The translations under genes were made by a program, and so were the position numbers. DNA of 64,000 bases from Pseudomonas sp. RIT288 (GTDB taxonomy: Bacteria > Pseudomonadota > Gammaproteobacteria > Pseudomonadales > Pseudomonadaceae). The notes beneath the pieces are model-generated. The model worked only from the letters and a program-made list of their open reading frames with translations. It did no database searches and was not told where the DNA came from. This document shows, piece after piece, positions 1 to 64,000 of this stretch (position 1 is the first letter of the stretch; each line of letters begins with the position of its first letter). Where the stretch lies: contig NZ_JFYN01000008.1 in the NCBI RefSeq assembly GCF_000631985.1, positions 62,001-126,000 on the forward strand. Reading direction: 5' to 3'.

Positions 1-1477
1 TGGCGGCTTGCGGGCCGTCTTCCCCGGCAGCGTAAGTCTGCACACTCGCATCCTGTTGCCAGGCATCGAGGAACGGTTGCACCGCGCGCCAGCCGTTCTC
101 GATGTTGTCGGCGCGCTGGAACAGCGTCTGGTCGCCGGTCAGGCAGTCGTAGATCAGCGTTTCGTAGCCGGTGGACGGCTGCATCTCGAAGAAGTCCTTG
201 TAGGCAAACCCCAGCTCGATGTTGGCCATGTTCAACGCCGGCCCCGGCCGCTTGGCCAGCAGGTCGAACCACATGCCTTCGTTGGGCTGGATCTGGATGC
301 GCAGATAGGTCGGCTGCAACTCGTCGACTTCGGTATCCCGGAACTGCGCGTACGGCGCCGGTTTGAAGCAGATGACGATCTCGGTGTCGCGCACGCTCAT
401 ACGCTTGCCGGTGCGCAAGTAGAACGGCACCCCGACCCAGCGCCAGTTGTCGATCATCACCTTCAGCGCGACGTAGGTTTCAGTGTTGCTGTCAGGCGCT
501 ACGTTGGCTTCCTGCCGATAGCCATTCAACGCTTTGCCATCGACCTCGCCGGCGCGGTACTGACCACGTACCGAATTGGCTCGTGCCTCTTCAACGCTCC
601 ATGGGCGGATCGCGCCAACCACCTTGGCCTTCTCGCCGCGCACGGCGTCAGCGCCGAACGCGGCCGGCGGCTCCATGGCGACCATCGCCAGCAACTGGAA
701 CAGGTGATTGGGCACCATGTCACGCAGCGCACCGGTGTGCTCGTAAAAACTGCCACGGGTTTCGACGCCGACGGTTTCGGCGGCAGTGATTTGCACGTGG
801 TCGATGTAATGGTTGTTCCAGAATGCTTCGAACAGGCTGTTGGAGAACCGGCTGACCAGAATGTTCTGCACGGTTTCCTTGCCCAGATAATGGTCGATCC
901 GATAGATCTGTTTCTCGGACATCACCTTGAGCAGACAGGCGTTCAACGCTTCGGCGGTTTGCAGGTCGGAGCCGAACGGCTTCTCGATCACCACCCTTCT
1001 GAATGCTTCGGGGGTTTCCTCCAGCAACTTGGCCGCGCCGAGACGGCGTACCACTTCACTGAAGAAACGTGGCGCGGTGGCCAGGTAGAACACCGCATTG
1101 CCAGTGCCGCTGTCGGCAATTTTTGCCGCCAGCGCGGAATAAGTGCTGTCGTCCAGGAAGTCGCCCTGGACGTAGCTGATACCTTTGGCAAGCTTGGCCC
1201 ACAAGGCCGGATCAAGCATCTGATCGCCCTTGCCGACTTTCGCCGCCACTTCGGTACGGATGAAGTCTTCGAGTTTTTGCGCGAAGGCCTCATCGGTAAT
1301 GGCGTTGTGATCAACGCCGACGATCCGCAGATTCTCGTCAAGCAAGCCGTCGCGACTGAGGTTGTACAGCGCCGGCATCAGCAAGCGCTTGACCAGGTCG
1401 CCGTGGGCACCGAACAAAAACAGCGTGGTCGGTGGTGCGGGTTCTGCCTTGGATTTTCTGCGGATCGTATGGGTCAT
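1..1477 (-). CDS. zwf: Glucose-6-phosphate 1-dehydrogenase, 3' end outside window
   Basis: Oxidises glucose-6-phosphate to 6-phosphogluconolactone with NAD(P)+, the cytosolic entry to the Entner-Doudoroff and pentose phosphate routes. About 492 codons are visible reading leftwards; the family is near 490-510 residues, so only a few C-terminal residues are missing. Seen: an N-terminal Rossmann segment [12 protein letters not shown], the substrate motif RIDHYLGKE, and the late segment [20 protein letters not shown]. The ATG (1477-1475) overlaps the stop of gnd as ATGA, so the two genes are translationally coupled in one transcript, gnd first. Long open frames on the opposite strand here are codon-bias shadows. 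Confidence 0.96.
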
Positions 1478-2454
1478 TTCTTCGGTGTCTCCACGTGGCC
1501 GCCGAAGCCGAAGCGCTGGGCCGAGAGAATCTTGTCGCCAAAAGTGCCTTGACCGCGCGAGCGGTAGCGCGAGAACAGCGAGTTGGACAGCACCGGAACC
1601 GGCACCGCCTGCTCCATGGCCGCTTCGATGGTCCATTGACCTTCGCCGCTGTCAGCCACCGAACCGGAGAAGCCGTCGAGTTTCGGGTCGCTGGCCAGTG
1701 CGTCGGCGGTCAGGTCGAGCAGCCATGAGGACACCACGCTGCCACGGCGCCAGACTTCGGCGATGTCGGCAACGTTCAGGTCGAAACGCTGATCTTCCGG
1801 CAGACGCTCGCTGGACTTGGTCTTGAGGATGTCGAAGCCTTCGGCGAACGCGGCCATCATGCCGTACTCGATGCCGTTGTGAATCATCTTCACGAAGTGC
1901 CCGGCACCGGCAGGACCGGCGTGAATGTAGCCGTGCTCGGCACGGGAATCCTCGGACTTGCGATCCTTGGTGCGCGGAATGTTGCCCATGCCCGGTGCCA
2001 GCGCAGCGAACAGCGGGTCCAGACGGTTCACGGTCTCGGCGTCACCGCCGATCATCATGCAGTAGCCGCGCTCCAGGCCCCAGACGCCGCCGGAGGTGCC
2101 GACGTCGATGTAGTGCAGGCCCTTCTCCGACAGAGTCTTGGCGCGGCGGATGTCATCCTTATAGTTGGTGTTGCCGCCGTCGATGATGGTGTCACCGGCT
2201 TCCAGCAAGTCGCTCAGAGTGTTGATGGTGTCTTCGGTCGGCGCGCCGGCCGGCAGCATGACCCATACGGCACGTGGCTTGGCCAGGCCTGCCACCAGAG
2301 CGGGCAGGTCAGCAACGCCGGTGGAGCCCTCGGCGACCAGGTTATCGATGAAAGCGGTATTGCGGTCGTAAACAACGGTGGTATGACCGTTGAGCATCAG
2401 ACGTCGCGCAATATTGCCGCCCATGCGGCCCAGTCCAATAATCCCGAGTTGCAT
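1474..2454 (-). CDS. gnd: 6-phosphogluconate dehydrogenase, decarboxylating, short NAD-type
   Basis: Oxidatively decarboxylates 6-phosphogluconate to ribulose-5-phosphate. At 326 residues it belongs to the short (GntZ/YqeC-like) class, usually NAD-preferring, rather than the ~470-residue NADP enzymes. Seen: the N-terminal dinucleotide motif [12 protein letters not shown] at residues 7-18, the substrate segment [20 protein letters not shown] near residue 117, and the catalytic region [19 protein letters not shown] near 180. Its stop overlaps the zwf start by 4 bp. The upstream 274 bp to the divergent small gene at 2729 must hold its promoter; I see no convincing operator. Confidence 0.95.
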
Positions 2455-2728
2455 GTGCTGATGCTCCTTACTACAAATAAATGTGTGTCATTGGTTATAG
2501 CCCAACGCGACTGATGGAGGTTAGTCCAGAGCGTTGCGATGAAGTTTCCGGGCATTGTGCCCGATCCAGAGTGATAACGCCCCGAATCCTGCCGAAGACA
2601 CACCGACCATGAAAAATAAAAAAGTTCCATTCATGGGCAAAAGAAATCAAAATTGGCGCCGATAGCAAGTCAGTAGCCCCGACGCGGGGACGATTTGCAG
2701 TTGAGACACGCCATTTGCGAGGTGAGCA

Positions 2729-2911
2729 ATGGGCACAGTACACACAGCAATGCCGCCACAAACCCTGTACGTCACGATCCGTCGCGATGAATTGCGCCAG
2801 TTGAAAGACGAGCGCGACCAGTTGAAGCAGGAGCTGGCGCAGCTGCGCTCGCTGACTCAGGGCGCTCAGCCCAAACCTCTGCCGGTTGTCCAGCGCAATC
2901 CGCACGCCTGA
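2729..2911 (+). CDS. Small coiled-coil protein of unknown function
   Basis: A 60-residue protein with no recognised family. Residues 15-45 form a charged heptad-like stretch (RRDELRQLKDERDQLKQEL) predicted by eye to be a coiled coil. The tail is Gln/Pro rich. The start at 2729 has a GAGGTG ribosome site six bases upstream; the later in-frame ATG (MPPQ) lacks one. It sits alone between gnd (divergent) and the phosphoethanolamine transferase gene 200 bp downstream. It may help assemble or scaffold something, but nothing in the sequence says what. Confidence 0.55.
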   Translation: MGTVHTAMPPQTLYVTIRRDELRQLKDERDQLKQELAQLRSLTQGAQPKPLPVVQRNPHA

Positions 2912-3110
2912 CCTGCCCCGCCTGCTTCGGGAACGGCGCCTGTCGTTCCCGACATGATGCTTCCCTGCCCCTGATCAGCAACTAACGAAGTTTTCACATT
3001 GCCTTGGTGATACTCCGGCCCATTCTGGCCGTGCGTTTGCGCGCGGCTTCCGTTCGTCGGTTTCATGTAGTGTTCCGGCGGTGGTTAGTGACGATGAGCT
3101 GGAGTGCTGA

Positions 3111-4859
3111 ATGGCATTGTTCAAACGCAGCAAAACGACTGCGACAGGTTTCGACTGGGCCGGGGTTCTCTGGCTGTTCGCTTTCTTCTGGTATTTCTCG
3201 GGCATCACCCAACTGTTGATTCAGCTGACCGGCACTTCCGGTTTCAGCGGTTTCCGTCAGGCCTTCGTGATGAGTGCGCTGTGGCTCGCCCCGATGCTGG
3301 CGTTCCCCAAGCGCACCAAACTGCTGGCCGCGCTGATCGGCGTAGTCCTGTGGGCTTGCTCGATGGCCAGCCTGGGCTATTTCTTCATCTATCAGCAGGA
3401 ATTCTCGCAAAGCGTCATCTTCATCATGTTCGAGTCGAACATCTCTGAAGCCGGCGAATACATGACGCAGTACTTCGCCTGGTGGATGGTTCCGGCATTC
3501 CTCGCTCACACCGCTTTCGCCTACTTCCTGTGGACACGCCTGCGCCCGGTGTACATGCCCCGAGGCCGCGCATTCGTGGCCGCTCTGGCGATTCTGGTTG
3601 CCGTGGTCGGCTACCCGCTGATCAAGCAGACCCAACGCACCGGCAGTTTCGCCGGCGGTTTCGAGAAGTTCGAAGACCGTATCGAGCCAGCCGTGCCTTG
3701 GCAGATGGCGGTGGCCTACCACCGTTACCTCGACACCCTGGCCGGCATGCAAGACATGCTGCACAGCGCGAGCAAGGTTCCGCCGCTGCATAACCTGAAA
3801 GTTGCCGACGCCGATAAACCGTCGACCCTGGTGCTGGTGATCGGCGAGTCGACCAACCGTCAGCGCATGAGCCTGTACGGCTATGGACGCAAGACCACAC
3901 CTGAGCTGGACAAGCTCAAGGATCAGCTCGCGGTGTTCGACAACGTCATCACCCCGCGCCCTTACACCATTGAAGCGCTGCAGCAGGTCCTGACCTTCGC
4001 CGACGAAGAAAACCCTGATCTGTACCTGTCCACGCCGTCGCTGGTCAGCATGATGAAACAGGCCGGTTACAAGACCTTCTGGATCACCAACCAGCAGACC
4101 ATGACCAAGCGCAACACCATGCTCACGACCTTCTCCGAACAGGCCGACGAGCAGGTGTACCTGAACAACAACCGCAACCAGAACGCCGCGCAGTACGACG
4201 GCGACGTGATCGAGCCGTTCAACAAGGCGCTGACCGACCCGGCGCAGCGCAAGCTGATCGTCGTGCACCTGCTCGGTACTCACATGAGCTACCAGTACCG
4301 CTATCCGCCGACCTTCGACAAGTTCCAGGACCGTACCGGAGTGCCGGCCGGTGTGCGTGACGATCAGGTGCCGACCTACAACAGCTACGACAACGCCGTG
4401 CTGTACAACGATTTCGTGGTGTCGAGCCTGATCAAGGACTACGCCAAGTCCGATCCGAACGGTTTCCTGCTGTACCTCTCCGACCACGGTGAAGACGTGT
4501 TCGACTCCGCCGGCCACAACACTTTGGGCCGTAACGAGAACAAACCGACCGCGCCGATGTACACCATTCCGTTCATGGCCTGGGCTTCGCCGAAATGGCG
4601 CGAGAACCATGACTGGAACTTCGCCGCCGACCTGGGCCGGCCGTACAGCAGCTCACACCTGATCCACACCTGGGCGGACATGGCCGGTTTGAGTTTCGAT
4701 GAACTGGACCGCAGCAAGAGCCTGGTCAGCGACAGCTTCAAACCGCGCCCGCTGATGATCGGCAACCCGTACGAACGCGACCAGCGCGCCTTGATCGACT
4801 TCAGCCTGATGAAGCCGAAAAAGGTCGACCCCACCGCTGCGAATGTCGTGCAACAGTAA
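3111..4859 (+). CDS. cptA: Phosphoethanolamine transferase, CptA type
   Basis: Inner-membrane enzyme with a periplasmic sulfatase-fold domain that transfers phosphoethanolamine to LPS (heptose phosphate in the E. coli CptA family). 582 residues: four or five hydrophobic segments in residues 17-170, then the catalytic domain. Seen: VLVIGESTNRQRMSLYGY around residues 241-258, where Ser247/Thr248 sits at the nucleophile position; HLLGTHMSYQYRYP near 387; and the metal site LSDHGED near 456 followed by GHN at 468-470. The start has GGAG seven bases upstream. A strong terminator follows, so it is monocistronic. The exact acceptor group in this species is inferred. Confidence 0.85.
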   Translation: MALFKRSKTTATGFDWAGVLWLFAFFWYFSGITQLLIQLTGTSGFSGFRQAFVMSALWLAPMLAFPKRTKLLAALIGVVLWACSMASLGYFFIYQQEFSQSVIFIMFESNISEAGEYMTQYFAWWMVPAFLAHTAFAYFLWTRLRPVYMPRGRAFVAALAILVAVVGYPLIKQTQRTGSFAGGFEKFEDRIEPAVPWQMAVAYHRYLDTLAGMQDMLHSASKVPPLHNLKVADADKPSTLVLVIGESTNRQRMSLYGYGRKTTPELDKLKDQLAVFDNVITPRPYTIEALQQVLTFADEENPDLYLSTPSLVSMMKQAGYKTFWITNQQTMTKRNTMLTTFSEQADEQVYLNNNRNQNAAQYDGDVIEPFNKALTDPAQRKLIVVHLLGTHMSYQYRYPPTFDKFQDRTGVPAGVRDDQVPTYNSYDNAVLYNDFVVSSLIKDYAKSDPNGFLLYLSDHGEDVFDSAGHNTLGRNENKPTAPMYTIPFMAWASPKWRENHDWNFAADLGRPYSSSHLIHTWADMAGLSFDELDRSKSLVSDSFKPRPLMIGNPYERDQRALIDFSLMKPKKVDPTAANVVQQ

Positions 4860-4911
4860 CCACTTGGAAGACGCCGGCTTCGAGAGATTGCAACCGGTGT
4901 AACGCCTGAAG

Positions 4912-4946
4912 AAAAAGCTCCGTATCGCAAGATGCGGAGCTTTTTT
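4912..4946 (+). terminator. Intrinsic terminator after cptA
   Basis: A 15-bp stem (one T-G pair) closed by a GCAA tetraloop, flanked by A5 on the left and T6 on the right. The flanking tracts would let it work in both directions, but its position 52 bp past the cptA stop makes the plus direction the main one. Confidence 0.85.
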
Positions 4947-5111
4947 CGTTCTGGGCGGACAGGTTGCCCGCTTTTAAGGGGCTCTGCTGTGCCGCCTGCG
5001 GGAAATCGGAGCGGCCAGCATGCTCGCACGCCCCCTCCTCCTTGAAAAAGCAGCCAGCGCGCTCAGAGCGCGTCAGCGAATCGCGCCGCCGGGCTCAAGG
5101 ATTTTTCCAGC

Positions 5112-5148
5112 ACAAAAACAAACGCCCCGAACAAGTCGGGGCGTTTGT
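5112..5148 (-). terminator. Intrinsic terminator after galU
   Basis: A perfect 13-bp GC-rich stem (5118-5130 with 5136-5148) followed on the minus strand by a T-rich tract. It ends the galU transcript. The 4860-5201 interval holds this and the cptA terminator; between them (4950-5110) I see no gene. Confidence 0.85.
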
Positions 5149-5201
5149 GGGGGCATTCGCTTGGGTGCTTTCACACCCTTCACGTTGCAGAACCGGCGTT
5201 A

Positions 5202-6041
5202 TCAGTAAGCCTTGCCGGTCTTGTAGAAGTTCTCGAAGCAGAAGTTGGTCGCTTCGATGTAGCCTTCAGCGCCACCGCAGTCAAAACGCTTGCCCTTGAA
5301 CTTGTAGGCCATGACGCAGCCGTTCTGGGCCTGCTTCATCAGGGCGTCGGTGATCTGGATTTCACCGCCCTTGCCTGGTTCGGTCTGTTCGATCAGGTCG
5401 AAGATGTCCGGAGTCAGAATGTAACGACCGATGATCGCCAGGTTCGACGGCGCGTCTTCCGGCTTTGGCTTCTCGACCATGCTGTGTACGCGGTAGATGT
5501 CGTCGCGGATCATCTCGCCGGCGATCACGCCGTACTTGCTGGTTTCCTGCGGATCGACTTCCTGAATGGCGATGATCGAGCAGCGGAACTGCTTGTACAG
5601 CTTGACCATCTGGGTCAGTACGCCGTCGCCTTCGAGGTTGACGCACAGGTCGTCCGCCAGCACCACGGCGAACGGCTCGTCACCGATCAGCGGGCGACCG
5701 GTGAGAATCGCGTGGCCCAGGCCTTTCATTTCGGTCTGACGGGTGTAGGAGAACGAGCACTCGTCCAGCAGCTTGCGGATGCCGACCAGGTATTTCTCCT
5801 TGTCGGTGCCTTTGATCTGGTTTTCCAGCTCGTAGCTGATGTCGAAGTGGTCTTCCAGAGCGCGCTTGCCACGACCGGTCACGATCGAGATTTCAGTCAG
5901 GCCAGCGTCCAGAGCTTCTTCAACGCCGTACTGGATCAGTGGCTTGTTTACCACCGGCAGCATTTCTTTGGGCATGGCTTTAGTCGCTGGCAGGAAGCGA
6001 GTACCGTAACCGGCTGCTGGGAACAAGCATTTCTTGATCAT
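5202..6041 (-). CDS. galU: UTP--glucose-1-phosphate uridylyltransferase
   Basis: Makes UDP-glucose from UTP and glucose-1-phosphate in the cytosol, feeding LPS core, exopolysaccharide and osmoprotectant synthesis. 279 residues, the normal size for Pseudomonas GalU. Seen: the nucleotidyltransferase signature AAGYGTRFLPATKAMPKEML at residues 9-28, the metal-binding segment VVLADDL near 125, and the sugar-binding segment EKPKPEDAPSNLAIIGRY near 190. Start has AAGGA six bases upstream. It stands alone, converging on cptA, with its own terminator; both products contribute to cell-surface LPS. Confidence 0.97.
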   Translation of the reverse strand: MIKKCLFPAAGYGTRFLPATKAMPKEMLPVVNKPLIQYGVEEALDAGLTEISIVTGRGKRALEDHFDISYELENQIKGTDKEKYLVGIRKLLDECSFSYTRQTEMKGLGHAILTGRPLIGDEPFAVVLADDLCVNLEGDGVLTQMVKLYKQFRCSIIAIQEVDPQETSKYGVIAGEMIRDDIYRVHSMVEKPKPEDAPSNLAIIGRYILTPDIFDLIEQTEPGKGGEIQITDALMKQAQNGCVMAYKFKGKRFDCGGAEGYIEATNFCFENFYKTGKAY

Positions 6042-6299
6042 ATAAGTCCTTGAAAGGGCTGTGTGTACGAGTTTCGGCGCAGTCTAATCAGGCGGCGTGC
6101 ACCTTACAATGCCCCGCACTGGCTAACCGATGCCAACATAGAGAAATATTCTCGCCGATAGTTCCGTTGGCGACTTCGACCCGCGAAAACAGAGTAGCTC
6201 AAACACGCAAATGCGCTGCATCACCATACGCTCATCATCCCCCAATGTGAGGATTTGTCGGTATCATGGCGCCTTTGAACCAGCGAACGAGACAGATAG

Positions 6300-6485
6300 A
6301 TGGCCGCGGTAAAAATCATCAACGGGTATGTGATCGACAAGAAAGACGGCAAGTGGAACCTGACCACGACCAATGGCGAACACATCGCCGGTCCGTTCGA
6401 CAGCGAGCAGCTGGCGACTGATGTAGCGTCGGTGTTCACTGACACCCCTGCGTCGTCCAAACGCCGTGGCAAAGATCAGGACTGA
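6300..6485 (+). CDS. Small conserved hypothetical protein
   Basis: 61 residues, acidic-to-neutral start and a basic, Ser-rich C-terminus (SSKRRGKDQD). No signal peptide or membrane segment. Central text NGYVIDKKDGKWNLTTTNGE suggests a small beta-rich fold. Its codon use matches the neighbouring genes and it is followed 20 bp later by a good terminator, which supports a real single-gene transcript. Function unknown. Confidence 0.65.
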   Translation: MAAVKIINGYVIDKKDGKWNLTTTNGEHIAGPFDSEQLATDVASVFTDTPASSKRRGKDQD

Positions 6486-6504
6486 TCGGTTGCGACACAC
6501 GCCG

Positions 6505-6531
6505 AGCCCTGCCCTTGTGCAGGGCTTTTTT
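6505..6531 (+). terminator. Intrinsic terminator
   Basis: Perfect 8-bp stem AGCCCTGC / GCAGGGCT with a 6-base loop and a following T-tract, directly after the 61-residue protein gene. Confidence 0.88.
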
Positions 6532-6636
6532 GTCGCCGCTCGCAGCCCGATGAAAACAAGTGGCCAATCGCTATAACCATTTCATGCTGGCGCTGTCAGA
6601 GCGTTTAGCCCCTCCCTCGCTGAAGACGACACACTT

Positions 6637-6924
6637 ATGAACATGAACAGAATGCTGCCGCTGATCGCGGTATTGGCCCTTGGTGGCTGTGCCACCTCGG
6701 AAACCACCTACCTGAACAACGGCGAACAGGGCTTGAGCATCGACTGCTCCGGGGAAGCCAACTCCTGGGCCACTTGCTACGAAAAGGCTGACGCCTCCTG
6801 CGCCGGCACCGGTTATCGCATCGTCGGTACCGACGGCACGCCGGCGCCCAAGGAAAGCGACAAGACCCTGGGGGTCGATGTCGGCAACTACAAGAATCGC
6901 AGTGTGGTGGTGGTCTGCAAATAG
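6637..6924 (+). CDS. Small lipoprotein
   Basis: 95 residues with a type II signal peptide: basic start, hydrophobic run LPLIAVLAL and lipobox LGGC at residues 15-18, giving a lipid-modified Cys18. The mature part has four more Cys, probably two disulfides, and ends in a hydrophobic strand VVVVCK. Likely periplasm-facing, anchored in the outer or inner membrane; residues 19-20 are AT rather than Asp, so Lol-dependent outer-membrane sorting is expected. Function unknown. Confidence 0.75.
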   Translation: MNMNRMLPLIAVLALGGCATSETTYLNNGEQGLSIDCSGEANSWATCYEKADASCAGTGYRIVGTDGTPAPKESDKTLGVDVGNYKNRSVVVVCK

Positions 6925-6927
6925 ACC

Positions 6928-7158
6928 CTACATGTGGATCTCGGCGAACTTGATCCCGAGCCCGCGCACGATCTCGATCAGGTCGTCGAGCCGGGCGAAG
7001 GATTCGACTTCGTCGTTATCGTCCACCAGAAAATAGCTGCGACCGGCGCTCTTCTTGAAAAACACGATCCACTCACCCGAGTTCGCCGGATTTTGAATCA
7101 CATGCGTGGCAGAGATAAGGCCCTCTGCATGCCGTTCCCGTACTTGCTCTCGCTTCAT
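6928..7158 (-). CDS. Small conserved hypothetical protein
   Basis: 76 residues from the ATG at 7158, with GGAG seven to nine bases upstream. A longer frame begins at a GTG (7188), but that codon lies inside the hairpin that terminates the gene upstream, so I reject it. The protein is mixed alpha/beta with TSGEWIVFFKK-like text in the middle (NPANSGEWIVFFKKSAGRSY) and an acidic C-terminal helix. It is soluble, with no family I can name. Confidence 0.6.
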   Translation of the reverse strand: MKREQVRERHAEGLISATHVIQNPANSGEWIVFFKKSAGRSYFLVDDNDEVESFARLDDLIEIVRGLGIKFAEIHM

Positions 7159-7173
7159 GCGCGACTCCAGAAA

Positions 7174-7207
7174 TGAAAATGCCGTCACAGCATGACTGTG
7201 ACGGCAT
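7174..7207 (-). terminator. Hairpin terminator after the 7231-7587 lipoprotein gene
   Basis: A perfect 12-bp inverted repeat (7179-7190 with 7196-7207) with a 5-base loop, followed on the minus strand by TTTTCATTTC. It lies 24 bp past the stop of the lipoprotein gene and before the next minus-strand ATG at 7158. Confidence 0.7.
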
Positions 7208-7230
7208 CGGTGCTGATGAGCGCTATTCTA

Positions 7231-7587
7231 TCAGCCGGAAATACACGCATTGGCGGCGTTTTGCACGTCACGGGGACGAACCGGCACATTGGACATCCGC
7301 TCATGCAGCTTGATGCTGCTGCCGCCGGAGCGGTCTTCGATATCAAACACCGCAGCCGCGCCGGTGGAAAATTTCCCGGGAACAATCACTCGCACGCCAT
7401 CCTTGTGCGGCTGCATCTGCAGCGCGCCTCGGCTGTTGGCAAGCTTGTCGGCCAGGCACTGAGCATACTCATGGGGTTTCTTGCCGGAAATCACGCTCAT
7501 GGTGGGCAACGTTTCGTTGATTTCGGAAACACTCGCGCAACCACCCACGACCAACATCAACGGCAGACACACCACACCCCACTTCAT
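7231..7587 (-). CDS. Small lipoprotein
   Basis: 118 residues from the ATG at 7587, which has GGGAGG seven bases upstream; an earlier in-frame start at 7602 overlaps that ribosome site. Type II signal peptide with lipobox VVGGC, lipid-modified Cys at residue 17. The mature domain ends DVQNAANACISG with a second Cys. The family is unknown to me. It is transcribed alone, ending at the hairpin at 7179-7207. Confidence 0.7.
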   Translation of the reverse strand: MKWGVVCLPLMLVVGGCASVSEINETLPTMSVISGKKPHEYAQCLADKLANSRGALQMQPHKDGVRVIVPGKFSTGAAAVFDIEDRSGGSSIKLHERMSNVPVRPRDVQNAANACISG

Positions 7588-7799
7588 ACAAATACCTCCC
7601 ATAAAGACCCTCGGACAGCAGTAATGCCATTTTTCTCCGAGGCTTACTCCATTAAACCCGCATGGAATCGCGAATAACTGTTTTTAATTGTCAAAGCAGC
7701 GCCCGACGGCGGGATAATAACCCGTTCGGGCTGATAAACTGCGCCAATCGCACATGCTATCGTTTTGATTTAGTAGAAAAAGCCCTTCTGGAGGCGCCC

Positions 7800-8102
7800 A
7801 TGAAATTCATTCACCAGCGCGAGCACCTCAACGAAGACGACATCGTCGTCATCCAATGCTCGCAAACCTGCAACATCCGCTTGATGAACGACGCCAACTT
7901 CCGTGCGTTCAAGAACGGCGGCCGCCACACCTACCACGGCGGCGCCTTCGACACGTTTCCCGCGCGCATCACCGCACCGAGCACCGGTTTCTGGAACATC
8001 ACCATCGATACCGTCAACCGCCGCGCCATCAGCGTCACGCGCAAACCGACCCTGACTCACTCGATCAAGATCATCCGCCGCTCCAGCTCCAAACTGAGCT
8101 GA
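7800..8102 (+). CDS. DUF1883-type small protein
   Basis: 100 residues starting at an ATG with GGAGG six bases upstream. The protein is basic, beta-rich and soluble, and its text (MKFIHQREHLNEDDIVVIQC at the start, GFWNITIDTVNR later) matches what I know as the DUF1883 family, widespread in Pseudomonas with no assigned function. The next small gene starts 30 bp downstream on the same strand, so the two are probably co-transcribed. Confidence 0.75.
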   Translation: MKFIHQREHLNEDDIVVIQCSQTCNIRLMNDANFRAFKNGGRHTYHGGAFDTFPARITAPSTGFWNITIDTVNRRAISVTRKPTLTHSIKIIRRSSSKLS

Positions 8103-8132
8103 GTCGCCCCTAACGCAAAGGTAAGCACGACC

Positions 8133-8303
8133 GTGGCCCAAACGACCAAATACGTCATCAAATACAAGCTCAATGGCGAACGCCGCTTCGAATTCGCACA
8201 GCTGGAAAACGGCACCGTCGAAGAGGCCAAGGCCGCACTGGACGCCATTCACGGCCAGACCCAAGACGAGATCAGCGATATCGCCGTCAGCAAAGCGCTC
8301 TAA
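8133..8303 (+). CDS. Small conserved protein, GTG start
   Basis: 56 residues from a GTG at 8133 to TAA at 8301-8303. The frame is open from just after the DUF1883 gene. It reads VAQTTKYVIKYKLNGERRFE onward, a beta-hairpin followed by a helix (EEAKAALDAIH) and a short acidic end. Strong third-position GC bias and the tight placement between two genes support it. An AAGG lies about ten bases upstream. Function unknown. Confidence 0.65.
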   Translation: MAQTTKYVIKYKLNGERRFEFAQLENGTVEEAKAALDAIHGQTQDEISDIAVSKAL

Positions 8304-8356
8304 GTGCCAACCGGGGAGAAACGGCATACCCTTGGCACTGTCTGTCACGAGGTTCA

Positions 8357-9031
8357 ATGACCGCCATGCACCCGACCACCCTCGATCTGTTTGCCGACGA
8401 CGCCCTCGAACAACAGCCCCGCGATGAACAGATCGGCGAGCAATCCTGGGTGTTGCGCGGCTTCGCCCTGCCGGTGATCGATAAACTGTTGCCAGCGCTG
8501 GATGGCATTCTCGCCGCAGCGCCGTTACGCCACATGATGACCCCGGGTGGCTTCAGCATGTCGGTGGGCACCAGCAGTTGCGGCGCGCTGGGCTGGATCA
8601 CCGACCGCAGCGGTTATCGCTATAGCGCTGTGGATCCGCTGACCGGAAAACCTTGGCCAGCCATGCCTGAGATGCTGTCCGAGCTGGCGCAGGCAGCGGC
8701 GCAACGCGCAGGGTTTGCCGACTTCCACGCCGACTCCTGCCTGATCAACCAATATGTCCCCGGCGCGAAGATGTCTTTGCATCAGGACAAAGACGAAAAT
8801 GCCTACGCCGCGCCGATCGTCTCGCTGTCTCTGGGCCTGCCGGCGATGTTCCTGTTCGGTGGGTTTTCCCGCAGCGACAAGAGCCAGCGCATTCCTCTGC
8901 TGCACGGCGACATGGTGGTCTGGGGCGGGGTCGATCGCTTGCGTTTTCACGGGGTGCTGCCGATCAAGCCAGGCCAACATCCGCGCCTGGGCGAACGTCG
9001 GATCAACCTGACCTTGCGTGTCGCCGGGTGA
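8357..9031 (+). CDS. alkB: DNA oxidative demethylase AlkB
   Basis: Fe(II)/2-oxoglutarate dioxygenase that reverses 1-methyladenine and 3-methylcytosine damage in DNA and RNA. 224 residues. All catalytic features are present: iron ligands His142 and Asp144 in LHQDKDE and His198 in RFHGV, and the 2-oxoglutarate motif RINLTLR at 215-221. Start has GAGG five bases upstream. The gene lies 86 bp ahead of ada on the same strand, so the two probably share an adaptive-response transcript. Confidence 0.95.
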   Translation: MTAMHPTTLDLFADDALEQQPRDEQIGEQSWVLRGFALPVIDKLLPALDGILAAAPLRHMMTPGGFSMSVGTSSCGALGWITDRSGYRYSAVDPLTGKPWPAMPEMLSELAQAAAQRAGFADFHADSCLINQYVPGAKMSLHQDKDENAYAAPIVSLSLGLPAMFLFGGFSRSDKSQRIPLLHGDMVVWGGVDRLRFHGVLPIKPGQHPRLGERRINLTLRVAG

Positions 9032-9117
9032 TCAGAAAAATTTGACCGCAAGGCCCGGAGTGTTGCCAGGATCGTCGCTGGTTAACCTGAATCAAACAGG
9101 TCAACGGACTACTTGCC

Positions 9118-10185
9118 ATGAAAAAGCTGTCGCCCATCCACAATGTCGAAACCGATCCACGCTGGGCTGCCGTCGTTGCGCGCGATCCACAGGCCGACGG
9201 GCAGTTTGTCTATGCGGTGAAAACCACCGGCATCTATTGCCGCCCCAGCAGTCTTTCGCGATTGCCCAAGCCGCAGAACGTCGAGTTTTTCGATAGCGCG
9301 GAAGCTGCCGAAGCTGCCGGGTATCGGCCGAGCAAACGTACAAGCAAGGATCAGACGGCCGTTGCCAGCCAGCACGCTGCGACCGTGGCAAACGCCTGTC
9401 GGCAGATCGAGTCTTGCGAAACTGCGCCCACGCTCAATGAACTCGCCGAATCCGCCGGCCTCAGTCCTTTCCATTTTCACCGCATATTCAAGGCCGCAAC
9501 CGGCCTGACGCCCAAGGGTTACGCGGCGGCGCAGCGCTCGCGCCGGGTGCGGGAACGGCTCGCGGATGGCGGCTCGGTGACCGATGCGCTGTACGACGCG
9601 GGCTTCAATTCCAACAGCCGTTTTTACGAGTCGGCCGACCAGGTGCTGGGGATGAAACCCGGTGACTACCGAGCTGCCGGTCGCAACAACGACATTCATT
9701 TTGCCGTTGGCCAATGCTCGCTCGGGGCGATTCTGGTGGCGCAAAGCGAACGCGGAGTGTGCGCGATTCTGATGGGTGACGATCCGCATCAACTGGTCTG
9801 CGACCTGCAGGATCAGTTCCGCAACGCAAACCTGATTGGTGCCGACGCCGGATTCGAGCAACTGATTGCCAAGGTGGTAGGTTTCATCGAAGCCCCGGCG
9901 CTGGGCCTGGATTTACCACTGGATGTGCGCGGTACCGCGTTTCAGGAACGGGTGTGGCAGGCACTGCGGGAAATCCCGGCGGGCCGCACCGCCAGTTACG
10001 CCGAAATCGCCCAACGCATTGGCGCACCGACCTCCATGCGCGCCGTGGCGCAGGCCTGCGGCGCCAACCGTCTGGCCGTGGCAATCCCTTGCCATCGCGT
10101 GGTGCGCAGCGATGGCAATCTCTCGGGGTATCGTTGGGGTGTGGAGCGCAAGCGCCAGTTGCTGGAGCGCGAAACCCAGCCTTAG
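9118..10185 (+). CDS. ada: Ada: methylation-response regulator / O6-alkylguanine-DNA methyltransferase, with degenerate zinc site
   Basis: 355 residues in Ada order: N-terminal Ada-Zn domain (1-80), AraC-type helix-turn-helix (85-190), and the methyltransferase domain (195-350). The O6-alkylguanine acceptor is intact (PCHRVVR, Cys325). The Ada-Zn domain keeps the methyl-accepting Cys41 (GIYCRPS), but the other three zinc ligands of E. coli Ada are replaced: Ser45, Ser72 and Thr75 in CRPSS and RPSKRTS. The codons are clearly AGT, AGC and ACA. O6-methylguanine repair should be normal; phosphotriester sensing, which needs zinc-activated Cys, should be altered or lost. Neighbour of alkB. Confidence 0.9.
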   Translation: MKKLSPIHNVETDPRWAAVVARDPQADGQFVYAVKTTGIYCRPSSLSRLPKPQNVEFFDSAEAAEAAGYRPSKRTSKDQTAVASQHAATVANACRQIESCETAPTLNELAESAGLSPFHFHRIFKAATGLTPKGYAAAQRSRRVRERLADGGSVTDALYDAGFNSNSRFYESADQVLGMKPGDYRAAGRNNDIHFAVGQCSLGAILVAQSERGVCAILMGDDPHQLVCDLQDQFRNANLIGADAGFEQLIAKVVGFIEAPALGLDLPLDVRGTAFQERVWQALREIPAGRTASYAEIAQRIGAPTSMRAVAQACGANRLAVAIPCHRVVRSDGNLSGYRWGVERKRQLLERETQP

Positions 10186-10263
10186 CGAATCTTGCCGGGA
10201 ATGCTCTCGGCTTGCCATTCGCTGAAACCAGCTCCACACCGGGTCGCAATGGTGCTTGCGCTG

Positions 10264-11247
10264 TCAGCGATTGACGTCGACCACAACCCTGCCGCGCAGC
10301 TGTCCGGCAAGCAGTTTCGGCGCCGCGTCGATGGCTTCGCTCAGCGCGATTTCATGGCTGATCAAGGGCAACAGGGCGAAGTCCAGATCCTTGGCCAGAC
10401 GCGTCCAGGCCTCAATCCGCCGCGCCTTGGGCTGGGTCACGCTGTTGATCCCGGCCAACGTCACGCCGCGTAGAATGAACGGCGCCACCGACGCCGGAAA
10501 ATCCATGCCCTGGGCCAGACCGCAGGCCGCCACCGTGCCTTCGGCGCGGGTGCTGGCACAGGCGTTGGCCAAGGTGTGACTGCCGACCGAATCGATCACT
10601 GCAGCCCAGCGTTCCTTGGCCAGCGGTTTGCCCGGTTCCGACAAGGTTGCGCGGTCGATGATCTCGCTGGCGCCCAGTTGCTTGAGGTACTCATGCTCGG
10701 ACACCCGGCCGGTGGACGCCACCACGCGATAACCGAGCTGGCTGAGCAAGGCGATGGCGAAACTGCCCACTCCGCCATTGGCCCCGGTCACCAGCACTTC
10801 GCCCTGATCCGGAGTCACGCCGTTACGCTCCAGCGCCAGAATGCACAGCATCGCCGTGTAGCCGGCGGTGCCAATGGCCATGGCTTGCGCCGCAGTGAAG
10901 GCTTTGGGCAACGGAATCAGCCAGTCGCCATTGAGCCGCGCCTTTTGCGCCAAACCGCCCCAGTGACTCTCGCCCACACCCCAGCCGTTGAGCAGCACCT
11001 GGTCACCGGCCTGGTAGTTGGGATGCGAACTGACTTCGACCGTGCCGGCCAGATCAATCCCCGGCACCATCGGAAACTTGCGCACCACCGGGCTGCTGCC
11101 GGTAATCGCCAGACCGTCCTTGAAGTTCAGTGTGCTGTAGGCGACCTTCACCGTCACGTCGCCTTCGGGTAGCTGCGCTTCGCTGATCTGCTGCAGGCTG
11201 GCGCGATATCCGCTGTCGTCTTTGTCGATCAAAATGCCGTTGAACAT
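10264..11247 (-). CDS. acuI: AcuI/YhdH-type acrylyl-CoA reductase or quinone oxidoreductase
   Basis: 327-residue zinc-independent medium-chain dehydrogenase. NADPH fold GANGGVGSFAIALLSQLGY near residue 155, no catalytic zinc ligands. The N-terminus (NFKDGLAITG, PGIDLAGTV) fits the YhdH/YhfP/AcuI group, which reduces acryloyl-CoA to propionyl-CoA; many members are annotated only as quinone reductases. The true substrate here is not visible. Convergent with ada and divergent from the Trp/Gly-rich protein gene. Confidence 0.85.
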   Translation of the reverse strand: MFNGILIDKDDSGYRASLQQISEAQLPEGDVTVKVAYSTLNFKDGLAITGSSPVVRKFPMVPGIDLAGTVEVSSHPNYQAGDQVLLNGWGVGESHWGGLAQKARLNGDWLIPLPKAFTAAQAMAIGTAGYTAMLCILALERNGVTPDQGEVLVTGANGGVGSFAIALLSQLGYRVVASTGRVSEHEYLKQLGASEIIDRATLSEPGKPLAKERWAAVIDSVGSHTLANACASTRAEGTVAACGLAQGMDFPASVAPFILRGVTLAGINSVTQPKARRIEAWTRLAKDLDFALLPLISHEIALSEAIDAAPKLLAGQLRGRVVVDVNR

Positions 11248-11435
11248 GGCTGCCTCTCAATCAATGGGTTCAAATCCTCGTGCCCTGAAATAACACAAAG
11301 CAACACATTGCCCCACTCGACTTTGCGCCAATGCGCAAATCCGCCCAGTAATTATGAAACGGGCGGCTATGCTTTTTCGACGGTCGAACTTTCGCTGCCA
11401 TCCTGCTGAAAGCGGCCCTGTCGATGGAGCTGACA

Positions 11436-13895
11436 ATGTCTTACCCGCGCTCGTTGCTTGCGATACTGATGCTGTGCCTGCTGACCGTTGGCCATGCCTG
11501 GGCAGCATCCACCCCGGGGACCAAAGCCACTGCGGCCGACACCGCCCCCAGCGCGCCGACGTGGCCGCAAGTGATCAGCAGCGGCAAGGCCAAACTGACC
11601 GTGTACCAGCCGCAACTCGACAGCTGGGATGGCTACACCCTCAATGCCCGGGCTGCCGTCGAAGCCACCGGCGCCGACGGCAAACCCACCTTCGGCATCG
11701 TCCAGTTCAGCGCACACACACTGGTCGACAAGGCCACGCGCTGGGTCGCGCTGGATCAATACAAAATCATCAAGGCCGATTTCCCTGCCGATGCCAGCCA
11801 GGCCGACGTCTGGCTCGGCGCGCTGCAGAAAGATGCCGAAAGTCGCAAGAAAACCATTCCCCTCGATCAACTCGAAGCCGCCGTCGGCGTGCTGTCGGCC
11901 GAGCAGAAAGCCGACAGCGCCCCACTGGAAAACACCCCGCCGACGATCATCAGTTCAGACGTCCCGGCCCTGCTCGTCTACATCGATGGCGACGCCGTGT
12001 ACCGTGCGGTCGATGGCACCGCGTTGCAGCGGGTGATCAACACCCGTCCGCTATTGCTCAAGGACGCCGAGGGCAAGCACTACCTGCACGTGTTCGATGG
12101 CTGGATGGCCGCTGACAGCCTCGGCGGCGAATACACCCGCCTGATCACTCCGCCGGCCGATCTGGAGAAGGCCAAACAGGCGGCGATTCAAAGCCGTCAA
12201 GTCGATCTGCTGACCGGGCAAAGTGATCCGAAAGACAAGGTCCCAAATCTGGCCAAACCGCCGCAGCCGAAAATCTTCATCGCCACCATGCCCACCGAAC
12301 TGATCGTCACCGACGGCGCAGCGCAGTGGCTGCCAATTCAAGGCACCAGCCTGCTTTACGTGAGCAACACCACCGGGCACATCTTCAAGGAAATCGGTGA
12401 CCAGAACAGTTACGTGCTGATCTCCGGCCGCTGGTTTCGCGCCGCCGACATGCGCGGGCCATGGACGTTTACCCCGGCGGACAAACTGCCGGCAGATTTC
12501 GCCAACATCCCCGACGACAGTCCGAAAGAGAACGTCAAGGCCTCGGTCGCCGGCACGCCACAGGCCAAGGAAGCCGCGATCGCGGCGACCATCCCGCAAA
12601 CCTCGGCGATCAAGAAAAGCGCAGTGAAAATGACCGCACCGCAGTTCGATGGCGAACCGCAGTTGAAGGCAATCAACAGCACGTCGCTGCAATACGTGGT
12701 CAACAGTGCCACCCCGATCATCCGGGTCGACAACGACAGTTGGTATGCGGTGGAAAACGGTATCTGGTTCAGCGCTACCTCGGTGAACGGGCCATGGGCC
12801 GTGGCCAGTTCGGTGCCGGCGGTGATCTATTCGATCCCGCCGAGTTCACCGATGCATTACCTCACCTACGTCAAAGTCTATGAATCCAGCGGCGACACCG
12901 TGGTGGTCGGCTACACCCCGGGTTATCAGGGGTCGAATCTGGATCCGGCCACCGGTGTGGTGGTCTACGGCACCGGTTATCCGTACACGCCGTGGGTCGG
13001 CAGCGTCTGGTACGGGCCGCCGGTGACCTATGGTTTCGGCGTCGCCATGCGCTACACGCCGTGGACTGGCTGGACCTTCGGTTTCGGCTTCGGCTGGAGC
13101 TGGGGCGGCAACACCGTGGCGATGGGCTGGGGCTGGGGCGCTTATCCATGGTGGGGCAATTATGGCTGGGGTTACGCCTGGGGGCCCCGCCTGTATCCGG
13201 CGCCACTGGCCTGGGGTGGCGCCGCTTATGGTTATCGCGGCGGTGCCGTGGCGTGGGGGGCCGGTGGTTGGGCTGGCACCACCGGCAACATTTATCGTCA
13301 GTGGGGCGATCGCGCGACGGTGAGTCGTTATGGCGCCGGATACAACGCCTGGACCGGCAATCGCTGGGCCGGTCAGGTCGGTTCTTCCTACAACTCGCGC
13401 ACCGGCATTGCGGCGGCAGGCCAGCGTGGTGCCGTACACAATGTCTACAACGGCAATTACGCGGCCGGGCGCAGCGGTGAGGTGGTCGGCCCAAACGGTG
13501 GCGCCATCGCCGGTGGACGGGTCACCGCGGGCAACGCTCGCAATGGCACCCAGGTCACCGCCAATCGTGGCGCGGTGTACAACCCCAACACCGACAAGAC
13601 CACGCAATACGCCGGCGTGAAAGGCCGCAACGGCGGCGCCGCCCGGGTCGGCGACAACGTCTATGCCGGGCGCGACGGCAACGTCTACAAGAAAACCGAC
13701 AACGGCTGGCAATCGATGGTCAAAGGCAGCCCGGCCCGCACGGCGCCGGTCAACAACAATGCGCAACTGCAGAACCTCAATCGCGAGTCTGCCGCGCGCA
13801 ACTTCGGAAACCAGCGCACCAACAACTTTCACAACTCCTCGCAAGTCATGAACCGTTCATTTGGCGGCGGTGGCGGCGGTTTTCATCGACGCTGA
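11436..13895 (+). CDS. Large exported Trp/Gly-rich protein of unknown function
   Basis: 819 residues from the ATG at 11436, which has GGAG seven bases upstream. Sec signal peptide LLAILMLCLLTVGHAWA at residues 6-22. Residues 25-380 are an ordinary soluble region with two related segments (TSLLYVSNTTGHIFKEIGDQ and TSLQYVVNSATPIIRVDNDS). Residues about 510-620 are very rich in Trp, Gly and Tyr (GWTFGFGFGWSWGG, GWGWGAYPWWGNYGWG). The last 200 residues carry short Gly/Asn repeats ending in a poly-Gly RR tail. I recall relatives annotated vaguely as carbohydrate-binding family V/XII, which I cannot confirm. Probably surface or periplasmic. Confidence 0.7.
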   Translation: MSYPRSLLAILMLCLLTVGHAWAASTPGTKATAADTAPSAPTWPQVISSGKAKLTVYQPQLDSWDGYTLNARAAVEATGADGKPTFGIVQFSAHTLVDKATRWVALDQYKIIKADFPADASQADVWLGALQKDAESRKKTIPLDQLEAAVGVLSAEQKADSAPLENTPPTIISSDVPALLVYIDGDAVYRAVDGTALQRVINTRPLLLKDAEGKHYLHVFDGWMAADSLGGEYTRLITPPADLEKAKQAAIQSRQVDLLTGQSDPKDKVPNLAKPPQPKIFIATMPTELIVTDGAAQWLPIQGTSLLYVSNTTGHIFKEIGDQNSYVLISGRWFRAADMRGPWTFTPADKLPADFANIPDDSPKENVKASVAGTPQAKEAAIAATIPQTSAIKKSAVKMTAPQFDGEPQLKAINSTSLQYVVNSATPIIRVDNDSWYAVENGIWFSATSVNGPWAVASSVPAVIYSIPPSSPMHYLTYVKVYESSGDTVVVGYTPGYQGSNLDPATGVVVYGTGYPYTPWVGSVWYGPPVTYGFGVAMRYTPWTGWTFGFGFGWSWGGNTVAMGWGWGAYPWWGNYGWGYAWGPRLYPAPLAWGGAAYGYRGGAVAWGAGGWAGTTGNIYRQWGDRATVSRYGAGYNAWTGNRWAGQVGSSYNSRTGIAAAGQRGAVHNVYNGNYAAGRSGEVVGPNGGAIAGGRVTAGNARNGTQVTANRGAVYNPNTDKTTQYAGVKGRNGGAARVGDNVYAGRDGNVYKKTDNGWQSMVKGSPARTAPVNNNAQLQNLNRESAARNFGNQRTNNFHNSSQVMNRSFGGGGGGFHRR

Positions 13896-14009
13896 CGGCG
13901 CACGACTGTCGGTGCGCGGAAAATTCGGGCTGGCCCCGAGTCCGGTTTTGCTGTTAAAAAACCGGCTCTGCCGTCCCTGCCCCGCTTCATCGTTCGGAGA
14001 AACGCTTCC

Positions 14010-15074
14010 ATGAGCCAATGGCCTGACACTCGCATTCTTGACCTGCTCGGCATCGAGTTACCGATCATCCAGGCCCCGATGGCCGGTGCCACGAACTCGT
14101 CCATGGTGATCGCCGTGTGCAACGCCGGCGGCTTGGGTTCGATGCCTGCGGCGATGCTGAGCATCGAGCAACTGCGCGAAGAGCTGAAGACCATTCGCGA
14201 GCACACCCGCAAACCGTTCAACGTCAATTTCTTCTGCCACCAGCCACCGGTCGCCGATGAACAGCGCGCGCAAGAATGGAAGAATCTGCTGGAGCCGTAC
14301 TACCGCGAACTGGGCGTCGATTTCGACGCACCGACACCGGTTTCCAACCGGGCGCCATTCGATGCCGCAGCGTGCGCCGTGCTCGAAGAGTTTCGTCCTG
14401 AAGTAGTGAGTTTTCACTTTGGCCTGCCGGAAAAATCCCTGCTGGATCGGGTCAAGGCCACGGGTGCGAAAATCCTCTCTTCTGCCACTACTGTCGATGA
14501 AGCGGTGTGGCTTGAACAACACGGTTGCGACGCGATCATCGCCATGGGTTACGAGGCGGGTGGTCATCGCGGGATGTTTCTCAGCGACGACCTGAGCAGT
14601 CAGGTCGGTACATTTGCCTTGGTGCCGCAGATCGTCGATGCGGTGAAGGTGCCGGTGATCGCTGCCGGCGCCATTGCCGATGCCCGCGGTGTGGCCGCAG
14701 CATTGGTGCTCGGTGCGTCAGCGGTGCAAGTCGGCACCGCGTATCTGTTTACCCCGGAAGCGAAAGTCAGCGCCGCGCATCACCAGGCGCTGCGCACCGC
14801 CAAGGAAAGCGAAACCGCGATTACCAACCTGTTCACCGGCCGCCCGGCCCGCGGCATTCTCAATCGGGTGATGCGCGAAGTCGGCCCGATGTCAGCGAAA
14901 GCCCCGGCCTTCCCGCTGGCCGGCGGGGCGCTGATGCCGTTGCGTGCCAAAAGTGAAGCGCAGTTCAGCAACCTCTGGGCCGGTCAGGCCTTCCCATTGG
15001 GTGAAGAAGTCAGCTGCGCCGAGTTGACCCGGCAACTGGCGGATGGCGCTATGGCAAAACTGCTCGGCCGCTGA
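14010..15074 (+). CDS. Nitronate monooxygenase (NAD(P)H-dependent flavin oxidoreductase family)
   Basis: 354-residue FMN-dependent TIM-barrel enzyme that oxidises alkyl nitronates such as propionate-3-nitronate, a detoxification role. Seen: PIIQAPMAGATNSSMVIAVCNAGGLG at the N-terminus (split motif), the FMN-phosphate segment IAAGAIADARGVAAALVLGA near residue 220, and the catalytic-His text MGYEAGGHRGM at about 179-189, typical of class I. Stands alone between the Trp/Gly-rich gene and modA. A hairpin follows its stop. Confidence 0.85.
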   Translation: MSQWPDTRILDLLGIELPIIQAPMAGATNSSMVIAVCNAGGLGSMPAAMLSIEQLREELKTIREHTRKPFNVNFFCHQPPVADEQRAQEWKNLLEPYYRELGVDFDAPTPVSNRAPFDAAACAVLEEFRPEVVSFHFGLPEKSLLDRVKATGAKILSSATTVDEAVWLEQHGCDAIIAMGYEAGGHRGMFLSDDLSSQVGTFALVPQIVDAVKVPVIAAGAIADARGVAAALVLGASAVQVGTAYLFTPEAKVSAAHHQALRTAKESETAITNLFTGRPARGILNRVMREVGPMSAKAPAFPLAGGALMPLRAKSEAQFSNLWAGQAFPLGEEVSCAELTRQLADGAMAKLLGR

Positions 15075-15081
15075 TCCGGCG

Positions 15082-15110
15082 CAGGGTGAGGCATGGCACA
15101 CCTCACCCTG
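15082..15110 (+). terminator. Candidate terminator after the nitronate monooxygenase gene
   Basis: Perfect 10-bp stem CAGGGTGAGG / CCTCACCCTG with a 9-base loop, followed only by TCTTC, so the T-tract is weak. It separates this gene from the mod operon. Confidence 0.5.
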
Positions 15111-15142
15111 TCTTCACCAGCACTTCCTGTTTAACGGCATTT

Positions 15143-15166
15143 CGCTATATATTTCGCTATATAGCG
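15143..15166. promoter_or_regulatory. ModE-type operator upstream of modA
   Basis: Perfect palindrome CGCTATATA-N6-TATATAGCG, matching the ModE consensus as I know it (ATCGCTATATA-N6-TATATAACGAT) including the 6-base spacer. It lies 77 bp before the modA start. Molybdate-bound ModE should repress modABC from here. No modE gene is in this window. Confidence 0.85.
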
Positions 15167-15206
15167 TTTCACCCTTCGCATCGGTGCAGTCCACCGCCAA
15201 CAATAA

Positions 15207-16010
<804 letters not shown>

Positions 16011-16691
16011 ATGTCGCTGACGAGTGCCGACTTCGCGGCGATCTGGCTGACCCTGAAACTGGCGTCCCTGACCACCGCTATCCTGCTGGTCGTCGGCACG
16101 CCGATTGCCCTGTGGTTGTCGCGCAGCCGTTCCTGGCTGCGCGGCCCCATCGGCGCAATCGTCGCCCTGCCCCTCGTGCTGCCGCCGACCGTGATCGGCT
16201 TCTATCTGTTGCTGGCGATGGGGCCCAACGGCTTTCTCGGCCACTTCACGCAATGGCTTGGCCTGGGCACGCTGACCTTCAGCTTTACCGGGCTGGTGAT
16301 CGGTTCGGTGATTTACTCCATGCCGTTTGTGGTGCAACCGTTGCAGAACGCGTTCTCGGCCATCGGCACCCGCCCACTGGAGGTGGCCGCAACCTTGCGC
16401 GCCAATCCCTGGGACACTTTTTTCAGCGTGATCCTGCCGTTGGCCCGCCCCGGCTTCGTGACGGCGGCGATCCTCGGTTTCGCGCATACCGTCGGTGAGT
16501 TCGGCGTGGTGCTGATGATCGGCGGCAACATTCCCGACAAGACCCGGGTGGTCTCGGTGCAGATCTACGACCATGTCGAGGCGATGGAATATGCCCAGGC
16601 CCATTGGCTGGCCGGGGCGATGCTGGTGTTTTCGTTTCTGGTGTTGCTGGTGCTCTACTCCAGCCGCAAAACCCGCGCGGGCTGGAGCTGA
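16011..16691 (+). CDS. modB: Molybdate ABC transporter permease
   Basis: 226 residues with five or six membrane segments. Carries the permease loop that contacts the ATPase ([20 protein letters not shown], residues about 124-143). Zero-base spacing from modA and 3 bases to modC show a tight operon with translational coupling. Confidence 0.96.
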
Positions 16692-16694
16692 TCG

Positions 16695-17774
16695 ATGATT
16701 GATGCACGTCTGAAAATCACTTATCCGGGTTTCCGCCTGGATGTCGATCTGCAGTTGCCGGGGCGTGGCGTGACCGCGCTGTATGGCCATTCCGGATCGG
16801 GCAAAACCACTTGCCTGCGCTGTATCGCCGGGCTTGAGCGGGCTGAACAGGGCTTTATCAAAATCAACGACGAAGTCTGGCAGGACAGCGAACGGCGGAT
16901 CTTTGTCCCGCCGCACAAACGTGCGCTGGGTTATGTGTTTCAGGAAGCCAGTCTGTTCCCGCATCTGTCGGTGCTGGCCAACCTGCAGTTCGGCCTCAAG
17001 CGCATCACCAAGGCCCAGCGCCGGGTCGACATGGCGCAAGCCACCGAACTGCTGGGCATCGGCCATCTGCTGGAGCGCCATCCGCAGCACCTGTCCGGCG
17101 GCGAACGCCAGCGTGTCGGCATCGCCCGCGCGCTGTTGACCAGCCCGAAACTGCTGCTGATGGATGAGCCATTGGCTGCTCTCGACAGCCAGCGCAAAAA
17201 CGAAATCCTGCCGTACCTGCAACGTCTGCACGACGAACTGGACATCCCGGTGCTTTACGTCAGCCACGCGCAGGATGAGGTGGCCCGACTGGCCGATCAT
17301 CTGGTGTTGCTCAGCGACGGCAAGGCCCTGGCCAGTGGCCCGATTGGCGAGACTCTCGCCCGGCTGGACCTGCCAATGGCGTTGGGCGATGACGCCGGGG
17401 TGATCATCGAAGGCCAGGTCAGCGCCTACGATGCCGAGTACCAGTTGCTGAGTCTGCAATTGCCCGCCACCGCCATGAACATCCGTGTGACTCACGCGCC
17501 GATGGCAGTCGGTCAGGCCCTGCGCTGCAAGGTGCACGCCCGGGACATCAGCCTGGCTCTGCACAACAGCGAAGCCAGCAGCATCCTCAATCGCTTGCCG
17601 GTGACCGTGGTCAGCGAGCTGGCGGCGGACAATGCGGCGCATGTGCTGATTCGTCTGGATGCCGGCGGCACACCGCTGCTGGCGCGGATCACGCGATTTT
17701 CCCGGGATCAACTCGGCATCCACCCGGGCCAGCATTTGTGGGCGCAAATCAAGGCCGTCGCCGTGCTGGCCTGA
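16695..17774 (+). CDS. modC: Molybdate ABC transporter ATPase
   Basis: 359 residues: an ABC ATPase domain (Walker [10 protein letters not shown] at about 31-39, signature [15 protein letters not shown], Walker [13 protein letters not shown]) followed by a C-terminal Mop/TOBE-like molybdate-binding domain (residues about 290-355, HARDISLAL). The C-terminal domain is the family's regulatory part. Last gene of the operon. Confidence 0.96.
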
Positions 17775-17843
17775 ATTGGTTGGCACGACGGCCACGGCGC
17801 GCGGTCAATCGCTGTAACAGCGCGATTCGCCAAGGACACCGCC

Positions 17844-18872
17844 ATGCCCGACACCGTAATAGCCGACGTCTTACCGCCCGACCTGCACTACGTCGACGAT
17901 ACCCAACCCGGCCTCACCCGTAAAAAACTGCGCGGCAAGTTCGCCTATTTCGATTCGGCCGGGCAGCGCATCACCGACCCCGATGAGATCAAACGGATCA
18001 ATTCACTGGCAGTGCCGCCGGCCTACACCGACGTGTGGATCTGCGCCGATCCGCGCGGCCATTTGCAGGCCACCGGGCGCGACGCCCGGGGCCGCAAGCA
18101 GTATCGCTATCACCCGCGCTGGCGCGAGGTGCGCGATGCCGACAAATACTCGCGCCTGCGTGAGTTCGGCCTGGCACTGCCGAAGTTGCGCAAACAGCTC
18201 GAAACCCTGCTGGACGCACCTGGCTTCAACCGCGACAAGGTCATGGCCACGGTCATCACGCTGCTCGACGCCACATTGATTCGTGTCGGCAACACCCAAT
18301 ACGCGCGAGACAACCGCTCCTATGGCCTGACCACCCTGCGCAGCCGGCATGTCGAGGTCAACGGCAGCGCGATTTTGTTCCAGTTTCGCGGCAAGAGCGG
18401 CATCGAACACCAGATCACCGTCAAGGATCGACGCCTGGCGCGCATCATCAAGCGCTGCCTGGAAATCCCCGGGCAGAATCTGTTTCAGTATCTGGACGAA
18501 AACGGTGAGCGGCACACCGTCAGTTCGCACGACGTCAACAGCTATCTGCAAACCCTCACCGGCGCCGATTTCACCGCCAAGGATTACCGCACCTGGGCCG
18601 GCAGCGCACTGGCCCTGGCGGTATTGCGCGAACTGCAATGGGAGTCGGAAGCCGAGGCGAAACGGCACGTGGTGGAGATGGTCAAGAGCGTGTCCAGACA
18701 GCTGGGCAACACCCCGGCGGTGTGCCGCAAGTGCTACATCCATCCGGCGGTGGTCGAGCGCTTCCTGCTCGGTGCGCTGGCTGAACTGCCTCGTCCGCGC
18801 GTGCGCAAGGGTTTGCGCTCCGAGGAGGTGGCGCTGGCGATGTTTCTCGAGCAAATGATGGACGCGCCTTGA
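17844..18872 (+). CDS. DNA topoisomerase IB, poxvirus-like
   Basis: 342 residues. Relaxes supercoils through a 3'-phosphotyrosine intermediate. N-terminal clamp domain (residues 20-100) and catalytic domain with Arg147 (TLIRVGN), Lys184 (RGKSG), Arg249 (DYRTWAGS) and the nucleophile Tyr298 (VCRKCYIHP). The set is complete, so the enzyme should be active. Short bacterial type IB enzymes like this are common in Pseudomonas and are not essential. Transcribed alone, 70 bp after modC. Confidence 0.92.
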   Translation: MPDTVIADVLPPDLHYVDDTQPGLTRKKLRGKFAYFDSAGQRITDPDEIKRINSLAVPPAYTDVWICADPRGHLQATGRDARGRKQYRYHPRWREVRDADKYSRLREFGLALPKLRKQLETLLDAPGFNRDKVMATVITLLDATLIRVGNTQYARDNRSYGLTTLRSRHVEVNGSAILFQFRGKSGIEHQITVKDRRLARIIKRCLEIPGQNLFQYLDENGERHTVSSHDVNSYLQTLTGADFTAKDYRTWAGSALALAVLRELQWESEAEAKRHVVEMVKSVSRQLGNTPAVCRKCYIHPAVVERFLLGALAELPRPRVRKGLRSEEVALAMFLEQMMDAP

Positions 18873-19017
18873 TCGCGGCGGATGGGTGATCTAGGCTAGC
18901 CACCTTTCCCCCTTCAGGACGACCGCAGACAGTGAACAATCAAGCCTTCTGAAAATGTAATCGCGATAAGCGCTGAATAGCGCCTGTCAGTCTTCACGAC
19001 ATTTTTCGGAGGTGCCG

Positions 19018-20643
19018 ATGACTCACGTCTCGCGTACGCCTGCCCTCGTCTCCCTGAATCAAACGACTTTTCAGTTCGCCAATGGCGAGACGATTTTCAA
19101 CGACCTGAATCTGCAATTCGATCACACCCACACAGCCATCGTCGGGCGCAATGGCGTCGGTAAAAGCGTGCTGGCCAAGCTGATTGCCGGATACTTGCAA
19201 CCAACCGCCGGCAGCGTCACCTGCTCGGTTCCATTGGCCTATGTGGCGCAAGCATTCTCCGCCGATGCGGGGCAGACCGTGGCCGATGCCACGGGCACCG
19301 CTGCTGCCCTTTGCGCATTGCAACGGCTGCAGTGTGGCGAGGCGATGGTGGAAGATTTCGACATCCTTGGCGAGCGCTGGGATCTGCTCGAACGTCTGCG
19401 CCAATCGCTGGATAACGCCGGTCTGCCGGACATTGCCGCCACGGATCTGACCCAACCGCTGAGCGGCGGTCAGCAGGCGCGACTGGCGTTGATCAGGGCG
19501 TTTCTGAGTCCGGCGCGCCTGTTGGTGCTGGATGAACCGACCAATCACCTCGACGGCCCTGGCCGCGACTGGCTGATGAAAGAACTGGAACGCTGGCGCG
19601 GCGGATTGATCGTCGTCAGTCACGACCGGCAATTGCTTGAGCGCATGCAACGTATCGTCGAACTGACGCCGCTGGGTGTCACGGTGTACGGCGGCAATTT
19701 TTCCGCTTATCAGCAGCAACGACAGATCCATCAGGCGGCGGCGCAAGCGTCGCTGGATCAAAGCCGAACGGAGCGCCGGCGCGAGCAGCAGCGCTTGCAA
19801 AACGAGCACGACACCATCCAGCGGCATGCCGCCCGCTCACTGCGCAATGCCAAAACCGCCAACGTCTCGGGCTTCGAACGCGCCGGCCTCAAAGGTGCTG
19901 CGAGGCAGATCATGGGCCAGGTGCGTCATGGTCATCAGCAGCGCAAATCGGCGCTCGATACACGGGTGCGCGATGCCTGCGCCAAAGTGCTCGCGGATGA
20001 TGCGGTGCTGATGAACCTGCCCGGCAGCGCAGTGCCTGCTGCGCGCAGAGTCTGCTCGTTGATTGATACGTGCCTGCCATGGCTGCCGGCGCAACCGTTC
20101 AATCTCACGCTGAGCGGTCCTGTGCGTGTCGCCGTCAATGGTCCGAATGGCTGCGGCAAATCGACGTTGCTCAGAGTGCTCGCAGGTCAACTGCATCCCG
20201 CCAGCGGCGAATGCATCACCCATGTTCCTGCGGCTTATCTAGACCAGCATCTGAAGCTGCTGGATGACCGTCTCAGCGTCATCGAGCAACTGCTCGCTCT
20301 GCAGAGTCCGTTGAGTGAAAGTGCATTGCGCGGGCATTTGGCTCATCTGCAACTGGACTCGCAACGGGTCACCCGACCGAGCGCTTCACTGAGCGGTGGA
20401 GAACGTTTGAAAGCCGCGCTGGCGGTGGCCTTGTGGGGCAAGACACCTGCGCAATTGTTGCTGCTCGATGAGCCGAGCAATCACCTGGATCTGGCATCGG
20501 TTCAGGCTTTCGAGCAGGCATTGCAGACATTTCCCGGAGCAATTGTCGCGGTTTCCCACGACTCTGAGTTTCTACAAGCGTTGAAACCGACGCATCATCT
20601 GGATTGGCATGCCACAGAATGGCGGCTGCAACCGACGAACTGA
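19018..20643 (+). CDS. ABC-F family ATPase
   Basis: 541 residues, two fused ABC ATPase domains and no membrane segments, so an ABC-F protein acting on ribosomes rather than a transporter. Domain 1: Walker A GRNGVGKS, signature PLSGGQQARLAL, Walker B LLVLDEPTNHLDGPG. A basic linker of about 80 residues follows (QSRTERRREQQRLQNEHD). Domain 2: Walker A GPNGCGKS, signature SLSGGERLKAAL, Walker B LLLLDEPSNHLDLAS. Start chosen at the ATG with GGAGG five bases upstream instead of the GTG two codons earlier. I cannot assign it to a named subfamily; ribosome protection or translation-factor roles are both possible. Confidence 0.88.
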   Translation: MTHVSRTPALVSLNQTTFQFANGETIFNDLNLQFDHTHTAIVGRNGVGKSVLAKLIAGYLQPTAGSVTCSVPLAYVAQAFSADAGQTVADATGTAAALCALQRLQCGEAMVEDFDILGERWDLLERLRQSLDNAGLPDIAATDLTQPLSGGQQARLALIRAFLSPARLLVLDEPTNHLDGPGRDWLMKELERWRGGLIVVSHDRQLLERMQRIVELTPLGVTVYGGNFSAYQQQRQIHQAAAQASLDQSRTERRREQQRLQNEHDTIQRHAARSLRNAKTANVSGFERAGLKGAARQIMGQVRHGHQQRKSALDTRVRDACAKVLADDAVLMNLPGSAVPAARRVCSLIDTCLPWLPAQPFNLTLSGPVRVAVNGPNGCGKSTLLRVLAGQLHPASGECITHVPAAYLDQHLKLLDDRLSVIEQLLALQSPLSESALRGHLAHLQLDSQRVTRPSASLSGGERLKAALAVALWGKTPAQLLLLDEPSNHLDLASVQAFEQALQTFPGAIVAVSHDSEFLQALKPTHHLDWHATEWRLQPTN

Positions 20644-20713
20644 CTGGCTATTTTTTGCACGATTGGCCAAGGCTTCTATAGTTGATCTGACACCCATTTG
20701 CTGTGGTGACGCC

Positions 20714-20944
20714 ATGGAAGACATCTTTGTCGTGAAGCGCTGCAACAAGATCATCATTCACGGCCGCCGCGCCGGGGAAAGTCAGCATGAACCCGCCGAA
20801 GCCAGCAGTTGGTTTCGAATCAACGACACGCGCACCGGCGGTTTCATCGGCGATGGCTACGATCTTGAGGAAGATGCCCGACGCGAATGCCGAAGGCTCA
20901 ATGCGGCCAGCTCGCCGCTGTCGGCGCGACAATCGGCCGGCTGA
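20714..20944 (+). CDS. Small conserved hypothetical protein
   Basis: 76 residues, soluble, starting MEDIFVVKRCNKIIIHGRRA and rich in charged residues (DGYDLEEDARRECRRLNAA). No family known to me. It follows the ABC-F gene by 70 bp on the same strand and may share its transcript. Confidence 0.6.
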   Translation: MEDIFVVKRCNKIIIHGRRAGESQHEPAEASSWFRINDTRTGGFIGDGYDLEEDARRECRRLNAASSPLSARQSAG

Positions 20945-21065
20945 TGCAATGACAGGCGGGGTCTATACTCAAAGCAGCTGACGGACCAGCGCCCCAACGG
21001 TAGAGAGCTCGCAGCCCGCGGGCTTTTTGCTGCCTCTCAACGGTTTGTCTGAACGGAGGTGTTCC

Positions 21066-21296
21066 ATGTCCGAAAAAGAGTCCATCACCACCCTCCTCAC
21101 CCTGCTCGACTCCCGTCAGGCTCGCCTGGCTGCGGCCTGCAAGGAAATCGCCGACTGGGTCGATCATCAAGGCGGCCATCCGACTGCCCTGCGCATCCGC
21201 GATCGACTGAACGACATCGAAAAAGACACACCGCTGATCCGCAGCACCCTGTCGTCGCTACAACCGGTCGAGCGGCCACTGCCACGTTTCAGATGA
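21066..21296 (+). CDS. Small helical hypothetical protein
   Basis: 76 residues from the ATG with GGAGG seven bases upstream. Almost all helical by eye: LLTLLDSRQARLAAACKEIA and RIRDRLNDIEKDTPLI. No membrane segment, no signal. A possible -10 box TATACT lies at 20964-20969, and a short GC-rich palindrome with a T5 run at about 21012-21030 could be a terminator for the gene upstream. Function unknown. Confidence 0.6.
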   Translation: MSEKESITTLLTLLDSRQARLAAACKEIADWVDHQGGHPTALRIRDRLNDIEKDTPLIRSTLSSLQPVERPLPRFR

Positions 21297-21403
21297 CTGC
21301 CTAGAGGTAATCGACAGTTTCCGGGCGTACCAATGGGCCGATCCGGCGAACGCCTGTGGTCGTGGGAGGTCAAAACCTGTACACGTCACCCAGGAGACGG
21401 TTC

Positions 21404-21688
21404 ATGGTTATCCATTTCAAAACAGACGGACATCTGGCTTGTGGTCACAAGGGCAACAACCTTGCCTCAAGCCTGGAACTCAATCGCGTCAAATGCCGCA
21501 GCTGCCGCAACACCGACGCCTACAAAGAAGCACGCAAGACCCAGCGCAATGCCGCACGCCGCGCAGCGCGCCACACCAAGGCTGATCACGGTGCGTCGAA
21601 CTGGCGTTCGGAGTGGATCGAACGCCTGACCGCGCTGGCCGGGCCGCAGCGCCTGCCACGGGGCTTTTTCGGGCAAGCGTTTGTATAA
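21404..21688 (+). CDS. Small zinc-ribbon-like basic protein
   Basis: 94 residues, very basic. The N-terminal half has LACGHKGNNL followed by VKCRSCRNTD, four potential ligands (Cys, His, Cys, Cys) spaced like a small zinc ribbon. The middle is Arg/Ala rich (KTQRNAARRAARHTK), consistent with nucleic-acid binding. Start has GGAG seven bases upstream, and a terminator lies 72 bp past the stop. No named family. Confidence 0.6.
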   Translation: MVIHFKTDGHLACGHKGNNLASSLELNRVKCRSCRNTDAYKEARKTQRNAARRAARHTKADHGASNWRSEWIERLTALAGPQRLPRGFFGQAFV

Positions 21689-21760
21689 CCGCTTGATGTC
21701 GTGTTTTTAGTACATCACTCGACGCGAAATGTCCCGAATTCACAGCTCGAACCCATCAAT

Positions 21761-21787
21761 GCCCTGACCTTATCGTCGGGGCTTTTT
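21761..21787 (+). terminator. Intrinsic terminator
   Basis: 8-bp stem GCCCTGAC / GTCGGGGC (one T-G pair), 6-base loop, then T5. Ends the small-protein run before msrA. Confidence 0.8.
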
Positions 21788-21896
21788 GTTGAAGAAACAG
21801 TTCGAGCAACCTGTAACCCTTAGTCAAGCTTGCAAATAGCCAACGTGCCCTCATAAACAGAACCGTATCCACAGTCACCGAGAGGCTAAAAAGATC

Positions 21897-22403
21897 ATGA
21901 CCGGACAAACCGAAACCGCGATTCTCGCCGGCGGCTGCTTCTGGGGCATGCAGGACCTGCTGCGGCGTTATCCCGGCGTGCTGAAAACCCGCGTCGGTTA
22001 CACCGGCGGCGAGGTACCGAATGCCACCTACCGCCACCACGGCAACCACGCCGAAGCCATCGAGATCGTTTTCGACCCGGCGGTGATCAGCTACCGGCAG
22101 CTCCTCGAGTTCTTCTTCCAGATCCACGACCCCAGCACGACTAACCGCCAAGGCAACGATCTCGGCCCCAGCTATCGTTCGGCGATTTATTACCTCAGCG
22201 ACGAGCAACGCGACATTGCCGAGGATACCGCCGCCGACGTTGACGCCTCCGGTCTTTGGCCGGGCCGAGTAGTCACCGAAATCGAACCTGCCGGGCCGTT
22301 CTGGGAAGCGGAACCGGAGCATCAGGACTATCTGGAACGGATCCCGAATGGCTACACCTGCCATTTCATCCGCCCAAACTGGAAGCTGCCGAAGCGCAGT
22401 TGA
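21897..22403 (+). CDS. msrA: Peptide-methionine (S)-S-oxide reductase
   Basis: 168 residues. Reduces methionine-S-sulfoxide in oxidised proteins. Catalytic motif [13 protein letters not shown] with nucleophile Cys14, followed by [21 protein letters not shown] second Cys (GYTCHF near residue 156) could resolve the disulfide. It is shorter than the ~215-residue main MsrA of Pseudomonas, so it is probably the second paralogue. Transcribed alone. Confidence 0.9.
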
Positions 22404-22523
22404 AAACACACCTGCGTAATCACTCCACGCACGGCGTTGGCCTCAACTGAAGGCCGGCGCTTGCGCACCTCTGGAATCGATCATTTCGGTGAGTCCTCCG
22501 TAGCACAGTTCAAGCGCCCAAGA

Positions 22524-22539
22524 ATGAACATACGTTCAT
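22524..22539. promoter_or_regulatory. Palindrome, possible operator
   Basis: ATGAAC-ATAC-GTTCAT, perfect 6-base arms, 66 bp upstream of the small membrane protein gene at 22605. It fits a dimeric regulator site. It also matches the GAAC-N4-GTTC form used by LexA of Gram-positive bacteria, but Pseudomonas LexA uses a different box, so I give no regulator name. Confidence 0.35.
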
Positions 22540-22604
22540 CGCAAGCAAGGTTCAAAGCGTCTAGCCTGCGGGTTCCAACATAGTGCCTACAGGAGTACCC
22601 CACC

Positions 22605-22766
22605 ATGTTCTCGCACGAAAGCCTCCCGCTGATTGCCATTTTCATCATCTTGCTGCTGTGCGTACTTGCGGCGTTTTTACACCCGGTACATGCATTCTTC
22701 AGCTGGCTGCGCAGGCGCAGGGAAAAAGCGTCGGCCCGGACTCAGGAAGAAGTAAATTCGCGCTGA
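22605..22766 (+). CDS. Small single-pass membrane protein
   Basis: 53 residues from an ATG with GGAG eight bases upstream. One hydrophobic segment (LPLIAIFIILLLCVLAAFL, residues 7-25) followed by a strongly basic stretch (WLRRRREKASAR), so the C-terminus should be cytoplasmic. Followed 15 bp later by a clean terminator. No recognised family. Confidence 0.65.
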   Translation: MFSHESLPLIAIFIILLLCVLAAFLHPVHAFFSWLRRRREKASARTQEEVNSR

Positions 22767-22781
22767 GGTTTGCTCTGAGAG

Positions 22782-22804
22782 GCCCGGATACGTCCGGGCT
22801 TTTT
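22782..22804 (+). terminator. Intrinsic terminator
   Basis: Perfect 7-bp stem GCCCGGA / TCCGGGC with a TACG loop and T5, right after the small membrane protein gene. Confidence 0.88.
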
Positions 22805-22854
22805 GTTGTCCGCCAATTAGCACAAAATTATTCACAAAGGTGGAGCTGCCTTGT

Positions 22855-23082
22855 TCACGTGACCACTTCGATCTGAGTAATTCCCATCACTTCCGCTTGC
22901 TGGAGAATCTCTTCAGCGGTCGAGTCCGCAGTCGGCATGACCAAGCTGTTCTCACCATCGCCAAAATGTAGCTCCACCAGATGCATCGCAGCATCAGCGA
23001 CCGATAGCTCCGACTGATTCAACTGAAGCTGATGCGTGCGAGGCGCGTCGTTGAACAAATATTGGATCGTGTAGTTGCGCAT
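22855..23082 (-). CDS. Small conserved hypothetical protein
   Basis: 75 residues from the ATG at 23082, with GAGG eight bases upstream; an earlier in-frame ATG (23115) has no ribosome site. Acidic, soluble; short beta start (MRNYTIQYLFNDAPRTHQL) and a C-terminal helix-strand (EEILQQAEVMGITQIEVVT). No named family. Confidence 0.6.
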   Translation of the reverse strand: MRNYTIQYLFNDAPRTHQLQLNQSELSVADAAMHLVELHFGDGENSLVMPTADSTAEEILQQAEVMGITQIEVVT

Positions 23083-23191
23083 AGATGACCTCAGTATGAA
23101 GGGACGACTCATCATCCCGACTTACCGGTCAGCTTTTAGTTCAAGGTATCGGTGTCTTGCGGAAGATGTGCGCTTGGTCGGATGGCGGGCA

Positions 23192-23216
23192 CAAAAAAAC
23201 CCGGAGCTGAGCCGGG
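23192..23216 (-). terminator. Terminator downstream of tRNA-Leu
   Basis: 5-bp GC stem CCCGG / CCGGG with a 7-base loop and T7 on the minus strand. It lies about 170 bp past the 3' end of tRNA-Leu and is the first plausible stop for that transcript. An imperfect inverted repeat at about 23342-23375, immediately beside the tRNA, may be a processing hairpin. Confidence 0.65.
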
Positions 23217-23384
23217 CTTTCAGTTTGTGTGCGTTTCGCGTTATCCATGTTCTCACTCTGATGCGCCATGCACCTTCCCTTGAAGATCGTTCCGACCCAG
23301 TGAGTTGCACAGAGCGCTCAACAATTGCAGGGTACAAATGGTAAGGGCCTGCATGAGAAATCTCATACAAGCCCTTGATATTCA

Positions 23385-23471
23385 TGGTGCCCGAAGCCGG
23401 AATCGAACCGGCACGCCCTTACGAGCGGGGGATTTTAAGTCCCATGCGTCTACCAGTTTCGCCATTCGGGC
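23385..23471 (-). tRNA. tRNA-Leu (anticodon TAA)
   Basis: 87 nt including an encoded CCA. Minus strand starts GCCCGAATGGCGAAACTGG and ends in CCA. The 7-bp acceptor stem pairs, there is a long class II variable arm, the anticodon loop CTTAAAA gives TAA, and the T-loop is GGTTCGATTCC. In related genomes it follows tRNA-Gly and tRNA-Cys directly; here an island separates it from them. Confidence 0.95.
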
Positions 23472-23620
23472 GGTAGCGCTGTGTAGTGCTCAAATCAGCC
23501 GACCATAGAATCTGTCTGTGTTGAGCCTTTGAAGCAGAGCGGGAAATATATACATCACGTCCCGGTGAAGCAAGTTCACAGTGGCTGATTTCAAGACTAA
23601 ATCTTGTAGCGCACTGAAAA

Positions 23621-23656
23621 TAAAAAAGCTCCGTAAATCATGGATCTACGGAGCTT
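23621..23656 (-). terminator. Diverged copy of the tRNA-operon terminator at the far end of the island
   Basis: 10-bp stem (23626-23635 with 23647-23656) with A/T tracts on the minus strand. Its sequence (CTCCGTA...GATCTACGGAG) parallels the terminator at 28221-28256 beside the intact tRNA-Cys. It is joined to the tRNA-Cys fragment at 23665-23713 in the same order and spacing as at the intact gene. Confidence 0.75.
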
Positions 23657-23664
23657 GTTTATAG

Positions 23665-23713
23665 TGGATCCCGAGGTCGGAATCGAACCGGCACAGGTAG
23701 ATTGCAATCCACC
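23665..23713 (-). repeat. tRNA-Cys 3'-half fragment (att site copy)
   Basis: About 49 bases matching tRNA-Cys from its encoded CCA back through the T-arm to the anticodon stem, with a handful of substitutions and one deleted base. It cannot form a tRNA since the 5' half is absent. I read it as the original 3' end of the gene displaced when the element inserted. Confidence 0.85.
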
Positions 23714-24057
23714 TATAAGTCTCTGTAGATCAATAGGTTAGCACTATATGCGTTGCGCAAGCTACTGATTTTTATCAGGCTACAGGCCACGTAATGCAAG
23801 GGTCGCGTTTTGGGATGCGGAACTCATTTGACTGGCTCGGCTGTCCGGCGCCGCTCGAACATGCCGGCACCAGCTTGACCTCTACGAGTACGAGTTTGAG
23901 AAACTGACTCTGCAGTTGCGTCAAGCGCGAACGTATTTTCAAGCTATTCGAGATGCACGCCGAAGCAGTCCGTCAGCGTGATGAGGCAATGACAACAGTT
24001 AGTGAGAAAGCAGCGGAGACGGCAAAGATCCGCCGGAAACTGTACGACTTGCGAACC
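23714..24057. other. Island-end DNA, no convincing gene
   Basis: Between the tRNA fragment and the lysis-gene remains. A short plus-strand frame (23953-24192, text EAVRQRDEAMTTVSEKAAET) is open and helical but has no ribosome site and overlaps the spanin-like remnant on the other strand. I treat the stretch as decayed phage DNA. Confidence 0.5.
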
Positions 24058-24303
24058 TCAGGGAATGCATACAGGAGCGACGCTGAGAACCGTCAGTCGG
24101 GCTCGTACGGCAGCATGATTCACGCCGCCGGCGCCGACGGTGGTTGGCACCCCACAGCCTTTAGCAGCGTCGGTTGCGTCGAGGAGGACTGACAGCCGTA
24201 GATCAGAAGTGGCAAGGCGATCGCGCAGGCGATCTTGTTCACGTTGGGCATCGGTCATTTTCCTGAAGTGGGTTTGTTCACCGGCAGCCAGTCGTTGCTC
24301 GAG
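24058..24303 (-). pseudogene. Remnant of phage Rz-like spanin
   Basis: In-frame text LEQRLAAGEQTHFRKMTDA, REQDRLRDRLATSDLRLSVL and GCGVPTTVGAGGVNHAAVRA resembles the periplasmic helical part of i-spanin (Rz) lysis proteins of Pseudomonas prophages. It lacks its own start and membrane anchor, and is joined directly to the end of the endolysin remnant, so a deletion has fused the two. Non-functional. Confidence 0.65.
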
Positions 24304-24805
24304 CGCCAACCGGTCATCCAAACCATTCAATCCGCCATTGATGCGGCGAGTGATCGTATTGAACTGATCCCGATCAGCGAGATCGTTCAGGTCCCTCCTG
24401 TTTCCAGAACCAAGCCGCCGACATTGACGCATCCTATGGCAGCTCCAGCAGTTCAGGGTGATTGATCAGATCGAGACCCTGCGCCTCGCCGCATTTAGCG
24501 TAGTTCGCGCGTCCGGTGATCTGGATCAGGCCGCGCCGGCAATACTTCCCCCCACCGCCCGGCTCAGTATTGCCCAAATCTTCGCGACCTTCGTATCCAC
24601 GCTAAGCAGCGATGGGCCCTTAAATCTCACGCACATAGTGAAGCTGGCCAGACTCATGACCGATCTTTGCAATGAACGCGGCAGCGCGCTTCGGGCCTAC
24701 TATCTGGTAATGCTGCGTGGCGGTGTTCATGGCGGAAACAAAAACGCCCGCTTGGGTGCGGGCGTTGGGGAGGATCTGCAGCAACTGCTGCTGGGTGATG
24801 GACAT
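24304..24805 (-). pseudogene. Broken phage endolysin, GH19 chitinase-like
   Basis: Starts with an ATG at 24805 behind GGAG: MSITQQQLLQILPNARTQAG then KRAAAFIAKIGHESGQLHYV, typical of GH19-type phage lysozymes. After about 60 residues it hits TAA. The gene continues in a shifted frame ([16 protein letters not shown]-like text [35 protein letters not shown]), meets a TAG near 24434, and shifts again before DLADRDQFNTITRRINGGL. At least two stops and two frame changes, with part of the middle missing. Confidence 0.85.
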
Positions 24806-24967
24806 TGCTTTTCTCCTGGCAAAAAAAAACCTGCTCACGGCAGGCTTTTTTCAGCGAAATGAATCAACAAACATTCATTAGGACAATTTCAGGCCAGACC
24901 TTAACCATCCCTTTAGTAAACTCTCAGTTCTTGAAGCACACTATAAAATCAGCCACTCCAATAAACA

Positions 24968-26152
24968 TTAACTAGAAGTGACTTTTACAGGCTCAGAGCT
25001 TACGGATGAGTTACTCAGCTTAATTCGACTAGCCACGCGCTTACCATAATCTCTAAATGGAGTTTCCACAAACCTGAACATCAGCTCTACCAATACCATA
25101 AAGGTGATCAAGCTGAGACCTGCCAACAAAACTGCCAATGTATTATTTTCTTGCCCGGTGGCAAGTAATACGCGACCCATGGCAAAAAAGAAAGTCAGAT
25201 GCAGCAAGTATACCGTATAGGAGCGCGACCCCAGATAAGCCAAAGCCCTGCCAATCAATGGAAAATTGAATACATCACTATCCATAACCGCGAAAATAAC
25301 GAGAATCACGCAGCACGCCAACGGGATCGTCTGAGCACCAAAGAAACCGGCTACCGGAAACAGATACCCCAACGCGACCGGAATAAAGAAAGCCAATAAT
25401 GCGAGCCCTACTACCTTCCCAAAAACTTTTGGAAGGCGTATTTTTTTTATATAAGGAGATGCGCATGCCAGCAGCACGCCACAGCAAAGCCCGTCAAATC
25501 GGATAAACCAAAATAGGTTAGGAATCACGGAAAATGCCAGCTCAATCCCTATTACGCCAGCAATCGCGATCATTGCAAGTCGTCGTTTTGTCGAAACGAC
25601 CAACACCAGAAGAGGGAATATTACATAGAACTGTTCTTCGAGCGAAAGACTCCAGTACGGCTCCAACATCCCAACGCTCACACCATTAACTAGCGCATGA
25701 AGAAGATAGAAATTAAATACATTAAAGAGCGCAGCGAATGCTGCCTTTAACATTACAAATAGATTCTCCCCGTAGACCAAGTGTGAAAGCGCGGTGGACA
25801 CAGCGATACAAACAATAGCTGCCGGTAACAATCTAAACGCTCGGCGAACCCAAAACCTATACAGAAAAAATCTCGTCGGTTCATTTGCATCACGATTATC
25901 GAGCTCGCGAAAAATTGACATCGCGATTACATATCCGCTGATCACAAAGAACAAATCAACGCCAATTTGGAAATGATAACCAGTGATTAGTTGCTGAAAC
26001 TTTAGCCAAGAAAAAAGCACTTGTCCATGCGACACTAGAACAAGAAGCACAGCAACAGCTCTTAACCTTTCAATGTCTTGATTCACGCGCCCGCCATCTG
26101 GTCGCCCCCCAAATTTACTAGCTAAACGCTCCGCGCTAAAAAAATCACGCAT
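24968..26152 (-). CDS. Membrane acyltransferase (acyltransferase 3 / OafA type)
   Basis: 394 residues from the ATG at 26152, which follows a run GGGAGGGGGG that serves as ribosome site. Ten or so hydrophobic segments. Family marks: QDIERLRAVAVLLVLVSHGQ near residue 24 (catalytic-type His in VSHG), VDLFFVISGYV near 65, and LEPYWSLSLEEQFYVIFPLL near 150. Such proteins acetylate O-antigen or other surface sugars. The codon use is AT-rich, unlike the chromosome. Located among phage remains, it looks like a serotype-conversion cargo gene, and it appears intact. Confidence 0.85.
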   Translation of the reverse strand: MRDFFSAERLASKFGGRPDGGRVNQDIERLRAVAVLLVLVSHGQVLFSWLKFQQLITGYHFQIGVDLFFVISGYVIAMSIFRELDNRDANEPTRFFLYRFWVRRAFRLLPAAIVCIAVSTALSHLVYGENLFVMLKAAFAALFNVFNFYLLHALVNGVSVGMLEPYWSLSLEEQFYVIFPLLVLVVSTKRRLAMIAIAGVIGIELAFSVIPNLFWFIRFDGLCCGVLLACASPYIKKIRLPKVFGKVVGLALLAFFIPVALGYLFPVAGFFGAQTIPLACCVILVIFAVMDSDVFNFPLIGRALAYLGSRSYTVYLLHLTFFFAMGRVLLATGQENNTLAVLLAGLSLITFMVLVELMFRFVETPFRDYGKRVASRIKLSNSSVSSEPVKVTSS

Positions 26153-26404
26153 GATTCCCCCCTCCCAAAAATGGGGGAAATCTACGCGATAGTTTTCAAA
26201 ATTGAAACAATTTGATTGATAAAACGTACAATCTGATAAATAAAAACGTCCCTCTGCATAGGCGCCACCACCGCGGTGGCTACCGGTGGACACTTGATCG
26301 GCACCAGCCGCGTTCTCCCCACCTCGACCTCGACCTCCACCGATACACTCAACAATGAACGAGGTAGTCCGGAAGTCGGGTATAGGTGCAAGAAGAAGTA
26401 ACAA
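26153..26404 (-). pseudogene. Scrap of a phage tail-fibre C-terminal domain
   Basis: Open in the same frame as the acyltransferase downstream. Text TTSFIVECIGGGRGRGGENA and ADQVSTGSHRGGGAYAEG resembles the Gly-rich beta domain at the tip of phage tail fibres. There is no start or remainder of the gene. The frame changes from this text to AT-rich island sequence shortly before the acyltransferase start. It shows that the acyltransferase sat directly behind a tail-fibre gene. Confidence 0.6.
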
Positions 26405-26479
26405 CCTGAACGCCGAGTAGCCGCCCAGTCACCTGACCAAGTAGAAGCGCATGCTGCGATTTTGTCGCGGGGGAACGAA

Positions 26480-26977
26480 CAGGCTGGGGAGGATCTCAGG
26501 GACGCAATGGACTTGGCATACCTGACCGGGCAACGCCAGGCCGACTTGCTGAAGGCTTAGATTACCGATCTGAATAATGGCTTTCTGATGGTTGGTCAAG
26601 GTAAGGCGGAAAAGCGCCTGAGGATCCGCCTCTATGACGGTGACAGGGAGACAGACCTTTGCGTCTTCATCAATCGCCTGCTTGATAGCCGCGTACAGGC
26701 TGGAACCAGGACATCGATCCTGATCACCAACCAGACAGGGCTACGCATGAGCTACAACATGTTGCGCGATCGCTGGGACGAGGCCCGAGATAAGGCTGCT
26801 ACGAAGGCGGCAACCAAAGGTGACAGTGAACTGGCCACCACAATTCGGAAGTTTCAATTCAGGGATATACGACCGAAGGCTAGCAGCGAAATCGAAGACA
26901 TCGGCGAAGCTAGCCGCATGCTTGGACACTCTACTGAAGAGATGACAAAGAAGTTTATCGTCGAGTCGGGGAAATAG
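26480..26977 (+). pseudogene. Truncated phage integrase (tyrosine recombinase), C-terminal part
   Basis: The frame reads EDLRDAMDLAYLTGQRQADL, then a TAG at 26558-26560, then NNGFLMVGQGKAEKRLRIRL up to a stop at 26975. Catalytic Arg of TGQR and the LGHS box near the end are recognisable. The second catalytic box reads FRDIRPKAS, and the nucleophile position has Phe (KKFIVES) where Tyr is expected. The N-terminal half is missing. Dead on three counts: truncation, internal stop, lost tyrosine. Confidence 0.85.
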
Positions 26978-27009
26978 TGAAACCTACAAGGTAACGTTTT
27001 ATTAATTAG

Positions 27010-27978
27010 TCAATACGTGTCGCGAACAATTGCAGAAGCAACAGGTGGCGCCACATGATTCATTAACAAGACATTAACTTTAACTTCCAGCCCCTGAACA
27101 TGATCTTCTATATCCTGAATCACGGCTAACAAAATCGAGTGATAGTCCCTAAGCGAGCTTATCGAATCATTTCCCCGCTTAGACCCATGTTCAAAAGCCA
27201 TAAATCGGGAGCTAACTTTAAGGTCTCGCTCAACTCCAACTTGATGCATCCTTAACGCCATATCAGGATAACTCAAATAGGAGTGCCCTAACAAATCACT
27301 TAAACGCTTCAATATTTCTACAGGGAGCGCAAAAGAAAATTTTGTAATATAACCATCCAGGGCAGTCTTGAAATTACTATTATCTTCGTTTAGAACCGCA
27401 GCCAAAAGACGATTATCACCATAGCGATTATTTCTTGAATACATATCCAGAAAGGATATTTGATCAAAATAATCATCCGTAAACAGATCCCTTGGTCGTA
27501 TCTCGTAAGCAGCCCTTTCCGCTGAACTAGTAACTTTATAAATTTCAGCTATAGACCTTAAATTTATATTTAAAATTGGCTGCAAAATAACCATTAAGCT
27601 TGCAACGCGTGACCTGCGCTCTGCCTCCTGCGCTAATAATGTTTGAGCATCTTTATGATCACTTAATTTTTGAGATAACGAATTAAGAAACAGCCCGACC
27701 AATATCACACCACTCAACACCTGAGAAGTGATAGCTAAAATCAATCCAGTACTAGTCAGGCACGGTATGATATCACCAAAACCAAGAGTCGTCACTGTTA
27801 CGACGCTAAAGTAAAAAGAAGCAATTACACCTATCTTCTCCTTGAAGTCCGCTGAAAAAACAAATGCGTACATCAAAGCAAAGCAAACTATATTAATCAA
27901 ATAAATTGCCGCATAAAAAGCCGGCTTTCTATGCACAACCCAAAATAACGCATCGCCAAGTGGCTTGAATAACTTCAT
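27010..27978 (-). CDS. Potassium-channel-like membrane protein with cytoplasmic domain
   Basis: 322 residues from the ATG at 27978 with AGGAG eight bases upstream. Two membrane helices (residues about 22-46 and 82-105) flank a pore loop with the filter TVTTLGFGDIIP at about 60-71, the two-helix (Ion_trans_2) channel layout with GFGD in place of GYGD. The remaining 215 residues are soluble, mostly helical and unlike RCK domains I know (SQKLSDHKDAQTLLAQEAER, later MALRMHQVGVERDLKVSSRF). AT-rich codon use; the last complete gene of the island before tRNA-Cys. Role unknown; defence or osmotic sensing are guesses. Confidence 0.7.
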   Translation of the reverse strand: MKLFKPLGDALFWVVHRKPAFYAAIYLINIVCFALMYAFVFSADFKEKIGVIASFYFSVVTVTTLGFGDIIPCLTSTGLILAITSQVLSGVILVGLFLNSLSQKLSDHKDAQTLLAQEAERRSRVASLMVILQPILNINLRSIAEIYKVTSSAERAAYEIRPRDLFTDDYFDQISFLDMYSRNNRYGDNRLLAAVLNEDNSNFKTALDGYITKFSFALPVEILKRLSDLLGHSYLSYPDMALRMHQVGVERDLKVSSRFMAFEHGSKRGNDSISSLRDYHSILLAVIQDIEDHVQGLEVKVNVLLMNHVAPPVASAIVRDTY

Positions 27979-28220
27979 CCTTAAAGCTCCTACCAAGTAC
28001 TAAGCAAAATTTAAAAAGGTCAACTTCCGCAAGCTTTATGATCCGAGCATAAACTCTAGACTCATACTCGATTAAGTCCTAATCACTGTAGCTCCGCTTG
28101 CTAGAAAGCCAGACTGAAAACCACCTGCTTGGAGTCATTTCGTCATCGCGTGCAACAGGCTATGGCCTAGCTGCGGAACACAACGAAAAAATTGCGGAAC
28201 GCCTCCATTATACGGAAGCA

Positions 28221-28256
28221 AAAAAACCCCGTAGATCATTGATCTACGGGGTTTTT
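28221..28256 (-). terminator. Terminator of the tRNA-Gly/tRNA-Cys transcript
   Basis: Long stem AAACCCCGTAGATC / GATCTACGGGGTTT with a 2-3 base loop and T-runs on the minus strand, just after the CCA end of tRNA-Cys. Lies on the island side of the junction, so it was probably delivered by the element. Confidence 0.85.
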
Positions 28257-28261
28257 AATAG

Positions 28262-28335
28262 TGGAGGCCGAGGTCGGAATCGAACCGGCGTAGGTGGATT
28301 TGCAATCCACTGCATAACCATTTTGCTACTCGGCC
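28262..28335 (-). tRNA. tRNA-Cys (anticodon GCA)
   Basis: 74 nt with encoded CCA. Acceptor stem GGCCGAG / CTCGGCC, anticodon loop TTGCAAA giving GCA, T-loop GGTTCGATTCC. Intact. Its 3' end is the attachment site of the adjacent island. Confidence 0.96.
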
Positions 28336-28380
28336 TCAAACGATCGCTGTTGAGTAGCACAACAACAACCGCGTACAAAC

Positions 28381-28456
<76 letters not shown>

Positions 28457-28516
28457 TTGGTGTGGCGCATTCTATAGATTTCAGATGCCCCGTCAACCCT
28501 TTGATTCAAAAAAGTT

Positions 28517-29077
28517 TTATTTCTTTTCAACGTCGGTTTTCAGATGCGGCCAGGCGGCCCGCAGGTATTGAACCATCGACCACAATGTCAGGCCTGCCGA
28601 GATCATCAGCAAGGAGTAGCCCAGCAAGACCCAGAAGCTGAAGTCGCGGGGATTGGCCAGCAGGATCACCAGCGCCAGCATCTGCGCTGCGGTTTTCCAC
28701 TTGCCGAGATTGGACACTGCCACATGAGCGCGGGCACCGAGTTCGGCCATCCATTCACGCAAGGCCGACACGACAATCTCGCGGCCGATGATGACGGCTG
28801 CGGGAAGTGTCAGCCACAAATTGCCATGTTCCTGAACCAGCAATACCAAAGCGACAGCCACCATCAGCTTGTCGGCAACCGGATCGAGAAACGCACCGAA
28901 CGGCGTGCTTTGTTCCAGGCGGCGGGCAAGATAGCCATCCAGCCAGTCAGTTGCCGCCGCGAAGGCGAATACCGAGGCGGAGGCCATGTAGCTCCACTGG
29001 TAAGGCAGGTAAAACAACAAAATGAAGATCGGGATGAGCAGGACGCGGAGAACGGTAATCAGATTAGGGATATTCAT
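28517..29077 (-). CDS. pgsA: CDP-diacylglycerol--glycerol-3-phosphate 3-phosphatidyltransferase
   Basis: 186 residues from the ATG at 29077. Inner-membrane enzyme making phosphatidylglycerol-phosphate, the committed step to phosphatidylglycerol and cardiolipin. CDP-alcohol transferase signature present in full: [10 protein letters not shown] through [10 protein letters not shown] (residues about 44-68). Several membrane helices. Follows uvrC by 32 bp in the gacA-uvrC-pgsA-tRNA transcript typical of Pseudomonas. Confidence 0.95.
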
Positions 29078-29109
29078 CGGCACAACTGGCTACGAGGTGA
29101 GTTGGCATT

Positions 29110-30933
29110 CTACTCGCTATGCAGGTTTGCATAAATCGACTCTGCGAGCTTTTTACTGATCCCCGGTGCTTTGGCGATCTCTTCGATGCTTGCACGAGAC
29201 AGCTCCTGCAATCCACCAAAATGTTTCAACAAGTCCCGACGTCGGGTCGGCCCGACACCCGCAACGCCTTCCAGCGTGGAGGTACGGCGGGTCTTGCCGC
29301 GCCGCGCACGGTGGCCGGTAATTGCGAAGCGGTGAGCTTCGTCACGAATCTGCTGAATCAGGTGCAGTGCCGGTGAGTCACCGCGCAAGGTGAACTCATG
29401 GGCGGCATCATTAAGATACAAAGTTTCGAAGCCGGCCTTGCGTGTTGCGCCCTTGGCCACACCCAGCAGGATCAGATCCGGCACCGCCAATTCATTGAGC
29501 ACGTCACGGGCCATCGACAATTGTCCCTTGCCACCGTCCACCAGCAGAATGTCCGGCAGCTTGCCCTCCCCGTCCTTCAGTTTGCTGAAGCGCCGAGTCA
29601 ACGCCTGGTGCATGGCCGCATAGTCATCGCCCGCCGTGACGCCTTCAATGTTGTAGCGACGATAGTCGGATTTGATTGCGCCTTCCGGGCCGAACACGAC
29701 ACAGGAAGCGACGGTGGCCTCGCCACTGGAATGACTGATGTCATAGCATTCAAGCCGCTGCGGCGGCTCATCCAGGTTCAGCACTTCAGCCAGTGCATCG
29801 AAGCGCGCAGCCGTGTGTTGACGGTTGGCCAGGCGTGCGCCCAGCGCTTGCTCGGCATTGGTGACCGCCAACTGCTGCCAGCGCGCCCGTGTGCCACGCA
29901 CCCGATGGCTGATGGTCAGTTCACGACCGCGCAACTCGTGGATGGCTTCGATCAGGGCCGTGGCATCTTCCGGCACCACGTTGACGATCAGTTCGCTCGG
30001 CAGGTCGCGCTCCGGACTGCTGATGTAGTACTGACCGAGGAACGCCGCCATGACTTCGGCAACTTCCTCCTCGATACCCACTTGCGGAAAAAAGTTCTTG
30101 CTGCCCAGCACACGACCGCCGCGCACGCTGATCAGATGAACGCAGGCGCCGCCCGGGTTGACGAAGGCTGCAATGACATCGATGTCGCCCGTGCCGCCTT
30201 CCATGCTTTGCTGATCCTGGACCCGGCGCAGCAAGGCAATCTGGTCACGCAACTCGGCGGCACGCTCGAACTCCAGATTGATCGCCGCCTCTTCCATCGC
30301 GGTTGACAGCTCATTGGTCAGGGCGTGACTGCGCCCCTCGAGAAACATCACCGAATGGCGTACATCCTCGGCGTAGATCTCAGGTTCGACCAGGCCGACA
30401 CAAGGCGCCTTGCAACGTTTGATCTGATATTGAAGACACGGGCGCGTGCGATTCTTGTAGTAGCTGTCTTCGCACTGACGGACGAAAAAGGTCTTTTGCA
30501 AGAGGCTGAGGCTTTCGCGAATGGCCCCGGCGCTCGGGTACGGGCCGAAATACTTGCCCTTGGCCTTCTTCGCGCCACGGTGGATGCTCAGACGTGGGAA
30601 TTGACCGTCAGACAAGAAGACATAGGGATAGGACTTATCGTCGCGCAACAGAATGTTGTACGGCGGCCGCCACTCCTTGATCAGCGTCTGTTCAAGCAGC
30701 AACGCCTCGGTTTCGTTGGCGGTGATGGTTGTTTCGACCTGCGCGATACGCCCGACCAGCGCAGCGGTTTTCGGCGCCAGCCCGGTCTTGCGAAAATAGC
30801 TGGCAAGGCGCTTCTTGAGGTTCTTGGCCTTGCCGACATACAGCAGGCGCGCCTCGCTGTCGAACATGCGATAGACGCCGGGACGCCCACTGACTGTCGC
30901 CAGAAAGGCGCCGGAATCGAATGTTTCAGTCAT
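29110..30933 (-). CDS. uvrC: Excinuclease ABC subunit C
   Basis: 607 residues. Makes the dual incisions in nucleotide excision repair with UvrA and UvrB. Domains in order: GIY-YIG nuclease ([20 protein letters not shown], residues about 19-38), Cys-rich segment ([20 protein letters not shown] near 155), UVR motif ([16 protein letters not shown] near 208), the RNase H-like nuclease ([20 protein letters not shown] near 400, VDGGKGQL near 470), and C-terminal helix-hairpin-helix ([20 protein letters not shown]). Starts 2 bp after the gacA stop, as in other pseudomonads. Confidence 0.97.
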
Positions 30934-30935
30934 GA

Positions 30936-31577
30936 TCAGGCGCTGGCATCAACCATGCCGTGGCGCACAGCCAACAGCGTCAGCTCTACGTCGCTGCTGA
31001 TCGACAGCTTTTCGAAGATCCGGTAGCGGTAAGTGTTCACCGTTTTCGGCGACAGGCAGAGTTTGTCGGAGATGATCTGCACCTTCTGGCAGCCGACAAT
31101 CATCAAGGCTATCTGGATTTCCCGCTCGGACAAGGCATCGAAAGGTGAATCGTTGGTAGGCTGGAACGATTTGATCGCCAGTTGCTGGGCAATCTGCGGG
31201 CTGATGTAACGCTGCCCGGCAAATACCAGGCGAATCGCCTGAACCATTTCCGGCAACCCTGCACCCTTGGTCAGGTAGCCGGCGGCGCCTGCCTGCAACA
31301 GACGTGTAGGAAACGGATCCTCCTCACACACCGTGACAGCGACAACCTTGATGTCCGGATGACTGCGCAACAGCTTGCGCGTGGCCTCGAGACCACCGAT
31401 ACCGGGCATCTTGACGTCCATCAGGACCACATCGGGTTTCAACTCACGAGCCTTGATCAGGGATTCTTCCCCGGACTCGGCCTGTCCAACCACCTGCAAG
31501 CCATCGATATCGGCCAGCATACGTGTAATGCCTGTACGAACGAGATCATGGTCATCGACCACTAGCACCCTAATCAA
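30936..31577 (-). CDS. gacA: Response regulator GacA
   Basis: 213 residues. Partner of the GacS kinase; activates transcription of the RsmX/Y/Z small RNAs that relieve Rsm repression of secondary metabolism and biofilm traits. Receiver domain with Asp8/Asp9 and phospho-acceptor Asp54 ([10 protein letters not shown]), Lys104 (YLTKGAG); LuxR-type helix-turn-helix at about 147-205 ([32 protein letters not shown]). Starts at TTG (31577) with GAGGTG upstream, the start known for Pseudomonas gacA. Head of the uvrC-pgsA-tRNA transcript. Confidence 0.97.
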
Positions 31578-31704
31578 GCAGACACCTCGCGATATGGTCT
31601 TATTGGGATGCCGGACACCTTAGCAAAAAGTGCCGGACAGACCTAGCGGCAAGCGTCATTTAAAAAGTTTCAATTCATCATCGAGGGCTTGCCGGCCGTG
31701 GGTT

Positions 31705-32148
31705 TCAGAGCACATGTGTACCGAAATCGAGCTGCATCCTCAGGAAACACTCGTCCTCGCCACACACCTTGAAGCCTTTTCTCTTATACAGACTTTGTGC
31801 CGGATTATTTTTGAATACTGTCAAACGCAGTGCCGGGAGTTTTTCGCTGCGAGCCAGGGCGACAACCTGATCAATCGCCCAGGATCCTGCGCCCTGCCTG
31901 CGAGAGGCCTCGGCTATTTGCAGCTCGCGCATATACAAGGCCCGGCGATCGCGACTGAGGCTGAAAAAACCCACAGGAATTTCACCGAGAAGGATCAGCC
32001 AGTTGTCTCGGCCATCCCAGGCAACGTCGAACGCTTCGTCCTGCCACAGCAGATCGTGGTCAATGTAATAGCGCAGCATGTTCTGACACGTCAGCTCTCG
32101 GGCAAATACCCGATCAGACGGTTCGGCGCGACGCAACCGGTAAGTCAT
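31705..32148 (-). CDS. GNAT family N-acetyltransferase
   Basis: 147 residues from the ATG at 32148, which overlaps the stop of the nitrilase-family gene as ATGA, so the two are translationally coupled. Acetyl-CoA motif AEASRRQGAGSWAIDQVVAL at about 80-99, then FKNNPAQSLYKRKGFKVCGE, a typical GNAT end. Substrate unknown; the partner suggests amide or amino-acid metabolism. Confidence 0.85.
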   Translation of the reverse strand: MTYRLRRAEPSDRVFARELTCQNMLRYYIDHDLLWQDEAFDVAWDGRDNWLILLGEIPVGFFSLSRDRRALYMRELQIAEASRRQGAGSWAIDQVVALARSEKLPALRLTVFKNNPAQSLYKRKGFKVCGEDECFLRMQLDFGTHVL

Positions 32149-32906
32149 TGCCCCGCCGCCACGGGTACTACCCGCCCCTGCCATTTGCCGGCATCACGTC
32201 GCGCGACGACCAACAGTTCACCAGGGCTTGGCGCCGCGGCGACCAGCGTGCCATTTTCAGACCAGACTGCACTGCGACCCGCCGATTGCCATCCGCCCGT
32301 GAGTCCGGCGTGATTGGCCATCAGCACCGCCATTGAGTGGTTTTGGGCATAGCCCTGAAGTATCGCGCTATCCACGCCATAGCCTTTCTCGCCAATCAGC
32401 ACGCCTGCTGCGTACAGGTCGGCGCCAGCAACCGCGGCCGCTGCCGCGTGACTGGCGTGGGAAAAATCAGCGCAGACCGCCAGCGCGACGGTATCGCTGC
32501 CTATACACAGCGTCGAACCACCAGCCCCAGGGGCATAAAAGAGCTCTTCGCCACTGTGCAAATGTTGTTTGCTGTAAACCTTTAGAGAACCGTCCCTGCC
32601 TAACGTCAGCGCGCCGATCAATACCTGCGCGCTGTCCTCGTGGCGAATCGGCATGCCGACGACAGCGGTGAGGCCAAGCTCGCGAGCGCAATCGCGCAAG
32701 GGTTGCAGCACAGCATCCTGCGGATCGATTGCCAGGTCTGCGGCCATCTGGCCTTCGTAGCCTGTCAGGGACAACTCCGGGAACACCAGCAGCTCGACGC
32801 CCTGCTCCGCCGCCACGGCCATGAAGCGCAAATGACGGGTGATGTTCGCCGCCAGATCCCCGGCAACGGAAAACGATTGGGCTGCTGCGATGGTGAACGT
32901 CGACAT
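32145..32906 (-). CDS. Carbon-nitrogen hydrolase (nitrilase superfamily)
   Basis: 253 residues with the complete Glu-Lys-Cys triad: Glu44 (VFPELSLTGYE), Lys113 (VYSKQHLHSGEE) and Cys145 (AVCADFSH). Hydrolyses an amide or nitrile C-N bond; the substrate is not evident. Coupled to the GNAT gene by a 4-bp overlap. Its promoter lies in the 151 bp shared with the divergent DAHP synthase leader. Confidence 0.88.
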   Translation of the reverse strand: MSTFTIAAAQSFSVAGDLAANITRHLRFMAVAAEQGVELLVFPELSLTGYEGQMAADLAIDPQDAVLQPLRDCARELGLTAVVGMPIRHEDSAQVLIGALTLGRDGSLKVYSKQHLHSGEELFYAPGAGGSTLCIGSDTVALAVCADFSHASHAAAAAVAGADLYAAGVLIGEKGYGVDSAILQGYAQNHSMAVLMANHAGLTGGWQSAGRSAVWSENGTLVAAAPSPGELLVVARRDAGKWQGRVVPVAAGQ

Positions 32907-33057
32907 TATTCATCCTTGGGGTTGCGCAAAATCTCAGTGTGTCACAACGCCCGAGGCACTAGAACGATAGGTAACGCCTTGAATGAGCGATAGCAATTTC
33001 TGATTGCTCAGGCGTACGGGCCTCTAGTAAGCTCGGCGCATTCATCGGAGACAAACC

Positions 33058-33186
33058 ATGTTCAACGCCCTCTCACAGCTTCGTTCCGACAGCGCTCTGC
33101 GCTCGGTTGCGGCTGTCCGGGCGAATGACGTTTGCGCTCCAGCGAGCTTTTATTTTGGGTATTGGTTTAGCCACTGGCGCGCCTGA
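33058..33186 (+). CDS. Leader peptide A, aromatic-rich, upstream of DAHP synthase
   Basis: 42 codons, ATG with GGAG eight bases upstream, stop TGA at 33184. The last third reads SFYFGYWFSHWRA: seven Phe/Tyr/Trp in ten codons (33,148-33,180), just before a stop. The aromatic codons overlap a hairpin whose arms are 33,154-33,162 and 33,186-33,194 (9 bp, TTTGGGTAT with ATACCCAAA). A second hairpin at 33,196-33,218 and a strong terminator at 33,234 follow. This is the layout of ribosome-mediated attenuation for aromatic amino acids. Existence as a translated peptide is inferred. Confidence 0.75.
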   Translation: MFNALSQLRSDSALRSVAAVRANDVCAPASFYFGYWFSHWRA

Positions 33187-33233
33187 TACCCAAACGGCGC
33201 CCATGAAAACGGGTCGCCTACCAGAGAATTCTC

Positions 33234-33271
33234 AACCCCCGGTCGGCCTCCCGACCGGGGGTTTTGTTTTT
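33234..33271 (+). terminator. Attenuator terminator upstream of DAHP synthase
   Basis: Perfect 13-bp stem (33,234-33,246 with 33,251-33,263), CCTC loop, then TTGTTTTTT. It lies 48 bp past leader A and 252 bp before the DAHP synthase start, so transcription must pass it for expression. I did not find one obvious long anti-terminator; alternative pairings involve the GGCGC-rich segments at 33,175-33,218. Confidence 0.85.
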
Positions 33272-33322
33272 TCAGGCCCGAAATTTTTCAGCAACTCACC
33301 AGACACTTTGAGGAATCACCAC

Positions 33323-33475
33323 ATGAACTACGCCACTTATTACCGTTACGACACTTTTACCGCCTGGCGATTTAGCAGCCTCCGCTCGGGACAGCCTGCC
33401 GCCTCCGATCGGTCACCCATAGGTGGCAAGCACACACACGCAGCCAATACGGCCAATTGTCGAACACCCCAGTAG
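33323..33475 (+). CDS. Leader peptide B, aromatic-rich, between terminator and DAHP synthase
   Basis: 50 codons. ATG with GAGG nine bases upstream. The first 17 residues are MNYATYYRYDTFTAWRF: four Tyr, two Phe and one Trp. The rest (SSLRSGQPAASDRSPIG onward) is unremarkable. No second intrinsic terminator follows. The enrichment at the start, so close to leader A and the same gene, suggests a second control step (for example Rho access or translational coupling) rather than a structural protein. Confidence 0.55.
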   Translation: MNYATYYRYDTFTAWRFSSLRSGQPAASDRSPIGGKHTHAANTANCRTPQ

Positions 33476-33522
33476 GGCCGAGTGAGCGGGAAGCACCCGC
33501 CGCCAGCCCAGGAATCCCGAAT

Positions 33523-34587
33523 ATGAACTCGTCTGTTTCTGCTTTGCCACTGACCACCCTGAACTCTGCCAACGAAGCACTGACCCTGCGTCTGCCCAGC
33601 TCGTTGCAGCTCAAACAGCAATTGCCCCTGAGCAATGCCCTCGCCCAGCAAGTCGCAGCCCACCGCCAGGCGGTCCGCGCGATTCTCAATGGCGAAGACC
33701 ATCGCCTGCTGGTCGTCGTCGGCCCTTGCTCGATTCATGATCCGCGCTCCGCACTCGAATACGCCGAAAAACTTTCCCGCCTGGCCCATGAAGTCAGCGA
33801 CGAGATGCTGCTGGTGATGCGCGCCTACATCGAAAAACCACGCACCACCGTCGGCTGGAAAGGCCTGGCGTACGACCCGCACCTCGATGGCAGCGATGAC
33901 ATGGCCACCGGCCTGACCCTGTCGCGTGAATTGATGCTTGAGATGATCCGCCTGGGACTGCCCATCGCTACCGAACTGCTGCAACCAATGGCTGCCGGCT
34001 ACTTCGACGACCTGCTCAGCTGGGTTGCCATCGGTGCCCGCACCACCGAGTCACAGATCCATCGGGAAATGGCCAGCGGCCTGAGCATGCCCGTTGGCTT
34101 CAAGAATGGCACCGACGGTGGCGTAACCGTGGCTGTCGATGCCATGCGTTCGGCAGCCCACCCGCATCGACACTTCGGCGTCGACAGCCAAGGGCACCCG
34201 GCGATCATTCAGACACCGGGCAACCCCGACACTCACCTGGTACTGCGCGGCGGTCATCAAGGCCCGAACTACGATCGCGAAAGCGTCGCCCGGATACATG
34301 CCGACCTTAACCGCCTGAAGATTCCGAGCCGCATCATGGTCGACTGCAGCCACGCGAACAGCGGCAAGGATCCACTGCGCCAGCCTGATGTGTTCAACGA
34401 GGTACTCGAACAACGCCTGCAAGGTGATCGCGCCTTGATCGGCATGATGATTGAATCCCATCTGTTCGAGGGCTGTCAGCCTTTGAGCCCTGCCCTGCGC
34501 TATGGCGTATCGGTCACCGATGGTTGCCTGGGGTTCAGCGCAACGGAGCAGTTGTTGTCGAACGCAGCCATACGGCTTAGAACCTGA
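33523..34587 (+). CDS. 3-deoxy-7-phosphoheptulonate (DAHP) synthase, class I
   Basis: 354 residues from the ATG at 33523. Condenses phosphoenolpyruvate and erythrose-4-phosphate, first step of the shikimate pathway to Phe, Tyr and Trp. AroFGH-type marks: VVVGPCSIHDPRSALEYA near residue 66, MRAYIEKPRTTVGWKGL near 103, GFKNGTDGG near 193, RGGHQGPNY near 243 and VDCSHANSGKDP near 275. Whether it is the Tyr-, Phe- or Trp-sensitive isozyme cannot be read here; the leader suggests control by aromatic amino-acid supply. Transcribed alone behind the leader. Confidence 0.93.
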   Translation: MNSSVSALPLTTLNSANEALTLRLPSSLQLKQQLPLSNALAQQVAAHRQAVRAILNGEDHRLLVVVGPCSIHDPRSALEYAEKLSRLAHEVSDEMLLVMRAYIEKPRTTVGWKGLAYDPHLDGSDDMATGLTLSRELMLEMIRLGLPIATELLQPMAAGYFDDLLSWVAIGARTTESQIHREMASGLSMPVGFKNGTDGGVTVAVDAMRSAAHPHRHFGVDSQGHPAIIQTPGNPDTHLVLRGGHQGPNYDRESVARIHADLNRLKIPSRIMVDCSHANSGKDPLRQPDVFNEVLEQRLQGDRALIGMMIESHLFEGCQPLSPALRYGVSVTDGCLGFSATEQLLSNAAIRLRT

Positions 34588-34598
34588 CGGTCAGAACC

Positions 34599-34631
34599 AC
34601 CTTTGCGGGTCGAATCAAAACCCGCAAAGGT
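34599..34631. terminator. Hairpin between convergent genes
   Basis: Perfect 12-bp inverted repeat ACCTTTGCGGGT / ACCCGCAAAGGT with a 9-base loop, between the convergent DAHP synthase and Ig-like protein genes. No T-tract in either direction, so termination would be weak or need another factor. Confidence 0.5.
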
Positions 34632-34652
34632 CGAACCATCGCCAATCCAGGG

Positions 34653-35831
34653 TTACGCCCGCACCCGAATGCGGGCAATACCGGAAGCCTGACTGGCATC
34701 ATCCAGTCGCTCCACCGAATACGATACCTGCACTACGGTTTCCCGATGCTCGCGCCAGAAGCGGTACGGCACGATGAATACCAGGGGTTGCCCGGCGTTT
34801 TCCCGAGTGATGTCCCGGTCATCGCGATGACTGAAGTACTCGCCATCGCATTTCAGGTACACCAACTCTCCTTCCTCGGCCTGGGCATCGCCGATCACCA
34901 CGGTAACCCCGTCCACGGTGTCTGCTGCCTCCAGCTCACCGTCTTGCGCTTCCAGCACCTGTGGCGCCGCAAGATCTCCTCGAATCAACGGTGCGATCAA
35001 AACTCGTGAGTTCACAGAGTTCCTCACCTGCGCCGCTGCTGATTCGACCCGGTAACTGACGTTCACCTCTTGTGTGGAATGAGCCGAGATGCAATCGGCG
35101 GTTATCCAGAAAGACAGCGCTTGGCCAACGGCAAACGGTTCTACGATCAACACATCATTGAACTCCGGCGTCCCCTCGGCGCCCTGCCAGGACAGGCTGA
35201 TGCGGTCACCGGCGGCCATCCGGGCATAGGGCCGGACGATGACACTTGTCCCCTGCGGAACACGGGATGGATCGAGCGTTCCACCGACTGTTTCTTCAAT
35301 GATTGGCGCAAGCAGCCCAGGCTCGGGATCGCCCACATCCAGTTGCAGGCGACGGGATGACACCGGTTGGGACAGTGCAACGCTGTGCAGCGTCCAGTAA
35401 ACCTCCAGTGAGCCACGCTCCAGCGCCGCAACGTGCTGACCTTTTATGACAAAAACGATTTCCGCGCCCACCTGACCTTCGCTTACCGAGCGAGTGGCTT
35501 CATGGCTATAAGCCAATCCTTCGTCGTCGAGCCCTTGCCAGCTCAGCACCAGTTTGTCGCCGCATAGCATGTTCGTATAAGGCGCAATCCTGACGAATGC
35601 GTTGCTCAGAGAAGGATCAAGCATCCCGCCCTCCAGCACTTCGATCACCGGGGCAGACAGGTACAGGGCTGGCGATGACGCCAGTGCAGGTATCGGCCGA
35701 TAGCTGAATTCGAGATTCTCACCGTCCACCTTCAAGCGCAGATGGCCAGCCCCTTCGGTGGCAACCGACAAGGGGAAGGTATTTGCTGCCGGCATTGCAC
35801 AAGACTCGCTAGTGACTTCATAGATAGACAT
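34653..35831 (-). CDS. Ig-like repeat protein of unknown function
   Basis: 392 residues from the ATG at 35831 with GGAG six bases upstream; in-frame codons before it lack a ribosome site. No signal peptide. Three beta-rich modules of about 105 residues, each with the pattern P-x-[IV]-x-E...GG-x-LDPS...[VI]R-x-[AR]PY...GD-[KR]-[LI]-x-LSWQG (first at about 60-120, second at 170-235, third diverged at 280-340). The C-terminus ends ERLDDASQASGIARIRVRA. Relatives in Pseudomonas are, as I recall, uncharacterised. Lies alone, divergent from the lipase. Confidence 0.6.
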   Translation of the reverse strand: MSIYEVTSESCAMPAANTFPLSVATEGAGHLRLKVDGENLEFSYRPIPALASSPALYLSAPVIEVLEGGMLDPSLSNAFVRIAPYTNMLCGDKLVLSWQGLDDEGLAYSHEATRSVSEGQVGAEIVFVIKGQHVAALERGSLEVYWTLHSVALSQPVSSRRLQLDVGDPEPGLLAPIIEETVGGTLDPSRVPQGTSVIVRPYARMAAGDRISLSWQGAEGTPEFNDVLIVEPFAVGQALSFWITADCISAHSTQEVNVSYRVESAAAQVRNSVNSRVLIAPLIRGDLAAPQVLEAQDGELEAADTVDGVTVVIGDAQAEEGELVYLKCDGEYFSHRDDRDITRENAGQPLVFIVPYRFWREHRETVVQVSYSVERLDDASQASGIARIRVRA

Positions 35832-36168
35832 TCGCAGCTCCATTCCTTGGATAGAACGCCACCGTCGAGGCAGCGTCGAACGAATTCCATTGAACATCAT
35901 CCAGTGAATGGGCGAAGTCAGCCCGAAGCCCCGCAACCCCGAGGTAAACACACCGCATGACGTAGGCAGACGGCAGCAAATCTGTCGATACGCGGCAAAA
36001 GATTGCCAAATGTTCCGACTAGCCCCTCAAGCAGAAACGAAAATTCGCACCATTTTTAGTCCAGATTCCCCTTCACTCCGAGGATTTTTCAGACATCGCC
36101 AACCCGCAGGCCTGTTTTACAGTGGCACGCACCAACCACTGACAAGCATCAGCAAAAGAGGCAGGAAC
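35832..36168. other. Divergent intergenic region
   Basis: 337 bp between the Ig-like gene (minus) and the lipase gene (plus). The plus-strand frame that runs through it into the lipase has no protein-like features. It should contain both promoters; I cannot point to convincing boxes or operators. Confidence 0.4.
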
Positions 36169-37038
36169 ATGCAACGGAATGCGACAACCCGCTACCCCAT
36201 CCTTTTGGTCCATGGCCTGTTCGGGTTTGACCGTATTGGCCGTTTCGAGCTTTTTCATGATGTCAAGCAAGCGCTGAGAGAGGCAGGCGGACAAGTGTTT
36301 GTGCCGCAGCTGTCTGCGGCACATGACAACGAAGTACGCGGCCAGCAATTGATGTCGCAGATCGAACGCGTTCTGCAAGGAACAGGTGCCGGCAAGGTCA
36401 ACCTGATCGGACATAGCCAGGGCGCGTTGGCCTGTCGTTACGCCGCTGCGCTGGCGCCGGAAAAAATCGCTTCGGTCACCTCGGTCAGCGGCCCCAACCA
36501 CGGCTCGGAACTCGCTGACGCATTGCGCCGCGCATTGATTCCAGGGAGTCTGCCGGAGCAGGTGGCGGAACAACTGGCAAGCCGATTCGCGGATCTCCTG
36601 TCGCTGCTCAGTGGTCAACATGCCCTGCCACAGAAAGCCGTCGCGGCACTCAACGCTCTGACGACCACAGGCGTCGGCCAATTCAACAGAAAGTACCCGC
36701 AAGGCCTGCCCGCGACCTGGGGCGGTCAGGGTGCGGAGCGGGTCAACGGCGTTCATTACTACTCCTGGAGCGGCACGCTGCAAGACGATTTGCTACAGAC
36801 ACTCGATCCGGTACATGCCGTCTGCCGGGCATTGGCGGGCCATTTTGTCATCGAGACCGGGCAGAACGATGGTTTCGTCGGCCGCTACAGCTCACATCTG
36901 GGCCGGGTCATCCGCTCCGACTATCCCCTCAATCACCTCGCCAGCCTGCGTCGACCAGACGGCTTGCGTAAACCCGGTATTGATTCCATCGGACTCTATG
37001 TTGAGCACGCAATCCGCCTGAAGGCCGCGCAACTGTAG
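36169..37038 (+). CDS. Triacylglycerol lipase, family I.1-like, no signal peptide
   Basis: 289 residues from the ATG at 36169. Alpha/beta hydrolase close to the P. aeruginosa LipA fold: oxyanion-hole text YPILLVHGLFGFDRIG at residues 9-24, nucleophile Ser83 in GHSQG, Asp in ETGQNDGFVGRYSSHLG and His in YPLNHLASL. Unlike secreted family I.1 lipases it begins right at the first strand with no signal peptide, and no lipase-specific foldase gene is adjacent. I infer a cytosolic esterase or lipase. Confidence 0.85.
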   Translation: MQRNATTRYPILLVHGLFGFDRIGRFELFHDVKQALREAGGQVFVPQLSAAHDNEVRGQQLMSQIERVLQGTGAGKVNLIGHSQGALACRYAAALAPEKIASVTSVSGPNHGSELADALRRALIPGSLPEQVAEQLASRFADLLSLLSGQHALPQKAVAALNALTTTGVGQFNRKYPQGLPATWGGQGAERVNGVHYYSWSGTLQDDLLQTLDPVHAVCRALAGHFVIETGQNDGFVGRYSSHLGRVIRSDYPLNHLASLRRPDGLRKPGIDSIGLYVEHAIRLKAAQL

Positions 37039-37134
37039 GTATACGTCAATGTACCGAGTGGAACTTTGCCGAGAAATCGCTTACTGAATCCGGTAGGCTC
37101 CACACTTTACTGAAATAGATTGGAGAATTTCCCC

Positions 37135-37416
37135 ATGGCTAAAGCCACTGCCCGCCACATCCTGGTTTCCAGCGAAGACAAGTGCAACGAACTCAAGGCC
37201 CAGATCGAAGGCGGTGCTGATTTCGCCGAAGTCGCCAAGGCCAACTCCAGCTGCCCATCCAGCCGTCAGGGCGGTGATCTGGGTTCGTTCGGTCCAGGCC
37301 AGATGGTCAAGGAATTCGATACCGTGGTATTCAGCGCGCCGATCAACGTCGTGCAAGGCCCGGTGAAGACCCAGTTCGGTTATCACCTGCTCGAAGTCAC
37401 CAGCCGCCAGGACTGA
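37135..37416 (+). CDS. ppiC: Parvulin-type peptidyl-prolyl isomerase
   Basis: 93 residues, a single parvulin domain without signal peptide, so cytosolic. Seen: ARHILVSSEDKCNELKAQIE, PSSRQGGDLGSFGPGQMVKE and FGYHLLEVTSR. Catalyses cis-trans isomerisation of prolyl bonds. GGAG nine bases upstream; a strong terminator follows. A second copy of the family is at 53143. Confidence 0.95.
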   Translation: MAKATARHILVSSEDKCNELKAQIEGGADFAEVAKANSSCPSSRQGGDLGSFGPGQMVKEFDTVVFSAPINVVQGPVKTQFGYHLLEVTSRQD

Positions 37417-37437
37417 TCCCGCGTCCGGTCTGCTGTG

Positions 37438-37473
37438 CAACGGCCCGCCTTTTGGTGGGCCGTTGTGTTTTGG
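37438..37473 (+). terminator. Intrinsic terminator after ppiC
   Basis: 12-bp stem CAACGGCCCGCC / GGTGGGCCGTTG (one G-T pair), TTTT loop, then TGTTTTGG. Separates ppiC from the transporter operon. Confidence 0.85.
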
Positions 37474-37551
37474 TTACAGGATACGGCTGGCGACTGACGC
37501 GCCGCTCGCGTACAAATTGCGCTTATCGATCACCCGGCTTTAAGGCTGACA

Positions 37552-39420
37552 ATGCGACTGGCTTTCCCGACTTTGCTGTTCACTGCCGTGGCCCTGCTGT
37601 TGGGTGCCGCTGGTGTGAACGCCACCCCGCAACATGCGTTGACCGTCTATGGCGAACCTGCCAAATACCCGGCCGGCTTCAGCCACTTCGACTACACCAA
37701 TCCGCAGGCGCCCAAGGGGGGCACCATGCGCCGTTCGGCGATAGAAATCGGGCATTTCGATCACATCCTGCCTTATATAGACAAAGGCATCGGCGTCACC
37801 CAGATCGACGGCATGCTGTACTCGCCGCTGGCCCAGCGTTCGATGGACGAGCCTTACACCGTCTACGGCCTGGTGGCGCAAAAGATGGAGCGCTCGGAGG
37901 ATGGCCTGTCGCTGCGCTTCTTCATAAATCCCAAGGCGCGTTTCGCCGACGGCAAGCCGATCACTGCCGAGGACGTGCGCTACACCTATGACCTGTTGAT
38001 GACCCAGGGCAGCCTGCGCTATCGAACGCAGTTCGCCGACGTCAAAGGCGTGGAAGTGGAAGCGCCGCTGACCGTCCGATTCGATTTCAAGAGCAACGAG
38101 AACCGCACCTTGCCGCTGGACATCGCCACCCTGCCGGTATTCCCCGAGCACTGGTGGAAAACCCGCGACTTCGCCGGCGGTGGTGGCTATGAACCACCAC
38201 TGGGCAGTGGCCCATATCGGGTCGGCAAGGTCGACTCCGGGCGCAGCATCACCTTTGAGCGCAACCCCGACTGGTGGGGCAAGGATCTGCCGGTCAGTCG
38301 CGGCCTGTACAACTTCGATCACTTCAGCATCGAGTATTTCGGCGACACCGATGTCGCACGCCAGGTGTTGCGCGGCGGTGCCTATGACTACAACCGCGAG
38401 TTTTCCGCCACCGGCTATTCGATCGGTTACGACAGCCCTGCGCTGAGTGACGGTCGTTTGCAGAAAGCCCACCTGGCCACCGAGGCGCCGCAATCGGCTC
38501 AGGGTTTCGTGTTCAATCTGCAGAAACCGATGTTTCAGGATCGTCGGGTGCGCCAGGCGCTGGCGATGCTCTGGGATTTCGAGTGGAGCAACCGGCAGAT
38601 GATGCGCAACATGTACATCCGCCAGCAGAGCTATTTCTCCAATACCGCACTGGCCGCCCGCGAGTTGCCGGATGCCGCCGAACTGAAAATCCTCGAGCCG
38701 TTGCGCGGGCAGGTTCCCGGCGAGGTCTTCACTCAGGTTTTCGAGGCGCCGAAAACCGATGGCAGCGGACTGATCCGCGACAAGCAACTGCAAGCCCTGC
38801 AACTGCTCGAACAGGCTGGCTGGAAACCCGAGGGCGACCAACTGGTCAATGCCGAGGGCGAACCGTTGAGTTTCACCTTTCTGGTCAGCCAGAACGGTAT
38901 GGATCGCCTGCTCCTGCCTTACAAACGCACGCTGAAACAGATCGGCATCGACCTGAATATCCGCCGCATCGACTCTTCGCAATACGTCAATCGCCTGATG
39001 AGCCGCGACTACGACATGATCGTCACCGGCTACCCGGTCAGCACGTCTCCGGGTGGCGAGTTGCTCAACTACTTCGGTTCGATTTCGGCCAACGACCCCG
39101 GCGCCAACAACTACATGGTGCTGAAAAATCCGGCAGTCGACACATTGATCAATGGCCTGATCCGCGCCTCGACCCAGAGCGACATGCTGCACTACGCACA
39201 CGCGCTGGATCGGGTGTTGCAATGGAACTACTACTGGATTCCCAACTATTACCCGCCGGGCACCTCCACCGTCTGGTGGAACCGTTTCGGCATGCCGGCG
39301 ATCCAGGCCAGCAATGACGAAGCCATCGAGAGCTGGTGGGAAATCAGCAGCACGCCATTGACCAACCAGCAGATGACCGCCGAAAAAATCGGGCGTGGCA
39401 GACCCGGAGGACCGCACTGA
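37552..39420 (+). CDS. ABC transporter solute-binding protein, family 5 (YejA/NppA type)
   Basis: 622 residues with a Sec signal peptide ([17 protein letters not shown], ending about residue 24). Periplasmic receptor for oligopeptides or peptidyl nucleosides. Seen: [13 protein letters not shown] near residue 48 and [20 protein letters not shown] near 320, both typical of the YejA subgroup. First gene of a four-gene operon; its stop overlaps the next start as TGATG. By family, substrates include microcin C-like and uridyl-peptide antibiotics as well as peptides. Confidence 0.88.
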
Positions 39421-40481
39421 TGTGGGCATACATTCTGCGGCGCCTGCTGCTGATCATTCCGACGCTGGTGATTATCCTGCTGGTCAATTTCGTGATCATC
39501 CAGGCGGCACCCGGCGGCCCGGTCGAACAGGCTATCGCCCACCTGCAAGGGATCGGCGGAGCGAGTGTCGGCGGCAGTTCCAGCGAGACCATGAGCAACA
39601 CTTCGCGTGCCAGCCGTGGCCTCGATCCGCAACTGATCAAGGACATCGAAAAGCAATACGGTTTCGACAAACCGGCGCATGAACGCCTGTGGCTGATGCT
39701 CAAGAACTACGCGCAGCTGGACTTCGGCAAAAGCTTTTTCCGCGGCGCGACGGTCACCGATCTGATTCTGGAAAAAATGCCGGTGACCATTTCCCTGGGC
39801 TTATGGGCGACGCTGATCACCTATCTGGTGTCGATCCCGCTGGGCATCCGCAAGGCCGTGCATCACGGCAGCCATTTCGACATCTGGAGCAGCACCGCGA
39901 TCATCATCGGCTATGCGATGCCGGCGTTTCTGTTTGCGATGTTTCTGATCGTGGTGTTTGCCGGTGGCACGTCATTGAACTGGTTTCCGGTGCGCGGACT
40001 GGTCTCGGACAACTTCGAATCGCTGTCGACCCTGGGCAAGATTGCCGATTACTTCTGGCACCTGGTGTTGCCGGTGACGGCCCTGGTGATCGGCGGCTTC
40101 GCCACGTTGACGATCCTCACCAAGAACTCGTTCCTCAATGAAATCACCCGCCAGTACGTGGTCACCGCTCGCGCCAAAGGCCTGAGCGAACGCCGCGTGC
40201 TTTATGGTCATGTGTTCCGCAACGCGATGCTGCTGGTGGTCTCGGGGATTCCGCAGGCGTTCATCAGTGTGTTCTTTGCCGGTTCGCTGCTGATCGAAGT
40301 GATCTTCTCTCTCGACGGCCTCGGCCGCATGAGTTACGAAGCGGCGGTTTCCCGGGACTATCCGGTGGTGTTCGGCTCGCTGTTCATCTTCACCCTCTTC
40401 GGCCTCCTGATAAAACTGATCGGCGACTTGTGCTACACCCTGGTCGACCCCCGTATCGACTTCGCCGCGAGGAATGCCTGA
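39420..40481 (+). CDS. ABC transporter permease, YejB/NppB type
   Basis: 353 residues, six membrane segments. N-terminal [20 protein letters not shown] and the transducer loop [20 protein letters not shown] near residue 240 mark a DppB-family permease; the long insert after the first helix ([20 protein letters not shown]) is typical of YejB. Overlaps both neighbours by one base (TGATG), so translation is coupled. Confidence 0.9.
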
Positions 40482-41503
40482 TGTTCAAGCTCTCGCCTCT
40501 GGGCCGTCGCCGTTTTGCGCGATTCAAGAAAAACCGCCGTGGCTGGTGGTCGCTGTGGCTGTTTATCGGACTGTTCGTGGTGACGCTGGGCGGTGAACTC
40601 ATCGCCAATGACAAACCGCTGATGGTCAGCTATCAGAACCAACTCTACTTCCCGGTCTTCAAGCGCTACACCGAGCAGGAGTTTGGCGGGCAACTGCCAT
40701 TCCAGGCCGATTACCGCAGTGACTATGTGCAGAATCTGATCCGCAAGGACGGTGGCTGGCTGCTGTTCCCGCCAATCCCGTTCAGCGACGACACACCCAA
40801 TTACGACCTCAATCAGCCAGCACCGAGCCCGCCCTCCAAGGTCAACTGGCTCGGCACTGACGATCAGGCGCGTGATGTGTTGGCGCGGGTGATTTTCGGT
40901 GCCCGGGTATCGATCCTGTTTGCTCTGATGCTGACCGCCGTCAGCGCGCTGATCGGCATTGCCGCCGGCGCCCTGCAAGGCTATTACGGCGGTTGGGTCG
41001 ATCTGCTCGGGCAGCGTTTGCTGGAGGTCTGGAGCGGATTGCCGGTGCTGTACCTGCTGATCATCCTGTCCGGTTTCGTCGAGCCGAATTTCTGGTGGCT
41101 GCTGGGGATCATGGCGCTGTTTTCATGGCTGGCACTGGTGGATGTGGTGCGCGCCGAGTTCCTGCGCGGGCGTAATCTGGAATACGTCAAAGCGGCGCGC
41201 GCTTTGGGCCTGAGCGACCGCAAGGTGATTTTCCGCCACATCCTGCCGAATGCGATGAACGCGACGCTGAGTTACCTGCCGTTCATTCTGACCGGCGCGA
41301 TTTCCACCCTCACCGCTCTCGACTTCCTCGGTTTCGGCATGCCCGCCGGCAGCGCTTCGCTGGGCGAACTGATTGGTCAGGGCAAGCAGAACCTGCAAGC
41401 GCCGTGGCTCGGGCTGACGGCGTTCTTCACCCTGGCGCTGATTCTTTCTTTACTGGTGTTCATCGGCGAAGCGTTACGTGACGCGTTCGACCCTCGATCC
41501 TGA
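40481..41503 (+). CDS. ABC transporter permease, YejE/NppC type
   Basis: 340 residues, six membrane segments. Begins with a basic segment and GGWWSLWLF-like text (RGWWSLWLFIGLFVVTLGGE), followed by a periplasmic insert of about 80 residues ending KVNWLGTDDQARDVLARVI, a DppC-family mark. Transducer loop RGRNLEYVKAARALGLSDRK near 228. Confidence 0.9.
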   Translation: MFKLSPLGRRRFARFKKNRRGWWSLWLFIGLFVVTLGGELIANDKPLMVSYQNQLYFPVFKRYTEQEFGGQLPFQADYRSDYVQNLIRKDGGWLLFPPIPFSDDTPNYDLNQPAPSPPSKVNWLGTDDQARDVLARVIFGARVSILFALMLTAVSALIGIAAGALQGYYGGWVDLLGQRLLEVWSGLPVLYLLIILSGFVEPNFWWLLGIMALFSWLALVDVVRAEFLRGRNLEYVKAARALGLSDRKVIFRHILPNAMNATLSYLPFILTGAISTLTALDFLGFGMPAGSASLGELIGQGKQNLQAPWLGLTAFFTLALILSLLVFIGEALRDAFDPRS

Positions 41504-41512
41504 AGTGTGACC

Positions 41513-43087
<1,575 letters not shown>

Positions 43088-43125
43088 GCATAATCTGGCG
43101 CATGCCTTGATACCGAGTAGCATCT

Positions 43126-43190
43126 ATCGCGAGCAGGCTCACTCCTACATTTGAAATGCGTTCCATTGTAGGAGTGAGCCTGCTCGCGAT
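43126..43190. repeat. REP pair (REPIN), type A
   Basis: Two inverted 24-base arms (43,126-43,149 and 43,167-43,190) starting ATCGCGAGCAGGCTCACTCC, with a 17-base spacer. Extragenic, between the transporter operon and the sigma-54 regulator. Confidence 0.85.
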
Positions 43191-43228
43191 GGCGTCGCCA
43201 AAGCCGAAAGATATTCAGGATCTGTCAG

Positions 43229-44644
43229 ATGAACACCACCGAAAGCCTCAAGGACTACCAACGCGTTCGCACGCTGGCGATCCGCTCGCTGTTCGAGATT
43301 ATCGAGCAGTCCAGCGAGGGCACGGTGATTGTCGATCGTGATGCAAACATCGTCTGGATGAACGAGCGCTATGCCCGGCGTTTTGGGCTGGAGTCGGCGA
43401 AAAAAGCCATCGGCAAACCTTGCGAAAGCGTGATTCCCGGCAGCCTGCTGCGTGAAGTGGTGCGCACCGGCCGGCCGATCCTGCTGGACATGCAGGACAC
43501 GCCGAAAGAGCCGCTGGTGGTGATGCGCCTGCCGATCCACGACGATGCCGGCGCGGTGATCGGCGCCATCGGGTTTGCCCTGTTCGATGAATTGCGCAGC
43601 CTGTCGCCGATGCTCAAGCGCTACCTGAGCATGCAGGAAGAGCTGGCCTCGACCCGCTCGCTGCTGCGAGCCCGGCAGACCAAATACAACTTCGCCCATT
43701 TCATCGGCACCAGCAGCGCCAGCCTCGAAGTCAAACGCCGCGCCCGCCGCAGTGCGAGCGCCGAATCTCCCGTGTTGCTGCTCGGCGAAACCGGCACCGG
43801 CAAGGAGTTGCTAGCCCAGGCGATTCACAGCGCCTCGCCACGGGCGCACAAGGCGTTCGTCAGCATCAACAGCGCGGCAATTCCCGAAGCGCTGCTGGAA
43901 GCCGAATTCTTCGGTACTGCCCCCGGTGCGTTTACCGGCGCCGACCGCAAGGGCCGCACCGGCAAGTTGCAGATTGCTCAGGGCGGCACGCTGTTTCTCG
44001 ATGAGATCGGCGACATGCCGTTGCCGCTGCAAAGCAAACTGCTGCGGGTGCTGCAGGAAAAGGAGTTCGAACCGGTCGGCTCCAACGACGTGATCCAGAG
44101 CGATGTGCGAGTGATCGCCGCGACTTCGACTGATCTGCAGGCCGCGATCAAGCGCGGTGAGTTCCGCGCCGATCTGTATTACCGTCTCAACGTGCTGCCG
44201 ATCCAGGTGCCGCCGCTGCGCGAACGTCTCGACGATCTGCCGGCGCTCAGCGAAGCAATCCTTGAAGAGTTGCGCAGCCAGCATGAGCTGAGTCGCGCAG
44301 CGCTGGAATTGCTTGGACAACATGCGTGGCCGGGCAACATCCGTGAGTTGCGCAACGTGCTGGAACGCGCGGCGCTGCTCAGCGATGACCTGATCCTTAC
44401 CGAAGAGGATATTCGCGCGGCCATCGGCACCTTTACCCCGGTTGAGCGCCCGTCGGTGTCGACACTGGAACCGTTGACGAACGAGACTTTCGCCCAGGCG
44501 CGTCAGCGGTTTGACCGGCAGCTGATCGAATCTGCTCTCGCGCAATGTGCGGGCAATGTGCCGAAGGCGGCGGCTCGTCTGGGGTTGGGGCGGTCGACGT
44601 TGTACAAGAAGATGTTGGTCTTGGGCATCGCCGAGTCTCAATAA
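43229..44644 (+). CDS. Sigma-54-dependent regulator, HbcR-like
   Basis: 471 residues: PAS domain (about 15-125; SSEGTVIVDRDANIVWMNER), AAA+ domain (about 155-385) with Walker A GETGTGKE, the sigma-54 contact loop GAFTGA, Walker B GGTLFLDEIGDM and Arg finger region RADLYYRLNVLPI, and a C-terminal Fis-type helix-turn-helix (NVPKAAARLGLGRSTLYKKM). Placed directly before a GntP permease and 3-hydroxybutyrate dehydrogenase, as HbcR (PA2005) is in P. aeruginosa. It should activate the sigma-54 promoter at 44,856; the PAS ligand or signal is unknown. Confidence 0.88.
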   Translation: MNTTESLKDYQRVRTLAIRSLFEIIEQSSEGTVIVDRDANIVWMNERYARRFGLESAKKAIGKPCESVIPGSLLREVVRTGRPILLDMQDTPKEPLVVMRLPIHDDAGAVIGAIGFALFDELRSLSPMLKRYLSMQEELASTRSLLRARQTKYNFAHFIGTSSASLEVKRRARRSASAESPVLLLGETGTGKELLAQAIHSASPRAHKAFVSINSAAIPEALLEAEFFGTAPGAFTGADRKGRTGKLQIAQGGTLFLDEIGDMPLPLQSKLLRVLQEKEFEPVGSNDVIQSDVRVIAATSTDLQAAIKRGEFRADLYYRLNVLPIQVPPLRERLDDLPALSEAILEELRSQHELSRAALELLGQHAWPGNIRELRNVLERAALLSDDLILTEEDIRAAIGTFTPVERPSVSTLEPLTNETFAQARQRFDRQLIESALAQCAGNVPKAAARLGLGRSTLYKKMLVLGIAESQ

Positions 44645-44684
44645 TGAGACGCTGTCTTGCTAACGAGATTTTAATGTCAAGAGC

Positions 44685-44764
44685 AAAAGATCGCAGCCTT
44701 CGGCAGCTCCTACAGGGTTGATCTGGAAATTCCATGCAGTAGCTGCCGAAGGCTGCGATCTTTT
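44685..44764. repeat. REP pair (REPIN), type B
   Basis: 24-base arms (44,685-44,708 and 44,741-44,764), AAAAGATCGCAGCCTTCGGC and its complement, with a 32-base spacer. Lies between the regulator stop and the permease promoter, and could end the regulator transcript. Confidence 0.85.
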
Positions 44765-44855
44765 CGCCCCAAAGAAGTCTCTCTATCGAGACAGTCCATC
44801 GAACAGCTGACTGCAAATACCAATAAACCCCTTAATTTTCAATGCGTTACAAAAC

Positions 44856-44871
44856 TGGCACGCATCTCGCT
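44856..44871 (+). promoter_or_regulatory. Sigma-54 promoter of the permease operon
   Basis: TGGCACGCATCTCGCT: the -24 GG and -12 GC are separated by exactly ten bases, and the -24 half TGGCACG is consensus (TTGC of the -12 half is TCGC). Start of transcription expected near 44,883, 45 bp before the permease ATG. Fits control by the adjacent sigma-54 activator. Confidence 0.75.
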
Positions 44872-44927
44872 ATCGCTACCTCCTACCTAGCAACACCCAC
44901 AAAAATAACAATCCCTGGAGACACTCC

Positions 44928-46319
44928 ATGAGTGTGATCATTGCCTTGGCAGCCCTCGCGCTGCTGATGCTCGCCGCCTACCGTGGCTACAGCGTCATCC
45001 TCTTCGCCCCGATTGCCGCCCTCGGCGCTGTCCTGCTCACTGACCCCTCTGCCGTCGCCCCTGCTTTCACCGGGGTGTTCATGGAGAAAATGGTCGGTTT
45101 CATCAAACTGTATTTTCCGGTGTTCCTGCTCGGCGCCGTGTTCGGCAAGTTGATCGAATTGTCGGGGTTCTCCCGTTCGATCGTGGCCGCAGCGATTCGC
45201 TTGCTCGGCACCCGTCAGGCGATGCTGGTGATCGTGCTGGTCTGCGCCCTGCTCACCTACGGCGGCGTGTCGTTGTTCGTGGTGGTGTTTGCGGTGTATC
45301 CGTTTGCCGCCGAGATGTTCCGCCAGAGCAATATCCCCAAGCGCCTGATCCCGGCGACCATCGCCCTTGGTGCGTTCTCGTTCACCATGGACGCCCTGCC
45401 CGGCACGCCGCAGATTCAAAACATCATCCCCAGCACCTTCTTCAACACCACCGCGTGGGCGGCGCCGTGGCTGGGGGTGATCGGCACGATTTTCGTGTTC
45501 TGCGCCGGCATGCTGTTCCTGCAGCGCCAACGCAACAAGGCCCAGCGCGCCGGCGAAGGTTATGGCACCGAGTTGCGTAACGAGCCGGAAACGGCCGAAG
45601 ACCTGAAACTACCGAACCCATGGCTCGCCCTGTCGCCGCTGCTGGCGGTGGGCATCATGAACCTGCTGTTCACCCAGTGGATTCCGCAGTGGTACGGCAA
45701 GACCCACACCCTTTCATTGCCGGGAATGGCCACGCCGGTGACCACGGAAATCGCCAAGCTCACGGCGATCTGGGCGGTGCAGGCGGCATTGCTGATCGGC
45801 ATCCTGATGGTGCTGGTGTTCGGCTTCAAGGCGATTCGCAGCAAACTCGCCGAAGGCAGCAAAAGCGCGGTCAGCGGCGCACTGCTGGCGGCGATGAACA
45901 CCGCCTCGGAATACGGTTTCGGTGCGGTAATCGCTTCGTTGCCGGGCTTTCTGGTGCTGGCCGACTGGCTCAAGCAAATCCCCAATCCGCTGGTCAACGA
46001 AGCGATCACCGTGACCCTGCTGGCGGGTATCACCGGCTCGGCGTCGGGCGGCATGAGCATCGCGCTGGCGGCGATGTCCGAGCAGTTCATCGCGGCGGCG
46101 CACGCGGCAAACATTCCGCTGGAAGTGCTGCACCGCGTGGCAGCGATGGCCAGCGGCGGCATGGACACGCTGCCGCACAATGGCGCGGTAATCACCCTGC
46201 TGGCAGTGACCGGCCTGACCCACCGCGAAGCCTATAAAGACATTTTCTGTATTACGCTGATCAAGACCCTGGCGGTCTTTGTAGTGATCGGCACTTTCTA
46301 CGCCACTGGCATTGTGTGA
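44928..46319 (+). CDS. GntP-family permease, probably for 3-hydroxybutyrate
   Basis: 463 residues, about 12 hydrophobic segments. GntP-family text: GVFMEKMVGFIKLYFPVFLL, GGVSLFVVVFAVYPFAAEMF, and SASGGMSIALAAMSEQFIAA. The family imports gluconate and small hydroxy acids. Placed between the HbcR-like regulator and 3-hydroxybutyrate dehydrogenase, it most likely carries 3-hydroxybutyrate or a related acid (inference from context). Its stop is 8 bp from the next gene. Confidence 0.85.
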   Translation: MSVIIALAALALLMLAAYRGYSVILFAPIAALGAVLLTDPSAVAPAFTGVFMEKMVGFIKLYFPVFLLGAVFGKLIELSGFSRSIVAAAIRLLGTRQAMLVIVLVCALLTYGGVSLFVVVFAVYPFAAEMFRQSNIPKRLIPATIALGAFSFTMDALPGTPQIQNIIPSTFFNTTAWAAPWLGVIGTIFVFCAGMLFLQRQRNKAQRAGEGYGTELRNEPETAEDLKLPNPWLALSPLLAVGIMNLLFTQWIPQWYGKTHTLSLPGMATPVTTEIAKLTAIWAVQAALLIGILMVLVFGFKAIRSKLAEGSKSAVSGALLAAMNTASEYGFGAVIASLPGFLVLADWLKQIPNPLVNEAITVTLLAGITGSASGGMSIALAAMSEQFIAAAHAANIPLEVLHRVAAMASGGMDTLPHNGAVITLLAVTGLTHREAYKDIFCITLIKTLAVFVVIGTFYATGIV

Positions 46320-46326
46320 GGTATTC

Positions 46327-47100
46327 ATGACGACTCTTTCGGGCAAGACCGCACTGGTTACCGGTTCCACCAGCGGCATCGGTCTGGGCATCGCCCTGAG
46401 CCTGGCCAAGGCCGGCGCCAATCTGATTCTCAACGGTTTCGGTGATGCCTCGAGGGTGATCGCCGAAGTCGGCCAGTTCGGCGGCAAGGTCGGTCATCAT
46501 CCGGCGGACGTCAGCGATCCGGCGCAGATTGCCGAGATGATCGCTTACGCCGAACGCGAATTCGGTGGCGTCGACATTCTGGTCAACAACGCCGGGATTC
46601 AGCATGTGGCGGCCGTGGAGGAGTTTCCGGTGGAGCGCTGGGACTCGATCATCGCGATCAACCTATCATCGGTGTTCCACAGCACCCGCCTGAGCCTGCC
46701 GGGCATGCGCGCCAAGGGTTGGGGACGAATCGTCAATATTGCCTCGGTGCATGGTCAGGTGGGATCGACCGGTAAAGCCGCGTATGTCGCGGCCAAGCAT
46801 GGGGTGATCGGCTTGACCAAAGTGGTTGGCCTGGAAACGGCTACCAGCAATGTCACTTGCAACGCGATCTGCCCGGGCTGGGTATTGACGCCGCTGGTGC
46901 AGAAACAGATCGATGATCGCGCCGCCAAAGGCGTCGATCCGCAGCAGGCGCAGCATGATTTGCTGGCGGAGAAGCAGCCGTCACTGGAGTTCGTCACGCC
47001 GCAGCATCTGGGGGAATTGGTGTTGTTTTTGTGCAGCGAGGCTGGCAACCAGGTGCGCGGGGCGGCGTGGAATATTGATGGGGGCTGGTTGGCGCAATAA
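46327..47100 (+). CDS. bdhA: 3-hydroxybutyrate dehydrogenase
   Basis: 257-residue short-chain dehydrogenase. Oxidises D-3-hydroxybutyrate to acetoacetate with NAD+. Nucleotide motif TGSTSGIGLG at about 11-20, NNAGIQHV near 86, catalytic YVAAK near 152 and Ser in IASVHGQ. Length and the C-terminus GGWLAQ fit the PHB/hydroxybutyrate dehydrogenase subgroup. Start with GAGG six bases upstream; same operon as the permease. Confidence 0.92.
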   Translation: MTTLSGKTALVTGSTSGIGLGIALSLAKAGANLILNGFGDASRVIAEVGQFGGKVGHHPADVSDPAQIAEMIAYAEREFGGVDILVNNAGIQHVAAVEEFPVERWDSIIAINLSSVFHSTRLSLPGMRAKGWGRIVNIASVHGQVGSTGKAAYVAAKHGVIGLTKVVGLETATSNVTCNAICPGWVLTPLVQKQIDDRAAKGVDPQQAQHDLLAEKQPSLEFVTPQHLGELVLFLCSEAGNQVRGAAWNIDGGWLAQ

Positions 47101-47110
47101 TGCTGCGCCC

Positions 47111-47202
47111 TTGTGGGAGCGAGCCTGCTCGCGAAAGCGGTGTATCAGCCAACATCAATGTTGAATGCAATTCCGCTATCGCGAGCAGGCTCACTCCTAC
47201 AA
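47111..47202. repeat. REP pair (REPIN), type A
   Basis: 24-base arms (47,111-47,134 and 47,179-47,202), TTGTGGGAGCGAGCCTGCTC and a near-complement, with a 44-base spacer. Lies within the hydroxybutyrate operon, between the dehydrogenase and the CoA ligase. Confidence 0.85.
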
Positions 47203-47239
47203 GTGATGTGTCATGAACAACACAACAAGAGGCAAACCA

Positions 47240-49195
<1,956 letters not shown>

Positions 49196-49203
49196 CCTTG
49201 ATC

Positions 49204-49298
49204 CCCTGTAGGAGCCAGCCTGCTGGCGATGGCGGCGCATCTGTTGATATTTGCATGGATGACACTCCGCTATCGCCAGCAGGCTGGCTCCTACAGGG
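49204..49298. repeat. REP pair (REPIN), type C
   Basis: 27-base arms (49,204-49,230 and 49,272-49,298), CCCTGTAGGAGCCAGCCTGC and complement, with a 41-base spacer. Between convergent genes. Confidence 0.85.
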
Positions 49299-49307
49299 AA
49301 CCGGTGT

Positions 49308-50420
49308 TCAGTCCATCAGGCCCCAATCGCCTGATGTTGTGGGTGCGGGCGCCGGCCCCGCCTCGGCGTGCAGCTTCAAACGCAGGCGCAGATTGTTCTG
49401 CGAATCGGCATGTTTGAGCGCTTCGTCTTCACTGATCACGCCCTCCACCACCAGCCCGTAAAGCGCCGCGTCGAAGGTCTGCATGCCGACCTCGCCGGAC
49501 TTCTCCATGATGCCTTTGAGTTCGCCCAACTCGTTGCGCCGGATCAGGTCGGCGATGGTCGGGGTGCCGAGCATCACTTCGACCGCCGCCCGGCGCTGAC
49601 CGTCCACAGTGCGCACCAGCCGTTGCGAGACGAACGCCTTGAGATTGTTGCCCAGCGCATGCAGCAACTGCGGGCGGCGCTCTTCGGGGAACAGATTGAC
49701 GATACGGTCCAGCGCCTGATTGGCGTTGTGTGCATGCAACGTCGACAGCACCAGGTGCCCGGTGTCGGCGAACGTCAGCGCATGTTCCATGGTTTCGCGG
49801 TCACGGATCTCGCCGATCAGCACCACGTCAGGAGCCTGGCGCAGGGTGTTTTTCAGCGCCGCATGGAAACTGCGGGTATCGACGCCGACTTCGCGTTGAT
49901 TGATGATCGAGCGCTGGTGTCGATGGATATACTCCACCGGGTCTTCGATGGTGATGATGTGCCCGCTGCTATGGCGATTGCGGTGATCGATCAGCGCGGC
50001 CAGCGAGGTGGATTTACCGGAGTCGGTGGCGCCAACGAACAGGATCAGACCCTGTTTGAGCATCACTGTTTCCAGCAGCACCGGCGGCAGTTTGAGGTCT
50101 TCGAAGCGCGGGATATCGAGTTTGACGTTGCGGATCACGATCGATACGTCATTGCGTTGTTTGAAGACGTTCACCCGAAAACGCCCGATGCCCGTACGGG
50201 AAATCGCCAGGTTCATTTCCAGATCCCGATCGAACTCGCGCCGCTGCTCGGCGTCCATCAAGGTGTTGGCGATGGCCTCGACTTCACCGGGCTTGAACGG
50301 CCGCTCGCTGAACGGCGTCAGCACGCCATCGATGCGCGCACTGGGTGGCGCTCCCGTGGACAGGAACAGGTCAGAGCCGTGCTGGCTCGACAGACGGAGC
50401 AACAGTGCATCGATTTCCAT
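49308..50420 (-). CDS. PilT/PilU-family twitching ATPase, PilU-like
   Basis: 370 residues from the ATG at 50,420. Hexameric retraction ATPase of type IV pili. Seen: Walker A GATDSGKST near residue 127 (the fourth residue is Asp where PilU usually has Gly, outside the invariant positions), Asp box HIITIEDPVEYIHRH, Walker B APDVVLIGEIRDRETMEHAL, and His box STLHAHNANQALDRI. Only a short run separates the C-terminus GDWGLMD from the REP pair. Stands alone without other pilus genes, so it is probably an accessory to pilT elsewhere. Confidence 0.88.
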   Translation of the reverse strand: MEIDALLLRLSSQHGSDLFLSTGAPPSARIDGVLTPFSERPFKPGEVEAIANTLMDAEQRREFDRDLEMNLAISRTGIGRFRVNVFKQRNDVSIVIRNVKLDIPRFEDLKLPPVLLETVMLKQGLILFVGATDSGKSTSLAALIDHRNRHSSGHIITIEDPVEYIHRHQRSIINQREVGVDTRSFHAALKNTLRQAPDVVLIGEIRDRETMEHALTFADTGHLVLSTLHAHNANQALDRIVNLFPEERRPQLLHALGNNLKAFVSQRLVRTVDGQRRAAVEVMLGTPTIADLIRRNELGELKGIMEKSGEVGMQTFDAALYGLVVEGVISEDEALKHADSQNNLRLRLKLHAEAGPAPAPTTSGDWGLMD

Positions 50421-50553
50421 GGCAAAAAGCACCCGCGAAGCATTCAATGAATAGAAATGACCCGCTGTCGTGACGTAACGGGTCATACAGCGTCTACCGC
50501 AAGTGCAAGAATAGTAGATGCCAACGCACTGACCGACGCTCAGGATACATGTG

Positions 50554-53103
50554 ATGAACGCAACACCCTCCCCCGATGACGCCCAAGCCCTGATCGCCCG
50601 TACCGACTGGAGTCGCACTCCGCTGGGCGCTGCCGGCACCTGGCCACAAAGCCTGCGCACCGCGGTGGACATCGTAATTCACTCGCCGATGCCGATGCTG
50701 CTGTTGTGGGGGCCGCAGCTCACGCAGATCTACAACAATGGCTTTGCGATGCTCGCCGGGAGCAAGCATCCGCACGCTTTCGGACAGCCGGCGCACCTTA
50801 TATGGCCAGAACTTCAGGACTTTACCGACCCGATTTATCGAGCCGTCCTACAAGGCCAGGTGCGAACCTACAGCGAACGGCGATTTACCCTGCAACGCGA
50901 AGGCATAGAGTCCGACTTCTGGCTGGACCTGACCTACAGCCCCATCCGTGATGAAAACACGCAGGTGGCGGGGATTCTGGTAACGGCCATCGAAACCAAC
51001 GAACGCCGACGCATCGCCCTCGAATTGCAACGCCGTTCCGAAGAAAGCCTCAAAGCCCAGCGCGATACCGAAGAACGCCTGCAACTGGCGCTGGCCGCCA
51101 CCGATGCGGTCGGCACCTGGGACTGGGACATCGGCGAAGACCGCTTCATCGCCGACGCCCATTTCGCGCAATTGCACGGCATCGATCCGGCACAGGCCGG
51201 CCAGTTGCCGATCAGCGACTACCTGCAAGGCGTGCACCCCGAAGACCGCGCGCTGATCGCCCGCAGCATCAAGCACTGCATCACCCACGGCACCGAATAC
51301 GCCGAGGAATATCGCCTGCTGAAAGCCGACGGCGAACTGCGCTGGGTGTTTGCCCGGGGCCGCTGTTACAAGGATCACCACGGGCGACCGGTGCGCTTCC
51401 TCGGCGCCGCGCTGGACCTGACCGAGCGCAAGCACACCGAGCAGGCGCTGCGTCAGAGCCAGACGGAATTGCAGCTGATCATCAATGCAATGCCGATCCT
51501 CATCAGTTACGTCGACCACGAAGAGCGCTTCCGCCTGAACAACGCCGCGTATCTGGACTGGTACGGCCTGACGCCACAGGAACTGTATGGCCGCACCATT
51601 CGCGAAGTGATTGGCGAAGAAGCCTACTTTCTGCGCGCGCCCTATATTGCCGAGGCGCTGGCCGGGCGGCCCTGCTCGTTCAGCCTGTACACCCCGCATC
51701 GCGACGGCAGCAGCCGGCATGCGCTGATGAATTACCTGCCGCGCCACGGTGCCGACGGCTCAGTCAATGGCTTCTATATTTTCGTGATCGACGAATCCGA
51801 ACGGAAGAAGACCGAAGAAGCGCTGCGCAATCTCAATGAAACCCTGGAGGAACGGGTCAGCGCCCGTACCGAACAACTGGCCCAGGCCAATCAACGTCTG
51901 CAGAACGAGATGTTCGAACGCGAGCGCGCCGAAGACGCGTTGCGCCATGCGCAGAAGATGGAAGCGGTCGGCCAGCTCACCGGCGGTATCGCCCACGACT
52001 TCAACAACATGCTCACCGGAATCATCGGCAGCCTCGATCTGATGCAACGCTACATCGCCGACGGCCGTGCCGATGAAATCGGCCGTTTCACCGAAGCGGC
52101 GGTGTCGTCGGCCAACCGAGCGGCCGCGCTGACCCATCGCTTGCTGGCGTTCTCGCGTCGGCAGTCGCTGGACCGCAAGACTCTCAACGTCAACGAGCTG
52201 ATTCATTCGCTGGAGGATTTGATCCGCCGCACCAAGGGCGACCCGATCGAACTCACGCTGCGCCTGGCCGACAATGTCTGGCCGATCAGTACCGACGTCA
52301 GCCAACTGGAAAATGCCCTGCTCAACCTGGTGATCAACGCCCGCGACGCCATGCCCGAAGGCGGCGAGCTGCTGATCGAGACCGCCAACGTCTACCTCGA
52401 CGGCAACGACATCACCACCCTCGAACCGGTCAAGGCCGGCGACTACCTGATGCTCGCGGTCAGCGATAACGGCACCGGCATGACGCCATCGGTGCGCGCC
52501 AAGGCGTTCGATCCATTCTTCACCACCAAACCGATCGGCCAGGGCACCGGGCTGGGGCTGTCGATGATTTATGGCTTCGCCCAGCAGTCGGGCGGCCATG
52601 TCAGCCTCGACAGCCTGCCGAATCAGGGCACCTGTGTGCGCTTGTATCTGCCGCGCCTGAACCTGCTGGAGCCCGAACGGCCGGTCGTCGAAACCCTCAG
52701 TGCCGCGCCGACGGCCACTTGCGGGGAAACCGTGGTGGTGGTTGAGGATGACCCGGCGGTGCGCATGCTGGTGCTCGATCTGCTCAAGGAGCTGGGTTAC
52801 CTCGCCCACGAAGCCGCCGACGCCAGCGCCGCCCTGCCGCTGCTGGAATCGGAGCTGCGTGTGGATCTGCTGGTGACCGATGTCGGCCTGCCGGGGATGA
52901 ACGGCCGGCAACTGGCGGAAATTGCCCGCCAGCATCGTCCGGGCCTGAAAGTGCTGTTCATGACCGGTTACGCGCAGAAAGCCGCCGAGCGTCAGGGCTT
53001 TCTGGAGGATGGCATGGACATGGTGGCCAAGCCGTTTTCGATTGAAGTGCTGGCCAACAAGATCCGCGAGATGATCAACCAAACGCCGTCACTTGAGGCA
53101 TAA
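50554..53103 (+). CDS. Hybrid sensor histidine kinase with PAS domains and receiver
   Basis: 849 residues, no membrane segment, so cytosolic. Order: PAS-like region (about 35-155), PAS (about 175-300, [15 protein letters not shown] and [12 protein letters not shown]), PAS (about 310-430), coiled coil, HisKA with His481 ([11 protein letters not shown]), HATPase (N-box [30 protein letters not shown]), and a receiver domain with Asp776 ([13 protein letters not shown]). Start chosen at the ATG at 50,554, with AGGA eight bases upstream. No partner regulator adjacent; the signal is unknown. Confidence 0.9.
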
Positions 53104-53142
53104 TCCCGCGCCCCGCCGTCACCCCGTTACAGGTATCGCACG

Positions 53143-53418
53143 ATGAAAGCCCAAGCCCGCCATATTCTGGTGAAAACCGCCGAAGAGGCCGAACAGCTCA
53201 AACAACGCATTGCCAAGGGCGAAGCGTTCGATGTGCTGGCGAAGAAATACTCGACCTGCCCGTCCGGCAAGCGCGGCGGTGATCTGGGTGAAGTGCGGCC
53301 GGGGCAGATGGTCGGCGCGATTGATGCGGTGATCTTCAAGAAGCCGCTGCGTACGGTACATGGGCCGATCAAGAGCAAGTTCGGCTATCACCTGGTGCAG
53401 GTGTTTTTCCGCGATTGA
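53143..53418 (+). CDS. Parvulin-type peptidyl-prolyl isomerase, second copy
   Basis: 91 residues, one parvulin domain, no signal peptide. AQARHILVKTAEEAEQLKQR, CPSGKRGGDLGEVRPGQMVG and FGYHLVQVFFRD align with the ppiC at 37135 at roughly half the positions, so they are old paralogues, not a recent duplication. Lies 39 bp after the hybrid kinase. Confidence 0.92.
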   Translation: MKAQARHILVKTAEEAEQLKQRIAKGEAFDVLAKKYSTCPSGKRGGDLGEVRPGQMVGAIDAVIFKKPLRTVHGPIKSKFGYHLVQVFFRD

Positions 53419-53436
53419 CCTGTTTCCACTGTTTCG

Positions 53437-53518
53437 CTGTAGGAGCTGCCGAAGGCTGCGATCTTTTGATCTTGAAAAAGCAAAATCAAAAGATCGCAGC
53501 CTGCGGCAGCTCCTACAG
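53437..53518. repeat. REP pair (REPIN), type B
   Basis: 34-base arms (53,437-53,470 and 53,485-53,518) with one mismatch and a 14-base spacer, CTGTAGGAGCTGCCGAAGGC. Between convergent genes. Confidence 0.85.
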
Positions 53519-53527
53519 GGATAGTCG

Positions 53528-54463
53528 TCAGCCCTTAGGGATCAACGCCCCCGGGAACTGGATGACCCGACTCGCCAGCCAATGCCCCGCCTGCGCCGCC
53601 TCGACCGGACTGCCCCCCAGCAAACGCCTGGCCAGATACGCCGCACTGAACGAATCCCCCGCCGCCGTCGTATCCACCACCTTCTCGACCTGCTGCGCAG
53701 GCACTTCGAACGCCTCGCCATCACAACGAATCAGACACGCCTCGGCGCCGCGCTTGAGCACCACTTCTGGCGTGCCGATCTGCGCGTACGCCTCGAACAC
53801 TGCGTCGCAATCGGCAAAATGGAACAGCGCCTGTTCGTCATCCACGGTCAGCAACGCCAGATCGACATGCGGCAGCACGCTGCGATACGCCGCCCGCGCC
53901 TCTTCCGGTGAGGCCCAGAGGCGTGGTCGATAGTTGTTGTCGAAGACGATCCGCGCATCGCGCTGGCGGGCTTCGATCAGGGTCTGGATCAAGCGTTCGC
54001 GGCCCTTGGCCCCCAGCACCGCGAGGGTGATGCCGCTGAAATACAACACGTCGTAGTCCGGTAGCGCCGCCAGAATCGGCTCGGCCGCTGGGGTGGTAAA
54101 ACAATCGCGCACCGCCGCTTCATTGCGCCAGTAGAGGAACCGCCGTTCACCGTTGGCGTCGGTCTGGATGCAGTACAGGCCCGGCAAACGACCGGGCAGA
54201 CGCTGCACGAGATCCAGGCCAATGCCTTCATCGGCCCAGCTCTGGCACATGGCGTCGCTGAAGCTGTCGTCGCCGAGCGCGGTGACGTAATCGACCCGGG
54301 CCTTGTCGCCGAGCGCGCGGGACAGGTACACCGCGGTGTTCAAGGTATCGCCGCCGAAGCTTTGCTGCAGGCTGCCATCGGCGCGGTGCTGGAGTTCGAT
54401 CATGCATTCGCCGATCAGGGCGATGCGTGGGGTGTTCGGGCCTAGGGGGCTGAGGCTGGTCAT
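53528..54463 (-). CDS. kdgK: 2-dehydro-3-deoxygluconokinase
   Basis: 311-residue PfkB-family sugar kinase. Phosphorylates 2-keto-3-deoxygluconate to KDPG, which enters the Entner-Doudoroff aldolase step. Seen: FGGDTLNTAVYLSRAL near residue 36, VFDNNYRPRLW near 174 and the catalytic motif DTTAAGDSFSAAYLARR near 265. Last gene of the cluster running leftwards from 60.2 kb; the 131 bp before it contain a REP pair. Confidence 0.92.
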   Translation of the reverse strand: MTSLSPLGPNTPRIALIGECMIELQHRADGSLQQSFGGDTLNTAVYLSRALGDKARVDYVTALGDDSFSDAMCQSWADEGIGLDLVQRLPGRLPGLYCIQTDANGERRFLYWRNEAAVRDCFTTPAAEPILAALPDYDVLYFSGITLAVLGAKGRERLIQTLIEARQRDARIVFDNNYRPRLWASPEEARAAYRSVLPHVDLALLTVDDEQALFHFADCDAVFEAYAQIGTPEVVLKRGAEACLIRCDGEAFEVPAQQVEKVVDTTAAGDSFSAAYLARRLLGGSPVEAAQAGHWLASRVIQFPGALIPKG

Positions 54464-54505
54464 CGGGTGTGTCTCTGGTTGATCGTTGGTGTCTGGACTG
54501 GCGCC

Positions 54506-54571
54506 TTCGCGAGCAGGCTCACTCCCACAATTTGGAAGGCGTTCCCCTGTGGGAGCGAGCCTGCTCGCGAA
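54506..54571. repeat. REP pair (REPIN), type A
   Basis: 24-base arms (54,506-54,529 and 54,548-54,571), TTCGCGAGCAGGCTCACTCC and near-complement, with an 18-base spacer. Inside the cluster, between the deaminase and kdgK. Confidence 0.85.
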
Positions 54572-54594
54572 TGGCCGCGACTCGGTCTCAAGCC

Positions 54595-55809
54595 CTAGAA
54601 ACAGGTCTCCATGCTCTCGACCACCATCAACTCCTCATCCACCAGCAAACCCACCCGCCATTTGTCGAAGGTCAGGCACGGGTGCGAAGTACCAAAGGAA
54701 ATGATGTCGCCCACCCGCAACTCAACCCCAGGCGCCACGCTCATGAACGCATGCTGGTCCATCACCGCCGTCACCTTGCACGCGCCGACATCGTCGCCCT
54801 CCGCCGGCAACACACCGGCCTTGTAGCGCAGTAACGGCACCGGCAGGCCGGCATCGAACGCCACGTCGCGCTTGCCGAGGGCGATCACCGCAAAACCCGG
54901 CTCCGGCAGTGACTGCACGTGGGCCCAGACTTCCAGCGCCGGACGCAGGCCTTCGTGCAGATCGCTGCGACGATCCAGCACGCAGCACTGCGCTTCCTTG
55001 TAGATGCCATGGTCGTGGGCGACATAACTGCCTGGACGCAGCACGCTGAGGAAGCGTCCGCTCGCGCTCTGCGCTTCGAACGACTCGGCGATCAGGTCGT
55101 ACCACGCCGAACCCGATGCGGTGATGATCGGCTTGGCAATGGCAAACGCGCCGCTGTCCTGCAACTGCACCGCCAGGCGCACCAGCGACGCGGCAAACTC
55201 ACGAATGCCGCTGACCGCGTGATCGCCGTGGATCACCCCTTCGTAACCCTCGATACCGGTCAGGGCCAGCGCCGGTTGCGCGTTGATCGTCTGGGCCAGC
55301 GCGATGACTTCCTGCTCGCTGCGGCAACCGCAGCGGCCACCGACCACGCCGTACTCGATCATCACGTTCAACTTCACGCCGCGCGAGGCGAAGTAGGCAC
55401 CGAGATCGGCGACGTTGTCCGGGTGATCGACCATGCAGTAGAAATCGAAATCGGCATCGGCCAGCAGATCGGCAATCAGTGCCATGTTCGGCGTGCCGAC
55501 CAGTTGGTTGGCCATCAACACCCGGCGCACGCCGTGGGCATACGCGGCGCGGGTCTGGGTGGCGCTGGCAAGGGTGATGCCCCACGCCCCGGCATCGAGC
55601 TGACGCTGGAACAGCGCCGGGGTCATGCTGGTCTTGCCGTGGGGCGCGAGCTCGGCGCCGCTGTCGCTGACGAATTTCTGCATCCAGCGAATGTTGTGCT
55701 CCAGCGCCTCGCGGTGCAGCACCAGCGCCGGCAGGCTGACGTCACGCACAAGGTGTGCGCCAATGGCAGCATCGCCCTTTTCCACAGCGGTATTGATGGC
55801 AGTCGTCAT
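54595..55809 (-). CDS. Fold-III PLP amino acid deaminase / dehydratase (DSD1 family)
   Basis: 404 residues from the ATG at 55,809 (GGAG seven bases upstream). N-terminal alanine-racemase-like barrel with the PLP lysine in APHGKTSMTP (Lys59). The C-terminal domain carries the metal pair typical of D-serine dehydratase / D-threonine aldolase relatives: His in MDQHAFM and Cys in SHPCLTFDKW. The family removes ammonia from beta-hydroxy D-amino acids. Next to KDG kinase, the best fit is a D-glucosaminate dehydratase that yields 2-keto-3-deoxygluconate and NH3; this is inference, and D-serine or D-threonine are the alternatives. Confidence 0.8.
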   Translation of the reverse strand: MTTAINTAVEKGDAAIGAHLVRDVSLPALVLHREALEHNIRWMQKFVSDSGAELAPHGKTSMTPALFQRQLDAGAWGITLASATQTRAAYAHGVRRVLMANQLVGTPNMALIADLLADADFDFYCMVDHPDNVADLGAYFASRGVKLNVMIEYGVVGGRCGCRSEQEVIALAQTINAQPALALTGIEGYEGVIHGDHAVSGIREFAASLVRLAVQLQDSGAFAIAKPIITASGSAWYDLIAESFEAQSASGRFLSVLRPGSYVAHDHGIYKEAQCCVLDRRSDLHEGLRPALEVWAHVQSLPEPGFAVIALGKRDVAFDAGLPVPLLRYKAGVLPAEGDDVGACKVTAVMDQHAFMSVAPGVELRVGDIISFGTSHPCLTFDKWRVGLLVDEELMVVESMETCF

Positions 55810-55852
55810 GGTCAAACTCCTCGCATTCAGTCGCGGCCGCAGGCAGCCGCCG

Positions 55853-56617
55853 TTATTCGTTGATGCGCCGGGCGAGGCTGTTGGCGCTCTCGATCAACAC
55901 CCGGCGATAGTCGTCATAATTGTTCTTCGCGTCGGCCCGTGGGGCGACGATGCACAAGGTGCAGATGGCCACGCCGCCGGGGTCTTTCACCGGAGCGGCA
56001 AAGCAATGGGTGAAGGTGTCGGCCACGCTGTCGAACGAGAAGAAACCGTCGATGCCGGCCTGGCGGATCTCCGCCAGAAAGCGCTCCAGCGGCAGGCGCT
56101 CGCCGTCGGGCAGGATGTAGTCGTCTTCGTCGATCAGGTCGATGATTTGTTGATCACTCAGGTGCGCCAGCAGCAGGCGTCCGGACGCGGTCCACGGGAT
56201 CGGCGCGTTTTCGCCGATGTCGGACGAAATGCGGAAATGCCGCTCGCCCTCCTTCATCAGCGCCACCGTGTATTTGCGCCCGTTGAGCAGACACATCTGC
56301 GCGGTTTCCCGGGTCTGGCTGACGATTTCCTGCAAGGCGTGATCGGCCTCGCGACTGAGGTCGAAATGGCGCAAGTGCGCCTGCCCGAGGAAATACAACT
56401 GACGCCCGAGATAGACGTGACCGTCCTTGCCCACCGGCTCCAGAATCCGTCGTTCCAGCAGCGACGCCACCAGTTCGTAGACCGTGGATTTCGGGCTGCC
56501 GATACCGTTGGCGATGTCGTTCGGACGCAGCGGCTGGCCGATCTCCTTGAGGAAATCGAGGATATCGAACGCCCGGTCCAGACCGCGGGCCCGGCGTTTG
56601 ATGGTGTCTTCGGTCAT
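55853..56617 (-). CDS. IclR-family transcription regulator
   Basis: 254 residues from the ATG at 56,617; a GTG four codons earlier is possible. N-terminal winged helix (AFDILDFLKEIGQPLRPNDI, GSPKSTVYELVASLLERR) and a C-terminal effector domain (about 85-250). IclR proteins sense small acids and usually control the genes beside them; the candidate targets are the transporter and catabolic genes around it. It sits mid-cluster, 43 bp before the deaminase. Confidence 0.9.
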   Translation of the reverse strand: MTEDTIKRRARGLDRAFDILDFLKEIGQPLRPNDIANGIGSPKSTVYELVASLLERRILEPVGKDGHVYLGRQLYFLGQAHLRHFDLSREADHALQEIVSQTRETAQMCLLNGRKYTVALMKEGERHFRISSDIGENAPIPWTASGRLLLAHLSDQQIIDLIDEDDYILPDGERLPLERFLAEIRQAGIDGFFSFDSVADTFTHCFAAPVKDPGGVAICTLCIVAPRADAKNNYDDYRRVLIESANSLARRINE

Positions 56618-56641
56618 GTCAGTACTCACTCAAAATTCCTG

Positions 56642-56733
56642 TGCAGGAGCTGCCGCAGACTGCGATCTTTTGATCTCAGCGTTGTGGCGTATCTGAAATT
56701 GCCAAAAGATCGCAGCCTTCGGCAGCTCCTACA
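56642..56733. repeat. REP pair (REPIN), type B
   Basis: 30-base arms (56,642-56,671 and 56,704-56,733) with a few mismatches and a 32-base spacer. Between ridA and iclR; may mark the end of the transporter-ridA transcript. Confidence 0.8.
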
Positions 56734-56747
56734 AGAGCCAGCGAGAA

Positions 56748-57137
56748 TCAGGCTTTTTTCTTGTAGGCGATGCAATCGATCTCGACCTTGCAATCGACCA
56801 TCATGCTCGCCTGCACACAGGCCCGTGCCGGAGCGTGCTCAGGCTTGAAGTACTCACCGAAAACCTTGTTGAAACTGCTGAAATCCCGCGGGTCGTCCAG
56901 CCATACCCCGGCACGCACCACATCCTCCAGACCATAACCGGCCTCTTCGAGAATCGCGATCAGGTTCTTCATGGTCTGGTGGGTCTGTTCGACGATGCCG
57001 CCAACGATGATCTCGCCATCCACCGCCGGCACCTGGCCGGACACGTGCAGCCAGCCATCCGCTTCAACGGCGCGCGCGAAAGGACGTGGCTGACCGCCAG
57101 CGGCCGTGCTGCCGGTGCCGTATCGAGTAATGCTCAT
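56748..57137 (-). CDS. RidA-family enamine/imine deaminase
   Basis: 129 residues. Hydrolyses reactive enamines and imines released by PLP dehydratases. Seen: GGQPRPFARAVEADGWLHVS, EQTHQTMKNLIAILEEAGYG and the substrate Arg in PARACVQASMMVD. GGAG upstream. Fits as helper of the PLP deaminase in the same cluster, since beta-elimination gives an enamine intermediate. Only 29 bp separate it from the ATPase gene. Confidence 0.92.
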   Translation of the reverse strand: MSITRYGTGSTAAGGQPRPFARAVEADGWLHVSGQVPAVDGEIIVGGIVEQTHQTMKNLIAILEEAGYGLEDVVRAGVWLDDPRDFSSFNKVFGEYFKPEHAPARACVQASMMVDCKVEIDCIAYKKKA

Positions 57138-57166
57138 GGGTACTTCTCCTGATTACAAAGCAAAAA

Positions 57167-57964
57167 TTAGAACCGCGTGCTCTTGAGAAACTCAGCCAGA
57201 CGCGGCGATTGCGGGCGTTCGAACAGTTCCTTGGGAGGCCCCTGTTCTTCGATACGCCCCTGATTCATGAAAACGATCTTGTCCGAAACCTCGAAGGCAA
57301 AACGCATTTCGTGGGTCACCAGCAACATGGTCATGCCGTCTTCGGCCAGGCCCTTGATCACGCTCAACACCTCGCCGACCAGTTCCGGGTCGAGGGCCGA
57401 AGTGACTTCGTCGAACAGCATCAGGCTGGGGTTCATCGCAATCGCCCGGGCAATCGCCACACGCTGTTGCTGCCCGCCGGACAACTGCCCGGGAAAGTGA
57501 TTGCGCCGCTCCAGCAGGCCGACCCGCTCCAGCCATTTCTCGGCCAGCACCACGGCTTCGTCCTTGTGCATTTTCTTTACCTTGAGCAGACCGAGGGTGA
57601 CGTTCTGCAAGGCGGTCAGATGCGGGAACAGGTTGAATTGCTGGAAGGCCATGCCGGTCATCGCGCGATGGCGGGCGATGACTTTTTCGGCGTGACGCAC
57701 ACGTTTACCGCCGACCTCGTCATAGCCGATGGACTCGCCGTCGAGCAGGATCTGCCCGCCCTGAAACTCTTCGAGCATGTTCACGCAGCGCAGCAAGGTG
57801 GTCTTGCCCGAACCGCTGGAGCCGATCAGCGTCACGACGTTGCCGCGCTGCATGCTCAGGTCGACGCCCTTGAGCACTTCGACTGCGCCGTACTGCTTGT
57901 GCAGGCCACGGATGTCCAGCAGCGGCTGACCGTGCTGAACGTTGGAAACTTGAGCTTGAGTCAT
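57167..57964 (-). CDS. Amino-acid type ABC transporter ATPase
   Basis: 265 residues, polar amino acid (HisP/GlnQ) class. Walker [10 protein letters not shown] near residue 52, signature [15 protein letters not shown], Walker [15 protein letters not shown]. Overlaps the preceding permease by 4 bp (ATGA). Together with two permeases and one binding protein it makes a complete importer. Confidence 0.93.
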
Positions 57965-58623
57965 GGCAGGGCCACCCGTTTTTCAATGTGCCGGCCGAGT
58001 AATTCGATGCCGTAGTTGATGACGAAGAACAGAAAACCGGCGAACAGGTAAAACTCCAGGGTCATGAAGGTTCGGGCGATGATCTGTTGGGTGCTGAGCA
58101 GCAATTCGGCAACGCCGATCACCGAGAGCAAGGTCGAAGCCTTGACGATTTCGGTGGACGAGTTGACCCAGGTCGGCAGGATTTGCCGCAACGCCTGGGG
58201 CAACAGCACGTAACCGAGTGATTGATAAAACGTCAGGCCGATCGCCTTGCTCGCTTCCATCTGCCCGCGCGGCAATGCCTGCAAGGCACCGCGCACAATC
58301 TCGGCGACGTGCGAGCCGCAAAACAGCGTCAGGCCCAGCGCACCAGCCTGAAACGCGCTGATCTGCCAGCCCAGCGCAGGCGCCATATAGAAGCAGGCCA
58401 GCACCAATACAAACACCGGCGTGCCGCGAATAATGTCGACATAAAAGCGGAACGGCGCGCGCATCCAGAACTTGCCGTAAGTCAGCACCAGCCCGGTGAC
58501 GACGCCGAGCAGCGTGCCGAACAGAATCGCCAGCGCCGATACCTGGACACTGGTCAGGAAACCTTGCAGCAACGTCTCGCGCGCCACCCACAATTCATGC
58601 AACCAACTGGAAGATTCGTACAT
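57961..58623 (-). CDS. Amino-acid type ABC transporter permease
   Basis: 220 residues, five membrane segments, HisM/HisQ class. Loop [20 protein letters not shown] near residue 108 contacts the ATPase. Its start follows the sister permease stop by 9 bp. Confidence 0.92.
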
Positions 58624-58632
58624 GGCAGCCTC

Positions 58633-59295
58633 CTATCGGCGGATCGCCAGACGCTGCTCGAGGTAACGCAGCAGCATGGCAATGAGGTAACAGGCCGCGA
58701 CATACAACGCCGTGGTCACCAGCCAGGTTTCGATCACCCGGTAGCTCTCGACGTTGATCTTGCGCGCGTAATAAGTCAGCTCCGGCACCGCAATCGCGGC
58801 GGCCAGCGAGGTGTCCTTAAACAGCGAGATGAAGTTGTTCGACAGCGCCGGCAACACATTGCGCAGCATTACCGGCACGGTGACGTAGGCCTTGACCTGC
58901 CACTCACCGAGACCGATCGCCAGCCCGGCTTCGCGCTGGCCTTTGGGAATGCTCAGCAAGCCGCCACGGAACACTTCGGTCAGATAGGCACCGGCATACA
59001 GCGACAAAGTGATGATGAACGACGGGATCTTGTCCAGACGGATCCCCAGGCCCGGCAAGGCAAAGTAGATCAACAGAATCAACACCAGAATCGGCGTATT
59101 ACGCACCACCGTGACGTACACCGAGGCCAGCACCCGCAAGGCGCGATGCTTCGAGAGCAAGGCAAACGCCATCAGCAGGCCGATCACGCAGCCGATGGCG
59201 ATCGACACCAGCGCCAGTTCAAGGCCCAGACCGAGCCCCGCCAGCAAGGTGTCGAAGTCGCGCCACACGGCAGCAAAGTTCAACTGATAGTTCAT
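58633..59295 (-). CDS. Amino-acid type ABC transporter permease
   Basis: 220 residues, five membrane segments. Loop EVFRGGLLSIPKGQREAGLA near residue 112. Pairs with the permease at 57961; both are HisQ/HisM class and should form a heterodimer. Confidence 0.92.
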   Translation of the reverse strand: MNYQLNFAAVWRDFDTLLAGLGLGLELALVSIAIGCVIGLLMAFALLSKHRALRVLASVYVTVVRNTPILVLILLIYFALPGLGIRLDKIPSFIITLSLYAGAYLTEVFRGGLLSIPKGQREAGLAIGLGEWQVKAYVTVPVMLRNVLPALSNNFISLFKDTSLAAAIAVPELTYYARKINVESYRVIETWLVTTALYVAACYLIAMLLRYLEQRLAIRR

Positions 59296-59346
59296 GGTCA
59301 GCAGTACCTTGAGCGGGGCGCGCGCAGGCGCCCCACTCTCACGGGA

Positions 59347-60195
59347 TCATTTGAATTCGACAGGGAAACCGATCGCCGGCGACGGCAGGTCGACACCGAA
59401 CCACTGCTTGAACGACGCCGCGTAAGTCGGGAACTCAACGCCGGTCATGGCTTCATGCAGGGCGGTGTTGACGAAATTCAGCCAGTCCTGATCGCCGCGT
59501 TTGACTGCGCAGGCGTAGGTCTGCGGACTCCAGGCGTAGGTCGGGCTGCGGTAGCGGCCAGGGTTCTGCACCATCAGGTATTTGACCGACGACTGATCGG
59601 TCGCAGCGGCATCGGCGCGGCCGGAGTTCACCGCCTGATACATCAGGTCAACACTGTCGTACTGGTCGACCTTGGCCTTGGGCAGCGCCTGATGCACCAG
59701 TTCTTCGGCGTAGACGTTTTGCAGCACGGCCACGGTAACGCTGTCACCAGCTGCCTGCAGGTCTTCGATTTCCTTGTATTTGCTGTTGGCCGGCAGCAGC
59801 AGGCCGACGCCTTCGCGGTAGTACGGCAGCGTGAACGCTACTTGCTGCGCACGGCTGGCAGTGACGGTGATGAACTGGCAACTCATATCGACCTTGTCAG
59901 TCAGCAGGTTGGGAATCCGCGCGTCGGAGGACTGCACGACGAATTCGACCTTGCTCGGGTCATTGAACAACCCCTTGGCCACCATCCTGGCGATGTCGAT
60001 ATCAAAGCCCTGCAACTTGCCGTCCGCACCCTGAAAGTGCCACGGCGCATTGGTGCTGCCGGTGCCGACAATCAGCTTGCCCCGGGCCAGAACACTGTCG
60101 AGCTTACTGTCGGCTGCCTGGGCCAGGCCCATCACAGCGGACGAAGCCGCAAGAACAAAAATACACGCTTTGAACAACGAAGGACGGCGATGCAT
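59347..60195 (-). CDS. Amino-acid type ABC transporter binding protein
   Basis: 282 residues from the ATG at 60,195 with GGAG nine bases upstream. Sec signal peptide (FKACIFVLAASSAVMGLAQA). Family 3 binding protein: GKLIVGTGSTNAPWHFQGAD, LQGFDIDIARMVAKGLF, and SGRADAAATDQSSVKYLM. First gene of the cluster. The Trp-His and acidic residues after the start of the mature domain line a polar pocket; substrate proposed from context as D-glucosaminate. Confidence 0.9.
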   Translation of the reverse strand: MHRRPSLFKACIFVLAASSAVMGLAQAADSKLDSVLARGKLIVGTGSTNAPWHFQGADGKLQGFDIDIARMVAKGLFNDPSKVEFVVQSSDARIPNLLTDKVDMSCQFITVTASRAQQVAFTLPYYREGVGLLLPANSKYKEIEDLQAAGDSVTVAVLQNVYAEELVHQALPKAKVDQYDSVDLMYQAVNSGRADAAATDQSSVKYLMVQNPGRYRSPTYAWSPQTYACAVKRGDQDWLNFVNTALHEAMTGVEFPTYAASFKQWFGVDLPSPAIGFPVEFK

Positions 60196-60531
60196 GGCAA
60201 GCACTCCAGGATGATGTTTATTCCGCTATACCGGAACACGGTTTGTTACTACGGAATAGACAGCAGAAAGTGTGCCACAGGAATCAAAGGGAATCTGTAG
60301 CGGAGTGAAATGTTTTTAGAATCAATGGGATGCGAATAGCCTCAGGGAGGTGTTACTCGCTATGGATTTCTCAGACGCTACCGTGGGCCACATCGCTCGG
60401 GTACTCGGGCCACATTTGAGTGCGCACTCACCGAAAACGCGCACGGTCTAGTGTCAACTCTGACAGTAGAGGAAAGCTGCCCATGGGATTAGCGTCAGCA
60501 ACGTTGAGAATGCGTCTTCAAGGAGGTTCCC
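60196..60531 (+). other. Divergent intergenic region
   Basis: 336 bp between the binding-protein gene (minus) and the thioredoxin-like gene (plus). It must hold the cluster promoter and probably the IclR site. I see no clear palindrome or promoter pair that I would defend. Confidence 0.4.
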
Positions 60532-60975
60532 ATGAGTTCGACGACTCGCTTTCCAGACCTGCCTGCTACCTACCGCAAAGCCCTGAAAACCTGGCGCCCG
60601 GTGATCCTGTACTTCGCCAACGAACACTGTCCTGCCTGCGAATGGGCCGGGCCGGTGTTTCGTGAGGTGGCCGAGCCGTACCGGCATCGCGCCAATATCT
60701 ACATGCTTAACACCCGTGAGTCGCCACGCCATCCGTTGGTCACCGGCACGCCTACCGTGCTGTTCTACAAGAACGGCAAGTTGCTGAAGAAGCTCAAAGG
60801 GATTGGCACGGAGGAAACACTGACGGCGGACTTTGCCCGGCATATTGGCAGGACCAGGGCAACGGTGGTGCAGCAGAAACCACGGCATGACCTGGGCTGG
60901 CTGCGTCGCACTTTGCGAAACCTTTGCACCATCCCGCGTGCGCAGTCACGTCGACAGCACGCGACATCCCTGTAG
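60532..60975 (+). CDS. Thioredoxin-like protein
   Basis: 147 residues, no signal peptide. Redox motif CPAC (Cys33, Cys36) in EHCPACEWAGPVF, and cis-Pro loop TGTPTVLFYKNGKLLKKLKG near residue 71. The last 40 residues are basic and lie outside the thioredoxin fold. Excellent GGAGG ribosome site. The stop codon TAG is inside the first arm of a REP pair. Target unknown. Confidence 0.85.
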   Translation: MSSTTRFPDLPATYRKALKTWRPVILYFANEHCPACEWAGPVFREVAEPYRHRANIYMLNTRESPRHPLVTGTPTVLFYKNGKLLKKLKGIGTEETLTADFARHIGRTRATVVQQKPRHDLGWLRRTLRNLCTIPRAQSRRQHATSL

Positions 60976-61050
60976 GAGCTGCGGCACGCTGCGATCTTTT
61001 GATCTTAAAAAACAAAATCAAAAGATCGCAGCGTGCCGAAGCTCCTACAG
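60970..61050. repeat. REP pair (REPIN), type B, overlapping a stop codon
   Basis: 34-base arms (60,970-61,003 and 61,017-61,050) with very few mismatches and a 13-base spacer, starting CTGTAGGAGCTGCGGCACGC. The last Leu codon and the TAG stop of the thioredoxin-like gene lie in the left arm. Only 14 bp from the stop of the convergent TerC-like gene. Confidence 0.85.
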
Positions 61051-61064
61051 GGGGAGATCGGTAT

Positions 61065-62624
61065 TCAAGCGGTATCGCGCACCAGCAACACTCGCGTCAC
61101 CCGTCGTTCCTCAACGGCTTTGACGGTCATCTGCCAGCCTTCGTACTGCAACTGATCGCCAATCATCGGCAAGCGGTCCAGCAGGCTCATCACCAGTCCG
61201 GCCAAGGTCTGATAGTCCTCGGTCGGCTCAGCGCCAAACCCGGTGCGCTGGCGAACACGGGTCAGGTTCAATGCGCCGCTGACGATGAACCCGCTCTGCT
61301 CCTCGATCACGTCCGGACCTTCGATTTCGCTGGCATCGGGCAGTTCGCCGGCAATCGATTCGAGGATGTCGGTCATGGTCAACACACCGACGAAGTCACC
61401 AAATTCGTTGACCACGAAGGCGATGTGGGTCGACGCCGAGCGCATCTGTTCCAGCGCATTGAGGATCGAATAGTTGTCGAGCAGGTTGATGGTCTTGCGC
61501 GCCAGGTGCTCCAGATTCGGCTCGGTACCGGCCAGGTATTCCTTGAGCAATTCCTTCTTGTGCACGAAGCCCAGCGGCTCATCCACCGCGCCGTCGCGAA
61601 TCAGCGGCAGACGCGAATACGACGAGTGCATCAATTTTGTGCGAATCGTCTCGGCGTCGTCGGCCAGATCGATGGCGTCGACGTCGGCACGCACGGTCAT
61701 CAGGTTCCGAATCGGCCGCTCGGCCAGTTGCAGCACACCGCTGATCATCACTCGCTCACGACGGTCGAACAGCTCCGCACTTGGGGCTTCACCGTCATCC
61801 AGCAGGTCGGAGATCTCCTCGCCAACCTCTTCCGCCTCCAGCTTGCGCCCGCCCAGCAGACGCATCACCGCGTGGGCCGTGCGTTCACGTATGGGACGCA
61901 GGCCTTGCATCGAACGTTTGCGTCGGGCTCGAGCGATCTGGTTGAACACCTCGATCAGGATCGAGAAACCAATCGCCGCGTACAGATAGCCTTTCGGGAT
62001 GTGGAAGCCCAGACCTTCGGCTGTCAGGGCAAAACCGATCATCATCAGGAAGCCCAGACACAGCATGATCACCGTCGGGTGCGCATTGACGAAACGGGTC
62101 AGCGGCTTGCTGGCGACGATCATCAGGCCGATGGAAATGATCACCGCGATCATCATCACCGCCAGTTCATCGACCATGCCGACGGCGGTGATTACCGCGT
62201 CCAGCGAGAACACCGCGTCGAGCACCACGATCTGCGCCACGATCGGCCAGAACAGCGCGTAAGCAGCGTTGGTCGAGCGCTGGCCGACGTGGCCTTCGAG
62301 TCGTTCGTGCAGCTCCATGGTGGCCTTGAACAACAGGAATACACCACCGAACAGCATGATCAGGTCACGACCGGAGAAGCTCTTGTCGAACACCTCGAAC
62401 AACGGCTGCGTGAGGGTCACCAGCCAGGAAATACTCGCCAACAGGCCCAGGCGCATGATCAGCGCCAGCGACAGGCCGATGATCCGCGCACGATCGCGCT
62501 GATGCGGCGGCAGCTTGTCCGCCAGGATCGCGATAAACACCAGGTTGTCGATACCCAGCACCAGTTCCAGCACGATCAGAGTCAACAAGCCTAACCAGGC
62601 CGTGGGATCCGCTAACCATTCCAT
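61065..62624 (-). CDS. TerC-family membrane protein with CBS and transporter-associated domains
   Basis: 519 residues from the ATG at 62,624; the longer frame upstream has no ribosome site. TerC region with about seven membrane helices ([20 protein letters not shown] with the conserved acidic residues, [13 protein letters not shown]), two CBS motifs (about 300-420; [40 protein letters not shown]) and a C-terminal CorC_HlyC domain. The family is tied to metal-ion handling and metal loading of exported proteins. Transcribed alone. Confidence 0.9.
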
Positions 62625-62911
62625 AAAATGTCTCGATCTCTCTTCAGTGAATTCAGGCTGCCGGACACGGCAAAGTGCAACGCGAAGGCTCTGAAGCCGC
62701 GTTGTCAACGATAGACGGAAGTCGGAAAACCGGATGCTGCGAGTACGTCAAGACCGCGCCATGGCGCGAGGAGAAGGTACGACTGGGAGGCTCCAAGAGG
62801 GTGTTCATGCAAATCCTGAATGAAAAATGGCCTTGGAGCGTACAGGCTCTGACGACAATTCCTACAGCGCGAAATCATTTCAAAATCTGTATCAACTGGC
62901 CACTGTCCCCC
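62625..62911. other. Intergenic region
   Basis: 287 bp upstream of the TerC-like gene. Contains the short palindrome GCGCCATGGCGC near 62,758. A plus-strand open frame crosses it into the REP pair but has no coding features. With the REP pair it makes a gene-free stretch of 379 bp. Confidence 0.4.
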
Positions 62912-62995
62912 GTAGGAGCTGCCGCAGGCTGCGATCTTTTGATCTTGACCTTAAAAAAACAAAGTCAAAAGATCGCAGTCTGCGGCAGCTCCTAC
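62912..62995. repeat. REP pair (REPIN), type B
   Basis: 31-base arms (62,912-62,942 and 62,965-62,995) with one mismatch and a 22-base spacer. Eight bases before the stop of the phospholipase-D-like gene. Confidence 0.85.
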
Positions 62996-63003
62996 AGTGG
63001 CTG

Positions 63004-64000
63004 TCATCGTCCGGCAAAGCGCAATCGTGACAACTGGCGTAAGTCGCCCTCTACGTAATAATCGTTGGTCCAGCTGTCATCCACCGCCAACGGACTCACC
63101 TGCTTCAATTCAAGCTTCTTCGCGAAATAGCGAAAGCGGTAATGCTCGTAGAAGCGCAGCAGTTCCAGGCCGTAACGATCGGCCAGATCGGTGTCGCCGC
63201 GAATGATCAGGAAGTTCTCGTCATTGCCGTTACTGGCCGAGGTGCTGAAGTTGTGGCTGCCACTGATAATCGTCGGGGTATCGCTGGTGAAATCGGTGAC
63301 GACCGCTTTGGTGTGCACCAGCAGATTGCCCTTCTGGCCTTTCATGTTTTCCTTCAGCCAGCCTTCCAGACCGGTGTTCAGCAATGCCGTAGCGGCGAAT
63401 TCGGCGGAGCGATCGGCGTGAAATCCGGTTATACGGCTCGCGGTATTTTGCAGGCCGTAACGCAAGATATCGTCATGCGGTTTGCCGAGCAGCGCGTTGA
63501 GAATCGCGTCCGGCAAGATGAACGCCGTGACAAACAGCACGTCCTTCCTGGCCGCCTCAATGATCTCGACAAACTCACGCAAATCGCCGCCACCGCTGCG
63601 TGGCGAGAACCCGGCGAACAGCGGTTGCGTGGGGTCCATCGGATTGTGCCCGGTGATCCAGTTGCGCGTCGCGCCGACGTCGGCGGGGTTGGCCCAGACC
63701 TCTTCGAACACTTGCAAATACCGCGCGGCAATCATCACGTCGTCGAGCGTATGCACCACGTTGGCCTGGCGATAAACACCGTTGGCGGTGAAATTGGTGC
63801 TGCCGCACAGCACGGCTTGCGGTTGCCGCTGACCCGCGCCATCGACGCGGCTGAGAACAATGAATTTGTCGTGAAAGATGTTATGGGTGACCCGGCCGCG
63901 CTTGTTCACCGCCGGCAATTTGGCAAGGTTCGTTTCGTTCAGGGTCGTATCGGGATCATCAGGCTGGGCGTGATACAGCACGCGCACCTGAACCCCACGG
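63004..64000 (-). CDS. Phospholipase-D-like protein, 5' end outside window
   Basis: About 332 visible codons; the frame is open through the window edge (text RGVQVRVLYHAQP spans the apparent GTG start), so the N-terminus is missing. Two HKD-type sites: HDKFIVLSRVDG...CGSTNFTANG and HTKAVVTDF...SGSHNFSTSA. The second HTK site retains His and Lys. Such proteins cleave phosphodiester bonds in lipids or nucleic acids or act as synthases; the substrate is not evident. Confidence 0.85.
   Translation of the reverse strand, partial: RGVQVRVLYHAQPDDPDTTLNETNLAKLPAVNKRGRVTHNIFHDKFIVLSRVDGAGQRQPQAVLCGSTNFTANGVYRQANVVHTLDDVMIAARYLQVFEEVWANPADVGATRNWITGHNPMDPTQPLFAGFSPRSGGGDLREFVEIIEAARKDVLFVTAFILPDAILNALLGKPHDDILRYGLQNTASRITGFHADRSAEFAATALLNTGLEGWLKENMKGQKGNLLVHTKAVVTDFTSDTPTIISGSHNFSTSASNGNDENFLIIRGDTDLADRYGLELLRFYEHYRFRYFAKKLELKQVSPLAVDDSWTNDYYVEGDLRQLSRLRFAGR

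Follow-up and report, generated by a model that had tools for sequence, protein, structure and literature searches.

The trp and phe attenuators (trpL, pheL) operate through alternative hairpins and an intrinsic terminator. In enterobacteria, the trp, phe and pheST attenuators place a leader peptide with codons for the sensed amino acid before the biosynthetic or synthetase gene, as described in the passages that PMC11802643 devotes to them. A leader peptide before a DAHP synthase gene is on record for Corynebacterium glutamicum, where aroR, with Phe-Tyr-Phe, precedes aroF and is reported to respond to Phe and not to Tyr, according to the short accounts of it in PMC11802643 and PMC4046766 (citing Neshat et al. 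2014). In Bacillus subtilis, the leader peptide of rtpLP-rtpA (anti-TRAP) carries three Trp codons, and in the section of PMC2311275 that treats it, its complete translation prevents the translation of RtpA. These two, aroR and rtpA, are the nearest analogues of a leader of Pseudomonas that we describe below. No description of two serial leader peptides that flank a terminator and cover all three aromatic amino acids was found among the matches listed from the open-access literature.

The leader in question lies on the plus strand of the window, by which we mean the whole stretch of 64,000 nucleotides of Pseudomonas sp. RIT288 that was analysed, and its parts follow one another in the order ORF1, attenuator ending in a terminator, ORF2 and DAHP synthase gene. 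The original prediction had placed here a 42-codon frame with a good ribosome site, a 9-bp hairpin over its aromatic codons, a second hairpin followed by a 13-bp terminator with a T-run, and a second frame with a ribosome site of its own before the DAHP synthase gene, and all of these were recovered, as given below.

33001 to 33033, plus strand: possible promoter (TGATTG, 18 nt, TAGTAA), a weak match in a block kept in 58 close relatives
33058 to 33186, plus strand: ORF1, a 42-codon leader peptide with GGAGA ahead of it, ending in SFYFGYWFSHWRA; found in 109/109 Pseudomonas loci and 75/75 further loci
33144 to 33261, plus strand: match to Rfam RF00627 (P15), which is the attenuator; 134.2 bits, gathering threshold 70
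33157 to 33191, plus strand: segments A (33157-33162) and B (33186-33191), with A2 (33176-33183) in the loop; A:B predicted in 152/169 loci
33196 to 33218, plus strand: second hairpin, formed by segments C (33196-33202) and D (33211-33218); C:D predicted in 163/169 loci
33234 to 33263, plus strand: intrinsic terminator of 13 bp (10 G-C pairs) with a 4-nt loop and a T-run after it
33323 to 33475, plus strand: ORF2, a 50-codon second leader peptide, MNYATYYRYDTFTAWRF...CRTPQ, with the SD TGAGGA at 33309; identified by recurrence and frame tests
33509 to 33514, plus strand: SD of the DAHP synthase gene, CAGGAA
33523 to 34587, plus strand: DAHP synthase (3-deoxy-7-phosphoheptulonate synthase) of type I, AroFGH family, 354 aa, with its ATG at 33523; TIGR00034 450 bits, NF009395 524 bits

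Like the trp, phe and pheST leaders, as these are portrayed in the passages cited above, the Pseudomonas leader has codons of the sensed amino acids in a peptide ahead of the gene. Unlike the trp and phe attenuators, which have one leader peptide, it has a second one after the terminator; it also differs from them in its mixed Phe, Tyr and Trp codons and in setting A:B, C:D and the terminator against A2:C and the pairing of D with the terminator 5' arm (T5). The likeness to aroR, by the brief descriptions of it, lies in a leader peptide ahead of a DAHP synthase, whereas aroR is described there as a single leader, is actinobacterial and shows a response to Phe but not to Tyr. The rtpA system, as far as the cited section goes, resembles the proposed scheme in that tRNA charging is read twice in succession on one mRNA, in transcription first and then through a leader peptide, and differs in that its first stage is a T-box and not a peptide and in that Trp alone is read.

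The best solved relatives of the DAHP synthase of the window are Tyr-sensitive DAHP synthases. We take PA1750 of P. aeruginosa, a shikimate-pathway protein, to be its probable counterpart. PA1750 is named among the proteins recovered with the PrrF1 sRNA as bait in the portion of PMC4263517 concerned with them. Upstream of ORF1, the conserved block at 33001-33033 contains ATTTCTGATTG and AGTAAGCTC, which fit the sigma-70 consensus poorly, and a sigma-70 scan matched no site at 33001..33033; judged by its conservation, the block is possibly the promoter of the leader.

In the mechanism that we propose, ORF1 would be translated while RNA polymerase makes the leader. If Phe-, Tyr- and Trp-tRNA are all charged, the ribosome would clear FYFGYWF, A:B and C:D would form, and the terminator would end transcription, the short RNA being P15. 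Were any of these tRNAs uncharged, the ORF1 ribosome would stall and cover A, so that A2 would pair with C, D would be left free for the terminator 5' arm, and transcription would read through. The codons of ORF1 agree with such a role. Its core is mostly (F/Y)(F/Y)(F/Y)GYWF in the 109 Pseudomonas loci, the TAT and TGG of GYW are fixed in every one of them, and the conserved Phe, Tyr and Trp codons fit the sensing of all three aromatic amino acids. A further Trp, three codons past the last Phe, is kept in 75 of these loci, is Arg in 17 and lies beyond the stop in 17; GYWF is thus retained though the later Trp is Arg or missing in 34/109 loci, as it should be if a stall counted only when A2 stays available. 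When waiting at G-Y-W, the ribosome would leave A2 free for C, one at the later Trp would cover A2, and this geometry would explain why the later Trp is not conserved.

The 9 Watson-Crick pairs of the first helix, UUUGGGUAU:AUACCCAAA (with one U-G in addition), span the Gly-Tyr codons of ORF1, and the fold of 33138-33275 is more stable than expected from its composition (z = -6.2; 0/200 shuffles equally stable). The antiterminator consists of A2:C and D:T5 and is the alternative to A:B, C:D and the terminator. RNAalifold, when run on whole MAFFT alignments, did not recover the upstream (attenuator) hairpins, and its folds of region 2 disagreed between two groups; helices were therefore counted per sequence, without a covariation statistic, in the 169 of 184 loci whose terminator was locatable by a strict rule, the other 15 being without a locatable attenuator. 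When A was taken out and the sequence stopped short of the terminator 3' arm, per-sequence folding gave A2:C in 167/169 and D:T5 in 169/169 loci, the D:T5 count being one of capacity only, as it was scored with the 3' arm removed and A masked. Of 175 loci subjected to a partition-function estimate, 133 showed more and 13 less antiterminator pairing with a ribosome on the Tyr codon (thinned set of 41 loci: 25 and 7), with a small mean shift (0.23 to 0.35; thinned, 0.28 to 0.36). Letters have changed on both strands with retention of pairing in two individual loci, L101 (C:D and D:T5) and L167 (A2:C). A frame with codons of the pathway thus stands before the gene and an intrinsic terminator between leader and gene, as in an attenuator, and the mutually exclusive fold that would free the terminator arm on stalling is present by prediction only. 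Attenuation via ORF1 is strongly supported by the conserved codons and the two competing predicted folds, and the region very likely acts as a ribosome-mediated transcription attenuator that works as outlined above.

P15 was reportedly first described by Livny et al. in 2006. The record of RF00627 in Rfam labels it as a Pseudomonas sRNA gene, and a riboswitch role was proposed for it in the part of the SIPHT paper that mentions it (PMC2527527). The two-leader series was not found described among the matches listed from the open-access literature, whereas the ORF1 attenuator is not wholly new, being the catalogued sRNA P15, for which the reading as an attenuator is given here and which in this way gains a likely function. 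ORF2 and the RNA features associated with it, viz., a pseudoknot-like fold and a hairpin H, fall outside the Rfam match. P15 is present in 109/119 sampled Pseudomonas genomes, in 157/198 genomes of the family sample and in 10/145 genomes of the order sample, and the orthologous DAHP synthase gene lies downstream of it in 109/109 Pseudomonas loci. Comparisons beyond these used 75 further loci from other genera, some of other families (from the family-level hits, 28 new ones as listed and 40 picked for genus spread; from the order level, 7), and a set of loci from named genomes.

An ORF2-type frame, with Tyr-rich codons and W-R-F, follows the terminator in 109/109 Pseudomonas loci. Both aromatic frames, ORF1 and ORF2, are present in every one of these loci, which is more than chance. 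The ORF2 stop is TAG in 107/109 of these loci. ORF2 recurs in 69/75 further loci and in 57/60 gene-holding loci from named genomes, the latter among the matches listed (80 of at least 119 stretches); another 20 of these 80 listed stretches have no gene downstream, 17 of them being apparently chance 16-mer matches and 3 true leaders cut by the end of the locus. Carriers among the named genomes include Stutzerimonas, Halopseudomonas, Denitrificimonas and Halotalea alkalilenta (Halomonadaceae). A pattern search for the long form of ORF2 found it in 12/293 genomes of the order, which belong to the families f1 and f36. Since Halotalea shares the long form of f36, we suspect that f36 is or includes Halomonadaceae. 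In seven loci of f36 the succession ORF1, ORF2, gene is retained although the letters are rewritten; for example, the ORF2 of L317 contains the Tyr run YGYGYGYG, YGYGYGYGWRFS. That ORF2 recurs in several genera and in a further family supports the proposal of a second aromatic leader beyond the terminator. Outside the order, the pseudoknot pattern was found in the window's own genome alone among 274 genomes of the class sample.

In most relatives, the gene is not kept without the two frames, and the exceptions concern ORF2. L190 and L192 (of the 75) and L259 (of the 60) retain ORF1 and the gene and have no recognisable ORF2. The other misses among the 75 are altered forms: L148 and L154 carry one-letter variants of the motif described below, and L151 and L156 have an aromatic frame without W-R-F. 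Among the 60 loci from named genomes, W-R-F is written with another Arg codon in L260, and L248 (Alcanivorax sp. DP30) has at the position of ORF2 a frame, MYRYQPTTLQLKGLWPQILLTLRR, with few aromatic codons and without the motif, which looks like a decayed or diverged ORF2. Two loci of Pseudomonas stand out in length. In L053, alone of the 109, ORF2 is not closed at the usual place and extends into the region of the gene, apparently through a small indel near its end, and this locus was excluded from the ORF2 codon alignment, which consequently has n = 108. L106 has about 138 nt more between terminator and ORF2 than its close relatives, with ORF1 and ORF2 intact.

The frame tests of ORF2 used 46 representatives, thinned by similarity from the 173/184 loci that hold GCGATTTA and hence conditioned on the presence of ORF2. 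Ahead of the ORF2 Trp, 184/606 codons are aromatic in frame (30%), against 3/560 and 17/560 in the other frames (0.5% and 3%) and 38 +/- 5.5 expected from shuffled letters. Stops fall within the ORF2 span in 0, 45 and 38 of the 46 representatives for the three frames, and an SD-like stretch precedes the start in 148/173 loci (35/46 thinned). The largest length class has 71 distinct sequences; in it, pN/pS before WRF is 0.45 in frame and 1.19 and 0.76 in the other frames, and after WRF it is 0.83 in frame and 1.21 and 0.76 in the others; the smaller length classes (5 to 11 sequences) give mixed values, some of them 1 or more in frame. Purifying selection in the largest class is thus limited to the aromatic half, which argues for a sensor rather than a working protein, and a functional small protein is disfavoured as there is no in-frame signal of selection after WRF in that class. 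On the whole, the pattern resembles that of a leader peptide in which the sensor codons matter and the remainder does not, and from these codon statistics we consider ORF2 quite probably a translated regulatory leader.

ORF2 and the letters that follow it contain three RNA features.

33365 to 33376, plus strand: near-invariant motif TGGCGATTTAGC, with Trp-Arg-Phe-Ser codons; TGG CGA TTT fixed in 108/108 aligned Pseudomonas sequences
33382 to 33427, plus strand: pseudoknot-like fold within ORF2, made of M1 (33382-33389:33405-33412) and M2 (33398-33403:33422-33427)
33475 to 33509, plus strand: hairpin H, which bridges the ORF2 stop and the gene SD; 166/170 loci tested

The TGG CGA TTT codons of the motif are fixed at their silent positions too in the 108 aligned Pseudomonas sequences. 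Its invariance rests on this alignment and the 75 further loci, and not on the 46 motif-selected representatives; in the 75, the pattern TGGCG.TT[TC] is missing in 7, CGC replaces CGA in 2 and several vary at later letters. In L148, GCGATTTAGC persists although the Trp codon is lost. The window's own genome contains TGGCGATTTANC four times, the other three copies having T at the open base. No accepted pairing partner for the near-invariant TGGCGATTTA emerged from a partner scan in the 46 representatives and a gene-start test. The unbiased scan ranked segment D (GGCG vs CGCC) at the top, followed by other G+C-rich segments, and gave no consistent partner for the GATTTA of the motif in these representatives; a weak pairing of the motif with letters near the ORF2 stop is seen in 54/109 loci. 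A motif with nearly fixed silent positions across two families and no partner found is a concrete puzzle.

Downstream of the motif, the pseudoknot-like block of 46 nt (H-type, two interleaved helices) occurs in ungapped register in 151/237 motif loci; named and unnamed copies overlap in this set and not all are independent, so that the usable count is one of 77 distinct sequences. M2 pairs 6/6 in 77/77 of these and M1 at least 7/8 in 73, with one M1 column mismatched in 65/77. The M1 pairing of 0.886 exceeds all 500 between-species re-pairings (maximum 0.875), a result that related sequences can give without structure, and M1 slid by -1 pairs 0.677 vs 0.877. The support for M2 is weakened as its letters repeat, and it pairs almost as well when its partner is slid by 3 columns (0.991 vs 0.998 over the columns still in range). 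The pair 17:47 is seen as C-G, U-A, G-C and G-U, and in L194, which is outside the pseudoknot set and has no M2, the M1 letters differ yet pair 8/8. The short-ORF2 class is without the block. When pseudoknots were disallowed, the ORF2 region of the window folded no better than shuffles (z +0.49, -0.38, -0.96). A ribosome's footprint extends about 16 nt ahead of its P site, and one with the ORF2 Trp codon in the P site would therefore have its leading edge just at the first base of the pseudoknot, a spacing suggestive of a tuned roadblock. A scan of 33322-33522 against Rfam matched no family at E up to 5, riboswitches and T-boxes included, so that a described riboswitch or T-box does not account for the ORF2 region.

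Hairpin H is a single hairpin with 8 bp or more that abuts the ORF2 stop and the gene SD in 166/170 loci tested, and its median z against letter shuffles is -2.9 in 44 representatives. Between the ORF2 stop and the gene start there are 35-50 nt in 168/173 loci, a gap that H bridges, which distinguishes ORF2 in layout from rtpLP. As in rtpLP, an aromatic-rich frame stands before the gene with no terminator between the two; the three terminator-like sites in 32500-34000 are all at 33130-33263, upstream of ORF2.

In the second stage that we propose, the ORF2 ribosome would meet, on read-through transcripts, the second Tyr-rich run and Trp-Arg-Phe. If it stalled there, the region down to the gene would be free of ribosomes, H would be folded, and the gene SD and start would be cheaper to open, while a ribosome that reached the ORF2 stop would invade H and make the gene start costlier to open. 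Full expression of DAHP synthase would then follow only when aromatic shortage is read twice, and serial peptide sensors, if true, would allow a false alarm at the first check to be corrected at the second. In 43 representatives, opening SD and start is predicted to cost 5.33 kcal/mol without a ribosome. A ribosome on W-R-F lowers this predicted cost to 4.37 (by 0.96 kcal/mol, p = 0.014), and its move from there to the ORF2 stop raises it to 5.50 (by 1.13 kcal/mol, p = 8e-6). The order of these costs, lower for the WRF stall than for the stop, is that of rtpA as the cited section describes it, with a small effect of only about 1 kcal/mol, and the pairing of the gene SD is unchanged on stalling. 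In translational attenuators of the ermC type, the gene SD is paired upstream unless a ribosome stalls on the leader. Sequestration of this kind was rejected for ORF2: a ribosome on WRF leaves the unpaired probability of the gene SD nearly as it was (0.42, against 0.44 in its absence), and in 173 loci the duplex energy of the motif with the gene start ranks no better than its energy with 30-nt windows taken from the gene (median percentile 0.62). That ribosomes stall, that transcription terminates, and in which direction each step acts are inferences from these patterns and predictions. That the ORF1 attenuator is joined by ORF2 as a second regulatory leader, whatever the mechanism and sign of its stage, is probable in our estimate; that the second stage acts at translation, with stalling as the on state, is a tentative reading of the opening energies.

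A translation-level check in which stalling opens the gene is the favoured reading of the second stage, and Rho-dependent control comes next. ORF2 would in the latter case govern Rho-dependent termination, the stretch from WRF to the ORF2 stop would be a rut-like site, and the position of the ribosome would decide. What keeps this rival alive is the composition of the stretch after the motif, rich in C and poor in G: the long class has C 0.37 and G 0.17 after the pseudoknot and the short class C 0.43 and G 0.20, against C 0.36 and G 0.31 in CDS. By C-minus-G richness, the stretch ranks within the top 10% of CDS windows in 24/46 representatives but outside it in the other 22. A stall at WRF would bare the stretch and so, on starvation, lower expression, unless translation as a rule runs ahead of release; we consider this control unlikely. 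Reinitiation from the ORF2 stop, by which ORF2 would supply ribosomes to the gene and H would bring stop and SD close, would profit from the 35-50 nt gap (168/173) and from H filling the space between stop and SD (166/170), but aromatic shortage would then reduce enzyme synthesis, which is the wrong sign, and the DAHP synthase gene has its own SD, so that we find it quite improbable.

ORF2 could also be a by-product, conserved through its RNA elements (the motif, the pseudoknot and hairpin H), with ORF1 alone regulating. This would agree with the second half of ORF2, which has no frame signal (0.83 vs 0.76 in another frame), and with the survival of GCGATTTAGC in L148 after loss of the Trp codon. 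The in-frame excess of aromatic codons (184/606 vs 3/560 and 17/560), the lack of in-frame stops, the sign of selection that the largest class shows on its aromatic half, and the Tyr-rich runs that ORF2 of f36 has in other letters speak against it, and we doubt it strongly. That P15 is chiefly a trans-acting small RNA, its location before the gene being incidental, is very unlikely: Rfam catalogues it as an sRNA gene, but the gene is downstream in 109/109 loci, and P15 includes the end of a leader frame as well as a terminator, the 5' arm of which takes part in the competing fold. The terminated P15 RNA could act in trans as well. Programmed frameshifting at the motif before the pseudoknot, which would make the ORF2 region an N-terminal extension of the enzyme, would explain the fixed motif-pseudoknot distance, as found at frameshift sites, but is refuted as a conserved function, since the register is not conserved (the gene frame relative to ORF2 is 0, 1 and 2 in 35, 28 and 46 of 109 loci) and many loci have stops in between.

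Returning to the two-stage reading, ORF2 with TGGCGATTTA, a pseudoknot at fixed distance and a hairpin from its stop to the gene SD may form an undescribed leader-peptide RNA device, a serial double check in which ORF2 would read aromatic tRNA charging once the first leader peptide has let transcription pass, and old enough to be common to Pseudomonadaceae and a second family, that of Halotalea (Halomonadaceae); we put this forward as a possibility, a little short of an even balance. The analysis points to a probable control of the entry enzyme of aromatic biosynthesis in a genus important in biotechnology, medicine and agriculture.

The 10 Pseudomonas genomes without P15 have only a paralogue of the DAHP synthase, 53-54% identical to it (L110-L119, excluded from every leader count). 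In the 400 nt before the paralogue, the most aromatic frame has 2-4 aromatic codons per 12 and is species-specific, against 5-7 per 12 in ten true leaders measured alike. Since these genomes hold only the paralogue and no true leader, the leader and the gene go together in this sample, in presence as in absence. The window's own genome has a copy of the paralogue as well, at G000:C14:10548-11588. Before the paralogous gene of L110-L119 lies a conserved block of about 110 nt, which ends near GGCGGCCGGCACCCGTGACCTGA, contains no conserved aromatic run and is possibly another leader element.
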